Assembly (NCBI RefSeq): GCF_000814025.1
Contig: NZ_JWLL01000006.1
Coordinates: 248,001-312,000 of the forward strand
Length of the DNA: 64,000 nt
Direction: 5' to 3'
Source of the DNA: Tateyamaria sp. ANG-S1
GTDB lineage: Bacteria; Pseudomonadota; Alphaproteobacteria; Rhodobacterales; Rhodobacteraceae
The position numbers were made by a program, and so were the translations under genes. The number at the start of each line of letters is the position of its first letter. Position 1 is the stretch's first letter. The notes below the pieces were generated by a model. That model did no database searches. It was not told the DNA's origin and saw only the letters and a list, made by a program, of their open reading frames with translations. This document shows, one piece after another, positions 1 to 64,000 of this stretch.

Positions 1-840
1 ACCGAGATTGAGATCGACGCTTCGCTGACCATGAGCGCCGAAGAACAGCTCAAGACCCTCGATTTCGAACAGATGAGCACCGACGAGATGGCGCAAGCCA
101 AGGCCATGCTGGCCCGTATGGCGCTGCCGGTCGATCCGATGCCCACGCGCCGGACCCGCGCCGCCGGTCTGGGCCGCGTCGATCCCGCACGCACTCTGCG
201 CGCGGCCATGCGACAGGGTGGCGACATGCGGGACCTGAAATGGAAAACCCCCAGGGTCCGTTACCCGAACCTTGTTGCCCTCTGTGATATCTCAGGCTCC
301 ATGAGCCAATACTCCCGCGTCGTCCTGCACTTCCTTCATGCGGTCGCGAACGCCAAGGGCGCAGGCTGGGCCCGCGTTCATGCCTTCACCTTCGGCACAC
401 GCCTCACCAATATCACCCGCCACCTGCATCAGCGCGATGTAGATGCCGCACTGAAATCTGCGGGCGCCGAGGCCCAGGATTGGGAGGGCGGCACGCGCAT
501 CGGGTCCTGCCTTGAGGCGTTCAACAAGCAATGGTCACGCCGCGTGTTGGGGCAGGGGGCCGTGGTCCTGCTCATCACCGACGGCCTCGACCGCGACGAC
601 CCCGATGCGCTGGAAAAACAGATGGAGCGCCTGCACCTCTCCGCTCAACGTCTCATCTGGATCAACCCGCTGTTAAGATGGGAAGATTTCGCCCCCCGCG
701 CGCGCGGCATCGCCGCCATGCTGCCCCACGTGGACAGCTTCCGCGCCGGTCATTCCATCGCCTCTATCGAAGAACTGGCCCAGGTCATCTCCCGCCGTGA
801 CGACGTGGGTGACCGGGATCGCCTTTTGGGGATGTTGTGA
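1..840 (+). CDS. VWA domain protein, CoxE-like (5' end outside window)
   Basis: The reading frame is open from base 1, so the first ATG at 31 is probably internal and the N-terminus lies upstream of the window. The visible part is a von Willebrand factor A domain. A MIDAS metal-binding motif DISGS is encoded at 286-300, and a later LLITDGLD segment is typical of the fold. CoxE-like VWA proteins usually work with MoxR-type AAA+ ATPases, for example in metal-centre insertion for CO-dehydrogenase-like enzymes. No MoxR gene can be seen because the upstream sequence is missing, so the specific target is unknown. The gene faces purL convergently. Confidence 0.8.
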   Translation, partial: TEIEIDASLTMSAEEQLKTLDFEQMSTDEMAQAKAMLARMALPVDPMPTRRTRAAGLGRVDPARTLRAAMRQGGDMRDLKWKTPRVRYPNLVALCDISGSMSQYSRVVLHFLHAVANAKGAGWARVHAFTFGTRLTNITRHLHQRDVDAALKSAGAEAQDWEGGTRIGSCLEAFNKQWSRRVLGQGAVVLLITDGLDRDDPDALEKQMERLHLSAQRLIWINPLLRWEDFAPRARGIAAMLPHVDSFRAGHSIASIEELAQVISRRDDVGDRDRLLGML

Positions 841-857
841 AATTGCGCGCCTTGAAG

Positions 858-1009
858 CGACATGCGCAATGCGCATGTCGGCGGTGGCGGAAAGCGATTT
901 TTCTTGGAAAAATCTGCGGCGCCACACCCTCGAACAACTGGGTGCTGGACTCCACGTTTTTGCAGGCAAAAAAGTTCTGCCCCCACGCGTCGTTTGGAAA
1001 CAAACGACG
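858..1009. repeat. Tract of four consecutive hairpins
   Basis: Between two convergent genes lie four inverted repeats in about 150 bp. At 858-880 there is an 11-bp perfect stem around a single central A. At 896-914 GATTTTT pairs with AAAAATC across 5 nt. At 957-972 TTTTTG pairs with CAAAAA. At 988-1009 CGTCGTTTG pairs with CAAACGACG around a GAAA loop. None is followed directly by a clear T-run, so simple termination does not explain all four. No convincing gene overlaps them. Confidence 0.7.
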
Positions 1010-1031
1010 TCAGCGGCTCTGAAACCAAGGT

Positions 1032-3191
1032 TCAGGCGAAAGTGTTGGCAAAAGTGGAGCGGTAGATGTCGCGCAGTTCGGCCAGCGGAGCAGATGACTT
1101 GCCCATCCAGACTGTATCGCCCGAGAATTTGCCGACCGACACAATCGGCACGCCCGCCTTGCCCGCCTCGATCATCAGCGCTTCGGCCTTGTCGAAGGAA
1201 CAGGCCACTAGATAGCGCGCCTGATCCTCGCCAAAAAAGCTGCCCATCTCACTCGCATCAACCCATACGCCAACGTCTGCCGCTTCCGCGAGTTCAAAGG
1301 CAGCCAATGCCAGCCCTCCATCGCTCAGGTCAGTGCAGGCATTGATCAAGTGCCTGTTTTCACGAATAAAATCGCCGTTCCGCTTCTCTGCATCAAGGTC
1401 CACATGCGGCGCGTCCCCGTCGGTACGACCGAACACTTCAGCCAAAAGCGCAGACTGTCCAAGATGTCCGCCACACGCGCCTACAAGCAGTGCAACATGA
1501 CCCTCGCGCACGTCGCCTCCGATGATGTTGTCCGGATGGTCGATCAGACCGACCGCGCCGATGGTCGGGGTGGGTAGGATGGCTGCACCGTCGGTCTCGT
1601 TATAGAGTGAGACGTTGCCAGAAACGATGGGCATGTCGAGCGCCGCGCAGGCCTGTCCAATGCCGTTGAGTGCACCCACGAACTGTCCCATGATCTCCGG
1701 CTTTTCAGGATTGCCGAAGTTCAGATTATCTGTTGTTGCCAAGGGCTTAGCGCCCACGGCGGTCAGGTTGCGATAGGCTTCGGCCACCGCTTGCTTACCA
1801 CCCTCGACCGGGTTGGCTTTGACGTAGCGCGGAGTGACGTCCGAGGTGAAGGCCAGTGACTTGTCAGTGCCGTGCACACGCATGATCCCGGCGCCAAGAC
1901 CGGGAGTGCGGGCGCTGTCAGCCATGACCATGGTATCATACTGCTCATAGACCCACTGTTTGGCCGCGTAGTTCGGGCTGGCGAGCAGTGCCTTCAGCCC
2001 GTCGATGGGGTCGATGGATGGGATGTCTCCGAGGGGATTGGTCTCTGGCGTTGGTTCCCACGGGCGGTCGTATTCGGGGGCTTCTGAGGCGAGTTTCGAC
2101 AGGGGCAGGTCGGCTTTGACCTCGCCGTTATGTTCGATGAGGAAGCGGTCTTCGGCGATGGTTTCGCCCACGATGGCGAAGTCGAGGTCCCATTTGTCGA
2201 AGACGGCTTTCGCTTCCGCTTCGAGTTCGGGTTTCAGGACCATGAGCATGCGCTCTTGGCTTTCCGACAGCATCATCTCATAGGCGGTCATTTTCTCTTC
2301 GCGCACCGGCACGTCGTTGAGGTTCAGCTTGACGCCAAGCCCGCCCTTGTCGCCCATCTCGACCGCGGAGCAGGTGAGGCCCGCGGCGCCCATGTCTTGG
2401 ATTGAGATAACAGCGCCGGTTTGCATCAATTCCAGCGTCGCTTCCATCAGGCGCTTTTCGGTGAAGGGATCGCCGACTTGCACGGTGGGACGTTTCTCTT
2501 CGATCGTGTCATCGAACTCAGCCGAGGCCATGGTCGCCCCGCCCACGCCGTCGCGGCCTGTCTTGGCGCCGAGGTAGACGACCGGCATGCCGACGCCGGA
2601 GGCGGCGGAATAGAAGATTTTGTCCGCGTCTGCGAGGCCCGCGGCGAAGGCGTTGACGAGACAGTTGCCGTTGTAGGCGGGATCAAACCGGACTTCGCCG
2701 CCTGCGCAAGGCACACCGAAGGCGTTGCCGTAGCCGCCGATGCCTTCGACCACTCCATGAACGAGTTGGCGCGTTTTGGGATGGTCGGGTTCGCCGAAGG
2801 ACAGGGCGTTCATCGAGGCGATGGGGCGGGCGCCCATGGTGAAGACGTCGCGGAGGATACCGCCGACGCCGGTGGCGGCGCCTTGGTAGGGTTCGATGTA
2901 GCTGGGGTGGTTGTGGCTTTCCATTTTGAAAACCACGGCCTGACCATCGCCGATGTCCACGACGCCTGCGTTCTCGCCGGGGCCGCAGATTACCTGGGGG
3001 CCGGTGGTGGGTAATTTCTTGAGGTGGATCTTGGACGATTTATACGAGCAATGCTCGTTCCACATGGCCGAAAAGATGCCCAACTCGGTGAAGGTGGGCT
3101 CGCGTCCGATGATCTCAAGAATGCGGTCGTATTCATCGGGTTTCAGCCCGTGATTTGCGATCAGATCTTCGGTGATTTTCGGCTCTTGCAT
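1032..3191 (-). CDS. purL: Phosphoribosylformylglycinamidine synthase subunit PurL
   Basis: This 719-residue protein is the small-type PurL. With PurS and PurQ, which are not in the window, it makes the ATP- and glutamine-dependent conversion of FGAR to FGAM in de novo purine synthesis. The N-terminal segment [20 protein letters not shown] and the glycine-rich blocks of the AIR-synthase-like ATP-binding fold are clear. The frame stays open to 3491, but the ATG at 3191 is preferred: it begins [11 protein letters not shown], which is where family members start, and it has GGGGGA just upstream. The extra 100 codons look like unrelated intergenic DNA. Confidence 0.96.
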
Positions 3192-3509
3192 ATGTCGTCC
3201 CCCGGCTTTGGCACGCTCTTTAGAGCAGGGACGGGCGGGGATAAAGGGTTTGTCCCCGCGGGGACAAGCCATGCGGCGTGTTTGCAGTATTTTAACCGCT
3301 CTGTGATCGTGCTTTTGAACTAATGGCTTGGTCTTGCGCACGGTGGGTTCGCTGAAATTTAACCACATTTTCTCAGACTGACGTACGATCCGGTGCGGTC
3401 GGGCGTGTGGCGCATTTTTATGCTCCCTGGCCGCGCATTGCGTGACCGCATCCTTGCCGGTGTGCACGCAGCAAAGAGATGCGGCCATCACGACGCCACG
3501 GAGGTCCTG
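3192..3509. other. Intergenic region upstream of purL with an 18-bp palindrome
   Basis: No gene is supported here. The purL frame remains open through most of it but shows no family similarity. The one notable element is the perfect palindrome TTGTCCCCGCGGGGACAA at 3250-3267, about 60 bp upstream of the purL start. It could be an operator or a hairpin in the purL 5' leader. I see no named riboswitch. Confidence 0.5.
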
Positions 3510-3902
3510 TCAGGTCAGAAGCAAGATTGTCAGTGCGCCGTCCTGATCGGAGGCTGGGTTCTGTGCCTTGATCCGCAAACGCAGGGTGTCGGCATCCAGA
3601 ACCAAATCATTGCCGCGACGGGTGATCAGGTCGGTCTTGGTCGTGACGATCACATCCCGGCCCCGCAAGCGGAAGATGGAGCCGGAGCGGGGCAAGAGAA
3701 ACAGCCGCACACGCTCTCCGCTGACGCGCAGGCCATTTGTTGTTCCAACGAAGTCGCCATCCGACGAATAGACGCGCACGCCGCTTTTGCCGTCAAAGGC
3801 CGCGATGTCCTTTGCGGTGAGATCGGCGTGAGCGGCGGTGGTTGTGAGTGCGAGAGCAGTGACGGCGGCGAGTGTTTTGGCAGCAGAGTAGAGACGGGTC
3901 AT
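3510..3902 (-). CDS. Small exported PRC-barrel-like protein, paralogue A
   Basis: This 130-residue protein has a Sec signal peptide ending about residue 26 at TAAHA-D. The mature part follows the pattern LTAKDI...G-VRVYSSDGDFVGTTNGLRVSGERVRLFL, which resembles a PRC-barrel strand pattern. AAGGA lies before the ATG. It shares layout and blocks (signal peptide, ADLTA/ADLSA, SSDG-VG, SGxR, rgxDxI, and a C-terminal RiKA segment) with the genes at 5617-6009 and 6079-6465, and more weakly with 4958-5371. The function is unknown; a periplasmic location is inferred from the signal peptide. Confidence 0.8.
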   Translation of the reverse strand: MTRLYSAAKTLAAVTALALTTTAAHADLTAKDIAAFDGKSGVRVYSSDGDFVGTTNGLRVSGERVRLFLLPRSGSIFRLRGRDVIVTTKTDLITRRGNDLVLDADTLRLRIKAQNPASDQDGALTILLLT

Positions 3903-4957
3903 GGTGTGATTCCTTGGGAGATGAATTGCCCATCACTTGGGGGTGCTGCATGTCCATAAAAAGACGCTGTCACGGGCCCGTGTCTGGCTGTCAAACTCCT
4001 CTGGTCACAGAAGAGTGCGCATAGCTTGCAGTACAATGCGGGTCCATTGCGCAAAAGGTGCAGGTTCAGGGCGTGACTGCGCACGGCGTCACGCATTTCT
4101 GGCCCAAGTGTCCAGCGTCTTTGACCCGAAAGCGGTCATTGGGTCGTATGCTGTGAAGGCGGGCTTTGAGCCCAAAGCTACTAGTTATATCCAGCAGTAG
4201 CCGATTTGTTTTCGGGTTTGGCTTTCAAGTGAAGCGCAGACAGCGTAGTGTGTTTCGATGAGATGGATATTGCTTTTTCTTGGCCTGGTTTTGATGTTTT
4301 CTGGTCCGCGTCTGGGCGAAGTATTTCAGTGCTATTGGGTGATTTCTCAAACGGTTGACGGAGCCTAGTCATCTGCGATCTGTGAAAGTCCGTTATGGGT
4401 GGAACTGCCGTTTGTTGCGTCGTTTCAGGTAGTTGGCGCACTGCTGTGTGTTACAGGCGTTAGACTTATGAGGAAAAACGCAAAAGTTGCTTAACGCATA
4501 TGATGGCTGGCAGCTTTGTCCCGCGTCTGAACTATCCGATAGAGCTGCGGCGAAAGTACGGTCTTGGTTCGAGTAAAACCGACCCCCGCGAACGACCGCA
4601 TTGACGACCTTGTGCTGCGAAGCCGCAATAAGCGTGCCGCGCCTGCGAACGGATGCTGCGTCAGAGAAGTTTCGAAGTCGAATGGCGGCAAAGTCCGCAA
4701 AGCGGACTCGAAAGCATGCTCAGGCGAATGAGCACAATTCTATCAGTCAACGCGATGTGCCGCCAGATATTGAAAACTGGAAAGCCCTGCCATGGGATGT
4801 GTGGTTTCTACATCGCCGTTTGTTTGAGCGTGGTTCGAGGATGAAGCCTGACAGCGACGCATGCGCTTTGTCTGAAATGCAGGATAGAAAAAAGCCGCCC
4901 TGCGGAGTGCAGAGCGGCTTGAATGCTGTGCAACCAGGCGGGTTGCAAGGCGTGCGA
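3903..4957. other. Gene-free 1 kb stretch inside the paralogue array
   Basis: I find no credible coding region here. Short open frames at 4181-4441 and 4491-4700 on the minus strand lack good start signals and family resemblance. The part from about 4190 to 4500 is visibly more AT-rich than its surroundings. The part from about 4600 to 4730 has repetitive, hairpin-like text (AAGTCCGCAAAGCGGACT) resembling a dispersed intergenic element or decayed DNA. The right end holds the terminator of the next gene. Confidence 0.5.
4888..4920 (-). terminator. Rho-independent terminator of paralogue B
   Basis: Read on the minus strand, AAGCCGCTCTGC and GCAGGGCGGCTT form a GC-rich stem with a 5-nt loop, followed by TTTTTT. 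It lies about 40 bp downstream of the stop of the gene at 4958-5371. Confidence 0.85.
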
Positions 4958-5371
4958 TTACTTGAAGTCGATCTCAAGTTCGCCGACGGTATTGCGGCCG
5001 CCTTGGCCGATGGCTGCAAACAGTTCGTCATCAGTCGGCTCGACAGCGACGCTGCCGTTGGCCACACTCACGTTCTCGGGGGCAATCGTCAGCAGCATGG
5101 TGTCGCCTTCGTAGCGCAGGCCGGCTTCGACATCGATTTGGACCACGGCGCGGTCGTCCTCGTTGATCGAAAACTCCTCGATCTGACCCAACAGGACGCC
5201 GTCGGATGTCACAACATCGCCCCCTTCGATGGCAGAGATCGTGCTCACGCGGTCTTCTTTGCCAGCGAGTGTGTTGGCTGGATCAAAGGTGATGACAGCG
5301 TCGTCGGCCAGGAGGGGTGCGGCGGACAGGGCCAGTGCGGTCGAGGCGATCAGTGCGATCTTGCGTGTCAT
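4958..5371 (-). CDS. Exported PRC-barrel-like protein, divergent paralogue B
   Basis: This is a 137-residue protein with a signal peptide (MTRKIALIASTALALSAAPL, cleavage near LLA-DD). The core SDGVLLGQIEEFSINEDDRAVVQIDVEAG has the PRC-barrel look and aligns in outline with the three neighbouring paralogues. It differs by an acidic N-terminal insertion and a longer acidic C-terminus. The ATG at 5371 is preferred over an upstream in-frame start because AAAGGAG precedes it and the signal peptide begins there. A strong terminator follows at 4888-4920. The function is unknown. Confidence 0.78.
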   Translation of the reverse strand: MTRKIALIASTALALSAAPLLADDAVITFDPANTLAGKEDRVSTISAIEGGDVVTSDGVLLGQIEEFSINEDDRAVVQIDVEAGLRYEGDTMLLTIAPENVSVANGSVAVEPTDDELFAAIGQGGRNTVGELEIDFK

Positions 5372-5555
5372 TGTCAGTCTCCTTTGTATTTTCTGACTTC
5401 GGGGAGACAACGGCACCGCATTGTGGATCGTTCCCAAAAAAAGATGTCAAAAATGCTTTAAAAACAAGGGAACTTAGGCTGCCCTGAGGCGTTCGCGCGG
5501 ATAGTCCCGAACGTTTGGGAATGGGGCGCGGCCGCAGGCGAGGTGATTACAAAAT

Positions 5556-5591
5556 ACAAGAAAACGCCCCGGCAGGTGAGGTGCCGGGGTG
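5556..5591 (-). terminator. Rho-independent terminator of paralogue C
   Basis: On the minus strand, CCCCGGCA and TGCCGGGG form a stem with a short loop, followed by CGTTTTCTTG. It is about 25 bp past the stop of the gene at 5617-6009. Confidence 0.8.
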
Positions 5592-5616
5592 TCTGGCTTG
5601 TCTGATGACTGGACCC

Positions 5617-6009
5617 TCAGATCCGCGGAAGGTTTACCGTGATCTGGTCGTCATTGTCCTTGATCACCTTTGCCTTGGTGCGGACACGCTGTGCGTTGGC
5701 GTTCAGAATGATCTGGGTGCCTTGCAACGTGAGTTCGGTGGTGTTGGTGCGAATGATGATGTCCTTGCCGCTGCGGCGCAGGATGTCGCCGCTGCCGGGT
5801 TTGAGGAACAGGGAGGCGCGGTCACCGCTGATCGAGGCGCCTTCGATCAGGCCCACAAGGGCGCCGTCCGACGAAATGACGGCTGTGCCGCGCAGTTTTT
5901 CAACCTGCGCCGCGTCGCGGGCTGTGAGGTCGGCGTGAGCGGTGGCGGCGGTAAGGCTAAGGGCCAGCGTCGCGATGGCGCGTTGTGCGGATTTGGTGAA
6001 ACGTGTCAT
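5617..6009 (-). CDS. Small exported PRC-barrel-like protein, paralogue C
   Basis: This is 130 residues, the same length as paralogue A. The signal peptide ends at TAHA-DLTARDAA. The core GTAVISSDGALVGLIEGASISGDRASLFL matches the SSDG-VG-SGxR pattern shared by the group. The C-terminus is basic and ends in VNLPRI. AAAGGA lies before the ATG. It sits 69 bp downstream of paralogue D and may be co-transcribed with it; a terminator follows it. The function is unknown. Confidence 0.8.
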   Translation of the reverse strand: MTRFTKSAQRAIATLALSLTAATAHADLTARDAAQVEKLRGTAVISSDGALVGLIEGASISGDRASLFLKPGSGDILRRSGKDIIIRTNTTELTLQGTQIILNANAQRVRTKAKVIKDNDDQITVNLPRI

Positions 6010-6078
6010 ATGAAATATCCTTTTTGCTGCGTTCTGCTGCGATAACCCGCGAGGGACGCGGCTTATTCGGTGGACATG

Positions 6079-6465
6079 CTAGGGACCGAGCAGAAGGATC
6101 GTGATGGGCGAGCTGTCATCGGTGAAGGACTTGTTTGCCTTGATCCTGATCCGCTGCGTATCGGCCTCCATCACCAAGTTGTTGCCTTGGCGGGTTAGTT
6201 GAGCAGGTGTTGTCGTCACAACGATGTCCTTGCCGCCCGTGCGTCGGAAGATGTTGCCGCCGCGTGTTTGGACAAAGAGCCGGGCGCGGTCGCCCGATAT
6301 GCGGAGCCCGTCAATGGTGCCCAGCACGGCGCCGTCGGATGCCAGCACAAGGCCCTTGGGTGCGCTGGACAGGGCGCTGATGTCGTCAGCGGACAATTCG
6401 GCATGTCCGATGCCCGGCACGGCGAGGGCCAGCATTAGCGGCGCGATGTATTTGGCAAGGCGCAT
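6079..6465 (-). CDS. Small exported PRC-barrel-like protein, paralogue D
   Basis: This is a 128-residue protein with a signal peptide ending at GHA-ELSADDI. The core KGLVLASDGAVLGTIDGLRISGDRARLFV and the later TGGKDIVVTTT and RIRIKA segments are the closest match to paralogue A at 3510-3902. AAGGGAG precedes the ATG. It is the most upstream of the four minus-strand paralogues, and the likely promoter lies in the 94 bp separating it from mscS, whose stop is at 6560. The function is unknown. Confidence 0.8.
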   Translation of the reverse strand: MRLAKYIAPLMLALAVPGIGHAELSADDISALSSAPKGLVLASDGAVLGTIDGLRISGDRARLFVQTRGGNIFRRTGGKDIVVTTTPAQLTRQGNNLVMEADTQRIRIKANKSFTDDSSPITILLLGP

Positions 6466-6559
6466 GGTCGTCTCCCTTGATCATGTTCAAGGAAAAAGGT
6501 GGCGCGCCCGCATCCAAAGGCAAAACGGGTCACGCCATCGTGTCAGGTCCGTGCGCGGC

Positions 6560-8866
6560 TCAGTCGCCCGGTTTGCTGGCTCCGGGCGCGGCCTCTGCCA
6601 TCTCTTGCGCGGCTTCGGTTGCGGCGGCGGCGATGGTCGCCTTGTCCTCGTTCGTAAGCTTTTCGTGGTCGTCCAGGCCGGGGATGGCCACGCGCACCTC
6701 GCGTCGGGCGAAGTCGATCCCGGCCTCTTCAAATTTGCGGTTCACACGGCTAAGCAGTTCCTTACGGATCGTGAACTGGGTGCCGGGCTTGGCCATGAAC
6801 TTGCCGCGCATCACGATGCCGACGTCGTCAAATTCCAGCACGCCTTGGGATTTGAAGGGCTGCAGGAAGTCGTCCTGGAAGAGCGGGTCTTCCATCATCT
6901 CGGCGCCAATGGATTTGAAAATCTTCTTCACCTTGTTGGGGTCCGTGCCAAAGGGGACGGTGAAGCGCAGCTTCATGATGACCCAGTCGCGGGAATAGTT
7001 GGTGATCTTGGGAATCTCGCCATAGGGCAGGGTGTGGACCGGGCCGCGGTGGTGGCGCAGCTGCATGGAACGGATCGAGATTTTCTCGACCGTGCCCATG
7101 GTGCCATCCACCTCGACATACTCCCCGGTGCGGAAGGCGTCATCGATCAGGAAGAAGATGCCCGACACCACGTCCGTCACCAGCTTTTGTGCGCCGAAGC
7201 CGATAGCAAGACCGACGATCCCGGCACCGGCCAGCAGGGGGGTGGTGTCGACCCCTGCATTGCTGAGCCCGAGGAGGAGGAAGAGCACGATGATCGCTGC
7301 CTGGCTGACGCCGAGGATCAAGGGCAGGACCGTGGACAGGCGAGAGCCGCCTGCGCCGCCGCCGTCGCCGCCACCGATCTCTTCCGCGTTGGGGTCGTAG
7401 CCTGATGCCGTCATCTCGGCCGCGAGCTTGCGGTTGATGATGAGCGAGACAACCTCATAGACCAGATAGCCGATGGCGATGATCAGCAGGAACTCCATCA
7501 GGCTGGCGGCAAAGCGTTCGCCGACGCCTGCGCTGGCGAGCCGGGTCGGTGACATGCCCCAGAATGAGGCGACGGCCACAATGACCAGACCAAACACAAG
7601 CACGCGCCCGATGCGGACATAGGACCGGCGGGTCGAGATATAGGCCCGTTCGGCCACCGGACCCTCGCCTGTCATGGGTGGCGCGAGATGGCGGACCAAG
7701 CCGCGGATGGCTGTGTCCATGGCTGGCGCAAAGGTAAGAAGGGCGAGGGTCTTGTACTGCGGCACCCCGTCGAGCAGGGCGAAGTTTTCGTAGCTGACCA
7801 CAACGTTGACGATCCACCATGTGGCCACCGCCACGCCTATGCCGAAATAGGGGTAGATGCGGGCGATCCAGTCTTCGGTCGGGCTTAGGTCGTCATATCC
7901 GCCGCGCATCATGTTGATGCTTTCATCCCAGTAGCGCCAGAAGAGCAGCATCACGTAGAGATGAACGGCGAAATTCACCCAGGCCCCGATGCGGGTTTCG
8001 CCCACGGGTACGCCGTTGGCTGCGTTGAACGGCACGATCACCTGGCCAATGCCGATCACCATGCCGAGCCAGAACATGTGAAACACCATAGCGCGTGCCG
8101 TGTCGTCACTGGCCGTCACGATGCGGTAGTCGGGCGCATTGGGTGCCATGAAAAAGCGCCCGACCGCTGCGGACATGCGGGGCAGGCCAATCAGCCATGG
8201 CCCCACCAGCATAAAGAACGGGTGGTAGTAGGTAGGCACGGCGTGCCGGGTGATTTGTGACGCCGCAAGCATGAAGATCGCGACCGATACGATTTCGCTT
8301 GTCAGACGTTTGGCGAGCGGCACGACTGCTTCGCGGATGCTTTGGGAGTCGGTACGTTTGGGCGGTAGGATCAGCCAGCTTCGGATCAGGCGGCGGAATG
8401 CAAACTCAATCGCAAAGGCCCCGGCAAGAACCATCAGGAAGTAGCCGGCGATTGCCAGCAGCCCCTTTGATCCGACGAAATTCCCGAATGTGGAAAAGGC
8501 CCGTGCTTGTTCTGTAAAGAGCAGGGGCAGGCGCTGGATCGCAATGCTGATTTGCTCAACGGCACCGGACGTCAGGTGATAGATGAAGTCCTCGATCTCG
8601 GCTGCGTCAGCCTCTGCATCCGTGGTGGCCTGTGCGTTCAGTTGATCCAGCAAGAGCGCGCGTACCTCGCTGTCACTGAGCCGCGACAGCAGGGCGTTGG
8701 CGGTTTCTTTGGTAAGCGGTTCGGGCAGGTCTGCGACCGCAGCCTCGCCACCCTCGGACGATGTCGAAAGGAGTGTTTGCGCTGGAAGGGGGGAGGCCAG
8801 CACGAAGATGGCCAGTGAAAAAATGAGCAAGTGGCGCCAGACGGCGCTCAAATCTAGCTTTTGCAT
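6560..8866 (-). CDS. Large mechanosensitive channel of the MscS family
   Basis: This 768-residue protein has a signal-like N-terminus, a long periplasmic segment, several membrane helices and a C-terminal MscS domain. The pore helix and following beta domain are recognised from GLAIGFGAQKLVTDVVSGIF, then DDAFRTGEYVEVDG and GTVEKISIRSMQLRHHRG. It is about 2.7 times the length of minimal MscS and so belongs with the extended forms. It would release osmolytes on membrane tension. The ATG at 8866 is chosen because it starts directly before the hydrophobic segment and has GGGGA upstream; the frame continues to 8989 through a terminator hairpin. Confidence 0.9.
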   Translation of the reverse strand: MQKLDLSAVWRHLLIFSLAIFVLASPLPAQTLLSTSSEGGEAAVADLPEPLTKETANALLSRLSDSEVRALLLDQLNAQATTDAEADAAEIEDFIYHLTSGAVEQISIAIQRLPLLFTEQARAFSTFGNFVGSKGLLAIAGYFLMVLAGAFAIEFAFRRLIRSWLILPPKRTDSQSIREAVVPLAKRLTSEIVSVAIFMLAASQITRHAVPTYYHPFFMLVGPWLIGLPRMSAAVGRFFMAPNAPDYRIVTASDDTARAMVFHMFWLGMVIGIGQVIVPFNAANGVPVGETRIGAWVNFAVHLYVMLLFWRYWDESINMMRGGYDDLSPTEDWIARIYPYFGIGVAVATWWIVNVVVSYENFALLDGVPQYKTLALLTFAPAMDTAIRGLVRHLAPPMTGEGPVAERAYISTRRSYVRIGRVLVFGLVIVAVASFWGMSPTRLASAGVGERFAASLMEFLLIIAIGYLVYEVVSLIINRKLAAEMTASGYDPNAEEIGGGDGGGAGGSRLSTVLPLILGVSQAAIIVLFLLLGLSNAGVDTTPLLAGAGIVGLAIGFGAQKLVTDVVSGIFFLIDDAFRTGEYVEVDGTMGTVEKISIRSMQLRHHRGPVHTLPYGEIPKITNYSRDWVIMKLRFTVPFGTDPNKVKKIFKSIGAEMMEDPLFQDDFLQPFKSQGVLEFDDVGIVMRGKFMAKPGTQFTIRKELLSRVNRKFEEAGIDFARREVRVAIPGLDDHEKLTNEDKATIAAAATEAAQEMAEAAPGASKPGD

Positions 8867-8953
8867 ATATGTCCCCAGACGTACTTTATTGTTTTCCCAC
8901 ACACTGCGCGTGCGCAGGGCACGTTGCAAGGAAAGCTGAAAATCCGGGGAGAT

Positions 8954-8981
8954 AAAAAAAGGCCGAGCGCGAAGCTCGGCC
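8954..8981 (-). terminator. Rho-independent terminator downstream of the LysR gene
   Basis: Read on the minus strand, GGCCGAGC and GCTCGGCC form a perfect 8-bp stem with a 5-nt loop, followed by seven T. It would end transcripts from the LysR gene or from the small RNA candidate, and separates them from the MscS gene. Confidence 0.9.
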
Positions 8982-9040
8982 AAGTCCAACAGGGAGGTAT
9001 GAAGATGGCGCGTTAGCGCCGTGTCTCTTCATTAGGCGAG
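8954..9040 (-). ncRNA. Possible small RNA ending in a strong terminator
   Basis: On the minus strand this stretch has a hairpin at 9031-9000 (TGAAGA with TCTTCA outside, GGCGC with GCGCC inside), then a single-stranded ACCTCCCTGTTGGA, then the terminator at 8981-8954. It lies about 80 bp past the LysR stop. The layout of hairpin, CCUCCC stretch and terminator is that of alphaproteobacterial small RNAs that can pair with Shine-Dalgarno sequences. It could be a free transcript or a 3'-UTR-derived RNA. No reading frame is convincing. Confidence 0.35.
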
Positions 9041-9117
9041 TTAGGGATGCACTTGCTGCCAATCAAGGCGTTTTCTGCACGCGCGTAGGCATGGCTGGTA
9101 TGCGTTTGCCGCATGCC

Positions 9118-10023
9118 TTAGGGATTCTCTTTTTGCCTCAGCATCTTACGGTAGGCGATGATTTCTTCTTGTACGAAGTCGCGGAAGGCGGCGATCCGCT
9201 TGGATTGGCGGAGTTCTTCCGGATACGCCAAGAAAACAGGCACATCTGCAGACTCGATCTCGGGCAGGACGCGGATGAGTCGCGGATCGTCCAGCGACAC
9301 GTAGTCCGGCAGGATCCCAAGGCCGAGGTCCTGTAGCACGCCCTGCAGCACGCCGTAGTAGTTGTTTACCGTCAGGAGTGAGCGGATTTCATATGTCAAA
9401 AGATGTTGGACGAGGCTGCTGCCTGCACCCACTTGGGCTGCGTTCACGTTTTGGCAGATCAGCCTGTGGTGAATGAGGTCTTCGAGTGTTTCCGGTGTGC
9501 CGTTGGCCTCCAGGTAGGCTTGCGTTGCAAAGACCTGCATCTTGACCGTCATCAGCCGTTTGCGGATGAGGTCAGCCTGGCTGGGCTCTTTCATACGGAT
9601 GGCCACGTCGGCCTCGCGCATGGGCAGGTCAAGCACGCGCTCCTCGAGCATGAGGTCCACACGCAGATCGGGGTATTGTTCGTAGAGTTTGACGAGGCGT
9701 GGAGCGAGCCAGAGCGTGCCGAAGCCGATTGTTGTGGTGACGCGCAGGTCGCCGAACACTTCTTCTTCGCTGTCGCGGATGCGGGCCGACGCCGTGTCGA
9801 GCCGTTTGTTCATCGCGGTTGTGGCGTCAAACAGAAGCTCACCCTGTTCGGTCAGGATGAGGCCACGGGCATGGCGGTGAAAGAGCGTCGCGTTCAGCGA
9901 TTCTTCGAGCCCGCGGATTTGCCGCGAGACCGCCGATTGGCTGAGGTTCAGCTTGTCACCGGCATGGGTGAGGCTGCCCGCGTCCGCCACCGCGTGAAAT
10001 ATTCGTAACTTGTCCCAGTCCAT
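9118..10023 (-). CDS. LysR-family transcriptional regulator
   Basis: This 301-residue protein starts MDWDKLRIFHAVADAGSLTHAGDKLNLSQSAVSRQIRGLEE, a classic N-terminal winged helix-turn-helix of LysR regulators. The effector-binding domain follows, with VTTTIGFGTLWLAP and DVAIRMKEPSQADL. The frame extends upstream to 10125 with another ATG at 10077. The ATG at 10023 fits the family N-terminus, but its ribosome binding site is weak. It is divergent from the indolepyruvate oxidoreductase gene 170 bp away, the usual layout for a LysR protein that controls its neighbour; that control is inferred. Confidence 0.9.
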   Translation of the reverse strand: MDWDKLRIFHAVADAGSLTHAGDKLNLSQSAVSRQIRGLEESLNATLFHRHARGLILTEQGELLFDATTAMNKRLDTASARIRDSEEEVFGDLRVTTTIGFGTLWLAPRLVKLYEQYPDLRVDLMLEERVLDLPMREADVAIRMKEPSQADLIRKRLMTVKMQVFATQAYLEANGTPETLEDLIHHRLICQNVNAAQVGAGSSLVQHLLTYEIRSLLTVNNYYGVLQGVLQDLGLGILPDYVSLDDPRLIRVLPEIESADVPVFLAYPEELRQSKRIAAFRDFVQEEIIAYRKMLRQKENP

Positions 10024-10106
10024 GCGCACCACTTCTGTAACGTTACCGCCAACATAGGCGAAATCTTCATATTTCATATGCTTGGCTTTGCCGGAACTGC
10101 GATGTG

Positions 10107-10120
10107 ACAAAAAATTTTGT
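10107..10120. promoter_or_regulatory. AT-rich inverted repeat between LysR and its divergent target
   Basis: ACAAAA-AA-TTTTGT is a 6-bp inverted repeat in the shared promoter region. It is a reasonable candidate operator, although it does not show the usual T-N11-A LysR core clearly. Confidence 0.35.
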
Positions 10121-10193
10121 GGCAAGGTCAGTATTTGTGACCTATTATTGGTGGCAAGTTATGCAAGACTGATCACGGCAGGGGAGGCCAGCG

Positions 10194-13100
10194 ATGAGCA
10201 CGCAGAAGATTTCCTTGAACGACCGGTATGACCTGGAAAAGAGCCCCGTTTTGCTGAACGGCACGCAGGCGCTTGTGCGCCTGACGCTGATGCAGAAGGC
10301 CCGTGATGTGGCCGCAGAGTTGAACACGGCAGGGTTGGTGACGGGCTATCGCGGATCGCCGCTGGGGGCCGTTGATATGCAGATGACCCGAGCGCTCAAG
10401 CAGCTTGCGGCCCATGATGTGACGTTTCAGCCGGGGCTTAATGAGGATTTGGCGGCCACGGCCCTGTGGGGATCGCAGCAGGCGGAGTTGCGGGGCGAGG
10501 GCAAGTACGACGGTGTCTTTGGCCTATGGTATGGCAAGGGGCCGGGGGTGGATCGGTCCGGTGATGCCTTCAAACATGCCAACATGGCAGGGTCCTCCAA
10601 ACACGGCGGTGTGCTGGTTGCGATGGGGGATGACCACACTGGTGAGAGTTCTACGGTTTTGCACCAGTCGGAGTGGGCGCTGATTGATGCCTATATGCCC
10701 GTCGTGTCGCCCGCCGGTGTGCAGGAGATCATGGATTACGGCATCTATGGTTGGGCGCTGAGCCGGTTTTCGGGTCTCTGGGTCGGCCTGAAGACGATGA
10801 AGGATACCGTCGAGGCGACGAGTGTGGTGGATGGTGATCCGCATCGGTTGTCGCTCAGCGTACCGGATTATGTGCTGCCCGAGGGCGGGCTGAATATCCG
10901 TTTGGTTGATACGCCCACTGAGCAGGAGGCGCGGATGATCGACCACAAGCGCTTTGCTGCGGAGGCGTTCAGCCGTGCCAACCGCATGGACAAGCGGATG
11001 TGGGGCAAGCCGGGGGCGAAGATTGGTTTTGTCGCAGCTGGCAAGAACTGGCTGGATCTGGTCCATGCGCTGAACCTGCTGAACATTGACGAGAACGAGG
11101 CGGAGCGGCTGGGGATTACCACATACAAAGTGGGCCAGACCTTCCCGCTTGATATGCAGGGCTTCCATGACTGGGCCGAAGGGCTCGACCTGATTGTCGT
11201 CGTCGAGGAAAAGCGCAAGCTGATCGAGGTGCAGATCAAGGAAGCGATTTTTGACGATCGGCGCGGGCGGCGCGTCTATGGCTGGTACAAAGGCGGTGCC
11301 GGGTCGATGCACCGCGAAGAGCTTTTCCCGACCCGTGGGGCGCTTGATCCGATCCTGATTGCCGAGAAGCTGGGTGGCATTCTGGTAGAAGAGGGCCGGA
11401 ACACCGATGGGATTAAAGCGGGGTTGGCGAAGCTGGACGAGGCGCGCCGGTCTGACAATGCCGAGGATATTGCGGCGCGTTTGCCGTATTTCTGCTCGGG
11501 CTGTCCGCACAATTCATCGACCAAGGTGCCGGAGGGGAGCCGTGCCTATGCGGGCATCGGTTGTCACTACATGGTGCAGTGGATGGACCGCGAGACCATT
11601 GGCTACACTCACATGGGAGCCGAGGGCGCGAACTGGATTGGTGAAGCGCCGTTTTCGGCGCGGGAACATGTGTTCCAGAACCTGGGCGACGGCACCTACA
11701 ACCACTCGGGGGTGCAGTCCATTCGCGCGGCTTTGGCGGCGGGCACGAACATCACTTACAAGATCCTCTATAACGATGCCGTTGCGATGACGGGAGGGCA
11801 GGGGAATGAGGGTGGCCTTGATCCCTACCGGATCGTGGATGAAGTGCGGGCGATGGGCTGTAGCCATGTCGCGGTGGTCTATGACGACAAGGAAGACGTG
11901 GATGTGTCGCGTTTCCCGTCGGGTGTGCCGACCCATGAGCGGGCCGAGTTGCAGGTTGTGCAGGAGCGCTTTGCCGAGACGGAAGGCGTGTCGGTCATTG
12001 TCTATGTGCAGACCTGTGCGGCAGAGAAGCGGCGGCGGAGGAAGCGGGGCACCTTCCCCGACATCGACAAGCGGGTGTTTATCAATACGGATGTTTGTGA
12101 GGGCTGCGGTGATTGCGGGGTGCAGTCAAATTGTGTGTCTATCGTGCCCAAGGAGACAGAGCTGGGCCGCAAGCGGGCGATTGATCAGTCGTCCTGCAAC
12201 AAAGACTTCTCCTGCCTCAAGGGGTTCTGCCCGAGCTTTGTGACCTTGGAAGGTGCGCAGGTAAAGAAGGCGGCGACGACCGAGTTGGACCTGCCTGATC
12301 TGCCGATGCCGGAGTTGCCGGAGATCAGGACCACTTGGAATGTCGTCATCACCGGTGTGGGCGGCACGGGGGTTGTGACCATCGGTGCCGTGATGGCGCA
12401 GGCTGCGCATATCGATGGCAAGGGGGCAGGGATGATGGAAATGGCAGGGCTGGCCCAGAAGGGTGGGGCGGTGCATATCCACTGCCGGTTGGCGAATGAT
12501 CCCGCCGACATCAGCGCCATTCGGGTTGCAACGGGTGAGTGCGATGCGCTGATTGGCGGGGATCTGGTGGTGTCCGCTGGGGCCAAGACGCTGGGGCTTA
12601 CCAGCGCTGGGCGCACGGGCGCTGTGGTGAACTCGCACGAGATCATTACGGGGGACTTTACCCGCAACACCGAGTTTGCATTGCCATCGGAGCGCCTGTC
12701 GCTGGCGCTTGAGGCGCGGCTAAGGGATCGCGTGGACATGTTCGATGCCTCTGATCTGGCGAAGGCCACGATGGGCGACAGTATTTTTTCGAACATGATG
12801 ATCTTTGGTGCCGCGTGGCAGCGGGGGCTGGTGCCTTTGAGCTTTGAGGCGATCACGGCAGCGATTGATTTGAATGGCGCGGCGGTCGAGCGGAACAAGC
12901 GTGCATTCGACATTGGGCGCTGGGCGGTTCTGCATGCGGATGAAGCGGCGCGGATTGCCGAGCCAAAGGTGATCCAGTTGCCTAAGTCGCTTGAGGAGAA
13001 GGTCGCGTTTCGCGCCGATCATCTGGTGAAGTATCAGTCGAAGCGACTGGCCAAACGCTATCGCAAGCTGGTGGACGGCATCAAGGACGCCAAGGTGAAA

Positions 13101-13613
13101 GAAGCGGTTGCCGAGGGCTATCACAAGCTTCTTGCTTACAAGGACGAGTACGAGGTCGCCCGGTTGCATCTGGACACCGAAGCCAAGGCGCGGGAGCAGT
13201 TCGATGGTGATTTCAAGATGAAGTTCCACCTTGCCCCGCCTATGCTGTCGAAAGAGGGGCCGGATGGTCGACCGGTGAAGAAAGAGTATGGGCCCGGCAT
13301 GATACGCAACTTCCGCCTGCTTGCCAAGTTCAAGGGGCTGCGCGGCACGCCGCTTGATCCGTTTGGCTACACCCAAGAGCGCAAGATGGAGCGAGCACTG
13401 ATCAAACAGTATGAGGCGGACATGAAAGCGGTGCTGCCCAAACTGGATGACGGTACGCGCGATGCCATCGTTGCCTTGGCCGCGTTGCCGCTCGATATTC
13501 GCGGCTTCGGGCCGGTGAAGCATGCGAACGAGGCGAAGGCCGCCAAACGGCGCGAGGAGTTGCTGTCGGTGATACGGGCCGGTGGTCCTGTGCAGGCCAA
13601 GGCGGCTGAGTGA
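10194..13613 (+). CDS. Indolepyruvate ferredoxin oxidoreductase family protein (alpha/beta fused)
   Basis: This 1139-residue 2-oxoacid:ferredoxin oxidoreductase is of the fused type. The order is an N-terminal pyruvate-oxidoreductase-like domain (TGYRGSPLGAVD near residue 50), a TPP-binding region (GDGTYNHSG near 500, NDAVAMTGGQ near 525), a 4Fe-4S cysteine cluster (CEGCGDCGVQSNC near 634), and a C-terminal gamma-type domain (TGVGGTGVVTIGAV near 719). Such enzymes decarboxylate aryl-pyruvates from aromatic amino acid breakdown to aryl-acetyl-CoA. The exact substrate is not readable from sequence. The divergent LysR gene is the probable regulator. Confidence 0.92.
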   Translation: MSTQKISLNDRYDLEKSPVLLNGTQALVRLTLMQKARDVAAELNTAGLVTGYRGSPLGAVDMQMTRALKQLAAHDVTFQPGLNEDLAATALWGSQQAELRGEGKYDGVFGLWYGKGPGVDRSGDAFKHANMAGSSKHGGVLVAMGDDHTGESSTVLHQSEWALIDAYMPVVSPAGVQEIMDYGIYGWALSRFSGLWVGLKTMKDTVEATSVVDGDPHRLSLSVPDYVLPEGGLNIRLVDTPTEQEARMIDHKRFAAEAFSRANRMDKRMWGKPGAKIGFVAAGKNWLDLVHALNLLNIDENEAERLGITTYKVGQTFPLDMQGFHDWAEGLDLIVVVEEKRKLIEVQIKEAIFDDRRGRRVYGWYKGGAGSMHREELFPTRGALDPILIAEKLGGILVEEGRNTDGIKAGLAKLDEARRSDNAEDIAARLPYFCSGCPHNSSTKVPEGSRAYAGIGCHYMVQWMDRETIGYTHMGAEGANWIGEAPFSAREHVFQNLGDGTYNHSGVQSIRAALAAGTNITYKILYNDAVAMTGGQGNEGGLDPYRIVDEVRAMGCSHVAVVYDDKEDVDVSRFPSGVPTHERAELQVVQERFAETEGVSVIVYVQTCAAEKRRRRKRGTFPDIDKRVFINTDVCEGCGDCGVQSNCVSIVPKETELGRKRAIDQSSCNKDFSCLKGFCPSFVTLEGAQVKKAATTELDLPDLPMPELPEIRTTWNVVITGVGGTGVVTIGAVMAQAAHIDGKGAGMMEMAGLAQKGGAVHIHCRLANDPADISAIRVATGECDALIGGDLVVSAGAKTLGLTSAGRTGAVVNSHEIITGDFTRNTEFALPSERLSLALEARLRDRVDMFDASDLAKATMGDSIFSNMMIFGAAWQRGLVPLSFEAITAAIDLNGAAVERNKRAFDIGRWAVLHADEAARIAEPKVIQLPKSLEEKVAFRADHLVKYQSKRLAKRYRKLVDGIKDAKVKEAVAEGYHKLLAYKDEYEVARLHLDTEAKAREQFDGDFKMKFHLAPPMLSKEGPDGRPVKKEYGPGMIRNFRLLAKFKGLRGTPLDPFGYTQERKMERALIKQYEADMKAVLPKLDDGTRDAIVALAALPLDIRGFGPVKHANEAKAAKRREELLSVIRAGGPVQAKAAE

Positions 13614-13697
13614 TCACGTCACACCTGTGTCATATGGGCTAGGCAGGATTACGCGCACGCCGTAAAACGGAGCGCATAGAGTAGTCAGGCCACCGTT

Positions 13698-14582
13698 ATG
13701 CACCGTCGCCAGCAGCGCGAGATCACGCGCGAGATCAGTTATTCCCATTCCGCCGAAACCAAAGGCGGGCGGGCCTTGATCCGTATATTGGAAAACACGA
13801 CCGGTCGCTTGCGTTTGATCAAGCGTGCCGAGGGCTATGAGCATGAGGTTGCAGCGGGCCGCGACTTTTGGGCCGTGATGGTAGAACGCTATGGGCTGTC
13901 GCTGAACGTCGTGGGCGGGGCGCTGGAGAATATCCCGCGTGAGGGGCCATTGATCCTGATTGCGAACCACCCCTATGGCATTCTGGATGGGCTCATGATG
14001 GGGCACATCCTGTCGACCATCCGGGGGGATTTCCGGATCATGGCGAACTCGGTCTTCAAGAAGGCCGAAGAGTTGAACCGGGTACTGCTCCCGATCAGTT
14101 TTGACGACACGCGCGAAGCAATGGCGCTGAACGTGGCGACGCGCAAGGAATCTCTGCGCTATCTGGGTGATGGCGGGGCTATTGGCATCTTTCCCGGTGG
14201 GACGGTGAGCACGGCGGCCAAGCCATTCTCAAAGCCCATGGACCCGGGGTGGCGCAGCTTTACGGCGCGGATGGTGGCGAAGTCCGATGCCACCGTGGTG
14301 CCACTTTACTTCGATGGGCACACCAGCCGCCTGTTCCAGATTGCGAGCCACCTGCACAACACGCTGCGCCTTGGGCTGCTGATCAAGGAGTTCAAGAAGC
14401 GGGTTGATACACCCGTGGACGTGGTTGTGGGCGACCCGATCGGCAGGGATGTGCTGAACCCCATGGCGCAGCATCCCAAACAGATGATGGAATTCCTGCG
14501 CAAAGCCACGTATGAGCTGAACCCGAACCCGGTGAAGGTGTTTGACCTGGGATATGAGTTCGAAGAGCGGCACCGCACTTGA
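13698..14582 (+). CDS. Lysophospholipid acyltransferase family protein (PlsC-like)
   Basis: This is a 294-residue protein with a PlsC-type acyltransferase domain. The catalytic motif is seen as NHPYGILDG near residue 97. The His-to-Asp spacing is five residues instead of the canonical four, as in some hemolysin-annotated branches of the family. The glycine-rich GIFPGGTVSTA near 170 is the second conserved block. It would transfer an acyl group to a lysolipid at the inner membrane. The start at 13698 is the first ATG in frame. It is followed 18 bp later by murI. Confidence 0.85.
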   Translation: MHRRQQREITREISYSHSAETKGGRALIRILENTTGRLRLIKRAEGYEHEVAAGRDFWAVMVERYGLSLNVVGGALENIPREGPLILIANHPYGILDGLMMGHILSTIRGDFRIMANSVFKKAEELNRVLLPISFDDTREAMALNVATRKESLRYLGDGGAIGIFPGGTVSTAAKPFSKPMDPGWRSFTARMVAKSDATVVPLYFDGHTSRLFQIASHLHNTLRLGLLIKEFKKRVDTPVDVVVGDPIGRDVLNPMAQHPKQMMEFLRKATYELNPNPVKVFDLGYEFEERHRT

Positions 14583-14600
14583 GGCCGCAAGAGGCACACG

Positions 14601-15410
14601 ATGGCTGTTGGTATTTTCGATTCTGGTTTGGGCGGGCTGACCGTGCTGGACGCCGCGCAGAAGCGGTTGCCGGATGTGGATTTTATCTATCTCGCCGACA
14701 GTGCCAATGCGCCCTACGGCGTCCGGACGGCGGACAACATCTATGACCTGACCACTACGGCGGTTCAGCGGCTGTTTGATGCGGGCTGTGATCTGGTGAT
14801 CTTGGCGTGCAATACGGCCTCCGCCGCGGCGCTGCGCCGGATGCAGGAGGGGTGGGTGCCCACTAATAAACGGGTGCTTGGGGTGTTTGTGCCGATGATC
14901 GAAGCACTGACCGAGCGGCAGTGGGGCGACAATTCTCCGCCTCGTGAGGTCGGTGTGCAGCATGTGGCGCTTTTTGCTACGCCTGCGACGGTCGCCTCCC
15001 GCGCGTTTCAGCGGGAGCTGGCGTTCCGGGCTATCGGTGTGGATGTTGAGGCGCAAGCTTGTGGCGGTGTTGTCGATGCCATCGAAGACGGTGACATGAT
15101 CCTGGCCGACGCGTTGGTGCGGTCCCACGTGGACGCCCTTAAGCGCAAGATGCCGGAGCCGCAGGCGGCCATTCTGGGCTGTACGCACTACCCGCTGATG
15201 CAGGACGAGTTTCAGGACGCGCTGGGCGCCGATGTGGCCGTGTATTCACAGGCCGGGTTGGTGGGTGAGAGCCTTGCCGACTATCTGGAGCGTCACCCGG
15301 ACAAGATGGGCGGAGGCGCGGCAGGGTTTCTGACCACGGGCAATCCCAAGACCGTCAGCCAGCGCGCCACGCAGTTCTTGCGACGACAGATCACGTTTGA
15401 TGCCGCTTGA
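14601..15410 (+). CDS. murI: Glutamate racemase
   Basis: This 269-residue enzyme interconverts L- and D-glutamate, supplying D-Glu for peptidoglycan. The N-terminal [13 protein letters not shown] (Asp7), the first catalytic Cys70 in LACNTASA, and the second catalytic Cys near 194 in LGCTHYPL are all present. AAGAGG precedes the ATG. It sits in a plus-strand run with the acyltransferase before it and argC 27 bp after it. Confidence 0.96.
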
Positions 15411-15437
15411 TCTGACACCTTATCCAAGAAGACCGAC

Positions 15438-16466
15438 ATGACCTACAACATCGCTATTCTGGGCGCTTCCGGCTACACGGGCGCTGAACTGATCCGGCTG
15501 ATTGCCGGACACTCTTCGATTGAAATCAAGGCTTTGGGGGCGTTCTCTAAGGCCGGGCAGACCGTTGCGCAGGTCTACCCGCACCTGCGCCATCTGGATC
15601 TGCCGCCGATGGTCGCCTTTGACCAGATCGACTGGGCGGGTATTGACCTGTGTTTCTGCGCGTTGCCGCACAAGACGAGCCAGGAGGTGATCTCGGGTCT
15701 GCCGCGGGATCTGCGGATCGTGGATCTGAGTGCCGATTTCAGGCTGCGCGATCCGGAGGCCTATCAGAAGTGGTACGGCAACCCGCATGCGGCGGTCGAG
15801 ATGCAGGGCGAGGCCGTTTATGGCCTGACCGAGTTTTACCGTGACGAGATTGCGGGTGCGCGGCTGGTCGCGGGTACGGGCTGCAATGCTGCGACCGGTC
15901 AGTTTGCGCTGCGGCCTTTGATCGCGGCTGGGGTCATAGATCTGGATGACATCATTCTGGATTTGAAGGCCGCTGTGTCGGGCGCGGGGCGGGCGTTAAA
16001 GGAAAACCTGCTGCATGCGGAGCTGTCGGAAGGCTATCACGCTTATGCCACCGGCGGGTCGCATCGGCATCTCGGCGAGTTCGATCAGGAGTTTTCCAAG
16101 GTCGCGGGACGGGACGTGCATATCCAGTTCCAGCCGCATTTGATCCCTGCAAATAGGGGGATTTTAGGCACTGCTTACGTAAAGGGTGATGCGCATGCGG
16201 TGCTGGATACGCTTGCGTCTGCCTATCAGGCAGAGCCTTTCATCGAAGTGCTGCCCATGGGTGAGGTTCCCTCGACGCGGCATGTGCGCGGATCGAACTT
16301 TTGTCATATCGGGGTGGCCGCGGATCGGTTGCCGGGACGGACGGTTGTGGTCGCGGCCCTCGACAACTTGACCAAGGGATCGTCGGGGCAGGCGTTGCAA
16401 AATGCCAATCTGATGTTAAATATAGATGAAGTTGAGGGGCTGATGATGGCCCCGCTATTCCCATAG
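15438..16466 (+). CDS. argC: N-acetyl-gamma-glutamyl-phosphate reductase
   Basis: This 342-residue enzyme carries out the NADPH-dependent third step of arginine synthesis. The Rossmann motif [10 protein letters not shown] is at the N-terminus and the catalytic Cys149 is in GTGCNAATG. A later [10 protein letters not shown] block is typical. Length matches the long form of the family. The gene is 9 bp before ccmE, an arrangement in which arginine and cytochrome c maturation genes share a transcript. Confidence 0.96.
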
Positions 16467-16475
16467 CAGACGTCC

Positions 16476-16919
16476 ATGAAAAGCCTGAAGAAGCAGCGTC
16501 GGATCCAGATCATCGCCCTCGCGGCGGTGGCATTGACGGTTTCCACAGTGCTGATCGGGTACGCGATGCGAGATGGGATCAATTTCTTCCGCGCGCCAAG
16601 CCAGATCATGGCGGAGCCGCCGGGCCCGACCGAGGTGTTTCGCATTGGTGGATTGGTTGCTGAGGGTTCCCTCGTGCGTGGTGAGGGCGCGTCGATTCGA
16701 TTTGAAGTGACCGACGGTGGTGCGTCTGTGCCTGTCGTCTTTACTGGCGTGCTGCCTGATCTGTTTGAGGAAAACCAGGGGATGGTGGGCACTGGCAAGT
16801 ATATCGACGGCGTCTTTGAAGCCTCTGAAATCCTTGCCAAACATGATGAGACCTATATGCCGGCTGAGGTTGTGGACGCCCTGAAAGAGCAGGGCGTCTA
16901 TAAGGACCCACAGACCTAG
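16476..16919 (+). CDS. ccmE: Cytochrome c maturation heme chaperone CcmE
   Basis: This 147-residue protein has an N-terminal membrane anchor (residues 10-30) and a periplasmic OB-fold domain. The heme-binding His123 is in AKHDETYMP, with the conserved Tyr127. FRIGGLVAEGSL is the other family block. It holds heme covalently and passes it to the CcmF/CcmH ligation complex. It is separated from ccmF by the endolysin/holin pair, although the usual order places ccmE and ccmF close together. Confidence 0.95.
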   Translation: MKSLKKQRRIQIIALAAVALTVSTVLIGYAMRDGINFFRAPSQIMAEPPGPTEVFRIGGLVAEGSLVRGEGASIRFEVTDGGASVPVVFTGVLPDLFEENQGMVGTGKYIDGVFEASEILAKHDETYMPAEVVDALKEQGVYKDPQT

Positions 16920-16994
16920 CGTACGGTCGCGTTAAGACCCGTTAACCTGCATCGCTGACGTTTTGGCCCCATGGGACACCATGAGGGTGAAGAC

Positions 16995-17606
16995 ATGCAG
17001 GATGTACGTCAGATTGCAGAAGAGATTGTGGGTCGCGAGGGCGGCTTTGTGAATGACCCGGATGATCCGGGTGGGGCCACGAATTTCGGCGTGACCATCC
17101 ATACGATGCGCCGTTTGCGGCTGGATCTGGATCGGGACGGGGATGTGGACGTGCATGATGTGCGGCGTCTGACCCGAGCCCAGGCGGTGGATATCTTTGT
17201 GCTGCATTATTTTGAGCGACCGCGGATCGCTGAATTGCCCGCGCCGCTGCACGCGACCGTCTTCGACATGTATGTCAACGCAGGCGGCAGCGCGGTCAAG
17301 ATCCTACAGCGGCTGCTCAACACCATGGGGCAGAGCGTGACCGTGGATGGTGCGCTTGGGCCGCAAAGTATCGGGGCGGCGCGAGCGGCCTATGCAGCGG
17401 CACCGGATCATCTGGTGGATGCCTACGGGATTGCACGGCGGAACTACTACTTCCGCATCGCCGACAACCGTCCGGCCAGTCGCAAGTACGCCCGTACGCG
17501 GGCAGGCGGCAAGGGCGGGTGGATCAGGCGGGCCGAAGAGTTCATCGCGCCCCGCTTTCACCTGACGGATGCGCAGTTTCGGGAAAGGGTTGCCGCATGG
17601 GGATGA
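16995..17606 (+). CDS. Phage-type endolysin, GH108 family (GTA-like)
   Basis: This 203-residue muramidase-like enzyme opens with the GH108 signature REGGFVNDPDDPGGATNFGVT; the catalytic Glu is expected at residue 15. A putative C-terminal peptidoglycan-binding region follows. Residues 44-55 form DLDRDGDVDVHD, an EF-hand/dockerin-like calcium loop. There is no signal peptide, so a holin is needed for release. The start at 16995 is chosen for its GAGGG; an in-frame ATG at 16971 is possible. It overlaps the holin gene by 10 bp. The pair resembles lysis genes of rhodobacterial gene transfer agents. Confidence 0.85.
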   Translation: MQDVRQIAEEIVGREGGFVNDPDDPGGATNFGVTIHTMRRLRLDLDRDGDVDVHDVRRLTRAQAVDIFVLHYFERPRIAELPAPLHATVFDMYVNAGGSAVKILQRLLNTMGQSVTVDGALGPQSIGAARAAYAAAPDHLVDAYGIARRNYYFRIADNRPASRKYARTRAGGKGGWIRRAEEFIAPRFHLTDAQFRERVAAWG

Positions 17607-18169
17607 TCAACGGATTGCTGGGTCTGCTGTTTGGCGGTGACCGGAACGTGGTGCGGGACACGGTTCAGGTGTTTCGTGAGAACGCTGAAGCCGGTTCAGT
17701 TCGCGCACACGAGGTGCAGATGACGGCCATGCGCGAGTTTGGTGCAGAGTTTGCAGTGCCGCGTCAGGGATGGTTCGACCGGTTCATGGACGGGATTAAC
17801 CGTTTGCCGCGTCCCGCGCTTGCCCTGGGCACATTGGGGCTGTTCGTGTCCGCTATGGCGTCGCCCCTGTGGTTTGCAGAACGGATGCAGGGGATCGCGC
17901 TGGTGCCCGAGCCGCTATGGTGGCTGCTGGGCGTGATCGTGTCGTTTTACTTCGGTGCGCGCCATCAGGTGAAGGCGCAGCAGTTTCAGCGCGAGATTGC
18001 GCAGACGATGGCGCATGTGCCGCATGTGATCGAGAATGTCGCCACCTTGCGCAAGTTGCGTCACAACGGGATTGGTGTCGCAGGAACGGAGGGCGATGCG
18101 GCTTTGACCGTTGCATCGCTTGAGCCGTCGGGTAATGCCGCGGTGGACGAGTGGCGTACCGCTGCCTGA
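17597..18169 (+). CDS. Holin-like protein (3TM holin type)
   Basis: This 190-residue protein starts MGMINGLLGLLFGGDRNVVRDTVQVFREN, the usual opening of the three-TM holin family found with gene transfer agents and phages. Hydrophobic segments at about residues 75-97 (ALALGTLGLFVSAMASPLWF) and 103-120 (PLWWLLGVIVSFYFGAR) are clear; the N-terminal hydrophobic patch may be the third. It would form inner-membrane holes that let the cytoplasmic endolysin reach the wall. Start and endolysin stop overlap, so translation is probably coupled. Confidence 0.8.
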   Translation: MGMINGLLGLLFGGDRNVVRDTVQVFRENAEAGSVRAHEVQMTAMREFGAEFAVPRQGWFDRFMDGINRLPRPALALGTLGLFVSAMASPLWFAERMQGIALVPEPLWWLLGVIVSFYFGARHQVKAQQFQREIAQTMAHVPHVIENVATLRKLRHNGIGVAGTEGDAALTVASLEPSGNAAVDEWRTAA

Positions 18170-18201
18170 TCCAAAGGCCGCTGCGCGAAGACATGTTTTA
18201 T

Positions 18202-18245
18202 TGGGGCTCTGCCCCAAACCCCGAAGTATTTCTGGCCAGAAGAAA
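18202..18245 (+). repeat. Dispersed intergenic hairpin element, copy 1
   Basis: TGGGGCTCTGCCCCA forms a hairpin and is followed by ACCCCGAAGTATTT and TGGCCAGAAGAAA. The same head-and-tail pattern occurs at 57836-57880 and, in diverged form, at 33016-33060 and 41099-41139. Confidence 0.6.
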
Positions 18246-18324
18246 GGATATTCTGGCGCTTTAGTGATGCGACATAAACGGCAGGGGCATTGGCGGAACG
18301 CGCTGAGCATCATATAAAGTCATT

Positions 18325-20292
18325 ATGATTACAGAGCTCGGTCACTTCGCCCTCATCCTCGCCTTTCTGATTGCCATCGTGCAGACGGTTGTACCGCTTG
18401 TCGGAGCATGGCGACGAGACCCGCGATGGATGGCCGTTGCCGAGCCTGCCGCGTCGCTGCAGTTCATCCTGATCGGCTTTTCATTCGCGGCGCTCGTTTG
18501 GGCGTTTGTCGTGTCGGATTTTTCCTTGCGGTTGGTGGTGCTGAACAGTCATTCCGCGAAGCCGATGATCTACAAGATTTCCGGCACATGGGGGAACCAC
18601 GAGGGCTCCATGCTGCTCTGGGTGCTGATCGTGGCACTGTTTGGGGCGATGGCGGCTTGGTTCGGGAACAATCTGCCGCCGACGCTGCGGGCCCGTGTGC
18701 TGGCGGTCCAAGGGGCTATTGGCGTGGCGTTCCTGGCTTTTATTCTGTTCACTTCGAACCCCTTCCTGCGGCTGGCTGTGCCGCCGTTTGACGGGCAGGA
18801 TCTGAACCCGCTTTTGCAGGATCCCGGCTTGGCGCTTCACCCGCCCTTCCTGTATCTCGGCTATGTGGGCCTGAGCATGGCTTTCTCCTTTGCTGTGGCG
18901 GCGCTGATCGAGGGCCGTGTTGATGCCGCATGGGGCCGTTGGGTGCGGCCCTGGACACTCGCCGCTTGGGTGTTCTTGACCATCGGCATCGCGCTCGGGT
19001 CCTGGTGGGCCTATTACGAGCTGGGCTGGGGCGGTTTCTGGTTCTGGGACCCGGTCGAGAATGCGTCTTTCATGCCCTGGCTGCTGGCGGCGGCGCTGTT
19101 GCATTCGGCGATTGTGGTGGAGAAGCGCGAGAGCCTGAAGTCGTGGACCATTCTGCTCGCTATCCTTGCCTTTGGTTTCTCCTTGATCGGGACATTTATC
19201 GTGCGCTCCGGTCTGCTGACATCGGTCCACGCTTTTGCCAATGATCCAGAGCGGGGTGTGTTCATCCTGATGATCATGGGCTTTTTCATGGGCGGTGCGC
19301 TGATCCTGTTTGCCTTGCGCGCAGGTGCGATGGAGGCGCGGGGCGTGTTCAGTATGGTCAGCCGTGAAAGTGCGTTGATTGCGAACAACGTGCTGCTTGC
19401 AGTGAGCTGTTTCGTCGTCTTTGTGGGCACGATGTGGCCATTGGTGGCCGATATGTTCTTTGGCCGCACGCTGAGTGTCGGGCCGCCGTTTTTCAACATG
19501 GCCTTTACACCCTTCATGGTGATCCTCGGGCTGATCCTGCCCATCGGGGCGATGATCCCGTGGAAACGGGGGCAGGTGGCGCGTGCGGTGCGCCCTTTGC
19601 GTTACGTGTTTGTGCTGGCGCTGGCTTTTGGTGGTCTTGCTTGGGCCATGAACACCGGCAAGCCGCTGACCGGGCCGCTGGGTGCGTTCTTGGGTGCCTG
19701 GCTTGTGATGGGCGCGATGGTGGATCTCGCCTCACGCACCGGGCAGACGTTTAACTTCGGTCGGCTGTGGCGTCTGCCGCGCGCGGATTGGGGTAAGACC
19801 GTGGCCCACGCCGGGCTGGGTGTTACCATGATCGGGGTAGGCGGCCTGACTGCCTGGCAGACCGAGGATATTCGCGTCGCCCAGATCGGAGAGCAGTTCA
19901 ACGTCGGCGGCTACGAGCTGACATTGGATGCGGTCGAGAATGTGGAGGGGCCGAATTACCTGTCGACCATGGCCTTTATCACCTTGTCGCAGGATGGGGA
20001 CGAGATTGCGCAGCTTCGGCCCGAAAAGCGCATCTATCCCGTGGCACAGATGCCGACGACCGAAGCCGGGATCGACTATGATCTGGCGCGCGACGTCTAT
20101 GTCGTGATCGGAGATGAACAGGTGAATGGCGGCTGGGCGGTGCGCACATATATCAAGCCGCTCACGAACTGGATCTGGATCGGCTGTGCGCTGATGTCCC
20201 TGGGCGGACTTCTGTCCCTGACCGACCGGCGGTTCCGTGTGGCCGTGGGGGCGCGCCGACAGTCAGGCGAAGCAGCGGTGCCCGCAGAATGA
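18325..20292 (+). CDS. ccmF: Cytochrome c heme lyase subunit CcmF
   Basis: This is a 655-residue polytopic membrane protein. The tryptophan-rich WWD motif is seen as GSWWAYYELGWGGFWFWDPVENASFMPWL near residues 232-260. Conserved heme-ligand-region histidines are also visible (WGNHEGS near 93, LHPPFLYLG near 172). It joins heme from CcmE to apocytochrome c in the periplasm together with CcmH. Its stop overlaps the ccmH start. It follows the holin gene after a 155-bp gap that contains a dispersed repeat. Confidence 0.96.
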   Translation: MITELGHFALILAFLIAIVQTVVPLVGAWRRDPRWMAVAEPAASLQFILIGFSFAALVWAFVVSDFSLRLVVLNSHSAKPMIYKISGTWGNHEGSMLLWVLIVALFGAMAAWFGNNLPPTLRARVLAVQGAIGVAFLAFILFTSNPFLRLAVPPFDGQDLNPLLQDPGLALHPPFLYLGYVGLSMAFSFAVAALIEGRVDAAWGRWVRPWTLAAWVFLTIGIALGSWWAYYELGWGGFWFWDPVENASFMPWLLAAALLHSAIVVEKRESLKSWTILLAILAFGFSLIGTFIVRSGLLTSVHAFANDPERGVFILMIMGFFMGGALILFALRAGAMEARGVFSMVSRESALIANNVLLAVSCFVVFVGTMWPLVADMFFGRTLSVGPPFFNMAFTPFMVILGLILPIGAMIPWKRGQVARAVRPLRYVFVLALAFGGLAWAMNTGKPLTGPLGAFLGAWLVMGAMVDLASRTGQTFNFGRLWRLPRADWGKTVAHAGLGVTMIGVGGLTAWQTEDIRVAQIGEQFNVGGYELTLDAVENVEGPNYLSTMAFITLSQDGDEIAQLRPEKRIYPVAQMPTTEAGIDYDLARDVYVVIGDEQVNGGWAVRTYIKPLTNWIWIGCALMSLGGLLSLTDRRFRVAVGARRQSGEAAVPAE

Positions 20293-20744
20293 AACGATTG
20301 GCACTTCTCTTTTGGCTGGTGCTCAGCACGGCGGCGCTTGCCCTTGATCCGTCCGAAATGCTGGACGACCCTGCGCTCGAGGCGAAGGCGCGCGAGCTTG
20401 ATCACGCGCTGCGGTGCGTTGTGTGTCAATCAGAGGCGGTGGCGTCGTCAAACGCGCAGTGGGCCGTGGACGCGCGCCGCGTGATCCGAGAACAGATTGC
20501 CGCCGGGCAAACGCAGGAACAGGTCGTCGACTTCTTTGTGGAGCGGTATGGCGAGTTTGTTCTGATGACCCCTCGTGTCTCCGGTTCGAACTGGATGCTG
20601 TGGGCAGCAGGACCGCTCATGTTCCTTCTCGCGATTGGGATCGGCATTGGGTACTTGCGTGGCCGCAGCCGCGCGCCCGCCGCAGCAGACACTGGTCTGA
20701 GCGAGGCAGAGACGCGACGTCTGCGCGAGATTATGGACGAGTGA
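20289..20744 (+). CDS. ccmH: Cytochrome c maturation protein CcmH
   Basis: This is a 151-residue protein with a signal peptide (about 19 residues), the redox motif LRCVVCQ with Cys43 and Cys46, and a C-terminal membrane helix at about 102-123. It reduces or presents the CxxCH cysteines of apocytochrome c for heme ligation. The ATGA overlap with ccmF indicates coupled translation. It is the short CcmH form without the TPR half. Confidence 0.95.
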   Translation: MKRLALLFWLVLSTAALALDPSEMLDDPALEAKARELDHALRCVVCQSEAVASSNAQWAVDARRVIREQIAAGQTQEQVVDFFVERYGEFVLMTPRVSGSNWMLWAAGPLMFLLAIGIGIGYLRGRSRAPAAADTGLSEAETRRLREIMDE

Positions 20745-20814
20745 ACGACCTTCGGGGCTTTTCTAAACTGATCGGTTTGGTATGGAAGAGCAGACCCGAA
20801 AAAGGACACCGGCC

Positions 20815-21591
20815 ATGAAATACGACACCCTCACCTATGAGATGGACGATGGTGCAGCGATCATCACGCTGAACCGGCCGGACAAGATGAATGCGCTGAC
20901 AACGCAGATGCGGGCCGAGATTGAGGTGGCTGTCACCCACGCCGGTCGCAACGCGCGTGTGGTTGTGCTGACCGGCGCGGGTCGCGCGTTCTGTTCTGGC
21001 CAGGATCTGGGCGATCGTGCCAATGCATCCGATCTGGATCTGGAACGGACGCTGCGGGACGAATACGCGCCCATGCTGAACGCCATCGTGGAATGCCCGG
21101 TCCCGACCGTCGCTGTCGTCAACGGTGCTGCAGCCGGTGCGGGTGCGAACCTAGCGCTGGCCTGTGACGTGGTGATCGCATCCGAAAGTGCCTATTTCCT
21201 GCAAGCTTTCACGCGGATTGGCCTGATCCCGGATGCAGGGGGTACCTATGTGCTGCCGCGCACCATGGGCATGGCCAAGGCAATGGGGGCTGCGCTGTTT
21301 GCCGAGAAGATCACCGCACAGCAGGCCGATGCCTGGGGCATGATTTGGGAAGCCGTCGCCGATGACGGGTTCGAAGCGCATTGGAAAGCGCGTGTGGCGC
21401 ACCTGTCGCATGGCCCGACCCAAGCCTTTGCCGCGGCCAAGCGCGTGATCCGCGCAAGCTGGGGCAATGATCTGGAACAGCAACTGGCGTCCGAGGCGGC
21501 AGAGCAGGGGGCGTGCGGCAAAAGCCGCGATTTCCGCGAGGGCGTTCTGGCCTTTGTTGAAAAGCGCAAACCCAGCTTCGAAGGGCGCTAA
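20815..21591 (+). CDS. Enoyl-CoA hydratase/isomerase, PaaG-like
   Basis: This is a 258-residue crotonase-fold enzyme. LTGAGRAFCSGQDLGDR (oxyanion-hole block) and NGAAAGAGANLALACDVVIAS are typical, and LNRPDKMNALT opens the domain. The FCSGQDL form and overall pattern are closest to PaaG, the ring-oxepin isomerase of phenylacetate degradation. No other paa gene is nearby, so another isomerase role remains possible. The ATG at 20815 is chosen for AAAGGA upstream; an in-frame ATG exists at 20782. The indolepyruvate oxidoreductase 7 kb away could feed phenylacetyl-CoA to such a pathway. Confidence 0.85.
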   Translation: MKYDTLTYEMDDGAAIITLNRPDKMNALTTQMRAEIEVAVTHAGRNARVVVLTGAGRAFCSGQDLGDRANASDLDLERTLRDEYAPMLNAIVECPVPTVAVVNGAAAGAGANLALACDVVIASESAYFLQAFTRIGLIPDAGGTYVLPRTMGMAKAMGAALFAEKITAQQADAWGMIWEAVADDGFEAHWKARVAHLSHGPTQAFAAAKRVIRASWGNDLEQQLASEAAEQGACGKSRDFREGVLAFVEKRKPSFEGR

Positions 21592-21596
21592 GCCCC

Positions 21597-21628
21597 AAAA
21601 GAAAACAGGCCGCGATCATCGCGGCCTG
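21597..21628 (-). terminator. Terminator of the RTX gene, possibly bidirectional
   Basis: CAGGCCGCGATCATCGCGGCCTG is a nearly perfect palindrome, followed on the minus strand by TTTTCTTTT. It lies between two convergent genes and mainly serves the minus-strand RTX gene ending at 21648. Confidence 0.8.
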
Positions 21629-21647
21629 CCGTTACCACTTCCACCGC

Positions 21648-23402
21648 TTACAAATTCGCGTCAAAGAGTTCTGTGGCCAGCGCACTGGTCACCAGAATGT
21701 CGGCGGGCGTGAGCGTGCCCCCTGCACCAGAGACGACCGCCACTTCGGTGCCGTTCAAGAACACGCGCGCGTCATCGCCATCGGCGTCGACAGTGATTGC
21801 GGGTGTTTCGCTGCCACCTGTATCAACAATGATGATCTGATCTTCACCAACGGTGTAGTCCAGAATTTTGGCTGTCCCGACCTGATCTTCTGCACTCAGA
21901 ATGGCAAAGGTGTCTTCGCCCGCACCACCGGTTGCACTGTCGATCTTGCCGACCACGAGAAGGTCAGAGCCGTTGCCCCCGTCAAGTGTGTCGCTGGAGT
22001 TGTCGTCGACGATGTCCAGCGTCTCACCAATCTCGACACCTGTCAGAGCGTCATTCAGCGTCGCACCACCCTGAATGGCTTCAAGTGCCGTGGTGCTGAG
22101 CGGATTGGCCAGAAGTTCACCACCGACCACGACGTCGTTGCCTTCGCCGCCGCTTAGCAGGTCAGCGCCTGTGCCGCCGATCACGGTGTCGCCCTGCAAG
22201 CCGCCGTTGACCTTGTCGTTGCCGTCATTGCCATCGACCCAATCAAAGCCCTGGTTGCCGGACAGGGTGTCGTCGCCACCGCGCCCTTGCAGCAGATCGT
22301 TGTCCGCATTGCCTGTGATCACGTCAAAACCGGCTTGGCCCTGCACGATGTCCGAACCGTCGCCACCGGCAATGGTGTCGTTGCCTGCACCACCTTCGAT
22401 CTGATCGTTCGCGCCCAGGCCGTTGATGATCTCGTCTGCCGCTGTGCCCGCGATCTGGTCGGCGTCTTCGGTGCCGTTGATCACCGGCGTGGTGGATGGA
22501 TCTTCGGGTTGCATAACGCCGATGTCGTCTGCCGATAGCGTGCCCGCCGCACCCGTGACACGCGCCAGCACTTCGCCGTCATAGCTAACCAGTGCATCAT
22601 TGCCATCATCTGTGACGGTGATCGCGTCCTCATCCACGATTTCATCGGCGCGGAAATACAGCGCCAGGCTTTCGCCGTCGGGGCTGTTGAAGTCGCTGAT
22701 CGTTGCAGGGCCAAGGTCGCTGTCTGCGGTGTCAGCAATGACGGCAAAGGCGTCGAGTTCGCTGCCGCCCTCTGCCACATCACCGGATCCCAAGATCATG
22801 AGGTCGGAGCCTCGGCCACCGAAAAGCTGGTCGGCGGCACCATCGTCACGCAGCTCCGCAAAGGGCGGTGTTTCGTCGGTAAAGATGTCGTTGATGGACC
22901 CACCGTCGCGCAGGATGCCCAGTTCGTCGGTTGTCAGGGGATCTTCGTTGAACTCGCCACCGACGACCACGTCGTTGCCGCTGCGACCGTCTACGGTGTC
23001 TTCACCCTTGCCGCCAATCACCACGTCCGAGCCGCCGCCGCCGCGCACCAGATCCGCGCCATCGTTGCCATCGACCCAGTCATCGCCGGAGAAGCCCTGA
23101 ACCGTGTCATTGTCGCCGCGGCCTTGCAGCGCATCGCTACCTTCGCCGCCGATGATCAGATCGTCGCCATTCAGGCCCTGAATGACGTCATTTCCGCCAG
23201 GACCGCCGTCCAGCGTGTCGTCTCCCAGCAAGCCGATGATGTCATCGTCGCCCTCGCCACCTACGAGGTTGTCGTCGCCAATGGTGCCAATCAGCAATTG
23301 GCTACCGTCATCTGCCGCCTGCGACGTTGTTTCATCTGTGTCATCGTCCGTGACGAAGCCGCTGGTGAGCAGGGCAGGAAAGAGTGAAAGAAGAAAAAGC
23401 AT
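21648..23402 (-). CDS. RTX-type calcium-binding protein with duplicated module
   Basis: This 584-residue acidic protein has a short N-terminal hydrophobic segment, MLFLLSLFPALLTSGFVTDDDTDET, then two long modules. Each has RTX nonapeptides (GGxGxDxxx), a VVVGGE...NPLST or DPLTT linker, a DxxxGGxGSDLxxxG block, and ends VTGAAGTLSADDIG or VSGAGGTLTPADIL. RTX repeats bind calcium after export. No C-terminal type I secretion signal is obvious and no T1SS genes are nearby, so the export route is unknown. The only ATG that fits is at 23402, directly after a G10 tract; an upstream TTG at 23432 would place the tract in the coding region. Confidence 0.85.
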   Translation of the reverse strand: MLFLLSLFPALLTSGFVTDDDTDETTSQAADDGSQLLIGTIGDDNLVGGEGDDDIIGLLGDDTLDGGPGGNDVIQGLNGDDLIIGGEGSDALQGRGDNDTVQGFSGDDWVDGNDGADLVRGGGGSDVVIGGKGEDTVDGRSGNDVVVGGEFNEDPLTTDELGILRDGGSINDIFTDETPPFAELRDDGAADQLFGGRGSDLMILGSGDVAEGGSELDAFAVIADTADSDLGPATISDFNSPDGESLALYFRADEIVDEDAITVTDDGNDALVSYDGEVLARVTGAAGTLSADDIGVMQPEDPSTTPVINGTEDADQIAGTAADEIINGLGANDQIEGGAGNDTIAGGDGSDIVQGQAGFDVITGNADNDLLQGRGGDDTLSGNQGFDWVDGNDGNDKVNGGLQGDTVIGGTGADLLSGGEGNDVVVGGELLANPLSTTALEAIQGGATLNDALTGVEIGETLDIVDDNSSDTLDGGNGSDLLVVGKIDSATGGAGEDTFAILSAEDQVGTAKILDYTVGEDQIIIVDTGGSETPAITVDADGDDARVFLNGTEVAVVSGAGGTLTPADILVTSALATELFDANL

Positions 23403-23406
23403 GACG

Positions 23407-23416
23407 CCCCCCCCCC
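23407..23416. repeat. Ten-base homopolymer tract at the RTX gene start
   Basis: Ten consecutive C on the plus strand are ten G on the coding strand, ending 4 nt before the RTX ATG. The tract occupies the Shine-Dalgarno position, so a change in length would alter initiation. If translation began at the TTG at 23432 it would shift the frame. Confidence 0.75.
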
Positions 23417-23557
23417 AGGACGTACGTTTCAATCATCAATGAATTGAAACGAGTGTCCGCGCCGGTCGATTTCAAGTCAATGCGCAGCCGCTAAATGCAA
23501 CCAGCGCAAGAAAAAATCGGCGCCCGGGTACGGCACTGTCAACCGTGCCGGGACAAT

Positions 23558-23594
23558 GCTGCGCGCTGCGGTAGAACTGGCCACAGCGCGCAGC
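23558..23594. repeat. Perfect 11-bp inverted repeat between the RTX genes
   Basis: GCTGCGCGCTG at 23558-23568 and CAGCGCGCAGC at 23584-23594 are perfect complements around a 15-nt loop. On the minus strand this is just after the stop of the upstream RTX gene; there is no adjacent T-run, but a T6 run follows some 45 nt later. Confidence 0.6.
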
Positions 23595-23631
23595 CACAGA
23601 TACGTCAGGCGGTTGGGTAGAGGATGCTGAC

Positions 23632-24618
23632 CTAGAGCCCGTTGAGCGTGCCGATGTCGCCCGATTCGATCTGACCCGCTGCTCCGACCAGGATCGAGAT
23701 GGGTTGTCCATTGACGGAAATGACGGCGTCACCGTCTTCGTTCGTGACATCAATACTCACCGGATCCCCATCGACTTGCTCCGGTGTCAGCAAGACCAGC
23801 AAGGCATCTTCGGTGCCGTTGAAATCCGTGATCGTGCTCGGCCCGCTTTCGGATTCTGCTGCTTCCGCCATGGCAAAGAAAACGTCTGCGCCCGCGCCGC
23901 CCGTTCCCACATCACCCGCGCCCAAAACCAGGTCGTCGTTGCCGTCACCACCGTTCAAAACATCCGCCGCGTTGTCGTCTTCCAGTGGAATGACGCTTTC
24001 GGCAGTGAGGTTCAGGATGCTTGCCAGCGTTTCGGTGCCGTCGCGCAGCGCTTCCAGGTTTTCGGTGGACAGCGGCGTGCCAGGAACCTCGCCGCCGATC
24101 AGCAGATCGTTGTTGCCGCCGCCATCCAGCGTGTCGGCGCCCGCACCGCCCAAAAGCGTGTCCGTATCAAACCCACCGCCTATGGAGTCGTCCCCGTCGT
24201 TCCCTTCAATCCAGTCAGCCCCAAGGCTGCCACGCAGCGTGTCATCGCCACCGCGGCCCTGTACGAAGTCGTCGCCCTTGCCTGCGGCGACGAGGTCATC
24301 TCCGCCTCCCGCTACGATGATGTCATCGTCTGCTTGTCCCAGGATGCTGTCATTGCCTGCATTGCCTTCCAGCAGGTCTTCACCGGGGCCGCCCTCAAGC
24401 GTGTCGGCGGACCCGCCGCCGGTCAGCGTGTCGTTGCCTTCGCCGCCGATCAGCAGGTCGGTGCCGACGGTCCCTTCGAAGTTGTTATCCTCATCGTCGC
24501 CTTCGCGTACGATCCCTTCAGGCTCTGTCGGATTGTCAGACCCACCATCATCATCATCGAAGACACTTACCACAAGACCGACGCCCAGAAGCGCCAGCAA
24601 CGCAATTCCAATACCCAT
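23632..24618 (-). CDS. RTX-type calcium-binding protein, single-module paralogue
   Basis: This is a 328-residue protein with an N-terminal hydrophobic segment MGIGIALLALLGVGLVVSVF, then DDDDGGSD, RTX repeats, a VPGTPLSTENLEALRDG linker, a DVLNGGDGNDDLVLGAGD block and a C-terminal end ILVGAAGQIESGDIGTLNGL. This is one copy of the module that appears twice in the following gene. The ATG at 24618 has GGAG upstream. An N-terminal anchor with acidic calcium-binding repeats suggests a surface or envelope protein. The repeats are the reason long false open frames appear on the opposite strand. Confidence 0.85.
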   Translation of the reverse strand: MGIGIALLALLGVGLVVSVFDDDDGGSDNPTEPEGIVREGDDEDNNFEGTVGTDLLIGGEGNDTLTGGGSADTLEGGPGEDLLEGNAGNDSILGQADDDIIVAGGGDDLVAAGKGDDFVQGRGGDDTLRGSLGADWIEGNDGDDSIGGGFDTDTLLGGAGADTLDGGGNNDLLIGGEVPGTPLSTENLEALRDGTETLASILNLTAESVIPLEDDNAADVLNGGDGNDDLVLGAGDVGTGGAGADVFFAMAEAAESESGPSTITDFNGTEDALLVLLTPEQVDGDPVSIDVTNEDGDAVISVNGQPISILVGAAGQIESGDIGTLNGL

Positions 24619-24737
24619 GTCCAATTCTCCGCTTGGATTTTAGATATTCGTCTACCCAGACGCGAAAGCGCGTCAAGTGTGACGTGGCGATTGTGGACGG
24701 TTGGGAAACGGTGACCGGGATCAGGTCGGATTGAAAC

Positions 24738-24764
24738 GAGAAACCCCCGCTTTTCGCGGGGGTC
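24738..24764 (-). terminator. Rho-independent terminator of gltA
   Basis: On the minus strand ACCCCCGC-GAAA-GCGGGGGT is followed by TTCTCG. The stem is 8 bp with a tetraloop, a few bases past the gltA stop. Confidence 0.85.
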
Positions 24765-24772
24765 CATCAGGT

Positions 24773-26068
24773 TCAGCGCTTTTCGATATCGACGTAGTCG
24801 CGGGCTGTTTCACCCAAGTAAAGCTGACGCGGGCGTCCGATCTTGTTCTGTGGATCGGCGATCATTTCTTTCCACTGCGAAATCCAGCCGACAGTGCGTG
24901 ACAGTGCAAAGATGGGCGTGAACATCGAGGTCGGGAAGCCCATCGCCTCAAGGATGATGCCCGAATAGAAGTCGACATTCGGGAACAGTTTCTTCTCTGC
25001 GAAATACGGATCTTCGAGCGCCTGCTTTTCCAGCTCCTTGGCCACCTGCAGAACAGGGTTGTTTTCGACTCCAAGCAGCTCCAGAACCTCATCAGCGGAC
25101 TGCTTCATGACCGTCGCGCGCGGGTCGAAGTTCTTGTAGACGCGGTGGCCGAAGCCCATCAGGCGGAATGGATCGTCCTTGTCCTTTGCTCGCGCGATGA
25201 ATTCGGGGATGCGGTCGACGCTGCCGATTTCCTTGAGCATCTCTAGGCAAGCCTGGTTCGCACCACCATGCGCGGGCCCCCAGAGGCAGGCGATGCCAGC
25301 GGCGATACAAGCAAACGGATTGGCACCCGAGGATGACGCCAGACGCACGGTCGAGGTCGAGGCGTTCTGCTCGTGATCCGCGTGCAGCGTAAAGATGCGG
25401 TCCATCGCGCGGCTGAGGATGGGGTTGACCTCGTAATCCTCGGCCGGGACAGCAAAGCACATGCGCAGGAAGTTCGACGCATAGTCCAGATCGTTGCGCG
25501 GATAAACGAAGGGCTGCCCGATCGAATACTTGTAAGCCCAAGCCGCGATCGTCGGCATCTTGGCGATCAGGCGGTGCGAGGCGATCTCGCGCTGGTGTTC
25601 GTCGGAGATGTCGGTGCTGTCGTGATAGAACGCTGACATCGCGCCAACCACGCCGACCATGATGGCCATGGGGTGCGCGTCGCGGCGGAACCCGCGGAAG
25701 AAGTTCTGCATCTGCTCATGCAGCATCGTGTGCAGCGTGATCGTGCTCTCGAATTCTTCCAGCTGCGCAGCCGTTGGCAGAACACCGTAAAGCAGCAGGT
25801 AACACACTTCCAGATAGTGGGACTTTTCCGCCAATTGGTCGATCGGATAGCCGCGGTGCAAAAGCACACCTTGGCCGCCGTCGATGTAAGTGATGGTGCT
25901 GTCGCAGCTTGCGGTCGAGGTGAAGCCGGGATCGTAGGTGAAAACACCCGCTTGGCCGTAGAGTTTGCGGATGTCCAGCACATCAGGGCCCGCAGTGGGC
26001 GAGTGGATGGGCAGGTCGTAGCTGTCGTCACCAATGGTCAGGGTTGCGGATTTTTGGGTATCGGCCAT
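24773..26068 (-). CDS. gltA: Citrate synthase
   Basis: This 431-residue enzyme is the type II (hexameric, NADH-sensitive type) citrate synthase that opens the TCA cycle. Conserved blocks include [41 protein letters not shown] and [14 protein letters not shown], which carry the active-site His and Arg residues; the catalytic Asp is expected in the C-terminal third. The ATG at 26068 is preferred because AAAGGAACG precedes it and the protein begins [12 protein letters not shown]; the frame extends 16 codons upstream. It is followed by a strong terminator. Confidence 0.97.
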
Positions 26069-26172
26069 CAGGGTCGTTCCTTTCGTCGCGTGGCGGGCGT
26101 GTCCGCCTGGGCTCACGGAAACTTCGCGTGCCCCTCGTTAGACTGCGCACCATGAACGATTTATGAACCGCG

Positions 26173-27573
26173 TCAGGTGGCAGCGTCCTCAAGCCTGGCA
26201 AGGGTTTCGTCACGCCCCAGCACCAGCATCATGTCAAAGACCGAAGGCGTGACTGATCGACCCGCGAGGGCGGCCCGAAGCGGGCCCGCCAGCTTGCCGA
26301 ATTTTGTATCCTGTGCGGCAGCAAAGTCGTTCAGGACAGCCTCCAAACTGTCCCGCGACCAAGTAACGGTTTGCAACTGCGGCGTCAATTGCGTCAGTAT
26401 ACCACGGGATACCGTATCAAGCGCTTTTGAGGCCTTTTCATCCGGTGTGACAGGGCGGCTCGTCAGCACAAATCGCGCTTTTTCAAGGAGTTCCGGCAGT
26501 GTCTTCGCGCGCTCTTTCACAAATGGAAGGGTGGCGAGCAGCCCATCTTTCTGTGATTGTTTCAAAGGTTTTTCGCCCGCAGCGGCCAAATACGCCTCGA
26601 TTTCCTGCTGCAATGCAGCGTCATCGGCCTGTGCAATGTGCTGTCCGCTCAGGTTTTCGAGCTTTTTGACATCGAACCGCGCGGGGCTTTTGCCGATCCC
26701 GTTCAGGTCGAACCAGTCGCGCGCCTGTGCATCGGTAAAGAATTCGTCGTCCCCGTGGCTCCACCCGAGGCGGGCCAGGTAGTTCCGCATCCCCGCCGCC
26801 GGGTAACCCATGACTTGGTATTCCTGCGCCCCAAGCGCGCCGTGCCGCTTTGACAGCTTCTTGCCGTCGGGGCCGTGGATCAACGGGATATGCGCCCAGA
26901 CGGGCACATCCCAGCCCATGGCACTGTAAATCATCATCTGCCGCGCGGCATTGTTCAGATGGTCGTCGCCTCGGATCACATGGGTGACGCCCATATCGTA
27001 GTCATCAACCACCACGGCCAGCATGTAGACGGGCGTGCCATCGGCCCGCAGCAGAACCATGTCGTCAAGCTGGTCGTTGCGGATGGTCACATCGCCCTGC
27101 ACTTCGTCCTTGATCACCGTGGCACCATCCTGCGGGGCCTTGATCCGCACGACAAAAGGCGCGTCAGGGTAGGTCGACGGATCCGCATCGCGCCATGGCG
27201 AGCGGAAGAGGGTCGATTTGCCTTCGGCCCGCGCAGCCTCACGAAATGCGGCGATCTCATCCTGCGTTGAAAAGCATTTGTAAGCCTTGCCTTCGGCGAG
27301 CAGCTGATGTGCTACTTCGGCGTGCCGGTCAGCACGCTCAAACTGGCTGATTGCTTCCCCGTCATGGTCGAGGCCCAGCCAGGCCATGCCGTCGAAAATG
27401 GCCTGCGTCGCTTCTGGGGTGGAGCGGGCGCGATCCGTATCCTCGATCCTGAGCAGGAAGGTGCCGCCGCGGCCACGGGCATAAAGCCAGTTGAACAGCG
27501 CCGTACGCGCGCTGCCGATATGCAGGAACCCTGTGGGCGAGGGGGCGAAACGGGTGACAACGGGCTTGGACAT
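26173..27573 (-). CDS. gltX: Glutamate--tRNA ligase
   Basis: This is a 466-residue class I aminoacyl-tRNA synthetase. The HIGH-type signature is [12 protein letters not shown] (residues 16-27) and the KMSKS-type motif is KKLSKRHG near residue 245. [10 protein letters not shown] is the usual discriminating block. It charges tRNA-Glu; in alphaproteobacteria GltX enzymes may also charge tRNA-Gln, and one sequence cannot settle that here. It is divergent from comEC. Confidence 0.96.
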
Positions 27574-27653
27574 GGGACGGATTTACCTTTGCTTAACCAC
27601 GAAGGGTCTACGGTTTGCGCTCCTGATACTCACCGCGCGCGAGAGGGGCAAGC

Positions 27654-29723
27654 ATGGGGCTGCGGCATGCAATGCTGATCCAGCGCGGGCACCTGTTTGG
27701 CTGGTGTCCGGTGGGTATGGCGTGCGGGATCGCTCTCTTCTTCGGGCTGAAGTTCGAGCCCTCCACCGCCATGATTACCATCATTGGCACCGTTGGCGCG
27801 CTTATCGCCATCGGCTCCCGGCGTATGGGTGAGTTGATTTCGCCCATCTTCGTCTTTGCCGCCATGATCGCGCTCGGCTTCTTCTTGGCAGGGTGGCGGT
27901 CGCATTCGGTCGCGGGGCCCGTACTCGATTGGCGGTACTATGGCCCAGTCGAGGGGCGGATCGTGGGCATGGACCGCAGCGCGTCGGACGCCGTGCGGCT
28001 GACCCTTGATCATGTCAAACTGGACCGCGTGGCCCCTGCGGACACGCCAACGCGGGTGCGTATTTCGCTCCATGGCGACAGTGCCATTGGCGTCGCGCCC
28101 GAGCCGGGGCTGCGCGTGATGACGACCGCGCATCTGGGCCCGCCCGGCGGCCCGGTCGAGCCGGGCGGCTTCGACTTCCAGCGCCACGCTTGGTTCGCGG
28201 AGCTTGGGGCGGTGGGCTACACCCGTGTGCCGCTGGTCGCCATAAGCGTGGCGGAGTTTGATCTGCGCCAGACGATCTTTCGCATCCGCATGACCGTATC
28301 GGCCCATGTGCAAGCCGCTTTGCCCGGCGATGTCGGCGGCTTTGCAGCGGCAGTGACCACGGGTGACCGCAGCGGGATCAGTCAGGACGCGCTAGAGGAC
28401 TTGCGCGCCTCGAACACCGCCCACTTGCTTGCCATTTCCGGGCTGCATATGGGTCTTCTGTCGGGCTTCGTCTTTGGCCTCCTGCGTCTCCTTTTTGCGC
28501 TGATTCCCCATGTCGCGCTGCATTGGCCCGCGCGCAAACTGGCAGCGTTCGGTGCCTTGATCGCTGCGGCCGTGTACCTCGCCTTGTCAGGCGGAAATGT
28601 CGCCACCGAACGCGCCTTTGTCATGGTGGCGGTGGCGCTTTGCGCGATCCTCGTCAACAGGCGGGCCATCAGCCTGCGTGCGGTCGCCATGGCTGCCATC
28701 ATCGTCTTGACCTTGCAGCCTGAGGCATTGATGGGGCCGGGCTTCCAGATGTCCTTTGCCGCAACTACGGCGCTTGTGGCCGTATTCGGCTGGATCAGGG
28801 ATATGGAGTGGACGCTGGGTCCCAAATGGCTGCAACCGGTGGTCGGTGTCGTCATCTCGTCCGCCGTCGCCGGGTTGGCGACAGCGCCCATCGGGGCCGC
28901 GCATTTCAACACGATGGCGCATTACGGGCTGATCGCGAACCTCGCGAGCGTGCCGCTGATGGGCGTTCTGGTCATCCCGGCGGCTGTGCTGGCCCTTGTG
29001 CTTGCGCCGGTGGGCCTCGACATCATCGGGTTATGGCTGATGGGGGCGGGTTTGCGCTGGATCCTCTGGGTGGCCGACATGGTGTCCGGGCTCGATGGGG
29101 CGCAAGGCTATGTGGCCGGGCCAAGTGCCGTTGTTCTGCCCCTGATCGCCATGGGTATGCTCTTTGTAATTCTATGGCAGGGGCGCGCGCGTTTTGCGGG
29201 TGTGCTGCCCGTGATCCTGGGCCTTGCACTGTGGCAGTCCGGATCACGTCCGCATGTCTTGATTGCGGACACAGGCGGCCTCGTCGGTCTGATGACCGAG
29301 CACGGGCGCGCACTCAGCAGACCCAAGGGGGCAGGGTTTGTCGCGCGCAACTGGCTTGAGAATGACGGGGAGGGGATTGATCAGGCCACGGCGGCCGAGC
29401 GTTGGGACAGCGCGCATCTGGTGCAGATCATCCACCTCAGCGGCAAGCGGGCGGCTGCGGGTTTCACCGGATGTACCAAGGGAGAGATCGTTGTCAGCAA
29501 TACTGATCTTGCAGACGCAGATGACATGCCATGTCTCGTCCTGACACCCACCTTGCTGCGGCGCACCGGTGCCATTGCGATTGTAGGTGATGCAGACAAG
29601 TTGAGAATACGAACCGCGCGGGACAGTGCGGGGGATCGCATGTGGTCGGGCTGGGCAAAGTCATCTGCGCCAGAGGTCGGTTTCGACAGCCTGCAACTGC
29701 AGCAGCTTGCACAGAAAAAGTAA
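27654..29723 (+). CDS. comEC: ComEC/Rec2-family DNA uptake channel
   Basis: This 689-residue membrane protein has an N-terminal DUF4131-type OB-like region, then the competence domain with many helices. The family signature is NTAHLLAISGLHMGLLSG near residue 255, followed by LSGGNVATERAFVMV and PGFQMSFAATTALVA. ComEC carries single-stranded DNA across the inner membrane in natural transformation. The C-terminal part after about residue 540 corresponds in place to the metallo-beta-lactamase-like domain, but I see no HxHxDH motif. It may therefore lack nuclease activity. Confidence 0.9.
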   Translation: MGLRHAMLIQRGHLFGWCPVGMACGIALFFGLKFEPSTAMITIIGTVGALIAIGSRRMGELISPIFVFAAMIALGFFLAGWRSHSVAGPVLDWRYYGPVEGRIVGMDRSASDAVRLTLDHVKLDRVAPADTPTRVRISLHGDSAIGVAPEPGLRVMTTAHLGPPGGPVEPGGFDFQRHAWFAELGAVGYTRVPLVAISVAEFDLRQTIFRIRMTVSAHVQAALPGDVGGFAAAVTTGDRSGISQDALEDLRASNTAHLLAISGLHMGLLSGFVFGLLRLLFALIPHVALHWPARKLAAFGALIAAAVYLALSGGNVATERAFVMVAVALCAILVNRRAISLRAVAMAAIIVLTLQPEALMGPGFQMSFAATTALVAVFGWIRDMEWTLGPKWLQPVVGVVISSAVAGLATAPIGAAHFNTMAHYGLIANLASVPLMGVLVIPAAVLALVLAPVGLDIIGLWLMGAGLRWILWVADMVSGLDGAQGYVAGPSAVVLPLIAMGMLFVILWQGRARFAGVLPVILGLALWQSGSRPHVLIADTGGLVGLMTEHGRALSRPKGAGFVARNWLENDGEGIDQATAAERWDSAHLVQIIHLSGKRAAAGFTGCTKGEIVVSNTDLADADDMPCLVLTPTLLRRTGAIAIVGDADKLRIRTARDSAGDRMWSGWAKSSAPEVGFDSLQLQQLAQKK

Positions 29724-29742
29724 GGCGGACCCGTGGTCCGCC
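29724..29742. terminator. Hairpin between convergent comEC and lexA
   Basis: GGCGGACC-CGT-GGTCCGCC is a perfect 8-bp stem beginning right after the comEC stop. On the minus strand it is followed by TTACTTTTT, so it most likely terminates lexA. Confidence 0.75.
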
Positions 29743-29762
29743 CTGTTCATTGCATGATGTGA

Positions 29763-30461
29763 TCAGTAGGTTCGGATCAGCCCGACCAGACGGCCCTGCA
29801 CCTTGACCTGACCCACCGGGAACACACGGGTTTCATAGGCCGGGTTCGCGGCTTCCAGCGCAATCGTATCGCCCTTGCGCATGTAGCGTTTCAGCGTCGC
29901 CTCGTGATCCTCGACCAACGCGACAACGATGTCGCCATTGTCGGCAGAGGATGTTTCGCGGATTACCACCACATCGCCGTCATTGATGCCCGCGTCGATC
30001 ATCGAATCGCCCTTGACCTCAAGCGCATAGTGATCGCCCTGGCCCGACAGCATCTGCCCCGGCACAGCCACCGAATGGGATACCTCGGAAATAGCAGAGA
30101 TTGGTACACCGGCCGCAATCCGGCCCATCACGGGCAGCTCGACAGCATGCGTCGCCTCGACCGGTCGGGCAGAGGCGGGGGGAGGCATGTCCGGCTTGTC
30201 GCCGTCGATCACCTTGGGTTGGAAACCGCTGGGCGCGCCGCCCAGGCTTTCTGGCAGGCGTACAACTTCGATGGCCCGCGCCCGATGGGCGAGACGGCGG
30301 ATGAACCCACGCTCCTCCAGCGCCGTGATCAGCCGGTGAATGCCGGATTTGGAGCGCAGGTCGAGCGCTTCCTTCATCTCGTCAAAGCTGGGCGGCACGC
30401 CGTCCCGTTGAACCCGTTTGTGAATGAATTCCAGCAGATCAAGCTGCTTTTTGGTCAGCAC
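29763..30461 (-). CDS. lexA: LexA repressor
   Basis: This 232-residue SOS repressor has an N-terminal winged helix ([16 protein letters not shown]...[16 protein letters not shown]), a proline-rich linker, and a C-terminal S24 peptidase domain. Self-cleavage is expected between Ala117 and Gly118 in RIAAGVPIS. The catalytic pair is Ser153 in [10 protein letters not shown] and Lys191 in ATLKRY. RecA filaments trigger cleavage and derepress DNA-repair genes. A GTTC-N7-GTTC SOS box lies 34 bp upstream of the start, so the gene is very probably autoregulated. Confidence 0.97.
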
Positions 30462-30494
30462 TGTTCGTCCTCCAAACCCTGTTGGTTTGGGTTT

Positions 30495-30509
30495 GTTCTA
30501 TGGACGTTC
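30495..30509 (-). promoter_or_regulatory. LexA operator (alphaproteobacterial SOS box)
   Basis: GTTCTATGGACGTTC is an exact GTTC-N7-GTTC direct repeat, the LexA site known from alphaproteobacteria. It lies between the moeA stop and the lexA start. Confidence 0.9.
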
Positions 30510-30527
30510 TCGTTTTGTGTCAACTCC

Positions 30528-31703
30528 TTAGGTCAGCGGGACCACATCGACCACATCTCCGGTCGCACGTGCCGGGTCGCTTGAGGGACGCACGATCAGG
30601 GCGTTGGCATTGGCAAGCACGCTCAAAAGCGAGCTGTCTTGTAGCCCTGCATCGGCCACTTTGCCGTCTTTCATCAAAGCGCGCATATAGTGCTCACGCG
30701 GGCCGTTGGCGGCCAGAGGTGCTGAAAGAGGCATCTGAACACGCGGCGCGGCTTCCTGACCCAGCCCTTGCATCGCCCGGATCATCGGCGTCAGGAACAC
30801 CGTTCCACACACCATCGCAGATACAGGGTTGCCGGGCAGCCCGACAATTGGAACACCATTCAAGCGCCCAGCCATCAGCGGTTTGCCGGGCCGCATAGCT
30901 ACCTTGTAGAAACTGCGGTCCATTCCCAATTCGCCCGCGACATGTCCCACCAGATCGTGGTCGCCCACGGACGCACCGCCGATGGTGACGATCAGATCGG
31001 CACCTTGGGTGAGACCGAAAACAGTTGTCAACGACACCGCGCTGTCGCGCGCGATGGGCAACAATCGAGGCTCTGCACCAACGCGGCGCAACATGGCAGC
31101 AAGGCCGAAGCTGTTCGACGCGATGATCTGGTCCGGGCCGGGGTCTTCGCCGGGCATGACCAGCTCATCCCCCGTGGCAATCAGCGCAACCACTGGTTTG
31201 CGTCGGACGGGGACGGTTGCGACGTTCATCGAGGCGAGCAGGGCGATGTCGGCGGGCGCCAGGATGCGCGGCGCGTCCAGCGTGTCGCCCGCTTCAAAGT
31301 CGATGCCAGCCGGCCGGATGTTGTCCTTGGACCCCGGCTCATCCGTGATGGTGATCAGATCGCCGCTGCGGGTGACATCTTCTTGGATTACGACCTTGTC
31401 GGCGCCATCGGGCACAGGGGCACCGGTGAAGATGCGCACGGCCTGACCCGCACCAACGGTGCCGGACCAACCATGACCTGCCGCCGCTTCGCCCACTACC
31501 TTAAACTGTGCATGCAGGTCCGCCTCGACGCCTTTAAGCGCATAGCCGTCCATTGAAGAGGCCGCGAAAGGCGGCTGTGTCCTGCGCGCCGCCACCGGTT
31601 CGGCCAACACGCGGCCATCCGCCTCGAGCAGCGGCACATGTTCGACCGGCATCTCGTCTGCGAGGGCAAAGAGATGGCTCAGCGCCTCTGCAACCGTGAT
31701 CAT
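30528..31703 (-). CDS. moeA: Molybdopterin molybdenumtransferase
   Basis: This 391-residue enzyme inserts molybdate into adenylylated molybdopterin, the last general step of molybdenum cofactor synthesis. The SMDGYAL block near residue 50, GDELVMPGE near 178, and [13 protein letters not shown] near 240 are typical of MoeA. The start overlaps the moaC stop (ATGA), so the two are translationally coupled. It is the last gene of the trpG-trpD-trpC-moaC-moeA run. Confidence 0.96.
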
Positions 31704-32173
31704 GTCGCCTCGTAACGCCCTGATTTGCCGCCATCTTTGAGCACAACACGCAGGCCGCCGATCTCGATGCCCTTGTCGACAGCCTTGACCATGTCATGCA
31801 CCGTCAGCGCGGCGGTCGAGGCGGCGGTCAGCGCCTCCATCTCCACCCCGGTCTGGCCTGTGGTCTTGACTGTCGCGGTGATGCGCAGGCCGGGCAGCTC
31901 GGCATCAGGCTCCAGATCGACGGATACCTTGGTGATGGGCAGCGGGTGACAGAGCGGGATCAGGTCGGCGGTACGCTTGGCGCCCATGATGCCTGCAAGG
32001 CGGGCGACACCGATGACATCCCCTTTCTTGGCGCGACCTTCAGTAATGGTTTCAAAGGTTTCGCGCTTCATTTTTACGAAAGCTTCGGCCACGGCGATAC
32101 GGTCGGTGACATCCTTGTCGGACACATCCACCATATGGGCCGCACCCTGATCATCGAAATGCGTTAGACCCAT
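31700..32173 (-). CDS. moaC: Cyclic pyranopterin monophosphate synthase
   Basis: This 157-residue enzyme makes cyclic pyranopterin monophosphate from the MoaA product in the first stage of molybdenum cofactor synthesis. The family blocks [39 protein letters not shown] and [27 protein letters not shown] are present. The start directly abuts the trpC stop with no spacer, and the stop overlaps moeA. Confidence 0.97.
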
Positions 32174-32989
32174 CTACATGCCTCCCCCGGATGTGAGCGG
32201 ATTGGCCAGCAGCGCCCGTGTGGCGGCCGCCACATCGTCCTGCCGCATCAGGCTTTCACCGATCAGGAAGGTGCGCGCGCCGTACATCGCCAGATCCGCC
32301 AGATCCTCGGGCGTGTTCAGCCCGCTTTCGGCGACGATCGTGCGATCGGCTGGCACCTGTTTTGACAGGGTGCGGGTCGTGTCCAGCGTGACCTCGAATG
32401 TCTTCAGATTGCGGTTGTTGATCCCCATCAGCGGGCTTTTGAGAGCCGTGGCGCGGGCCAACTCGTCCGCATCATGGACCTCCAGCAGCACGTCCATGCC
32501 CCACTCGAATGCGGCTTCCTCCAGCTCATGCGCCTGCGCATCGCTGACCGACGCCATGATGATCAGGATGCAATCGGCCCCCAGCGCGCGGGCCTCGGCC
32601 ACCTGGTAGGTGTCGTACATGAAATCCTTGCGCAAGGCGGGCAGGGCACATGCGTCGCGGGCCTGGGTCAAGAAGTCCTTGGCCCCCTGAAAGCTGGGCG
32701 TATCTGTTAGCACCGACAGGCAGGTCGCACCACCGTCTTCATAGGCCTTGGCGAGCGTCGCAGGATCAAAATCCTCGCGGATCAGACCCTTGGATGGGCT
32801 GGCCTTTTTGATTTCGGCAATCAGGCCATATGCCTCGCGGTTCGCCATCTGCAGCGCTTGAGCAAAGGGTCGAACGGGGGAGGCTTCGCGCGCTTCGGCC
32901 TCCACCGCCTCAAGCGGCTTGGCCGCCTTGTCGGCGGCCACCTCTTCGAGCTTGTAGGCTTTGATCTTGTCGAGGATCGTATCTGTCAT
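32174..32989 (-). CDS. trpC: Indole-3-glycerol phosphate synthase
   Basis: This 271-residue TIM-barrel enzyme closes the indole ring in tryptophan synthesis. Typical blocks are [66 protein letters not shown] and [15 protein letters not shown]. The catalytic Lys and Glu residues lie in the first and last of these. It follows trpD after a 75-bp gap that holds a hairpin repeat, and is directly followed by moaC. Confidence 0.97.
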
Positions 32990-33015
32990 CTGTCGCGCTG
33001 TGTTTGGCGGCGGAA

Positions 33016-33060
33016 CCGGGGGCCAGCCCCCGGACCCCCGGGATTTTTTGAAACAGAGAA
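33016..33060 (+). repeat. Dispersed intergenic hairpin element, copy 2
   Basis: CCGGGGGCCAGCCCCCGG forms a hairpin, followed by ACCCCCGGGATTTTTTGAAACAGAG. The head matches the copies at 18202 and 57836, while the TTTTTTGAAACAG tail matches the element at 36348 and 53834. It sits between trpD and trpC inside an operon. Confidence 0.55.
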
Positions 33061-33064
33061 GGGA

Positions 33065-34084
33065 CTAGGCCGCACTCTGGGTGATGTCTGCTACCGCTTT
33101 GATCTTAGCCTTTGCGGCGCCGCTGTCGATGCTTTCGGCGGCGAGGGCGACCCCGTCCTGTAGCGTGTCGGCACGGCCTGCGATGTTCAGGGCGGCGGCG
33201 GAGTTCAGCAATACCGCATCGCGATAGGCGCCGGGCGCGCCATCAAGCAATGCGGCAAAGGCTTGGGCATTCTCTTCGGGTGTGCCACCGACAATCGCCT
33301 CGAACGGGTGGGTCGGCAGACCTGCCTTTTCCGGGTGCACCTCGAAATCGGTGACGGCCCCATTTTCAAGGGCTGAGACCCAGGACACCCCGGTGATCGT
33401 CAACTCGTCCGTGCCGTCCGATCCGTGCACGAGCCACGCGGCGTCGGAGCCGAGCTGCGCCAACGTCTCTGCCATCGGCCGGATCAGGTCGCGGGAAAAG
33501 GCGCCGGTGAGCTGGCGTTTGACCCCGGCGGGATTGGTGAGCGGCCCGAGGATATTGAAGATCGTGCGCGTGCCCAACTCGGCCCGCGTGGGCATCACAT
33601 GCGCAATCGCAGGGTGGTGCATGGGCGCCATCATGAAGCCGATGCCAGCGCCCTCAAGCGCCTGTTCAACAACCTCTGCACCGACCATGACATTGATGCC
33701 CATCTGGGTCAGCGCGTCTGCGGCACCTGATTTGGAACTGAGGTTGCGGTTGCCGTGCTTGGCGACGGTCACGCCAGCACCTGCCACGACAAAGGCCGTC
33801 GCGGTCGAGATGTTCAGCGTGCCCTTGCCATCGCCACCGGTGCCCACGATGTCCATCGCCCCCTCGGGCGCTTTGACCTTGTTGCACTTGGCGCGCATGA
33901 CGGCAGCGGCGGCTGCATATTCGTCAACTGTCTCGCCGCGCGTGCGCAGCGCCATGAGCAAACCACCGATCTGGCTGGGGGTCGCTTCGCCGTCAAACAG
34001 GATTTGAAACGCTGCCTCCGCCTGATCCCGGCTGAGCGGTCCATTGGCTGCGGCGTCAATCAGTGGCTTCAGCGCGTCACTCAT
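33065..34084 (-). CDS. trpD: Anthranilate phosphoribosyltransferase
   Basis: This 339-residue enzyme joins anthranilate and PRPP. The phosphate-binding [25 protein letters not shown] block near residue 81 and [21 protein letters not shown] are diagnostic. The ATG overlaps the trpG stop (ATGA). It is not fused to trpG. Confidence 0.97.
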
Positions 34085-34662
34085 GCCGTCACCGGCATCA
34101 GGTCGAGGAAGTTTTTCAGCATCGCGTGCCCATGTTCCGATCGAATGGATTCGGGATGGAACTGCACGCCGTGAATGGGCAACTCTTTGTGCGCGAGGCC
34201 CATGATGGTGCCATCCTCAAGCGCGCCAGTGACTTCCAGCGCGTCCGGTAGGCTGTCCCGGTCGACGATTAGCGAATGATAGCGCGTCGCCTCGAAGGGC
34301 GTGGGCAAGTCCTTGAACACCGACGCGCCATCGTGATGCATCGTGCCCATCTTGCCATGCACGATCTCGCCCGCCCGCACTACCTTGCCGCCGAAAACCT
34401 GCCCGATGGTCTGATGTCCGAGGCACACGCCCATCAGTGGCGTGCGTGTCTCGGCTGCGGCTTCGGTGAGTGCAAGACAGATGCCCGCCTGATCCGGCAC
34501 ACCGGGCCCTGGCGAGAGCAGAATGCCATCAGGCTTGAGCGCCATCGCCTCCTGCACGTCCAATGCGTCGTTGCGATAGACATGCACATCTGCGCCCAAC
34601 TCGCCCAGATAGTGCACGAGGTTGTAGGTAAAACTGTCGTAATTGTCGATCAGCAGCAGCAT
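34081..34662 (-). CDS. trpG: Anthranilate synthase glutamine amidotransferase subunit
   Basis: This 193-residue class I glutamine amidotransferase begins [26 protein letters not shown]. The catalytic Cys is in [10 protein letters not shown] near residue 80 and the His-Glu pair is in GVQFHPESI near 167. It supplies ammonia to TrpE. TrpG and the folate enzyme PabA are often one dual-use protein. Placement directly before trpD supports the tryptophan role. TrpE is encoded 1.8 kb away beyond a divergent gene. Confidence 0.95.
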
Positions 34663-34828
34663 GGGCGTATTCGATGTTCCAAGGGCGCGCGATGGCCGGT
34701 ATAGTTGCGCCTACATGTTCAGGCTTGCCCGCCAGCGTCAAGGGGCGGGCAGGGCCGGAACAACGAGAAGAGCAGGCGGCGGCACATCGCAAAGCGGGGC
34801 CGCAGCGCGACAGGCAAAGAGGTCACAT

Positions 34829-36319
34829 ATGGCACGGGGTTTTCTGAGCGGCATTTTGTGGGGCGGCGTCGTCAGCGTTGCGGGGGCCGCGGCTTTGTCC
34901 ATCGCCAGCGACAGCCCGACAGGGCCAGACGCCGTGGTGCTTGCACCGCAAGGCGCAGATGCACCCCAGACCGGCACCGGTGAGACGCCCCAAACGATAG
35001 GTGACGCTGACCTTGTGCGCGACGGGGATGTACCGCAGGTCGGCAGCCCCGAACCTGACGATGTCACAGCCGCCGAAGCCGCCGGGGCCGACACTCCGAC
35101 CGTTCCGCAGACAGGGGATGCGGAGGATCTCAGCACACCCGCTGATGCAGACGATGGCGCGCGCATTGCCGTGGACAGCACCGCCCCCGCCCAACCCAGC
35201 GTTCAGGGCGATGCGCCAACCGCACCGACGGACGAGACAGAGCTTTCCATTTCCACTGATCCCGCGCAGCCGCCAGCTCCGGATGTCCCGGATGCACCCA
35301 GTGCATTTTCCGAAGAAGCGTCCGTCGTGCCTGATGGCACAGACACACCCGGTGCCGAAGCGCCAGCGCCTGCCGCACCAGGAACCACGCCTGCGCCGCA
35401 AGCGCCCGAAGTGGCCGACAGCCCGGTTGCAGTCGAACCGGACCCTGCACCCGAACAGACCCAGGACCGCACCGCTGGCTTACCTTCCGCCCTCGATCCT
35501 GCAACCGACACCGATCGGCCCAGCATCGGACGACCGGCCACATCGCTCATCGACCGGGACACGGCACCGGACGACACGACCGAAGCCGCGCCAACGGAAA
35601 CGGCCGAGGTCACACCGGCTGGCCCACCGATGGAGGCGTTTGCGGCCCCCTTCGAAAATCCCGAAGACAAGCCGCTGATGTCGATTGTCCTGATCGACAA
35701 CGGCGCGGACCTCACGGGTGGCACCGTTGGCCTCGCCGCCTTGCAAAGCTTTCCCTATCCGCTGTCCTTCGCCGTCAACGCATCCCTTCCCGATGCGGCG
35801 GAACGCGCCGCTGAATACAGGGGGCAGGGGTTCGAGGTGGCGGTTCTGCTCGACATGCCAACGGGCGCCACGGCCGCTGATGCAGAGGTGACGCTGTCCG
35901 CTGCCATCGACGCGGTGCCACAGGCGGTCGCGGTGATGGAGGGCACCGGCATCGGCCTGCAAGAAAGCCGCGACGTGTCGGACCAGGTGGCAGCTGCGGT
36001 GCTCGCCTCCGGCCACGGTCTCGTTCTTCAGTCCAAAGGGCTGAACACTGCGCAAAAACTCGCTGCGCGCGAGGGCGTGCCTGCGGGCCTGATCTTCCGC
36101 GACTTCGACAGTGCCGGACAAACGCCAACCGTGATCCGGCGCTTTCTGGATCAGGCCGCCTTCCGTGCCGGGCAAGAGGGGGCGGTGATCATGGTCGGTC
36201 GCGTGCAGCCCGATACAATCTCGGCCCTGCTGCTCTGGGGCTTGCAGGACCGGGCCGAACGTGTCGCCCTGTCGCCCGTCTCAGCCGCGCTGAAAACGCT
36301 GGCGGAACAGCCGGAATAA
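34829..36319 (+). CDS. Divergent polysaccharide deacetylase family protein
   Basis: This 496-residue protein has an N-terminal membrane segment (MARGFLSGILWGGVVSVAGAAALSI), then about 260 residues of low-complexity Pro/Ala/Thr/Asp linker, then a divergent polysaccharide deacetylase domain beginning MSIVLIDNGADLTGG. The domain is of the YibQ type, in which the catalytic metal site is often incomplete. The start at 34829 is chosen for AAAGAGG upstream; the frame stays open back to 34643. The long linker suggests a cell-wall-spanning or periplasm-spanning arm. It is inserted between trpG and trpE on the opposite strand. Confidence 0.8.
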   Translation: MARGFLSGILWGGVVSVAGAAALSIASDSPTGPDAVVLAPQGADAPQTGTGETPQTIGDADLVRDGDVPQVGSPEPDDVTAAEAAGADTPTVPQTGDAEDLSTPADADDGARIAVDSTAPAQPSVQGDAPTAPTDETELSISTDPAQPPAPDVPDAPSAFSEEASVVPDGTDTPGAEAPAPAAPGTTPAPQAPEVADSPVAVEPDPAPEQTQDRTAGLPSALDPATDTDRPSIGRPATSLIDRDTAPDDTTEAAPTETAEVTPAGPPMEAFAAPFENPEDKPLMSIVLIDNGADLTGGTVGLAALQSFPYPLSFAVNASLPDAAERAAEYRGQGFEVAVLLDMPTGATAADAEVTLSAAIDAVPQAVAVMEGTGIGLQESRDVSDQVAAAVLASGHGLVLQSKGLNTAQKLAAREGVPAGLIFRDFDSAGQTPTVIRRFLDQAAFRAGQEGAVIMVGRVQPDTISALLLWGLQDRAERVALSPVSAALKTLAEQPE

Positions 36320-36347
36320 CGGGGGCAACGGCCCGGGGTACTGCCCA

Positions 36348-36450
36348 GTCGAACCTCAAACAGCGACCAACGGTGTTTGCCGCTACGCAGGCCGGTCCGA
36401 ATTCCCTGTTTCAAAAAAATCCTCCCCGAAGGGCCGGGTTGCCAAAAGCC
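36348..36450 (+). repeat. Dispersed intergenic repeat, copy 1
   Basis: About 100 bp match, in reverse orientation, the segment at 53834-53937. The shared core contains GAATTCCCTGTTTCAAAAAA followed by TCCTCCCCGAAGGGCCGG. It fills the gap between the convergent deacetylase and trpE genes. No coding function is supported. Confidence 0.75.
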
Positions 36451-36470
36451 GGACCTCAGACAAGAGAGAA

Positions 36471-37979
36471 CTACCGGTTGCCACCACCAAACCGCGCCGC
36501 GTCTGCCGCTGCGCGTCGGATCGCACCTGACTTGTGCACGGTTTCCATGAACTCGGCCTCCGGATCGCTGTCATAGACCACACCGCCCCCGGCCTGGATG
36601 TACAACTTCTGGTCCTGCACCACCGCCGTGCGCAGCGCGATACACATGTCCATGTCGCCACCGGCGCTGAAATACCCAACACCGCCGCCATAGACGCCGC
36701 GCTTTTCCGGCTCCAACTCGTCGATGATCTCCATCGCCCGCACCTTGGGCGCACCTGAAACCGTGCCCGCGGGCATCCCGGCAAAGAACGCATCCAGCGC
36801 ATCCTTGCCCTCTGCCAACTCGCCCACGACGTTCGACACGATATGCATGACGTGGCTGTAGCGTTCGACGATGAATTCCTCGGTCGGGCGCACGGTGCCG
36901 ATCCTGGCCACACGGCCCACATCGTTGCGGCCCAGATCCAGCAGCATCAGGTGCTCGGCCAATTCCTTCTTGTCGGCCAGCAGATCGGCCTCCAGCGCGC
37001 GGTCGGCTTCGGGCGTATCCCCGCGGGGACGGGTGCCCGCGATGGGGCGGATGGTCACTTCGCTTCCAAAGACGCGCACCAGAATCTCGGGGCTCGCACC
37101 CACAACCTGAAAGCCGCCGAAGTTGAAATAGAACATGAAGGGCGACGGGTTCGTCCGGCGCAGACTGCGATAAAGCGCAAAGGGCGGCTCGCGGAACTCC
37201 TGCGTCCAACGTTGGGCAGGCACGACCTGAAAGATGTCGCCTGCCTTGATGTACTCGCGGGCCTTCTCAACCGCAGCCTTGTAGCCATCCTTGGTGAAGT
37301 TCGACACAGGCTCAGCCACCTCTGACGCATCACCCAGATCGCGGGTTTCGACGGGCATCGCGCGTTCCAGATCGCGTACCGCATCCATCACCCGTTCGGC
37401 CGCTTGAGCATAGGCCGCGCGGGCAGACTGACCTTCGCTCACCCAAGCAGGAGACACCACAGTGACCTCCCCCTTCACGCCGTCCAAAACAGCCACGACC
37501 GACGGGCGCAGCATCAGCGCATCGGGCAGGCCCAGAGGGTCGGGGTTCACATCCGGCAAACGCTCCACCAGCCGGATCATGTCATAGCCCAGATAGCCAA
37601 AGAGCCCGGCAGCGGCTTGCGGCAAGTCGTCCGGCAGTGCGATACGGCTTTCCTCGATCAGCGCGCGCAGCGCATCAAGAGGGTGGCCAGCGACCGGCTC
37701 GAACGCATCGGCATCATAGCGCGCCATCCGGTTGATCGACGACGCCTCGCCATCGCAGCGCCAGATCAGGTCGGGCTTCATCCCGATGATGGAATAGCGT
37801 CCACGCACCTCGCCGCCGGTGACGGACTCAAGCACAAAGGCGTCCTTCTGCGCGCCCGTCAGCTTCAGCATCAGCGACACGGGCGTGTCGAGATCAGCCG
37901 CCAGACGGGTATAGACCACCTGGTTCTCGCCTGCCGCATAGGCGGCGGCAAAGCTGTCATAGTCCGGAACGAGAGCCAT
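36471..37979 (-). CDS. trpE: Anthranilate synthase component I
   Basis: This 502-residue chorismate-binding enzyme makes anthranilate with ammonia from TrpG. The C-terminal domain blocks IKAGDIFQVVPAQRW, GASPEILVRV, IAGTRPRG, HLMLLDLGRNDVGRVA and GTVSGAPKVRAMEIIDELEPEKRGVYGG are complete. The N-terminal feedback-site region is present. Its start overlaps the stop of the ppiD-like gene by one base (TGATG), so the two are coupled. No tryptophan leader peptide is possible here because the upstream gene overlaps. Confidence 0.97.
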   Translation of the reverse strand: MALVPDYDSFAAAYAAGENQVVYTRLAADLDTPVSLMLKLTGAQKDAFVLESVTGGEVRGRYSIIGMKPDLIWRCDGEASSINRMARYDADAFEPVAGHPLDALRALIEESRIALPDDLPQAAAGLFGYLGYDMIRLVERLPDVNPDPLGLPDALMLRPSVVAVLDGVKGEVTVVSPAWVSEGQSARAAYAQAAERVMDAVRDLERAMPVETRDLGDASEVAEPVSNFTKDGYKAAVEKAREYIKAGDIFQVVPAQRWTQEFREPPFALYRSLRRTNPSPFMFYFNFGGFQVVGASPEILVRVFGSEVTIRPIAGTRPRGDTPEADRALEADLLADKKELAEHLMLLDLGRNDVGRVARIGTVRPTEEFIVERYSHVMHIVSNVVGELAEGKDALDAFFAGMPAGTVSGAPKVRAMEIIDELEPEKRGVYGGGVGYFSAGGDMDMCIALRTAVVQDQKLYIQAGGGVVYDSDPEAEFMETVHKSGAIRRAAADAARFGGGNR

Positions 37980-39826
37980 CAGGGAAAGTTCACATGCACT
38001 GCGTCCAGCGCCTGCTGGTTGATCTGGGTGCCTGCGCGCAGAACGACATCCTCACCGAAGATGTTGAAAATCTCGCCCGCCACGATTTGGCCCATCTCGG
38101 CGCTCAGCGCTTCGGTTTCGGCCTGCACTTCGGGGCTGTCTTCGATCGGGTTGATCCCGTCCAGCCGCACGATCAGGACAGCACCATAGCCCGGAATGAC
38201 ACGCACATCGCCCGGCTCCATCTCGAAGACTGAGGTCATGAATTCGGGCGGGGTGCCTTGAACAAAAGCACCGCGATCCAGATCGGTTTCTACAATCGAA
38301 TCAAGGGACTGGCTGGCGAAGCTTTCGCCTGCTTCAAGCGCAGGCAGCAGGGCTTCGGCTTTTTCGGTCAAGCGGGCTTCGCTCTGCTCAGCTTCCCAGT
38401 TGCCCTGCACGTTCAGCTTTGCCTCTTCAAAGGGGGCAGGGCGCGGCGGCAACAGGTCGTCCATGCGCATGGCAAAGATGCCGCCTTCGTCCAGTTGCAC
38501 GATTTCTGGGAAGTCGTCCTGCGTCAGCTCAGCCGCTGCATCGCGGAAGCCGTCATAGGCGGCCAAGCCTTCGCCGAGCGCCGGGTACCAGTCGATGGTA
38601 CCAAGCCGCATGTCGGTTTCCGCGTCCAGCTCTTCCAGCGTGGCGCCACCAGCCAGCATGTTGTCGAACTCTTCGGCCAGAACCTCGACCTGACGGCGCG
38701 CGGCGGCCATCGACAGCTCCTGCTGCAACTCGGGTTTGGCATCCTCGAAGCTGATTGTCTGCGCGGGCAGCACGGCATTCACACGAAACAGCGCAGGCCC
38801 CAGAGACGAGGGCAGCGGACCCACCACATCACCCACATCGGCGGCAAAGACGGCCTCGCCCGCCGCATCCAGTTGCAGCCGCGTGACATCGCCCATGTCG
38901 ATGTCGCCCAGGTCCAGACCGCGCTCGGCCACAAGGGCCTCAAATGTCGTGCCATCGACCTCAAGCTGCGCTGCCGCACGGTCGGCGGCCTCGGCATCCA
39001 GATAGACCAACCGCTCGACCAGACGGCGTTCGGGCTGGTTGTACTGGTCCGCACGCGCCTCGTACTCGGCGCGCAGCATTTCCTCATCGACGTCCATCGA
39101 GTCGACGATCATGTCTGGCAGCAGCACGGCATAGGTGATGCGCTTGGTCTCGGGCAACTCATAGTCGGCGAGGTTGTCTTCGTAATACGCGCGCAGGACG
39201 TCATCCGTCGGATCTGGCAGGTCGGTCTCAAGATCGGCCTGACCAAGACGGACCCATGTGAAGTCCCGTGTCTCGCCCAAGAAAGACACCAATGTGCGGG
39301 CATAGGTGTCGGGCATCTGCACACCCGATACGATGGCCCCCTGCAGGATCGAGCGGGACACTTCCTCGCGCAGCGTCGTTTCGAAATCCGCTTCGCTGGT
39401 GCCTTGTTGGTCGAGGGCAAAGCGATAAGCATCACGGTCAAAAGATCCGTCAAGACCACGGAAGGCCGGGATGTTCAGGATCTCGTCCCGGATCACCTCG
39501 TCGCCGACGCTCAGCCCCATCTGGCCCGCCTCATAGTCCAGCGCGCGGGCACGCACGAGCTGGGCCAGCACGGCCTGATCCAGACCGATGGCCTGCGCGC
39601 GCGCAAATGTCAGCGGCTGGCCAGTCTGCTGACCCACCGCCTGCATCTCGCGTTGCAGCGTGTCGGCGTAGGTTTGCACGTCGATATGCTTGTCACCGAC
39701 CTTGCCCACAGTGCGGATCGTGCCGCCCAAGCCATCGAGGCCAAAGCCTAGGCTCAGGCCCACAAACAGCAGGCCCAAAAGGATCCAGACAGCGATTTTC
39801 GAGATGGAAGTCTTGCCCTGAGCCAT
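37979..39826 (-). CDS. SurA/PpiD-type periplasmic peptidyl-prolyl isomerase
   Basis: This 615-residue protein is anchored by one N-terminal helix (residues about 10-30) and otherwise periplasmic. A SurA-N-like region covers about residues 30-170, and a parvulin-type rotamase region is in the middle. The architecture is that of PpiD, which helps fold exported proteins at the translocon. The ATG at 39826 (MAQGKTSISKIAV) is preferred over an open extension to 40069 because it begins just before the anchor. In Rhodobacteraceae this gene commonly precedes trpE, as here. Confidence 0.88.
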   Translation of the reverse strand: MAQGKTSISKIAVWILLGLLFVGLSLGFGLDGLGGTIRTVGKVGDKHIDVQTYADTLQREMQAVGQQTGQPLTFARAQAIGLDQAVLAQLVRARALDYEAGQMGLSVGDEVIRDEILNIPAFRGLDGSFDRDAYRFALDQQGTSEADFETTLREEVSRSILQGAIVSGVQMPDTYARTLVSFLGETRDFTWVRLGQADLETDLPDPTDDVLRAYYEDNLADYELPETKRITYAVLLPDMIVDSMDVDEEMLRAEYEARADQYNQPERRLVERLVYLDAEAADRAAAQLEVDGTTFEALVAERGLDLGDIDMGDVTRLQLDAAGEAVFAADVGDVVGPLPSSLGPALFRVNAVLPAQTISFEDAKPELQQELSMAAARRQVEVLAEEFDNMLAGGATLEELDAETDMRLGTIDWYPALGEGLAAYDGFRDAAAELTQDDFPEIVQLDEGGIFAMRMDDLLPPRPAPFEEAKLNVQGNWEAEQSEARLTEKAEALLPALEAGESFASQSLDSIVETDLDRGAFVQGTPPEFMTSVFEMEPGDVRVIPGYGAVLIVRLDGINPIEDSPEVQAETEALSAEMGQIVAGEIFNIFGEDVVLRAGTQINQQALDAVHVNFP

Positions 39827-39902
39827 GTGCGCCTTCTTGCGGGTTTTGTTGCGTTTGGAGATGTCTAACGGCCCCGCCAGATACGGGCAAGGCCGGTTGA
39901 TG

Positions 39903-41090
39903 TCAGAGCGTGAGCGCTGACAGCCTTGTGTAAAGCGCAGCAATGCCATCGGCATCAAGATTGGCAAAGGCGATGCGCAGTTGTGCCTGACCTTCAGCGG
40001 CGCCGTCAGGCCAGAACATGGTGCCCGGCAGGCACAGGATACCAGCCTCTGTGACAAGGCGCGGCGCAAGGTCGGCCGAGGAGATGTCGAACGGATGCCG
40101 CATATAGGCGAAATACGCGCCCAGTCCCATCAACTGCCATCCCTTGTCGGCCAACACCGGGAAGCCGTCGGTGATGGCCTGTCTGCGCGCCAGAATCTCG
40201 TCGCGCTCACCGGCGACCCACTGGCCGAGGTTCTCCAACCCCCAAATGGCTGCATACTGGCCGATCTGCCCGGGACAGATCGCAACGGTGTCCAGAAACT
40301 TCTCTGCCTCCGCCAGCCGGGCTGGCGACGTCACCAGCGCCCCGACACGGTGGCCGGTCAGCCGGTAGGCCTTGGAAAAGGAGTACAGGTGGATGAATGT
40401 TTGATCCCACCCATCCTGTTGAAACAGCGCGTGGGGCGGCCCGCTGCGGCTGTCAAAATCGCGATAGGTCTCGTCGACGATCAACGCGATGCCATGTGAC
40501 TTCGCCAATTCATAGAACGCCAGAACCAGAGCGTCCGGATATTCGACCCCGGCGGGATTGTTCGGCGTCACAAGCGCGATGGCCCGCGTCCTGTCGGTGA
40601 TCAACGCCTTGGCCGCTGCCACATCCGGCAGCATCCCATCCCCAACGGGCAGGGGGACCGATGTGACACCCGCCATATCCAGCCACATCTTGTGATTGAA
40701 GTACCACGGCGTTGGCAGGATCACCTCGTCCCCTTCGTCGCACAGGGTGGCGATGGCAGCGGCAAAAGCCTGGTTGCAGCCCGAGGTGATGGCAATGTTT
40801 TCGGCCGCGGTCGCCGCGCCATAGTGCCGGTTGATCTGATCCGAGAGGCCTGCACGCAGCGCGGGCATCCCAAGAACCGGACCGTAAAGATGCGCGTCAT
40901 CGCGGGTCAGCGCGGCGTCGGCCATCGCCTGGCGCAACGCATCGGGCGGGGGATCGACCGGTGCCGCCTGACTGACATTGATCAGCGGACGGTCGGGTGG
41001 AAAGGTGACACCGTCAATCCAGCGCCGCGCCTCCATCACCGGTGGGGCAAAGGTTGATGCGGTGCGCGTCATGGTCATCGGATCGCTCAC
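39903..41090 (-). CDS. Class I/II pyridoxal-phosphate aminotransferase
   Basis: This is a 395-residue fold-type I aminotransferase. The PLP lysine is in YSFSKAYRLTGHRVG near residue 240. VTPNNPAGVEYP near 168 and VDETYRDF near 200 are the other PLP-site blocks. Substrates are likely aspartate or aromatic amino acids but cannot be fixed from sequence. The stop lies 76 bp upstream of the ppiD-like start on the same strand. Confidence 0.88.
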   Translation of the reverse strand: MSDPMTMTRTASTFAPPVMEARRWIDGVTFPPDRPLINVSQAAPVDPPPDALRQAMADAALTRDDAHLYGPVLGMPALRAGLSDQINRHYGAATAAENIAITSGCNQAFAAAIATLCDEGDEVILPTPWYFNHKMWLDMAGVTSVPLPVGDGMLPDVAAAKALITDRTRAIALVTPNNPAGVEYPDALVLAFYELAKSHGIALIVDETYRDFDSRSGPPHALFQQDGWDQTFIHLYSFSKAYRLTGHRVGALVTSPARLAEAEKFLDTVAICPGQIGQYAAIWGLENLGQWVAGERDEILARRQAITDGFPVLADKGWQLMGLGAYFAYMRHPFDISSADLAPRLVTEAGILCLPGTMFWPDGAAEGQAQLRIAFANLDADGIAALYTRLSALTL

Positions 41091-41098
41091 TTTGAAAA

Positions 41099-41139
41099 CG
41101 CCGGAGCCTCCGGCGGGAGTTTATTTGGCAAGATGAAGG
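41099..41139 (+). repeat. Dispersed intergenic hairpin element, copy 3
   Basis: CGCCGGAGCCTCCGGCG forms a hairpin, followed by GGAGTTTATTTGGCAAGATG. This is the same head-hairpin plus TATTTxTGGCxAGAxGAA pattern as at 18202 and 57836, in diverged form. Confidence 0.5.
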
Positions 41140-41142
41140 AGC

Positions 41143-41646
41143 TTAGTCCTTGCCGCGATACGGCTCGACATATTGCAGGGCCATGTCCCAGGGGAAGAAA
41201 ATCCATGTGTCCTGGCTGACGCCGGTGATGAACGTATCCACCATCGGCTCGCCTTTGGGCTTGGCGTAGACGGTGGCGAAATGCGCCTTGGGATAAAGGT
41301 CGCGGACGACTTCGAGCGTGCGGCCCGAATCCACCAGATCGTCGATGATCAGGATGCCGGTGCCGTCACCCATGAGGTCTGCATCTGGCGCCTTTAGCAC
41401 TTCGACTTCGCCCTGGCTTTGGTGGTGGTAGGATTTCACGCTGATCGTATCGACGGTGCGGATGTCCAGCTCACGGCTGACGATCATCGCGGGCGCCATC
41501 CCACCCCGAGTGATAGCCACCACGGCACGCCAGGCTCCGTTGTCCGGTCCCTGACCATCCAGCCGCCAGGCCAACGCGCGGCTGTCGCGGTGGATCTGGT
41601 CCCAGCTGATGTGAAAGCCTTTTTCGTGGGGGAGGCGGTCTGCCAT
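41143..41646 (-). CDS. gpt: Xanthine-guanine phosphoribosyltransferase
   Basis: This 167-residue purine-salvage enzyme transfers phosphoribose from PRPP to xanthine or guanine. The PRPP-binding motif [13 protein letters not shown] is near residue 98, and [22 protein letters not shown] is the conserved N-terminal block. Three bases separate it from the upstream LysE gene, so the two are probably co-transcribed. Confidence 0.93.
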
Positions 41647-41648
41647 GG

Positions 41649-42257
41649 TTACTTCTCCAGGATCAGGCGCAGGCCAAGTGCGCCCAGCAGGGTGGCCGCG
41701 ATGCGGTCAAAGATGGGTTTCAGGCTGACATAACCGCGCCGCACATGCGGTGTGCTGAGCGCCAGCGCCAGACAGGTGTAAAAGATTAGCTCAAGCGCCC
41801 AGTGGTTCAGCACGATGACAGCGATGTCGGCGGCGGCAAGGCCCTTGGGAAAGACAACGACGATGACCGCAGCCGCAAAGAGCATGGATTTCGGATTGCC
41901 GAAGTTCAGAAGCATCCCCGACAACACGGCACGGCCCCGCGCCATAGGCGCTTCGCCCAAGGGGTCACGGGCATGGCGCCACGTCTGAACAGCGATCCAG
42001 ATCAGGTAGAGCGCGCCGCCGATCTTCAGCGCCGTATAGGTCCAAGGGAAGAGGGAAAACACGGCTTCCAGGCCCAAAAGTGCAGCCAGCGTCCACATCG
42101 CGGCAGCCGTGCCAAGACCAATGCCCGTCGCAATACCTGCACCACGTCCACCGGTCACCGTCGCACGGGTGATGAACAGCATCGCAGCCCCCGGCGACAC
42201 GAGGGCCGCAAGCAATACGGTGTTGAAGGCGATCAGCTCGGCAATGGTCAGCGACAT
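41649..42257 (-). CDS. LysE-family amino acid exporter
   Basis: This is a 202-residue membrane protein with about six helices. The N-terminal [29 protein letters not shown] is the LysE/RhtB signature, and [17 protein letters not shown] is the second conserved block. It exports an amino acid or related metabolite; the substrate is unknown. It is 4 bp downstream of fabI on the same strand. Confidence 0.88.
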
Positions 42258-42260
42258 CGC

Positions 42261-43091
42261 TCAGCCTTTCGAGATGTCGGGCGCGTCCACCGCCTTCATA
42301 CCCACCACATGGTAGCCCGCATCGACATGCAGGTTCTCACCGGTGGTGCCCGAACCCAGATCACTGAGCAGATACAGCGCCGACTTGCCCACATCGTCGA
42401 TGGTCACATTGCGGCGCAGGGGCGAATTGTACTCGTTCCACTTCATGATGTAGCGGAAATCGCCAATGCCCGAGGCGGCCAGCGTCTTGATCGGGCCCGC
42501 GCTGATCGCGTTCACGCGAATGCCGTCCTTGCCCAGATCCTCGGCCAGATACTTGACCGACGCCTCAAGGGCCGCCTTCGCCACACCCATCACATTGTAA
42601 TGCGGCATGACCTGCTCGGCGCCGTAATAGGTGAGGGTCAGCGCACTCGCGCCTTCGCTCATCATCTTCTCGGCGCGCTGCATCACGGCGGTAAAGGAAT
42701 AGACCGAGATATCCATGGTCAGGGCAAAGTTGCTGCGCGTCGTATCGACATAGCGGCCTCGCAACTCGTTCTTGTCTGAAAAGCCGATGGCATGGACAAT
42801 AAAGTCCAATCCATCCCACCGCTCTTTCAAGCTGTCGAACAAGGCATCGATGGACGCCTCATCGCCCACATCACAGGGCAACACAATGTCACTGCCAAGT
42901 TGGGCGGCCAGCGGATCGACCCGCTTTTTCAACGCCTCGCCCTGGTAGGAAAAGGCCAGCTCAGCCCCCGCCTCGCGCAGGGTGCGCGCAATGCCCCATG
43001 CGATGGATTTGTCGTTGGCAAGGCCCATGATCAGACCCCGCTTGCCTGCCATCAGACCGCTCGCCATGTCACTGCCCATCCCGTACCCCAT
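42261..43091 (-). CDS. fabI: Enoyl-[acyl-carrier-protein] reductase, NADH-dependent
   Basis: This 276-residue short-chain-dehydrogenase-type enzyme reduces enoyl-ACP in fatty acid elongation. The cofactor motif [13 protein letters not shown], the [20 protein letters not shown] block and the catalytic Tyr-X6-Lys in [12 protein letters not shown] are present. The start is uncertain: ATG 43091 (MGYGMGSDM...) and ATG 43067 ([11 protein letters not shown]) are both plausible and neither has a strong ribosome binding site. The frame is open far upstream, but that part overlaps pdxH on the other strand and is not real. Confidence 0.95.
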
Positions 43092-43217
43092 TTTCGGTCG
43101 TGTCGTCTGCCGGCCAGCTTTAGGACATTGCCCAAGACGCATCAAGAGAGGCCGCCAAGGTTGAACCTCAATCCGCCTGAGGCTAGCTGTTTCACGACGC
43201 ACGCAAAGGAGACGGGT

Positions 43218-43823
43218 ATGGCGGATCGGGATGGCAAGTTTGCGGGGGACAACCCCTTCGACATCGTACGCGCCTGGATGGCCGAGGCCGAAGGAGCCGA
43301 GGTTAACGACCACAACGCCATCGCGCTCAGTACGGTGGACGCCGACGGTCTGCCCAATGCGCGCATGGTCCTGCTGAAAGAGGTCGAGGACAACGCATTC
43401 GTCTTCTACACCAACTACACCAGCGCCAAGGCGGCGGAGCTGGACCAGGCCGGCAAGGCGGCCTTTGTGATGCACTGGAAGTCGCTGCGGCGACAGGTGC
43501 GGGTGCGGGGCCTGGTGGAAAAGGAAGAAGGGCCACAGGCCGATGCCTACTACGCATCGCGGTCCCTGAAATCGCGTCTGGGGGCTTGGGCGTCGGATCA
43601 AAGCGCACCGCTCGACAGCCGGACAAGCCTGATGGCCAAGGTCGCCAAGATCACCGCGCGGGAGGGGACCAACCCGTCGCGTCCGCCGTTCTGGGGCGGC
43701 TACCGGATCACCCCGGTCGAGATCGAATTCTGGGCCGACGGTGCCTTCCGCCTGCACGACCGCTTCCGCTGGCGGCGCGAAAATGCGGCCTCTGACTGGG
43801 CCGTTACACGCCTTAACCCATGA
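43218..43823 (+). CDS. pdxH: Pyridoxamine 5'-phosphate oxidase
   Basis: This 201-residue FMN enzyme oxidises pyridoxine or pyridoxamine phosphate to [29 protein letters not shown], the [14 protein letters not shown] block and the C-terminal [14 protein letters not shown]...[10 protein letters not shown] are diagnostic. AAAGGAGA precedes the ATG at 43218; the frame upstream is open but overlaps fabI. It is divergent from fabI. Confidence 0.96.
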
Positions 43824-43842
43824 ATTTCACGTAACGTGAAAT
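43824..43842. promoter_or_regulatory. 19-bp perfect palindrome upstream of the cold-shock gene
   Basis: ATTTCACGT-A-ACGTGAAAT begins right after the pdxH stop and lies 100 bp before the cold-shock gene start. No T-run follows, so an operator or an RNA hairpin in the cold-shock 5' leader is more likely than a terminator. Confidence 0.5.
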
Positions 43843-43942
43843 GTAAGGCTCTGAAAAATATAAAGCATTTCGTGCTTGAATTCAGACGTCGAAATGGCGC
43901 AAGTCTTGGGGGCGGCAACAAGCAATTAAAGAAAGACAAGTC

Positions 43943-44479
43943 GTGTCAGAACACTCATCAGATACGGACATGGTCACCGGGACGGTGAAGTGGTTCGATC
44001 CCGTCAAGGGATTTGGCTTTATCGTCGCCACCGCAGGCGGCCCCGACATCTTGCTGCATGTGAACGTGCTGCGGAATTTCGGGCAATCCTCAGTCGCTGA
44101 TGGCGCAAACGTAGATGTGCGGATCCAGCACACCGAACGGGGTGTGCAGGCGGTCGAGGTTCTGTCGATCACGCCACCCACCCATACGGATTCCTCGTCG
44201 TTGAGCGATCTGGCGCATATAGACGCCACCGCCGTGTCGGACGCACCGCTTCAACCCGGTCGGGTCAAGTGGTTCGACAAGGGCAAGGGCTTTGGGTTCG
44301 CCAACGTGTTCGGCAGCAGCGAAGACGTGTTTCTGCATGTCGAGGTTCTGCGCCGTTCGGGCCTGTCGGACCTGCAACCGGGCGAAGCGCTGGCGCTGCG
44401 CGTGATCAACGGCAAACGCGGCCATATGGCAGCCGAAGTGCTGGCCTGGGAAGCGGCTCTGCCCAGGGAAGACGCCTAA
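43943..44479 (+). CDS. Double cold-shock-domain protein
   Basis: This 178-residue protein has two cold-shock domains joined by a linker of about 35 residues. The first carries GTVKWFDPVKGFGFI and DILLHV, the second GRVKWFDKGKGFGFA and DVFLHV; these are the RNP1 and RNP2 nucleic-acid-binding motifs. Single-domain proteins are about 70 residues, so this is a tandem form common in alphaproteobacteria. The likely start is GTG at 43943, with AAAGAAAGACAAG upstream; the first ATG at 43970 has no ribosome binding site. RNA chaperone activity is inferred from the family. Confidence 0.92.
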   Translation: MSEHSSDTDMVTGTVKWFDPVKGFGFIVATAGGPDILLHVNVLRNFGQSSVADGANVDVRIQHTERGVQAVEVLSITPPTHTDSSSLSDLAHIDATAVSDAPLQPGRVKWFDKGKGFGFANVFGSSEDVFLHVEVLRRSGLSDLQPGEALALRVINGKRGHMAAEVLAWEAALPREDA

Positions 44480-44480
44480 G

Positions 44481-44951
44481 GTGCGGGCCCTGCGGGCATG
44501 TATTGTCCTGCTGGCCCTCATGGTCGGCGCGCAACATGTCGCGGCAGAGTGCAGTGAAAACACTGTCTGGATTCGCGGCGACTTTGGCGAAGCGCGCTTT
44601 TCGGTCGAAATCGCCGACACCCAACGCAGCCGCGCCATCGGCCTGATGAACCGCCCCTCCATGCCGACAAGCGAGGGGATGCTGTTCATCTACCCGCGCC
44701 CCCAGCCGCTGTCATTCTGGATGCGGAACACTCTTATTTCGCTCGATATGCTGTTTGTGGACCCTACGGGCACGGTCTCGCATATCCACCACAACGCCAT
44801 TCCGCTGGACGAGACGTCGATTTATGGCGGTGACGGGCTGACACATGTGCTGGAAATCAACGGCGGGCTGTCACGGATGCTTGGCATTGAAGAGGGCGCG
44901 CAACTGCGCCACCCCAGCTTTGACCAGAATAACGCAGCGTGGCCCTGCTGA
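44481..44951 (+). CDS. DUF192 family exported protein
   Basis: This is a 156-residue protein with a signal peptide (about 22 residues ending VAA-ECS). The DUF192 domain is recognised from RSRAIGLMNRPSMPTSEGMLFIYPRPQPLSFWMRNTLISLDMLFVD and the later VLEINGGLS. The function of the family is not established. It starts with GTG one base after the cold-shock stop and is very likely co-transcribed with it. The same cold-shock/DUF192 pairing is common in Rhodobacteraceae. Confidence 0.88.
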   Translation: MRALRACIVLLALMVGAQHVAAECSENTVWIRGDFGEARFSVEIADTQRSRAIGLMNRPSMPTSEGMLFIYPRPQPLSFWMRNTLISLDMLFVDPTGTVSHIHHNAIPLDETSIYGGDGLTHVLEINGGLSRMLGIEEGAQLRHPSFDQNNAAWPC

Positions 44952-45006
44952 TCGTGCGCTTTGGGCTTTTCAATTCGCAACGCGCCGTCTAAGACAGCGC
45001 CACGGT

Positions 45007-45083
45007 CGGAGCGTGGCGCAGCCTGGTAGCGCACCTGTTTTGGGTACAGGGGGTCGGAGGTTCGAATCCTCTCGCTCCGACCA
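45007..45083 (+). tRNA. tRNA-Pro (UGG)
   Basis: This is a 77-nt cloverleaf. The acceptor pair is CGGAGCG with CGCTCCG, the D arm is GCGC...GCGC, the anticodon stem is CCTGT with ACAGG around TTTGGGT (anticodon TGG), and the T arm is GGAGG-TTCGAAT-CCTCT. CCA is encoded. There is no sign of an integrated element downstream. Confidence 0.96.
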
Positions 45084-45258
45084 TTTCCTCAGCATCGAAT
45101 GCTACGCGGCTCGGATCTTTGCTTTAGCACTGCAGCGCTTCAATAGATATCGCACATCAAACCCAAGACCCCAAACCTGTGCGTCACAAACAGCGAAGTG
45201 CACGAGTGGTCGAAACCCGTCCCGATTTCATCATTTGCCATCCCGCGATCAAGCGTAG

Positions 45259-46314
45259 ATGCTTGCCCACGACATGAAGGCTTCCTTGAACACATCGGAG
45301 CACGCGCAATATGCGACGGTTTCGCGGGCGTTCATCGCCGATTGGCTGACGGCACTCCGCCCTATGTGTTCTGCCTCCCATTTCCGGTCTTTGCTGGAAC
45401 GGTCCAATCTCCATCTGGATCAGGATCGCGCGCAAGGCCGGGTCACGCTGGACCAGATTGTCAGCCTTTATCAACTGGCCGCCGTTGAAACCGGGGACGA
45501 GATGATGGGGCTGTGGTCCCGCCCGATCAAACCGCGCGCCTTGCAACACCTGCTCACCACCGTGCGGGAGGCGTCGTCGCTGCACGGGGCGCTCTATCGG
45601 TTCTCGACCTTTTGGAACATGCTGCTCGACGACTACCAGTTCGAGTTGGTCGCCACAGACAATGCGGTGCAGCTCATTCTTCACCCAACGGGGCGCCGGA
45701 CGCCCCAGCGGTTCGGGCACATGCTGATCCTCAAGCTCGCACATGGTCTGATATCCTGGCTCGTGCAGTACGAAGTGCCGGTCAAGGCCGTCGCGTTCGC
45801 CTTCGACCAACCCGAGTTTTCCCACGACTATGCCGTCATCTTTCCCGCCCCCGTCACCTTCGCGCGCGCGGCAACCTCCATCGCGTTTGAAAGAGACGCT
45901 CTTGGTCCCGTGCACGCGCGCAGTACCGAAGACCTTCACTCGTTTCTGCAAAACGCGCCGAGGGATTGGATCTTTACACGCTCCAGCGAACACACCCAGT
46001 CCTTGCGCGTGCGTCGTTACCTCAGCACGTGTCGGTGGGAGGAAGCCACGCTACAGGACGCCGCCCGCGCCATGAATATGACGCCGCGCACGTTGATCCG
46101 ACGGCTCGAAACCGATGGAACGTCCTTTCAATCCATCAAGGATGCGCTGCGCAGGGATCTCGCGATCGGGTCTCTCCAAAACGGGCAGCGCAGCATCGAA
46201 GCGATCGCGCTGGATCTCGGATTTTCGTCGGCCGCAAGTTTTCACAAGGCGTTCCGAAGATGGACCGGTAACCCACCCAGCCTGTATCGACGGCAACACC
46301 GCGCCGACGGATAA
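45259..46314 (+). CDS. AraC-family transcriptional regulator
   Basis: This is a 351-residue regulator with an N-terminal arabinose-binding-like domain of the OruR/ArgR-type group and a C-terminal double helix-turn-helix. The AraC signature is at ATLQDAARAMNMTPRTLIRRLETDG and SIEAIALDLGFSSAASFHKAFRRWTGNPPSLYRR. The acyl-CoA dehydrogenase gene 160 bp downstream on the same strand is a possible target. The ligand is unknown. Confidence 0.9.
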   Translation: MLAHDMKASLNTSEHAQYATVSRAFIADWLTALRPMCSASHFRSLLERSNLHLDQDRAQGRVTLDQIVSLYQLAAVETGDEMMGLWSRPIKPRALQHLLTTVREASSLHGALYRFSTFWNMLLDDYQFELVATDNAVQLILHPTGRRTPQRFGHMLILKLAHGLISWLVQYEVPVKAVAFAFDQPEFSHDYAVIFPAPVTFARAATSIAFERDALGPVHARSTEDLHSFLQNAPRDWIFTRSSEHTQSLRVRRYLSTCRWEEATLQDAARAMNMTPRTLIRRLETDGTSFQSIKDALRRDLAIGSLQNGQRSIEAIALDLGFSSAASFHKAFRRWTGNPPSLYRRQHRADG

Positions 46315-46475
46315 GTCTGTCACTTTTGGACAGTGCTGTGTCAGGGCATGAGATGGAGTGGGATCAAACCGCCCACTAAATCAGACGAACACGAGCTCAC
46401 ACGATCCCAATACCCATGTCGCTGCTTCGCAAAGTGGCGCAATGGGACATGCCTGCCAATCAAAGGATTTAACAC

Positions 46476-47681
46476 ATGACGCAGAAACGAGACGCTGTTC
46501 TATCCACGGCCCACGACCATGCAATGCATGTCATACGCCCCAATGTGGATGCGTGGAACGCGGCAAAGGTTTGGCCGCGTGATGCGTCCGACAAGGCCGG
46601 GGTTGCTGGCCTGACAGGGCTTTACGCACCTGAGGAATGGGGCGGTCAGGGCCTTTCGCTCGCCGATGGCATTCAGGTCTATGAACAACTTGGGTTAGGC
46701 GATGGCGCCTACGCATTTGCGCTGTCGATGCACAACATCTGCACCTATGCCGCCTGCGGCTACGGTACGGAGGCATTCAAGCAGGGCTGGGCGCGCGATC
46801 TGACCGCTGGCCGCAAGCTGGCGAACTTCGCGTTGACGGAACCGCAATCCGGCTCCGATCCGATGCAGATGTACACGCGCGCAACGGTGAACGGCGATGG
46901 AACATGGACTATCAGCGGCGCCAAGGCGTGGGTGAGCCTTGCGGATGAGGCGGACATCTACTTCACCGTGGTCAAGACAAGCGACGCGCCGGGTCACAAG
47001 GATATGGCCATGATCGCAATCCCCGCTGATGCACCGGGGGTTAGCTTCGGTCCGCGCTATGATACCCCATCCTACAATTTCCTACCCATGTCCGAGATGT
47101 ATCTCGACCAGGTCGTCGTGAGCGAGGACAACATCATCCTCCCCATCGGCCAGGGCTTCCAGGGGTCGCTCATGGCGATTGATATCGCACGTGTGTCCAT
47201 CGCCTCGGGCTGTTGCGGATTGATGCAGGCGGCACTCGACACCGCACTGTCCTATTCCAAAAACCGCAAGATGTTTGGCGGCAAGAACATCGATTTGGAC
47301 GGAATTCAATGGATGCTGGGCGAGGTGGCGACGGATCTGGAAGCCTCCAGGCTTCTGTACCGCAAGGCCGCCGAAGCGCTCGGCACGCCCGAAGGCCCAT
47401 TGATGGCCGCGCATGCCAAGCGCTTTGTCCCTGATGCTGCGGTTAAGGCAGCCAATACCTGTACGCAGGTGCTTGGCGGTATGGGACTTTTGCAGCCCTA
47501 CGGCCTGGATCGCTTGTCGCGGCTCGCTCAGATGCTGCGGATCGTGGACGGCACGACCGAGATCAGCCGCGTGGTCATCGGGCGCGCCTTGAAAAAGCGT
47601 GCCGCCAACCTGCCTGACCTGCCAGTCCCCAAGGGGTTTGGTGAGACGGACGCGAACACCGTGACGGTAGCCGCTGAGTAA
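46476..47681 (+). CDS. Acyl-CoA dehydrogenase
   Basis: This is a 401-residue FAD enzyme. FALTEPQSGSDPMQMYTRA is the middle-domain signature, and RKMFGGKNI and QVLGGMGLLQPYGLDRLSR the C-terminal domain blocks. The usual catalytic Glu position falls in DGTTEISRVVIGRAL. AAAGGA precedes the ATG. It oxidises an acyl-CoA to enoyl-CoA and passes electrons to ETF. The chain-length or branched substrate cannot be told. It sits alone after the AraC regulator. Confidence 0.9.
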   Translation: MTQKRDAVLSTAHDHAMHVIRPNVDAWNAAKVWPRDASDKAGVAGLTGLYAPEEWGGQGLSLADGIQVYEQLGLGDGAYAFALSMHNICTYAACGYGTEAFKQGWARDLTAGRKLANFALTEPQSGSDPMQMYTRATVNGDGTWTISGAKAWVSLADEADIYFTVVKTSDAPGHKDMAMIAIPADAPGVSFGPRYDTPSYNFLPMSEMYLDQVVVSEDNIILPIGQGFQGSLMAIDIARVSIASGCCGLMQAALDTALSYSKNRKMFGGKNIDLDGIQWMLGEVATDLEASRLLYRKAAEALGTPEGPLMAAHAKRFVPDAAVKAANTCTQVLGGMGLLQPYGLDRLSRLAQMLRIVDGTTEISRVVIGRALKKRAANLPDLPVPKGFGETDANTVTVAAE

Positions 47682-47717
47682 ACGTTCTTTTCTGCGCGTG
47701 TCTTTTCAGAAATCATT

Positions 47718-47739
47718 GCGGCGGCTCTTCGGCCGCCGC
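47718..47739. terminator. Hairpin downstream of the acyl-CoA dehydrogenase
   Basis: GCGGCGGC and GCCGCCGC form a strong stem with a short loop between two convergent genes. There is no good T-run on either strand, so its role as a terminator is uncertain. Confidence 0.4.
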
Positions 47740-47805
47740 GATAAACACTGTCCGGCTTCTGAATGAAGAGGCGTCTTTGCCCTTCAGGGCACTCGGACGA
47801 CACGC

Positions 47806-48261
47806 TCAGCTGTCGGACACACCGCCCGTGGCAATCAACAACTGGTCCATCAACTGGTCCAGCGCCCGCTGCTTGATATAGATGCGCCGCGGGTTGCCCG
47901 ACTTCTGCACCACTTCCGCGAAATAGGACAGCTCGACCACGTAGTCGCCATTGTTGCGGTCGGTCTCTTTCTGGACAACCAGCGTAGGCGCCTCAAGCGC
48001 ACCATCATAGCGCAACAGCAAAAACGCAGCCACGTCCGGCGGCGGCAGGATACGGCACTGCACCACTGACCGGGACACGGTGCGCAACGTGTCGCCCGGC
48101 GCATTGCAGGATGAACGGAACGCATCATCCAGTGGCGCGGGATTCGCAGCGAATGTCGCGCGGCGGACGGGCAAATCTTGTTCGTCCGTCACCACCGTCT
48201 CTACATATTGTGGTGCGCAAGCACTCAATGCGACGGCAAGACAGGCTATGAAAGGTCGCAT
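47806..48261 (-). CDS. Small putative lipoprotein of unknown function
   Basis: This is a 151-residue protein whose N-terminus MRPFIACLAVALSACAPQ has a lipobox-like LSAC, so it is probably lipidated and anchored in an envelope membrane. No known domain is recognised in the rest. The ATG at 48261 has GAGG at the right spacing; an ATG four codons upstream (48273) lacks one. It is divergent from nrdJ across a 500-bp region. Confidence 0.72.
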   Translation of the reverse strand: MRPFIACLAVALSACAPQYVETVVTDEQDLPVRRATFAANPAPLDDAFRSSCNAPGDTLRTVSRSVVQCRILPPPDVAAFLLLRYDGALEAPTLVVQKETDRNNGDYVVELSYFAEVVQKSGNPRRIYIKQRALDQLMDQLLIATGGVSDS

Positions 48262-48299
48262 TTCGGGCCTCATGTCAGGGATAGGCGCACAACATCACA

Positions 48300-48354
48300 T
48301 TTTCCACAACGCGGCAAAACCTTTCTCCGGGCGGGGCTGTTAACCTGTGGATAA
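48300..48354 (-). promoter_or_regulatory. Two DnaA-box-like sites upstream of nrdJ
   Basis: TTTTCCACA at 48300-48308 fits TTWTNCACA, and 48346-48354 is TGTGGATAA, an exact TTATCCACA box on the minus strand. A weaker ATCCACA lies nearby at about 48368. DnaA control of ribonucleotide reductase genes is known from other bacteria. Confidence 0.5.
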
Positions 48355-48548
48355 CTTCAGGTGAAACATCCACAGCCCGGCCTAAACCGCACGAATACTG
48401 TCTGTTTTCTGCTTGCCGGCATTGGATCATTTTTGCGCCCGACCGCGCGGCGTTAACGAAGTGAATCGGCACTATCCCGGAACCGGCTCTGGTCAAGAAA
48501 AAAGATGTCAAAAAACTTTTAAAATGTCGTTGACGTGCCCCCTCCAGA

Positions 48549-48594
48549 TACGTCACTTTGTGCGGGCTAGGCGCTTCACCACAACATGTAGTGG
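48549..48594 (+). promoter_or_regulatory. Tandem NrdR-box-like operator of nrdJ
   Basis: CACAACATGTAGTG at 48580-48593 matches the NrdR consensus CACWATATATWGTG at 12 of 14 positions. Exactly 31 bp upstream, about three helical turns, TACGTCACTTTGTG at 48549-48562 matches its 3' half. Paired boxes at this spacing are the usual NrdR layout. Confidence 0.65.
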
Positions 48595-48774
48595 CCAACA
48601 CTACCGGCGAGGCGCCAGGCACGAGGGACAGACTTAACCGCGCAACATGCTGATCACGGACTCAACACTCGGGCCCGCGCGGAACTGTTTTGCCCCCCGT
48701 GTCGGCACCAGAAATCGGGGGCTCGTAACGTCGATCACCCCTTACCGAACACCAGCTGGGAATGAGGCAGCGCG

Positions 48775-51700
48775 ATGAAAATTGAAAGACAGTTCACCAA
48801 AGCCGGACAGGACGCCTACGCGGACCTAGATTTCGTGACCACCGCGTCCGAAATCCGCAATCCTGACGGCACCGTGGTGTTCCGTTTGGACGAAGTGGAA
48901 GTGCCGGGCACCTGGAGCCAGGTCGCAAGCGACGTCATCGCGCAGAAATACTTCCGCAAGGCGGGCGTGCCCTCCAAGCTGCAAAAGGTCGAAGAAGCGG
49001 ACGTGCCCGAGTTCCTGTGGCGCTCCGAAGCAGCCAAAGGCGCAGAGATGGGCGGCGAAACGTCGTCCAAGCAGGTCTTTGACCGTCTCGCAGGCGCATG
49101 GGCGTACTGGGGCTGGAAGGGCGGCTACTTCTCGACCGAAGAAGACGCACGCGCCTACTACGACGAAATGCGCCACATGCTGGCGACCCAACGCGCGGCC
49201 CCCAACAGCCCGCAATGGTTCAACACCGGTCTGCACTGGGCCTACGGCATCGACGGCCCGGCCCAAGGGCACCACTATGTCGACTACAAGACCGGCAAGC
49301 TGACCAAATCCAAATCCTCCTACGAACACCCGCAGCCCCACGCCTGCTTCATCCAGTCGGTTGAAGATGACCTGGTGAACGACGGCGGCATCATGGACCT
49401 CTGGGTGCGCGAGGCGCGCCTGTTCAAATACGGCTCCGGCACCGGCACCAACTTCTCCAGCTTGCGCGGCGAGGGCGAGAAGCTGTCGGGTGGCGGCAAA
49501 TCCTCCGGCCTGATGGGCTTCCTGAAAATTGGCGACCGGGCGGCGGGCGCCATCAAGTCGGGCGGCACCACCCGCCGCGCAGCCAAGATGGTGATCGTCG
49601 ATGCCGACCACCCGGATATCGAAGACTTCATCAACTGGAAGGTCATCGAAGAGCAGAAAGTGGCGTCCATCGTCGCAGGCTCCAAGATGCACGAGGAAAA
49701 GCTGAACGGCATCTTCGAAGCCATCGGCACATGGGATGGCGCCGAAGCAGACGCTTACGACCCCAACAAAAACAATGCGTTGAAGGCGGCAGTGAAAGCA
49801 GCCAAACAGGTTGCGATCCCCGAAACCTACATCAAGCGTGTGCTGGATTACGCCCGGCAGGGCCACACCAGCATCGAGTTCCCGACCTACGACACCGATT
49901 GGGATAGTGAAGCATATAGCTCGGTCTCGGGCCAAAACTCGAACAACTCAATCCGCGTGACCAACGCTTTCCTCACAGCGGTCGAGAAAGACGCCGACTG
50001 GGAACTGATCTCTCGCGTTGACGGCACTGTGACCAAGACGGTCAAGGCCCGCGACCTGTGGGAGCAGGTGGGCCACGCCGCATGGGCCTGTGCCGACCCG
50101 GGCATCCAGTACCACGACACCGTCAACGACTGGCACACATGCCCCGAAGATGGCGCAATCCGCGGCTCAAACCCGTGCTCGGAATACATGTTCCTCGACG
50201 ACACGGCCTGTAACCTGGCGTCGATGAACCTGCTGACCTTCCTCAAGGATGGCCAGTTCCAGGTCGAGGATTACATGCACGCGGCCCGTCTTTGGACCGT
50301 GACACTGGAAATCTCGGTGATGATGGCGCAATTCCCGTCCAAGGAAATCGCCCAACGCTCCTACGACTTCCGCACACTGGGCCTCGGCTACGCAAACATC
50401 GGCGGTCTGCTGATGAACATGGGCCACGGCTATGACAGTGACGAGGGCCGCGCGCTCTGCGGTGCGCTGACCGCGATCATGACCGGCGTGTCCTACGCTA
50501 CCTCCGCCGAGATGGCAGGCGAGCTTGGGCCATTCCCCGGCTACAAGAAAAATGCCGACCACATGCTGCGGGTCATGCGCAACCACCGCAATGCGGCCTA
50601 CGGTGCGACCGAAGGTTACGAAAAGCTGGCGGTGAAACCCGTCGCTCTGGACCACGCCAACTGCCCCGATCCGCGCCTGATCGACGTTGCCATGTCCAGC
50701 TGGGACGAGGCGCTGAAACTGGGCGAGGCCAACGGCTACCGCAACGCGCAGTCCACCGTGATCGCGCCCACCGGCACCATCGGTCTGGTCATGGACTGCG
50801 ACACCACAGGGATCGAGCCGGACTTCGCTCTTGTGAAGTTCAAGAAGCTGGCCGGTGGCGGTTACTTCAAGATCATCAACCGCTCGGTGCCCGCAGCCCT
50901 CGAAAACCTCGGCTACGGCTCCGCCCAGATCGAGGAAATCGTCAGCTACGCAGTGGGCCACGGCTCCATCGGCAACGCACCGGCGATCAACCACACGACG
51001 CTTGCGGGCCACGGTTTTGGCGCCAATGAGCTGGCGAAAGTGGATGCGGCCCTCGAAAGCGCCTTCGACATCCGCTTCGTTTTCAACCAGTGGACGCTGG
51101 GCGAAGAGTTCTGCACAGGCGTGCTGGGCATCCCGGCGGCCAAGCTGAACGACCCGACCTTCGACCTGCTGAAGCATCTGGGCTACGCCAAGGCCGACAT
51201 CGACGCCGCGAACGACCACGTCTGCGGAACGATGACGCTGGAAGGCGCACCGCACCTGAAGGAAGAGCATTACCACATCTTCGACTGCGCCAACCCGTGC
51301 GGCAAGAAAGGCAAGCGCTTCCTGAGCGTTGACAGCCACATCACCATGATGGCCGCGGCACAGTCCTTCATCTCGGGCGCGATCTCGAAAACGATCAACA
51401 TGCCCAACGACGCAACGATCGAGGACTGCCAACGCGCTTACGAGTTGTCGTGGTCGCTGGGGGTAAAGGCCAACGCGCTCTACCGCGACGGCTCCAAGCT
51501 CTCGCAGCCTCTGGCCGCCGCACTGGTCGAGGATGACGAGGACGCACAAGAGGTTCTGGAAAGCGGTGCACCCGCCGAGAAAGCCGCCGTGTTGGCCGAG
51601 AAGATCGTCGAAAAGATCGTGGTCAAGGAAATCGTCCGCAGCCACCGCGAGAAGATGCCCCAACGGCGCAAAGGCTACACCCAGAAAGCCATCGTGAGCG

Positions 51701-52437
51701 GCCACAAGGTCTACCTGCGGACGGGCGAGTATGAGGACGGCAACCTCGGCGAGATCTTCATCGACATGCACAAGGAAGGCGCAGGCTTCCGTGCGATGAT
51801 GAACAACTTCGCCATCGCCGTGTCCGTGGGCCTGCAATACGGTGTGCCGCTCGAAGAGTTCGTGGATGCCTTCACCTTCACCAAGTTCGAACCGGCGGGC
51901 ATGGTACAGGGCAATGACAGCATCAAGAACGCAACGTCGATCCTCGACTACGTGTTCCGCGAACTCGCTGTCAGCTACCTGGACCGCACCGATCTGGCGC
52001 ATGTCAAACCCGAAGGGGCCACATTCGACGATCTGGGCCGGGGCGAGGAAGAGGGCGTGTCCAACGTCTCCGAACTGTCCGAGACAGCGGCGTCGAAGTC
52101 CCTGGAAGTGCTGAAGCAGATCAGCTCGACCGGCTACCTGCGCAAGCGCCTGCCCCAAGACCTCGTGGTGCTGCAGGGCGGCATGGCCGAGACGACGTCC
52201 ATGGACGCCGAAGTGGCCCTGCAAACCCTCGTGCCCGAAGTGGCAGCGGGTGGCGGCGCAGCGGCTGTGTCGACGACCACGGTATCAGCCGCTGCAGTGA
52301 CCATGGACGCACGCACCAAGGCCAAGATGCAGGGCTACGAGGGCGAAGCCTGCGGCGAATGCGGCAACTACACGCTGGTGCGCAACGGCACCTGCATGAA
52401 GTGCAACACCTGCGGCGCGACAAGCGGCTGTAGCTAA
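48775..52437 (+). CDS. nrdJ: Vitamin B12-dependent (class II) ribonucleotide reductase
   Basis: This is a 1220-residue adenosylcobalamin-dependent reductase making deoxyribonucleotides with or without oxygen. The N-terminal half has [50 protein letters not shown] and the later [20 protein letters not shown]. The C-terminus ends in [28 protein letters not shown], a cysteine-rich tail. Length fits the long alphaproteobacterial form. It stands alone; regulation by NrdR and perhaps DnaA is suggested by upstream sites. A terminator lies 208 bp downstream. Confidence 0.97.
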
Positions 52438-52644
52438 GACAAACGCTCCCCGGGGAAGGGGGGCGAGGGGGCCGGGTTGGACGAACGGATCCGGCTCCCG
52501 ACGATACAAGAGATAGGGTGGGGCGGTACTTGAAGTCCTTCCCACCTTCACACGGGGCGGGTGCGCTCGCCCCTGACGACGTGCAGGCCGCAGGCAGAAA
52601 AGTACCGGGCGGTTAACATATTGAGCCTGTACGGCGAAACTTTC

Positions 52645-52670
52645 AGGGGGGCCTTTCGGTCCCCCTTTTT
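52645..52670 (+). terminator. Rho-independent terminator of nrdJ
   Basis: AGGGGGGCC-TTTC-GGTCCCCCT forms a strong stem followed by TTTTTT. It is 208 bp after the nrdJ stop with no gene in between. Confidence 0.85.
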
Positions 52671-52735
52671 TCATCGGCGTGGCCCGGCGGGATGGTCTCT
52701 TTGCTGCGCAAATTCGCCCACCCGCCGACCCGGCC

Positions 52736-53209
52736 TCATGTCTCCTCGGCCAGCTCCAGCCGCAATTTCGCCCGTGCGCGTGCCAGGCGTGACATGACCG
52801 TGCCCAGCGGCAGGCCCGTCGCGTGGGACAGAGCGCGGGGCGAGGTTTCACCCGACACCACCAGATCCATCAACTGCCGCTGCGGTTGGGGCAACCGTTC
52901 AATCGCGGCCAGCGTGTCCGCGCAATCCAGCCGCACCAGCGCGTCGGGCTGGGTCAGCGCGTGGTCCTCCTCCAACTCGTCTGTCGCCTCGATCCGCCAC
53001 GTCCGGCGTGCGCGATTCGACAGGGTGCGCATGGCATAGGCGGGCAGATCGTCGATCTCGCCGCCGCTCCGCAAGCGCTGGCACAGGCTCAGGAGTGTGT
53101 CCTGCACCAGATCCTCCGCTTCGGCCCGCGTGCGAGACAGCCGACGGGCCCGCCGCGTCAGCAAGGGGATCAGTGGCACAAGGCGGAGGGCGGTCGGGCG
53201 CTGTGTCAT
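52736..53209 (-). CDS. ECF-type RNA polymerase sigma factor
   Basis: This 157-residue sigma factor has region 2 (LTRRARRLSRTRAEAEDLVQDTLLSLCQRL) and region 4 (LPQPQRQLMDLVVSGETSPRALSHATGLPLGTVMSRLARARAKLR). The ATG at 53209 is chosen from the domain boundary; an upstream open frame to 53386 is basic and unlike the family. No anti-sigma factor gene is adjacent. It is divergent from the EF-hand protein gene 234 bp away, which may be a target. Confidence 0.88.
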   Translation of the reverse strand: MTQRPTALRLVPLIPLLTRRARRLSRTRAEAEDLVQDTLLSLCQRLRSGGEIDDLPAYAMRTLSNRARRTWRIEATDELEEDHALTQPDALVRLDCADTLAAIERLPQPQRQLMDLVVSGETSPRALSHATGLPLGTVMSRLARARAKLRLELAEET

Positions 53210-53443
53210 GTGACATAGGCTGGGGACTATTGGATCGCTTGAACAGCCCGGGGGTTTTTGCCGACGCGGCCCCGTCGCCCTTTTTGGGCAGCCCGCCGCC
53301 CATCGTCGCCACGCAGATCGGCAGGCGGTTGCGCGATCCCTGCCGCTGCATCGGTAGGGGGATGAAAAGCGGCAGAATGTGTTCAATCTCTATGAAACCG
53401 CACGACAGCGCGGCACAGAACCAAACTCAAATGGAGTTCACCC

Positions 53444-53704
53444 ATGAAGAAGCCCATGAACAAGATGGCGTTCCTGACCTTCCTCGCAGCACTCAGCGTC
53501 CCTGCGCTCGCCGCAGCCGAGATCCCCGCAGATATCGACACCGACGGAGACGGCGTGCTGACCATCGACGAGGTCCAAGCGAGCTTTCCCGAGGTCACAT
53601 CAGATGGTTTCTCTGCAATGGATTTGAACGCGGACGGTGTCCTGGATGAAGACGAGGTCACAGCCGCGCAGGAAGCGGGCCTGATGCCGCCCACCGAGAG
53701 TTAA
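53444..53704 (+). CDS. Small exported EF-hand protein
   Basis: This is an 86-residue protein with a signal peptide (cleavage near ALAAA-EI, residue 25) and two EF-hand loops: DTDGDGVLTIDE at 32-43 and DLNADGVLDEDE at 60-71. Both have the Dx[DN]xDG pattern and a final Glu, so calcium binding is likely. TGGAGT lies before the ATG. It is divergent from the ECF sigma factor. A periplasmic calcium-binding or calcium-sensing role is inferred only. Confidence 0.85.
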   Translation: MKKPMNKMAFLTFLAALSVPALAAAEIPADIDTDGDGVLTIDEVQASFPEVTSDGFSAMDLNADGVLDEDEVTAAQEAGLMPPTES

Positions 53705-53833
53705 CCCGAACACCCGGCTTTGGCTGCGTGTTGTAACGTCCGCGCAGTCTAAAGGTGGGAGTGTGGGGTCCGGTCTCCCCCCAGGGACCGGGCCCCGTTT
53801 TGTTTGTCCTGTGCCTCCAAATATGTGGACCAC

Positions 53834-53937
53834 GGCTTTTTGGCCAACCGGCCCTTCGGGGAGGATTTTTTTGAAACAGGGAATTCGAACCGGTCCGCGC
53901 AGCGGCAAACACTCCGGGGGAGTGTTTGAGGTTCGAA
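53834..53937 (-). repeat. Dispersed intergenic repeat, copy 2
   Basis: Read on the minus strand this matches 36348-36450 over about 100 bp, with an uninterrupted core of around 38-40 nt. The copy here has a short internal hairpin ACACTCCCCCGGAGTGT in place of the unmatched segment of copy 1. Confidence 0.75.
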
Positions 53938-54045
53938 TGGGCGGAGCCCCGGAGCTATATGCGTAACGGAACACCGTCGAAGGGACTTCCACTTTTGCGC
54001 GCCGCGTTGCGGCACGCTTGTTGAGGTCCGAATGGGCGGAGCCCC
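53926..54045. repeat. Pair of 25-bp direct repeats
   Basis: The 25 bp at 53926-53950 recur at 54021-54045 with one mismatch. The unit begins TTGAGGT and ends GGGCGGAGCCCC. The spacing is 95 bp. They flank part of the intergenic region downstream of the methyltransferase gene. Confidence 0.7.
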
Positions 54046-54072
54046 AGACCGCTCCGCCCTAAAGACCTAGCC

Positions 54073-55614
54073 TTACGCCTCCGGCAAATGGATCGCGAAT
54101 TTTTCCCGGATCGCAGCATCAAGCAAAGGGTCAAAAGCCGCTTGGGGGCGGGTGGCGAGGATCTCGTCCTTGCGGGCCTTTGCCTTGGCAATCAGGTCCG
54201 GCTTGCCCAACTCCACCCATTCCTTGGGCGAGGTGCGGTCGCCGAATGTCGGATAGACACAGTCCGACTGCATCCGCGACAACGTCTGATCCGTGCCCAG
54301 ATAATGGCCCGGCCCCTCCAGGCAGACCTGCGCGATCTGGTCGAGGGCCAGAGTGTCCTCCGTAACCTCAATCCCGCGCGTGCAGCGCAGCGCCTGACCG
54401 ATGATGTCATCGCCCAGAATCAGGCTTTCATGGCAGAACCCGAGCAGTGAGGCGTGCATGCCCGCGGCCTCATAGACCATGTTCAGCCCCGACAGGCCTG
54501 CCATGACGTTGGAACACATCTGTTCCCAGCCTGCCTGCATGTCGGGCAACTTGCTGTCCGTGGCCCCGGCTGCCGCCCCGCCGGGCAGGTCGTAGAACCG
54601 GTGCATCTGCGCGCAGCCCGCTGTGAGCAGCGCCTGTTCACCTGACCCGATGGACATGGCCCCTGTGCGCAGATCAAGGCCAAAGGGCCACGTGCCGAAG
54701 ATCGCAGGTGCCCCCGGCTTGACCGCGTTGACATAGACAAGGCCCGCAAGGCATTCCGCCACGGCCTGCACGATGGCGCCCGCGATGGTCGACGGGGCCG
54801 TGGCCCCCGACATGCCCGCTGACAAGAGCAGGACGGGCAGGCCCGCTTCGATACACGCCTCCATCACCTGACAGGATTCGGGTGCGAATTTCATCGGCGG
54901 CACGACAAAGCAGTTCGTGTTCGACATGAAAGGCCGCGCGCGCCAGGCGTCCTCGCCACCCGCGATCATGTGCAGCATCTCGACCGCCGGAGCGACGCAC
55001 TGCGCCTCGGAAAAGCTCATGCCGATATGTTTCGTCGTGCCCGACACGCAGGCGTAGACCGCGTTGTACTCGCTCTCGACCATGTCGGGGATGTCGCGGC
55101 ACACCATGGGCCGCTGGCAGAAGTGGATGTTGTCCAGCGCGTCGCAAATGCGTGCGGCATCGTGCAGGTCCTGCACGGTGCTGTCGCGGTAATTCTGCCC
55201 GTCCACATCGACCATGTGCACGGCAGCTCCGGCGGTGCCGTAATGCACGCGGCTGCCGCTCAGCTCGAGGTCGTGCTTGCCGTCACGGCTGGGCAGGGTG
55301 ATGGCGCGGTTGGCCTTGGCCAGCGTGTCCTCGACCAGCGCACGCGGAAAGCGGATGCGCCCGTCATCGCCCTGAATTGCGCCTGCTCCGGTCAGATAGG
55401 CGACACCAGACGGCGGGGCATCGGCCAGCCCGATGGTTTCAAGTGCATCGAGGGCGGCGTTGTGGATGCGCGCGACCTCCGCGTCGGTCAGCGGATTGTA
55501 CCGCCCGCCTTGCAGGCCGGGGCGCACGGGGCGCAGGTGGTCGGGCAGGGCGGTGGCGCGGGCCGCACGGCGGGCAGCGCGCCCGCCCGAGCGGGAAGGG
55601 GTTTGGTCATTCAT
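54073..55614 (-). CDS. MttB-family methyltransferase, non-pyrrolysine type
   Basis: This is a 513-residue member of the trimethylamine methyltransferase (MttB) superfamily. Blocks such as HYGTAGAAVHMVD, CQRPMVCRDIPDMVESEYNAVYACVSGTTKHIGMSF and IFGTWPFGLDLRTGAMSIGSGEQ follow the family. There is no in-frame amber codon, so no pyrrolysine; relatives without it demethylate quaternary amines such as glycine betaine. A corrinoid protein and a methyl-tetrahydrofolate partner are normally encoded nearby, and neither is visible here. The substrate is unknown. Confidence 0.87.
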   Translation of the reverse strand: MNDQTPSRSGGRAARRAARATALPDHLRPVRPGLQGGRYNPLTDAEVARIHNAALDALETIGLADAPPSGVAYLTGAGAIQGDDGRIRFPRALVEDTLAKANRAITLPSRDGKHDLELSGSRVHYGTAGAAVHMVDVDGQNYRDSTVQDLHDAARICDALDNIHFCQRPMVCRDIPDMVESEYNAVYACVSGTTKHIGMSFSEAQCVAPAVEMLHMIAGGEDAWRARPFMSNTNCFVVPPMKFAPESCQVMEACIEAGLPVLLLSAGMSGATAPSTIAGAIVQAVAECLAGLVYVNAVKPGAPAIFGTWPFGLDLRTGAMSIGSGEQALLTAGCAQMHRFYDLPGGAAAGATDSKLPDMQAGWEQMCSNVMAGLSGLNMVYEAAGMHASLLGFCHESLILGDDIIGQALRCTRGIEVTEDTLALDQIAQVCLEGPGHYLGTDQTLSRMQSDCVYPTFGDRTSPKEWVELGKPDLIAKAKARKDEILATRPQAAFDPLLDAAIREKFAIHLPEA

Positions 55615-56005
55615 GTGATGGTGTCCGCAGATCTGAGGTGACGTTGAAATGGCGTTCGCTATGACGCCACAGGTCGCCCGCGCGCCGCGCGACCGCGTTC
55701 GGCGCCGATGGTGCGTGTCACCAACCTGATCTTGCTAAAGGCACCCTGCACGCGCCGCGTCGCCTCCCATCCGCGTTTGTTTCAGTCTGTCGTGTGTTCA
55801 CAGGATGCTGTGCAAAATGCCGCCTGTCTTGTCTGTTTGCGACCTGCGCACGCGGCTTGTTGCTGTCGTCCTTGCGCCATTTGAGCGATCTGCTGCGCAG
55901 ACACGGGAGTGTGATGCACCGGGACTGGAACCATATCCCGTTCTCGCCACTTGTACGCCGAGAGGTGCGCGATGCGTGCCTTACGAACACAAAAGGAGCA
56001 GACTT
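55615..56005. other. Divergent intergenic region
   Basis: This 390-bp gap separates the divergent methyltransferase and outer-membrane barrel genes. The barrel frame is open into it, back to 55805, but there is no ribosome binding site or signal peptide before 56006. I see no repeat or named regulatory site. Confidence 0.4.
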
Positions 56006-56593
56006 ATGAAGACGCGCATTCTTGCGATTGGCTTGGCAGCGGCGCTGGCAGGCCCCGCTTTGGCAGGCAGCCTTGAGCCGCCCGCGCCAGAGCCCGCGGC
56101 ACCGGCCCCGCTGCCGCCCGCACCTGTGCAGAGTTTCGGCGGTGACTGGACAGGCGGCTATGCCGGTCTGCAGTTGGGCTATGGCGACGTGGACGGCAGT
56201 GGTGCAGCGGATGGGGATGATTTCCTCTACGGTGCCCATGTCGGGTATCGCTACGACTTCGGCACCTTCGTGCTGGGTGGTGAACTGGACTATGACTTCG
56301 CCGACATCGACCTGAACGGTGCGGCAAGCGTGGACAGCGTGGCCCGCCTGAAGCTGCAGGGCGGCTATGACTTCGGCCGGACACTGGCCTACTTTACCGC
56401 CGGTCTGGCCGAGGTGGACACGTCCCTGGGCAGCGAGTCGGGTGAATTCTACGGTATCGGCGTCGCCTACCAGATCAACGACCGCTACACCGTGGGTGCC
56501 GAGCTTTTGGATCACAACTTCGACGACATCAACGGAACCGGGGTCGACGCGGATGCGACAACCCTGACCGTGCGTGGTTCGATCAACTTCTAA
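56006..56593 (+). CDS. Outer-membrane beta-barrel protein, porin/OmpA-like
   Basis: This is a 195-residue protein with a signal peptide (MKTRILAIGLAAALAGPALA-G), a Pro/Ala-rich stretch, then an eight-strand-type barrel: DWTGGYAGLQLGYGDVDG at the start, alternating aromatic strands, and a C-terminal LTVRGSINF ending in Phe as outer-membrane proteins do. AAAAGGAG precedes the ATG. It resembles the small outer-membrane barrels of Rhizobiales and Rhodobacterales. Its stop overlaps the convergent aminotransferase stop by 4 bp. Confidence 0.87.
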   Translation: MKTRILAIGLAAALAGPALAGSLEPPAPEPAAPAPLPPAPVQSFGGDWTGGYAGLQLGYGDVDGSGAADGDDFLYGAHVGYRYDFGTFVLGGELDYDFADIDLNGAASVDSVARLKLQGGYDFGRTLAYFTAGLAEVDTSLGSESGEFYGIGVAYQINDRYTVGAELLDHNFDDINGTGVDADATTLTVRGSINF

Positions 56594-57768
56594 GCGGCAC
56601 GCGCGCGGGTTTCGGCAAAGGCCGTAAGCGTGCGCAACGCAGCTTCGAAACCTGCGTCGTCGATGGTCATCGCGACGCGGATATGCCCGGCGGCAGCGCC
56701 CCCAAAGCTTTCGCCGGGCATCACTGCAATGTGGTGCTGATCGAGCAGCGCATTGGCAAACTCATCACCACTCAACCCCGTCGCCCGGATGTCCAGCATC
56801 AGGTACATGGCCCCCTGCGCGGGGATCAGGCCGATGGTGTTCTGTGCGCCCAGCACCCGCTGCGCAATGGCCCGGCGGCGCAGGAAGGGGGCCGCGATCC
56901 CGGCCTCAAAATCAGGGCCCTGGCCCAGAGCAAAGACCGATGCATCCTGGATAAAGCCCGGCACGCCATAGGTCGTGTGCGTGGCAAAGGTGATCAGATG
57001 CGCAATCACCTCCTCCGGCCCGATGATCCAGCCACAGCGGGACCCGGTCATGGCGTGGCTCTTCGACATGGACCCGACCACCAGCGTCCGCTCCGCCATG
57101 CCCGGCAGGGCGCGGGGCGAGATATGCGCCCCCTCCCACACCTGCGTGTCATAGACCTCGTCCGAAATCAGCCACAGGTCGTGCGCCGTGCAAACCTCCG
57201 CGATGCCGTCGAGCGTGGCGCGGGAATAGACCGTGCCGGTGGGGTTGTTGGGCGAGTTGATCAGCAGACTGCGCGCGCCCGGCGCATGGGCGGCAATATC
57301 CGCGGCACGGGGCTGAAACGCATCCTCCGAACGGGTCCGAATGGCGCGCGGTATGGCCGACACACCACGGATCGTGCCGGGATAGGTGGCATAGTAAGGA
57401 TCAATGTAAAGCGCGGTGTCACCGGGATCACAGGCTGCGGCATGGGCGGCAAAAAGGGCGGCCTGCCCGCCGGGGGTGATCAGCACATTGTCGCGGGTCG
57501 TGGGCACGCCCGTGCGCTCGGTCGTGCGTGCGGCCACCACGTCGCGCAGGGCATCGGTGCCCGGCACCATGGCATAGCCCGTGTGCCCGCCCATCGCACT
57601 GCGGTGCATGTCCTGCAGGATGGGGGCGGCGGTGCGAATGTCATGCTCGCCAATGGTCAGCTCGGTCACGGCCGTGCCCTCTGCAATCATCCGGCGGGCC
57701 TTGAGGAACACATCCCACCCGTCAGATCCGCCGCCGGTCAGGGTCTGCATCCGTTGGGACAGGGTCAT
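56590..57768 (-). CDS. Class I/II pyridoxal-phosphate aminotransferase
   Basis: This is a 392-residue fold-type I aminotransferase. The PLP lysine is in VVGSMSKSHAMTGSRCGWIIG near residue 228; NSPNNPTGTVYS near 171 and SDEVYDTQVW near 200 complete the site. It differs from the aminotransferase at 39903-41090, so the window has two distinct paralogues. The substrate is not evident. It follows no clear operon partner. Confidence 0.88.
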   Translation of the reverse strand: MTLSQRMQTLTGGGSDGWDVFLKARRMIAEGTAVTELTIGEHDIRTAAPILQDMHRSAMGGHTGYAMVPGTDALRDVVAARTTERTGVPTTRDNVLITPGGQAALFAAHAAACDPGDTALYIDPYYATYPGTIRGVSAIPRAIRTRSEDAFQPRAADIAAHAPGARSLLINSPNNPTGTVYSRATLDGIAEVCTAHDLWLISDEVYDTQVWEGAHISPRALPGMAERTLVVGSMSKSHAMTGSRCGWIIGPEEVIAHLITFATHTTYGVPGFIQDASVFALGQGPDFEAGIAAPFLRRRAIAQRVLGAQNTIGLIPAQGAMYLMLDIRATGLSGDEFANALLDQHHIAVMPGESFGGAAAGHIRVAMTIDDAGFEAALRTLTAFAETRARAA

Positions 57769-57835
57769 GCGCGCGCTCCTTGGCAGGTGGTGGCGCCAAG
57801 GGGACAGAGGGGGCGGGGGATGTCAACACGATGGA

Positions 57836-57880
57836 CCGGGGCGCTGCCCCGGACCCCGTCGTATTTCCAGTCAGAAGAAG
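57836..57880 (+). repeat. Dispersed intergenic hairpin element, copy 4
   Basis: CCGGGGCGCTGCCCCGG forms a hairpin followed by ACCCCGTCGTATTT and CAGTCAGAAGAAG. It is the closest relative of the copy at 18202-18245. Confidence 0.6.
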
Positions 57881-57882
57881 AC

Positions 57883-58239
57883 CTAGATGCCGTCCTGCCA
57901 GGCAGCGAGCTCTGCCTGCGCCTTCTTGGACAGGCTCTTGCGGATCAGGCCATATGAGGTGTGGATGCGGTCCGCCAGGGCCTCCATACCCGGGTGATCG
58001 AACGGGATGCGGACCCAGGAGCGGTGGAAATACTTCGCCTTGATCGCGGCACCAATCTCGATCAGGAACTGCGCGCTCTCGGGATCGGCGGTCTTCACCG
58101 AAATCCCGTCCAGAGCGTGGCCGTAACAGGCAAACATCTTGTCGCCCACCTTCCACGCCTCCAGCCCGCCATCGGCATTGGAATGATACCAGGCCCCGGG
58201 CAGGGCGGCGCACATGCGGTTCGCGTCATCGAGAGTCAT
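57883..58239 (-). CDS. MmcQ/YjbR family protein
   Basis: This is a 118-residue protein with the CyaY-like YjbR fold: LPGAWYHSNADGGLEAWKVGDKMFACYG, ISVKT and a C-terminal RIHTSYGLIRKSLSKKAQ. The family is often annotated as DNA-binding, but its function is poorly known. The ATG at 58239 fits the family N-terminus (MTLDDANRMCAAL); the longer upstream frame does not. Confidence 0.85.
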   Translation of the reverse strand: MTLDDANRMCAALPGAWYHSNADGGLEAWKVGDKMFACYGHALDGISVKTADPESAQFLIEIGAAIKAKYFHRSWVRIPFDHPGMEALADRIHTSYGLIRKSLSKKAQAELAAWQDGI

Positions 58240-58412
58240 GGCCGCAACTCTAGCGATCTCACGCCGTGAAACCATAGTTTTCAGCTGGTCGCATCCACCA
58301 AAACCCCGCTTTACCAGCCACACGTGCACCCCTGTCATGAGCGGTTCAGCGCAGGTTTGAGGATGGCATGACAACACGTCTTGCCAACGCCACCGGATCC
58401 CCATACGTGCAA

Positions 58413-58432
58413 TGTTACGGTATAACGTATCA
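58413..58432 (+). promoter_or_regulatory. Zur-box-like palindrome upstream of zinT
   Basis: TGTTACGGTATAACGTATCA is a 20-bp inverted repeat with 8 of 10 pairs matching, ending 31 bp before the zinT start. Its TATAAC core and placement fit a zinc-uptake regulator site. Confidence 0.65.
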
Positions 58433-58463
58433 TATTCAGACTGACAGAATCAGGAAGCGTCAC

Positions 58464-59123
58464 ATGCAACATACACTCTCCAAAACAGCAGGAATGATCG
58501 CGGTCAGCGCGCTGTTTGCGCTTTCGTCCCAGGCCATGGCCCAGACAACGACGGACACCGACCACTCACACGATCACAGTCACGATGAACAAGCCGAAGA
58601 GCTGTATCTGATCGACGAAGCAGACGTGCGCGCGCGCGAGCTGTCCGATTGGGCGGGGGACTGGCAGTCCGTTTACCCGTATCTGATGGATGGCACCCTG
58701 GATGCAGTGATGGAGCACAAGGCAGACCACGGCGACCAGACCGCCGAGGAATACCGCGCCTATTACGAGATCGGCTACAAAACCGATGTCGAGCGGATCG
58801 TGATCGACGGCGCGGACGTGACCTTCTTCCGCAACGGTGAGCCGACCCAGGGGCAGTACGAGGCTGACGGCTACGAAATCCTGACCTACGCGTCCGGCCA
58901 CCAGGGCATCCGCTTCATCTTTGAAAAAGCGGGCGGCGATGACGCGGCCCCGCAGTTCATCCAGTTCAGCGACCATGAAATGGTGCCGACCCAGGTGGAT
59001 CACTACCACCTCTACTGGGGCGAGGATCGCGCCGCGCTGTTGGAGGAAGTGACCAACTGGCCAACTTACTACGCCTCCGGCCTCAGCGGTGACGAGTTGG
59101 TGGCCAAGATGGTCGCCCACTAG
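58464..59123 (+). CDS. zinT: Periplasmic metal-binding protein ZinT
   Basis: This 219-residue protein has a signal peptide (about 26 residues, ending AMA-Q), a His/Asp-rich stretch DTDHSHDHSHDEQ at 31-43, and a ZinT/YodA lipocalin-like domain (LSDWAGDWQSVYPYLMDGTLD...FIQFSDHEMVPTQVDHYHLYWG). It binds zinc in the periplasm and supports ZnuABC uptake under zinc starvation. ATG 58464 begins the signal peptide. A Zur-like palindrome precedes it. No znu genes are next to it. Confidence 0.93.
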   Translation: MQHTLSKTAGMIAVSALFALSSQAMAQTTTDTDHSHDHSHDEQAEELYLIDEADVRARELSDWAGDWQSVYPYLMDGTLDAVMEHKADHGDQTAEEYRAYYEIGYKTDVERIVIDGADVTFFRNGEPTQGQYEADGYEILTYASGHQGIRFIFEKAGGDDAAPQFIQFSDHEMVPTQVDHYHLYWGEDRAALLEEVTNWPTYYASGLSGDELVAKMVAH

Positions 59124-59142
59124 AACGGCCCATACATAGCAG

Positions 59143-59170
59143 CGCACCCGCCTGTTTCGGCGGGTGCGTT
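59143..59170 (+). terminator. Hairpin terminator of zinT
   Basis: CGCACCCGCC and GGCGGGTGCG form a 10-bp stem with a 6-nt loop, 20 bp past the zinT stop. The T-run is weak (TT), so termination may be partial. Confidence 0.6.
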
Positions 59171-59257
59171 CGCGCCTCCGCGCCACGGCCCGTCGTGGAC
59201 GATACGCCCTGACGAAAAGGGTTGACCGCCCGCAGCCCCCCGCGCTACCCACACGTC

Positions 59258-59299
59258 ATGACCGGAACGATCTGCATTCTCTGCTGCATCATCTGCTGA
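59258..59299 (+). CDS. Cys-rich 13-codon leader peptide upstream of cysS
   Basis: ATG to TGA encodes MTGTICILCCIIC: four Cys codons, including a Cys-Cys pair and a final Cys, plus four Ile. It ends 97 bp before the cysteinyl-tRNA synthetase gene. A TTGACC hexamer at 59222-59227 could be the -35 of a promoter giving a leaderless or nearly leaderless transcript. Stalling at Cys codons when charged tRNA-Cys is scarce is the expected mode of such a leader. No such leader is known to me for this family, so this is inference from sequence alone. Confidence 0.5.
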   Translation: MTGTICILCCIIC

Positions 59300-59389
59300 T
59301 TTCTTCAGCGGGCCGGTTCTTTGTTTCCATGACATCTCAGAATTGCTAGGCCCGCGCCCAACCCGCGCCCGCGCCCTGCATATCTGAGG
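59295..59389 (+). promoter_or_regulatory. Candidate attenuator and Shine-Dalgarno-masking helix of cysS
   Basis: After the leader stop, 59295-59299 pairs with 59305-59309 (GCTGA/TCAGC). Alternatively GCGGGCC at 59308-59314 pairs with GGCCCGC at 59349-59355. Separately TCTCAGA at 59335-59341 pairs with TCTGAGG at 59383-59389, which contains the cysS ribosome binding site. The first two compete for 59308-59309. Confidence 0.4.
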
Positions 59390-59396
59390 CTTCGAC

Positions 59397-60791
59397 ATGA
59401 CCATCCAGCTCTACAACACCGCGACCCGCCGGAAAGAGGGGCTCGCGCCCCTCGATCCCAGCAATGTCCGGATGTATGTCTGCGGCCCCACGGTCTATGA
59501 CCGCGCCCATCTGGGCAACGCGCGCCCCGTGCTGGTCTTCGACACGCTCTTTCGCCTGTTGCGCCATGTTTATGGCGAAAATGCAGTGACTTACGTGCGG
59601 AACTTCACGGATGTGGATGACAAGATCAACGCGACAGCGCTGGCACGGAAAGAGGCAGGCGCGCCCGGCACGCTTGAGGAATTGGTGGCCCAGCGGTCGG
59701 ATGAAACCATCGACTGGTATCACGCCGACATGGACAGTCTGGGCGCCCTGCGCCCCACCCATGCGCCGCGTGCGACGGCCTTCATCACCCAGATGGTGAA
59801 CATGATCTCGGGCCTGATCGACCGCGACTTTGCCTATGCGCGCGACGGCCACGTGCTGTTCCGGGTGCGCAACTATGACGACTACGGCAAGCTGTCGGGC
59901 CGCTCGGTGGACGACATGATCGCCGGTGCGCGGGTCGAGGTCGCGCCCTACAAGGAGGACCCGATGGACTTCGTCCTCTGGAAACCCTCCGACGACGATC
60001 TGCCCGGTTGGGACAGCCCATGGGGCCGGGGACGCCCCGGCTGGCATATCGAATGCTCCGCCATGGCCTATGAGCTTCTTGGGGCGCAATTCGACATCCA
60101 TGGCGGCGGCAACGATTTGCAGTTTCCCCACCACGAGAACGAAATCGCGCAGTCAAAATGCTGCGGCCACGACTTCGCCAACATCTGGATGCACAACGAG
60201 ATGTTGCAGGTCGAGGGCAAGAAGATGTCCAAATCCCTGGGCAACTTCTTCACCGTGCGCGACCTGCTGGATCAGGGCGTGCCGGGCGAGGTGATCCGGT
60301 TCGTGATGCTGTCCACGCACTACCGCAAGCCGATGGACTGGACCGAGAAGAAGCGGGCGGAAGCGGAGGCCACCTTGCGCAAGTGGGCCGGGATCGTGGC
60401 TGATGATGATGCACGTGCCAACACCAGTGCATCACAGGTGCCGCAAACCATCCTCGACGCGCTCTCCGATGACCTGAACACGCCGCTCGCCATCACCCAT
60501 TTGCACCGCCTCGCATCCGACCGTGACGGCGCCGGACTCTCCGCGGCATTAAACTTAATGGGCTTTAACCTTGATGCGATGGACGTGTCTGAGCCGGTCG
60601 ATCTGGGCGACTTGGCAGCACAGCTCGCCGCGCTGCGGGCCGATGCAATGGTGTCCAAGGACTTTGGTCCCGTCGATGCAATGAAGTCCGCGCTGACGGA
60701 GGCTGGTGTCGAAGTCCGCATGAGCAAAGAGGGTGTCGAACTGGTGCCCGGCACCGACTTCGATGCGACCAAACTGGAGGCGCTGAAATGA
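59397..60791 (+). CDS. cysS: Cysteine--tRNA ligase
   Basis: This is a 464-residue class I synthetase. Cys29 in YVCGPTVYD and later Cys/His residues ([22 protein letters not shown]) are the zinc and amino-acid-site ligands. The HIGH-type motif is AHLGNAR near residue 38 and the KMSKS motif is [10 protein letters not shown] near 275. GAGG lies 7 nt before the ATG. It follows a Cys-rich leader ORF and is followed by a coupled small ORF and cimA. Confidence 0.97.
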
Positions 60792-60880
60792 CCCCAAACC
60801 TTACCAACAGGTTAAACCGCCTCTGTAACCCCTTGAAATCGTGTCGCTCCAAAAGCGTCCCAGCAAGGGACAAGACATGA
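60788..60880 (+). CDS. 30-codon ORF overlapping both cysS and cimA
   Basis: The ATG overlaps the cysS stop (ATGA) and is preceded by GGAGG seven bases upstream, inside cysS. The TGA overlaps the cimA ATG (ATGA). The product begins [19 protein letters not shown] and is basic, with four Leu and two Cys. The perfect double overlap suggests it couples translation of the two genes. No domain is recognised, and the GGAGG may simply be cysS codons. Confidence 0.35.
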
Positions 60881-62493
60881 CCCGCGAACGCCTCTACCTT
60901 TTCGACACCACCCTGCGGGACGGCCAGCAAACCCAGGGAGTCCAGTTCTCGACCCCCGAAAAGCACCAGATCGCCCAGGCCCTCGACACGCTCGGGATCG
61001 ACTATATTGAGGGCGGTTGGCCCGGTGCCAATCCCACCGACAGCGCCTTTTTCGAGGACGCCCCCAAAACCCGCGCCACCTTCACCGCCTTCGGGATGAC
61101 CAAGCGGGCGGGCATCAGCGCCGAAAATGACGACGTCCTCGCTGCCGTCCTGAACGCGGGCACCAAGGCCGTCTGTCTGGTCGGCAAGACCCACGATTTT
61201 CACGTCGAAAAAGCCCTCGGAATCTCGCTGGTTGAAAACACCGCCAACATCTCCCAAACCTTTGCCCACCTCGCGGCCCAGGGGCGCGAGGCGATCTTTG
61301 ATGCCGAACACTTTTTCGACGGCTACAAAAGCAACCCTGACTACGCCGTTGAGGCGATCCAAGCCGCCTACGACGCAGGCGCGCGCTGGATCGCCCTGTG
61401 CGACACAAACGGCGGCACGCTGCCCCACGAAATCCACGAGATCACCAAGGCCGTGATCGCATCGGGCATCCCCGGTGACAGGCTGGGCATCCACACCCAC
61501 AACGACACCGAAAACGCTGTCGCGGGATCTCTGGCAGCCATCGACGCAGGCGCGCGGCAGATCCAGGGCACCCTTAACGGGCTGGGCGAGCGCTGTGGAA
61601 ACGCGAACCTGACGGCCCTGATCCCGATCCTGCTGCTCAAGGAACCCTATGCCAGCCGGTTCGAAACGGGCGTTTCGAAAGAGGCGCTGGCCGGGCTGAC
61701 GCGGACAAGCCGGATGCTCGACGACATCCTGAACCGCGTGCCACAGAAACAGGCGGCCTTTGTGGGCGCTTCAGCTTTTGCTCACAAGGCGGGGCTGCAC
61801 GCCTCGGCGATCTTGAAGGACCCGACAACCTACGAGCATGTCGATCCTGCCACTGTCGGCAACACCCGCATCATCCCGATGTCGAACCAGGCGGGGCAGT
61901 CGAACCTGCGCAAGCGACTGGCCGAGATGGGGCTGGACGTCGCGCCCAAGGACCCAGCCCTTGCCCGCATCCTCGACCGGATCAAGGCGCGCGAGGCGGA
62001 GGGGTATTCCTATGACACCGCGCAGGCTTCCTTTGAACTGCTGGCGCGGGACGAGCTGGGATTGCTGCCCGAGTTTTTCGAGGTCAAGCGCTACCGCGTG
62101 ACCATTGAGCGGCGCAAGAACAAGCGGGACCAGATGGTGTCGCTGTCCGAGGCGGTCGTGGTTGTGAAAGTCGACGGAGAAAAGATGCTGTCGGTGAGCG
62201 AATCCATGGACGAGGCAGGCACCGACCGTGGCCCTGTGAACGCGCTGGCCAAGGCCTTGGCCAAGGACCTGGGGCGCTACCAGACCTATGTCGAGGACAT
62301 CCGCCTCGTCGACTTCAAGGTGCGCATCACCCAAGGCGGGACCGAAGCCGTCACCCGCGTCATCATCGACAGCGAAGACGGGCAGGGGCGCCGCTGGTCC
62401 ACAGTGGGCGTGAGTGCGAACATCGTGGATGCGTCCTTTTCCGCCCTGCTGGACGCGATCCGCTGGAAGCTGGTGCAGGATGGCGTGACATGA
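60877..62493 (+). CDS. cimA: (R)-citramalate synthase
   Basis: This 538-residue enzyme of the isopropylmalate/citramalate synthase family begins RLYLFDTTLRDGQQTQGVQFS, with the metal-binding HTHND near residue 206 and the GLGERCGNANL block near 230. The C-terminal LeuA-type dimer/regulatory domain is present. The FDTTLRDGQQTQG form is that of the CimA-type branch, which condenses pyruvate and acetyl-CoA to citramalate for isoleucine synthesis. The ATG at 60877 has AAGGGA upstream; an in-frame GTG at 60841 is less likely. Confidence 0.9.
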   Translation: MTRERLYLFDTTLRDGQQTQGVQFSTPEKHQIAQALDTLGIDYIEGGWPGANPTDSAFFEDAPKTRATFTAFGMTKRAGISAENDDVLAAVLNAGTKAVCLVGKTHDFHVEKALGISLVENTANISQTFAHLAAQGREAIFDAEHFFDGYKSNPDYAVEAIQAAYDAGARWIALCDTNGGTLPHEIHEITKAVIASGIPGDRLGIHTHNDTENAVAGSLAAIDAGARQIQGTLNGLGERCGNANLTALIPILLLKEPYASRFETGVSKEALAGLTRTSRMLDDILNRVPQKQAAFVGASAFAHKAGLHASAILKDPTTYEHVDPATVGNTRIIPMSNQAGQSNLRKRLAEMGLDVAPKDPALARILDRIKAREAEGYSYDTAQASFELLARDELGLLPEFFEVKRYRVTIERRKNKRDQMVSLSEAVVVVKVDGEKMLSVSESMDEAGTDRGPVNALAKALAKDLGRYQTYVEDIRLVDFKVRITQGGTEAVTRVIIDSEDGQGRRWSTVGVSANIVDASFSALLDAIRWKLVQDGVT

Positions 62494-62533
62494 TGGTACG
62501 CCAACCTGCTGCCCTCCGCACGATGTGCCGGAT

Positions 62534-63301
62534 ATGACCCTGCCCGACGTTGTTGTCCCCTGTGCGCGCATCGTTGAACAGGGCGACCCAGATCGCTTTC
62601 GCACCGTGATGGCAGCGCCGGTGTCAGCCCGCGCGGTTCTCTTTCCCCTTTATGCCTTAAATGTCGAAGTGGCCCGCGCGCCTTGGGTGACGCAGGAAGC
62701 CATGATCGCCGAGATGCGTTTGCAGTGGTGGAGTGATGCTCTGGAAGAGATCGCTGACAGTAACGCGGTACGAAAACACGAGGTGACGACGCCGTTGGCA
62801 TCTGTTCTGACGCCCGTGATGGCGCGCCGTTTGGACGAAGCGGTCGCGGCACGCCGCTGGGATGTGTACCGCGATCCGTTCGAGGATGAGGCGCATTTCG
62901 ACCGCTACCTCGACCAGACGGCGGGGCATTTGATGTGGACCGCCGCCGAGGCCTTGGGCGCACCGGCGGATCAAGAGGATGCAGTGCGCTCTGTTGCAGC
63001 GGCAGGGGCTCTGGTCGCTTTCTTGCGCGCGGTCCCCAAGCTGGAGGAGGCGGGGCGCATTCCCTTGGTCGATGGCACGCATGAGGGTGTCGCCGCACTT
63101 GCACGGCGCATCAGGATGCGCCTTACGCCGCCGCGCCTGCCTGCGGGTGCTCGCGCAGCACTTTGGCCCGCGCTTGGGTCAAGTCAGATTTTGAAGCAGA
63201 TCGAGCGCACACCGGGCATCGTCGCGGATGGCGCGATCCCTGCGCCACTGGCTCCGTGGCGTCTGAGCGTGGCGGCCCTGACAGGGCGGGCGATGCTGTA
63301 A
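62534..63301 (+). CDS. Squalene/phytoene synthase-like protein
   Basis: This is a 255-residue member of the trans-isoprenyl diphosphate synthase superfamily. The order FPLYALNVEVARAPWVTQEAMIAEMRLQWW follows the SQS/PSY fold, but the usual DxxxD motifs are not clear. Short, degenerate forms like this are related to the mitochondrial complex I assembly factor NDUFAF6, so it may not make terpenes. Two starts are possible: ATG at 62534 and GTG at 62525; neither has a good ribosome binding site. It lies 40 bp after cimA. Confidence 0.75.
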   Translation: MTLPDVVVPCARIVEQGDPDRFRTVMAAPVSARAVLFPLYALNVEVARAPWVTQEAMIAEMRLQWWSDALEEIADSNAVRKHEVTTPLASVLTPVMARRLDEAVAARRWDVYRDPFEDEAHFDRYLDQTAGHLMWTAAEALGAPADQEDAVRSVAAAGALVAFLRAVPKLEEAGRIPLVDGTHEGVAALARRIRMRLTPPRLPAGARAALWPALGSSQILKQIERTPGIVADGAIPAPLAPWRLSVAALTGRAML

Positions 63302-63321
63302 GGCGGATCTTGATCCGCCTG

Positions 63322-64000
63322 CTATACAGTGACTGCGCGCTGTCGCATCACCAGCCAGATCAGTGACCCACCCGCCAGAACAAGAAACGGCACCATTGCA
63401 ATGTTGACGGCAGCCCAGCCCTCGACCGCGTCGCCGCCTGCGCAGTTCATCAGACCGCCCGATGCCAATGAGGCCAACGTCACTCCGCCAAAGACGATCA
63501 AGTCATTCATGCCCTGCATTCGGCCACGCTCTTGCGGGCTGTGTGCGCCTGCGAGCATTGTGGTCGCGCCGATGAAGCCGAAGTTCCACCCCAGGCCAAG
63601 CAGGAAGAGGGCCCAATAGAAGTTCTCCAGCTCGACGCCCTGAAGCGCCACCACGCCCGCAAGGCCCAAGATGGCGAGGCCAAGGCCCATGATCCGCTCA
63701 ACCCCAAATTTCGAGATCAGGTGCCCAGTGAAGAAGGAGGGTGCGAACATGGCGAGCACGTGCACGGTGACGACATTCGCCGCGTCCGGCTCCGTGAACC
63801 CGCAGCCGACCACGGCCAATGGCGTGGACGTCATCACAAGGTTCATAAGGGCATAGGATACGGCGGCGCATATGACCGCCACGGCAATGCGCGGGTCGCG
63901 CAACAGTTCCTTGCGGGACCGCCCGGGACCGTCCGTGGCTGAGGGTGCGGGTGGCTTGGGAATGTCGAGCAAGAAGAACAGTGCCATGCCCATCAGGTTG
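63322..64000 (-). CDS. MFS transporter (5' end outside window)
   Basis: The frame is open to the window edge, so the N-terminal half is missing. The visible 226 residues hold about six membrane helices of the second half of a major facilitator protein, with the loop FLLDIPKPPAPSATDGPGRSRKELLRDP between halves and GVERIMGLGLAILGLAGVV later. The substrate is unknown. It converges on the squalene-synthase-like gene with only 20 bp between the stops. Confidence 0.82.
   Translation of the reverse strand, partial: NLMGMALFFLLDIPKPPAPSATDGPGRSRKELLRDPRIAVAVICAAVSYALMNLVMTSTPLAVVGCGFTEPDAANVVTVHVLAMFAPSFFTGHLISKFGVERIMGLGLAILGLAGVVALQGVELENFYWALFLLGLGWNFGFIGATTMLAGAHSPQERGRMQGMNDLIVFGGVTLASLASGGLMNCAGGDAVEGWAAVNIAMVPFLVLAGGSLIWLVMRQRAVTV

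Follow-up and report, generated by a model that had tools for sequence, protein, structure and literature searches.

A Cys-codon leader ORF before cysS in Tateyamaria sp. ANG-S1: a probable instance of the predicted attenuator uORFC-8-2 with a possible link to isoleucine synthesis

The cysS locus and its leader ORF

The window, i.e., the whole stretch of 64,000 nucleotides that was analysed, belongs to the 4.4 Mb genome of Tateyamaria sp. ANG-S1, which is assembled into 32 contigs. It carries a ZinT-like gene, a short leader ORF, cysS, and cimA in this order (Table 1). The ZinT-like protein is encoded 5' of the leader on the + strand (58458-59120), and its best equivalog, NF007639, scored 205.7 and remained below the cut-off of 300. 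The leader ORF features four Cys codons, all of them TGC, as codons 6, 9, 10, and 13 (59273-59275, 59282-59284, 59285-59287, and 59294-59296) as well as Ile codons at positions 5, 7, 11, and 12, and its stop codon is separated from the ATG of cysS by 97 nt. An initial annotation, made from the sequence of the window alone, had recognized this ORF of 13 codons with its Cys codons and its distance to cysS, all of which was confirmed in the window.

Table 1. Positions of the genes, predicted promoters and predicted RNA helices at the cysS locus of the window
Feature	Position	Strand	Details
Predicted promoter P1	59222..59251	+	-35 TTGACC 59222-59227, 18 nt, -10 region TACCCA 59246-59251 (within GCTACCCA)
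Leader ORF MTGTICILCCIIC	59258..59299	+	ATG 59258 to TGA 59299, 13 codons
Outer helix (predicted)	59260..59318	+	59260-59265 (leader codons 1-3) with 59313-59318; fold, partner-specific pairing
Stem 1 (predicted)	59292..59312	+	59292-59299 (last Cys codon and stop) with 59305-59312; terminator-like, followed by U-rich 59317-59326
Stem 2 (predicted)	59308..59355	+	59308-59314 with 59349-59355; 3' arm past the U-rich stretch; fold, paired changes
Promoter-like P2	59323..59352	+	GTTTCC 59323-59328, 18 nt, TAGGCC 59347-59352; +1 expected near 59359
RBS pairing (predicted)	59335..59389	+	59335-59341 with 59383-59389, 7 bp, one G-U; in 4/19 genus loci only
cysS, cysteine--tRNA ligase	59397..60791	+	TIGR00435, 408.7 bits, cut-off 340
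cimA, citramalate synthase (isoleucine synthesis)	60877..62493	+	TIGR00977, 600.4 bits, cut-off 450

By a DNA search of the genus, the leader region was matched in 19 of 20 genomes, the own genome counted, and each of the 19 loci encodes a 13-residue peptide of the type MTRTICIICCIIC, with 14 distinct sequences among them. Cys 6, 10, and 13 occur in all 19 of these leaders and Cys 9 in 18. Within the family, ATG sORFs of 8-20 aa located 55-150 nt 5' of cysS were scanned for in two sets of 126 and 79 loci, which overlap in some species (e.g., L048/L148 and L047/L146). Such an sORF with at least two Cys was present at 101/126 loci of the first set and 68/79 of the second, compared with 3.4 and 2.7 in dinucleotide shuffles. 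At least three Cys were found at 71/126 and 50/79 loci (shuffle means 0.3 and 0.3, reverse complements 0 and 0) and at least four at 41/126 and 20/79 (dinucleotide shuffles 0.0 and 0.0), while some further family loci have leaders with a single Cys codon. These counts rule out a chance ORF and, judged by its sequence, the leader ORF is real and conserved. The initial annotation had suggested looking for conserved Cys codons in an alignment of relatives, and these are indeed kept, both in the genus and, far above the shuffles, in the family. Sequences containing N were skipped in the leader set, and 29 of 168 leader sequences that were weak in Cys content, lacked anchors, or were too short had been removed before the helices were tested, leaving 139. 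A tandem CC occurs in 123 of these 139 leaders and in the window occupies positions 9-10.

A covariance model of the leader region, trained on 46 family loci, had matches at E<=0.01 in 169 of the 196 genomes examined from the order. In the own genome, the leader site was the only match at E<=1. Among the family genomes, 132/149 were matched at E<=1, with 121 below 1e-4 and each once at that level, and the ten best of the 132 family matches are located just 5' of cysS. At the level of the class, 12/142 genomes were matched at E<=0.01, two of them inside the family and ten, weakly, outside. Each of these ten matches lies away from the cysS listed for that genome, and no match at cysS outside the family was found among the class genomes. 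A loose sORF scan returned sORFs at 16/28 non-family class loci (17/29 including the family locus L212) and is too permissive to discriminate. At gathering thresholds, no Rfam family matched the leader in the window.

Promoters and helices of the leader region

Predicted promoter P1 belongs to a pattern found 5' of the leaders, namely a -35-like hexamer followed, after 15-16 nt, by GnTAnn. The latter motif stands 8-9 nt from the leader ATG in 114 of the 139 leaders, compared with 13.4 in shuffles, and in 95/120 if the genus is excluded. When the -10 hexamer is read as beginning at TA, the +1 of P1 is expected at the leader AUG (59258 in the window) or within a base or two, and by this geometry the mRNA should start at the leader AUG. 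With such a start being probable, the leader would therefore be read from a leaderless mRNA. An SD-like 4-mer precedes 2/139 leaders versus 107/139 cysS starts. A consensus promoter scan of 59100-59450 found no promoter, the consensus being of the E. coli type. Alphaproteobacterial sigma-70 promoters are described as frequently devoid of the T at -7 (PMC8407463), and the missing T fits P1.

A second promoter-like element, P2, lies within the leader region. Its motif TTTYC-N15-17-GNTA was found at 72/137 leader loci (shuffles 0.9), at 13/40 intermediate loci (0.1), and at 14/25 loci classed as leaderless (0.2), the latter including L101 (short contig, leader remnant) as well as the remnant-like L102 and L085; the reverse complement gave 0. 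P2 is read as a putative promoter of cysS's own, situated inside the leader and also kept at loci that lack one. Its -35-like element shares positions with the U-rich stretch, so that the conservation of the T residues there need not by itself mean termination.

Three helices are predicted for the leader RNA, of which stem 1 and stem 2 are mutually exclusive because both use 59308-59312. The fold of the outer helix with stem 1 (59258-59326) has -21.1 kcal/mol (z -2.31; 5/200 shuffles as good) and that of stem 2 has -19.3 kcal/mol (z -1.91; 11/200 as good); the full 108-nt fold of 59258-59365 is weak compared with shuffles (z -1.15; 25/200 as good). In a terminator scan of 59100-59450, stem 1 with its U-rich tail was the sole terminator-like site, with a mean of 0.1 in shuffles. 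The helices were further examined by permutations, uncorrected for phylogeny, in which the pairing of a segment with its own partner was compared with that to partners taken from other genomes. Three overlapping sets of representatives were used, i.e., 32 in the first set (500 permutations), 45 in the second, and 38 in the all-set (1000 each). For the outer helix, stem 1, and stem 2 alike, the observed mean pairing was reached by 0/500, 0/1000, and 0/1000 permutations, respectively. Control pairs of unrelated segments gave 81, 414, and 493 of 500 in the first set, 958, 843, and 826 of 1000 in the second, and 755, 747, and 851 of 1000 in the all-set.

From the 139 leaders, 52 sequences were picked by hand, and 46 of them were aligned with MAFFT, six being left out. 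In this alignment, likewise uncorrected for phylogeny, stem 2 features 16 cells changed on both sides versus 8.6 shuffled, a value reached by 0/500 shuffles, and 76.2% of its cells are paired versus 74.0% shuffled. In the lower part of stem 1, pairing reaches 93.9%, with covariation not above shuffles; the lower five pairs are nearly invariant and therefore uninformative. RNAalifold on the 46-sequence alignment gave a consensus fold of only 3 pairs (-0.29 kcal/mol). The partner-specific pairing supports the outer helix, stem 1, and stem 2 as conserved pairings. Together with the overlapping coordinates, it likewise supports the two mutually exclusive stems which the initial annotation had placed between the leader and cysS.

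Proposed attenuation of cysS

A leader peptide before cysS is already in print as uORFC-8-2 (Brewer et al., 2021, PMC8632094), so that the finding at this locus is a known prediction, whereas the initial annotation knew of none for cysS here. The published motif comprises 145 examples, all of them located before cysS and all from Rhodobacterales. Its description includes a conserved AUG uORF that holds tandem Cys codons, as well as two stems and a U run, and ribosome-mediated attenuation was predicted for it. The window agrees with this description in its Rhodobacterales origin, in the AUG uORF with tandem, mostly UGC Cys codons directly upstream of cysS, in the U run, here the U-rich tail of a predicted terminator stem, and in the proposed mechanism. 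The restriction to Rhodobacterales is mirrored by the order-wide matches of the covariance model, itself family-trained, and by the lack of matches at cysS among its non-family class matches. A difference concerns the tandem Cys codons, which are usually at positions 14 and 15 in uORFC-8-2 and at 9 and 10 in the window. In the published motif, the Cys codons lie in the first of two prominent stems; the window has an outer helix around its Cys codons as well as stem 1, which may correspond to these stems. A third base-paired region is called rare and without covariation in PMC8632094. The passages on this motif in PMC8632094 hold no Ile codons, cimA, leaderless start, internal promoter, or helix past the U run. 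The comparison adds testable detail, i.e., the start at the AUG, the relevant helices, the internal promoter, and possible isoleucine sensing. A literature search found no experimental follow-up of the uORFC-8-2 prediction, the name of the motif turning up in a single paper of the collection searched.

Related systems are described in other bacteria. In mycobacteria, polycysteine ORFs (Canestrari et al., 2020, via PMC9031893 and PMC13236596) are likewise short, Cys-rich, predicted to be leaderless, and located before genes related to sulfur or cysteine. In contrast to the window, they belong to another phylum, precede other genes, feature an experimentally shown cysteine response, and are described as acting by translation attenuation. 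Similarly, rnTrpL/peTrpL of Sinorhizobium meliloti (PMC7298713) is an alphaproteobacterial leader ORF with an RNA starting at the ATG, but features Trp codons and trp genes, and trans functions were shown for it.

The leader region is probably a ribosome-mediated attenuator of cysS and an instance of uORFC-8-2, in which stalling at the Cys codons would block the terminator-like structure. Transcription from P1 probably begins at the leader AUG, and the leader would be translated from the leaderless mRNA. With ample Cys-tRNA, the ribosome would reach the stop codon and leave, whereupon the outer helix and stem 1 would form beside the U-rich stretch and RNA polymerase would stop. When Cys-tRNA is scarce, the ribosome would stall at the Cys codons and thereby occlude the 5' strands of both helices, so that transcription would go on; the freed 5' arm would then pair with the 3' arm to form stem 2, preventing stem 1 from forming again. 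The outcome would be a cysteine response of cysS, while P2 may provide a leader-free basal transcript. In favour of this reading are the conservation of the leader and its Cys codons, the covariance-model matches, the partner-specific pairing of the helices, the paired changes in stem 2, the single terminator-like site, the P1 geometry, and the prediction in print. Less favourable are the consensus fold of only 3 pairs, the lower part of stem 1 with its lack of covariation above shuffles, the weak 108-nt fold, the overlap of the U-rich stretch with P2, the uncorrected phylogeny of the permutations, and the leaders with a single Cys codon.

Isoleucine codons, cimA and alternative readings

Among the residues after Met in the 139 leaders, Ile accounts for 31.3% and Cys for 26.5%, compared with 4.0% Ile in matched cysS coding DNA. 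At least three Ile are present in 120/139 leaders and at least three Cys in 113/139. There is no leader without Ile, and leaders with a single Cys still hold several Ile codons. Downstream of cysS, cimA is found on the same strand at 149 of 150 leader loci versus 18 of 27 loci without the leader (Fisher p 1.1e-7, phylogeny uncorrected), a tally over both family sets from which 11 loci too short to judge were excluded. At L174, the only leader locus not followed by cimA, the peptide is atypical and the usual arm is missing.

These features suit a tentative reading of the leader as a sensor of both amino acids. The Ile codons would act as further control codons because cysS is followed by cimA, whose product catalyzes the step with which citramalate-dependent synthesis of isoleucine begins, and a shortage of either charged tRNA would raise cysS-cimA expression. 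The richness in Ile, the lack of Ile-free leaders, the Ile codons kept in one-Cys leaders, and the constancy of cimA speak for such a dual role. At the Ile codon in third place from the leader end, however, 125 of the 139 leaders have ATT and 7 have ATC (ATC also in the window), and ATC is about three times as frequent as ATT in cysS coding DNA. This bias therefore indicates a constraint at the nucleotide level, and the Ile conservation may partly be an RNA constraint. Furthermore, the median gap between cysS and cimA is 85 nt, and the two genes overlap or lie <=30 nt apart in just 33/109 loci, so that co-transcription is only putative; terminator-like sites were found in 4/109 of the gaps and none in that of the window (60792-60876). 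The association of leader and cimA is also weakened by its uncorrected phylogeny and by the 18 cimA loci without a leader. Swaps of Ile and Cys at a fixed distance from the stop had been considered as a sign of equivalence and were dropped, as a CC-anchored alignment attributed them partly to a one-codon length difference.

In its complete form, this proposal, which we regard as possible rather than probable, describes a dual-amino-acid attenuator that would couple tRNA-Cys charging to citramalate synthase by means of a leaderless mRNA, the hairpin of which would also harbour a second promoter independent of the leader. If it is true, cysteine charging and isoleucine synthesis would be linked by a single peptide throughout a large family of marine bacteria. 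Leaders of the thrL type feature two control amino acids (Thr/Ile) for genes touching both. With the dual reading, both would be two-amino-acid leaders, that of thrL with Thr/Ile and not Cys/Ile and with unrelated sequence. The possible link between the leader and the neighbouring isoleucine gene may be new; when the literature was searched for leader peptides of citramalate synthase, the one paper that came up looked unrelated. The initial annotation had mentioned neither the Ile codons nor cimA.

The reading put forward there stands as regards the conserved Cys codons, the exclusive stems, and a fitting promoter geometry upstream of the leader, but not as regards a conserved pairing that buries the cysS RBS. 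It had assumed translational attenuation, with the freed region pairing with the RBS and stalling unmasking it, which is unlikely according to the comparisons. The 7-bp pairing is present in the window and is confined to it and its three closest relatives, being absent from 15/19 genus loci. Pairing of the 3' arm with the SD region was reached by only 9/1000 and 20/1000 permutations in two of the overlapping sets, but by 198/500 in the first. Occupying the 3' arm raised the accessibility of SD and AUG by 0.074 in the 45 representatives (permuted 0.056, sd 0.012) and by 0.036 in the 38 (permuted 0.054, sd 0.016). Certain genus members gain much, e.g., L129 from 0.16 to 0.56, compared with 0.388 to 0.394 for the window. 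On these comparisons, in which the support for SD masking is weak and inconsistent across the family, it is not supported as a conserved mechanism, while single species may differ.

Still less probable is the reading of the inverted repeat as a DNA element at promoter P2 instead of an RNA stem. The P2-like motif with its fixed spacing, also found at loci classed as leaderless, and the position of the 3' arm immediately next to the P2 -10 region would agree with it, but it is disfavoured because the distance between the arms differs among loci, and the arms show paired changes. Least of all do we expect the terminated leader RNA or peptide to act in trans, in the way reported for Sinorhizobium meliloti rnTrpL/peTrpL. 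The predicted leaderless short RNA does resemble rnTrpL, the 5' end of which coincides with the trpL ATG (PMC7298713), but action in trans would supplement control in cis and not substitute for it.

Apart from the proposed cysS attenuator, the window features further elements with Rfam matches. A SorX sRNA at 8955-9039 (-) scored 57.4 bits with a gathering score of 46.6. A PYLIS_3 match at 54465-54564 (-) with 43.9 bits lies within a 513-codon ORF (54073-55614, -), which we take from its sequence to be MttB-like, and it probably reflects coding homology and not a pyrrolysine element. Finally, a tRNA gene is located at 45007-45080 (+) (RF00005, 62.3 bits).
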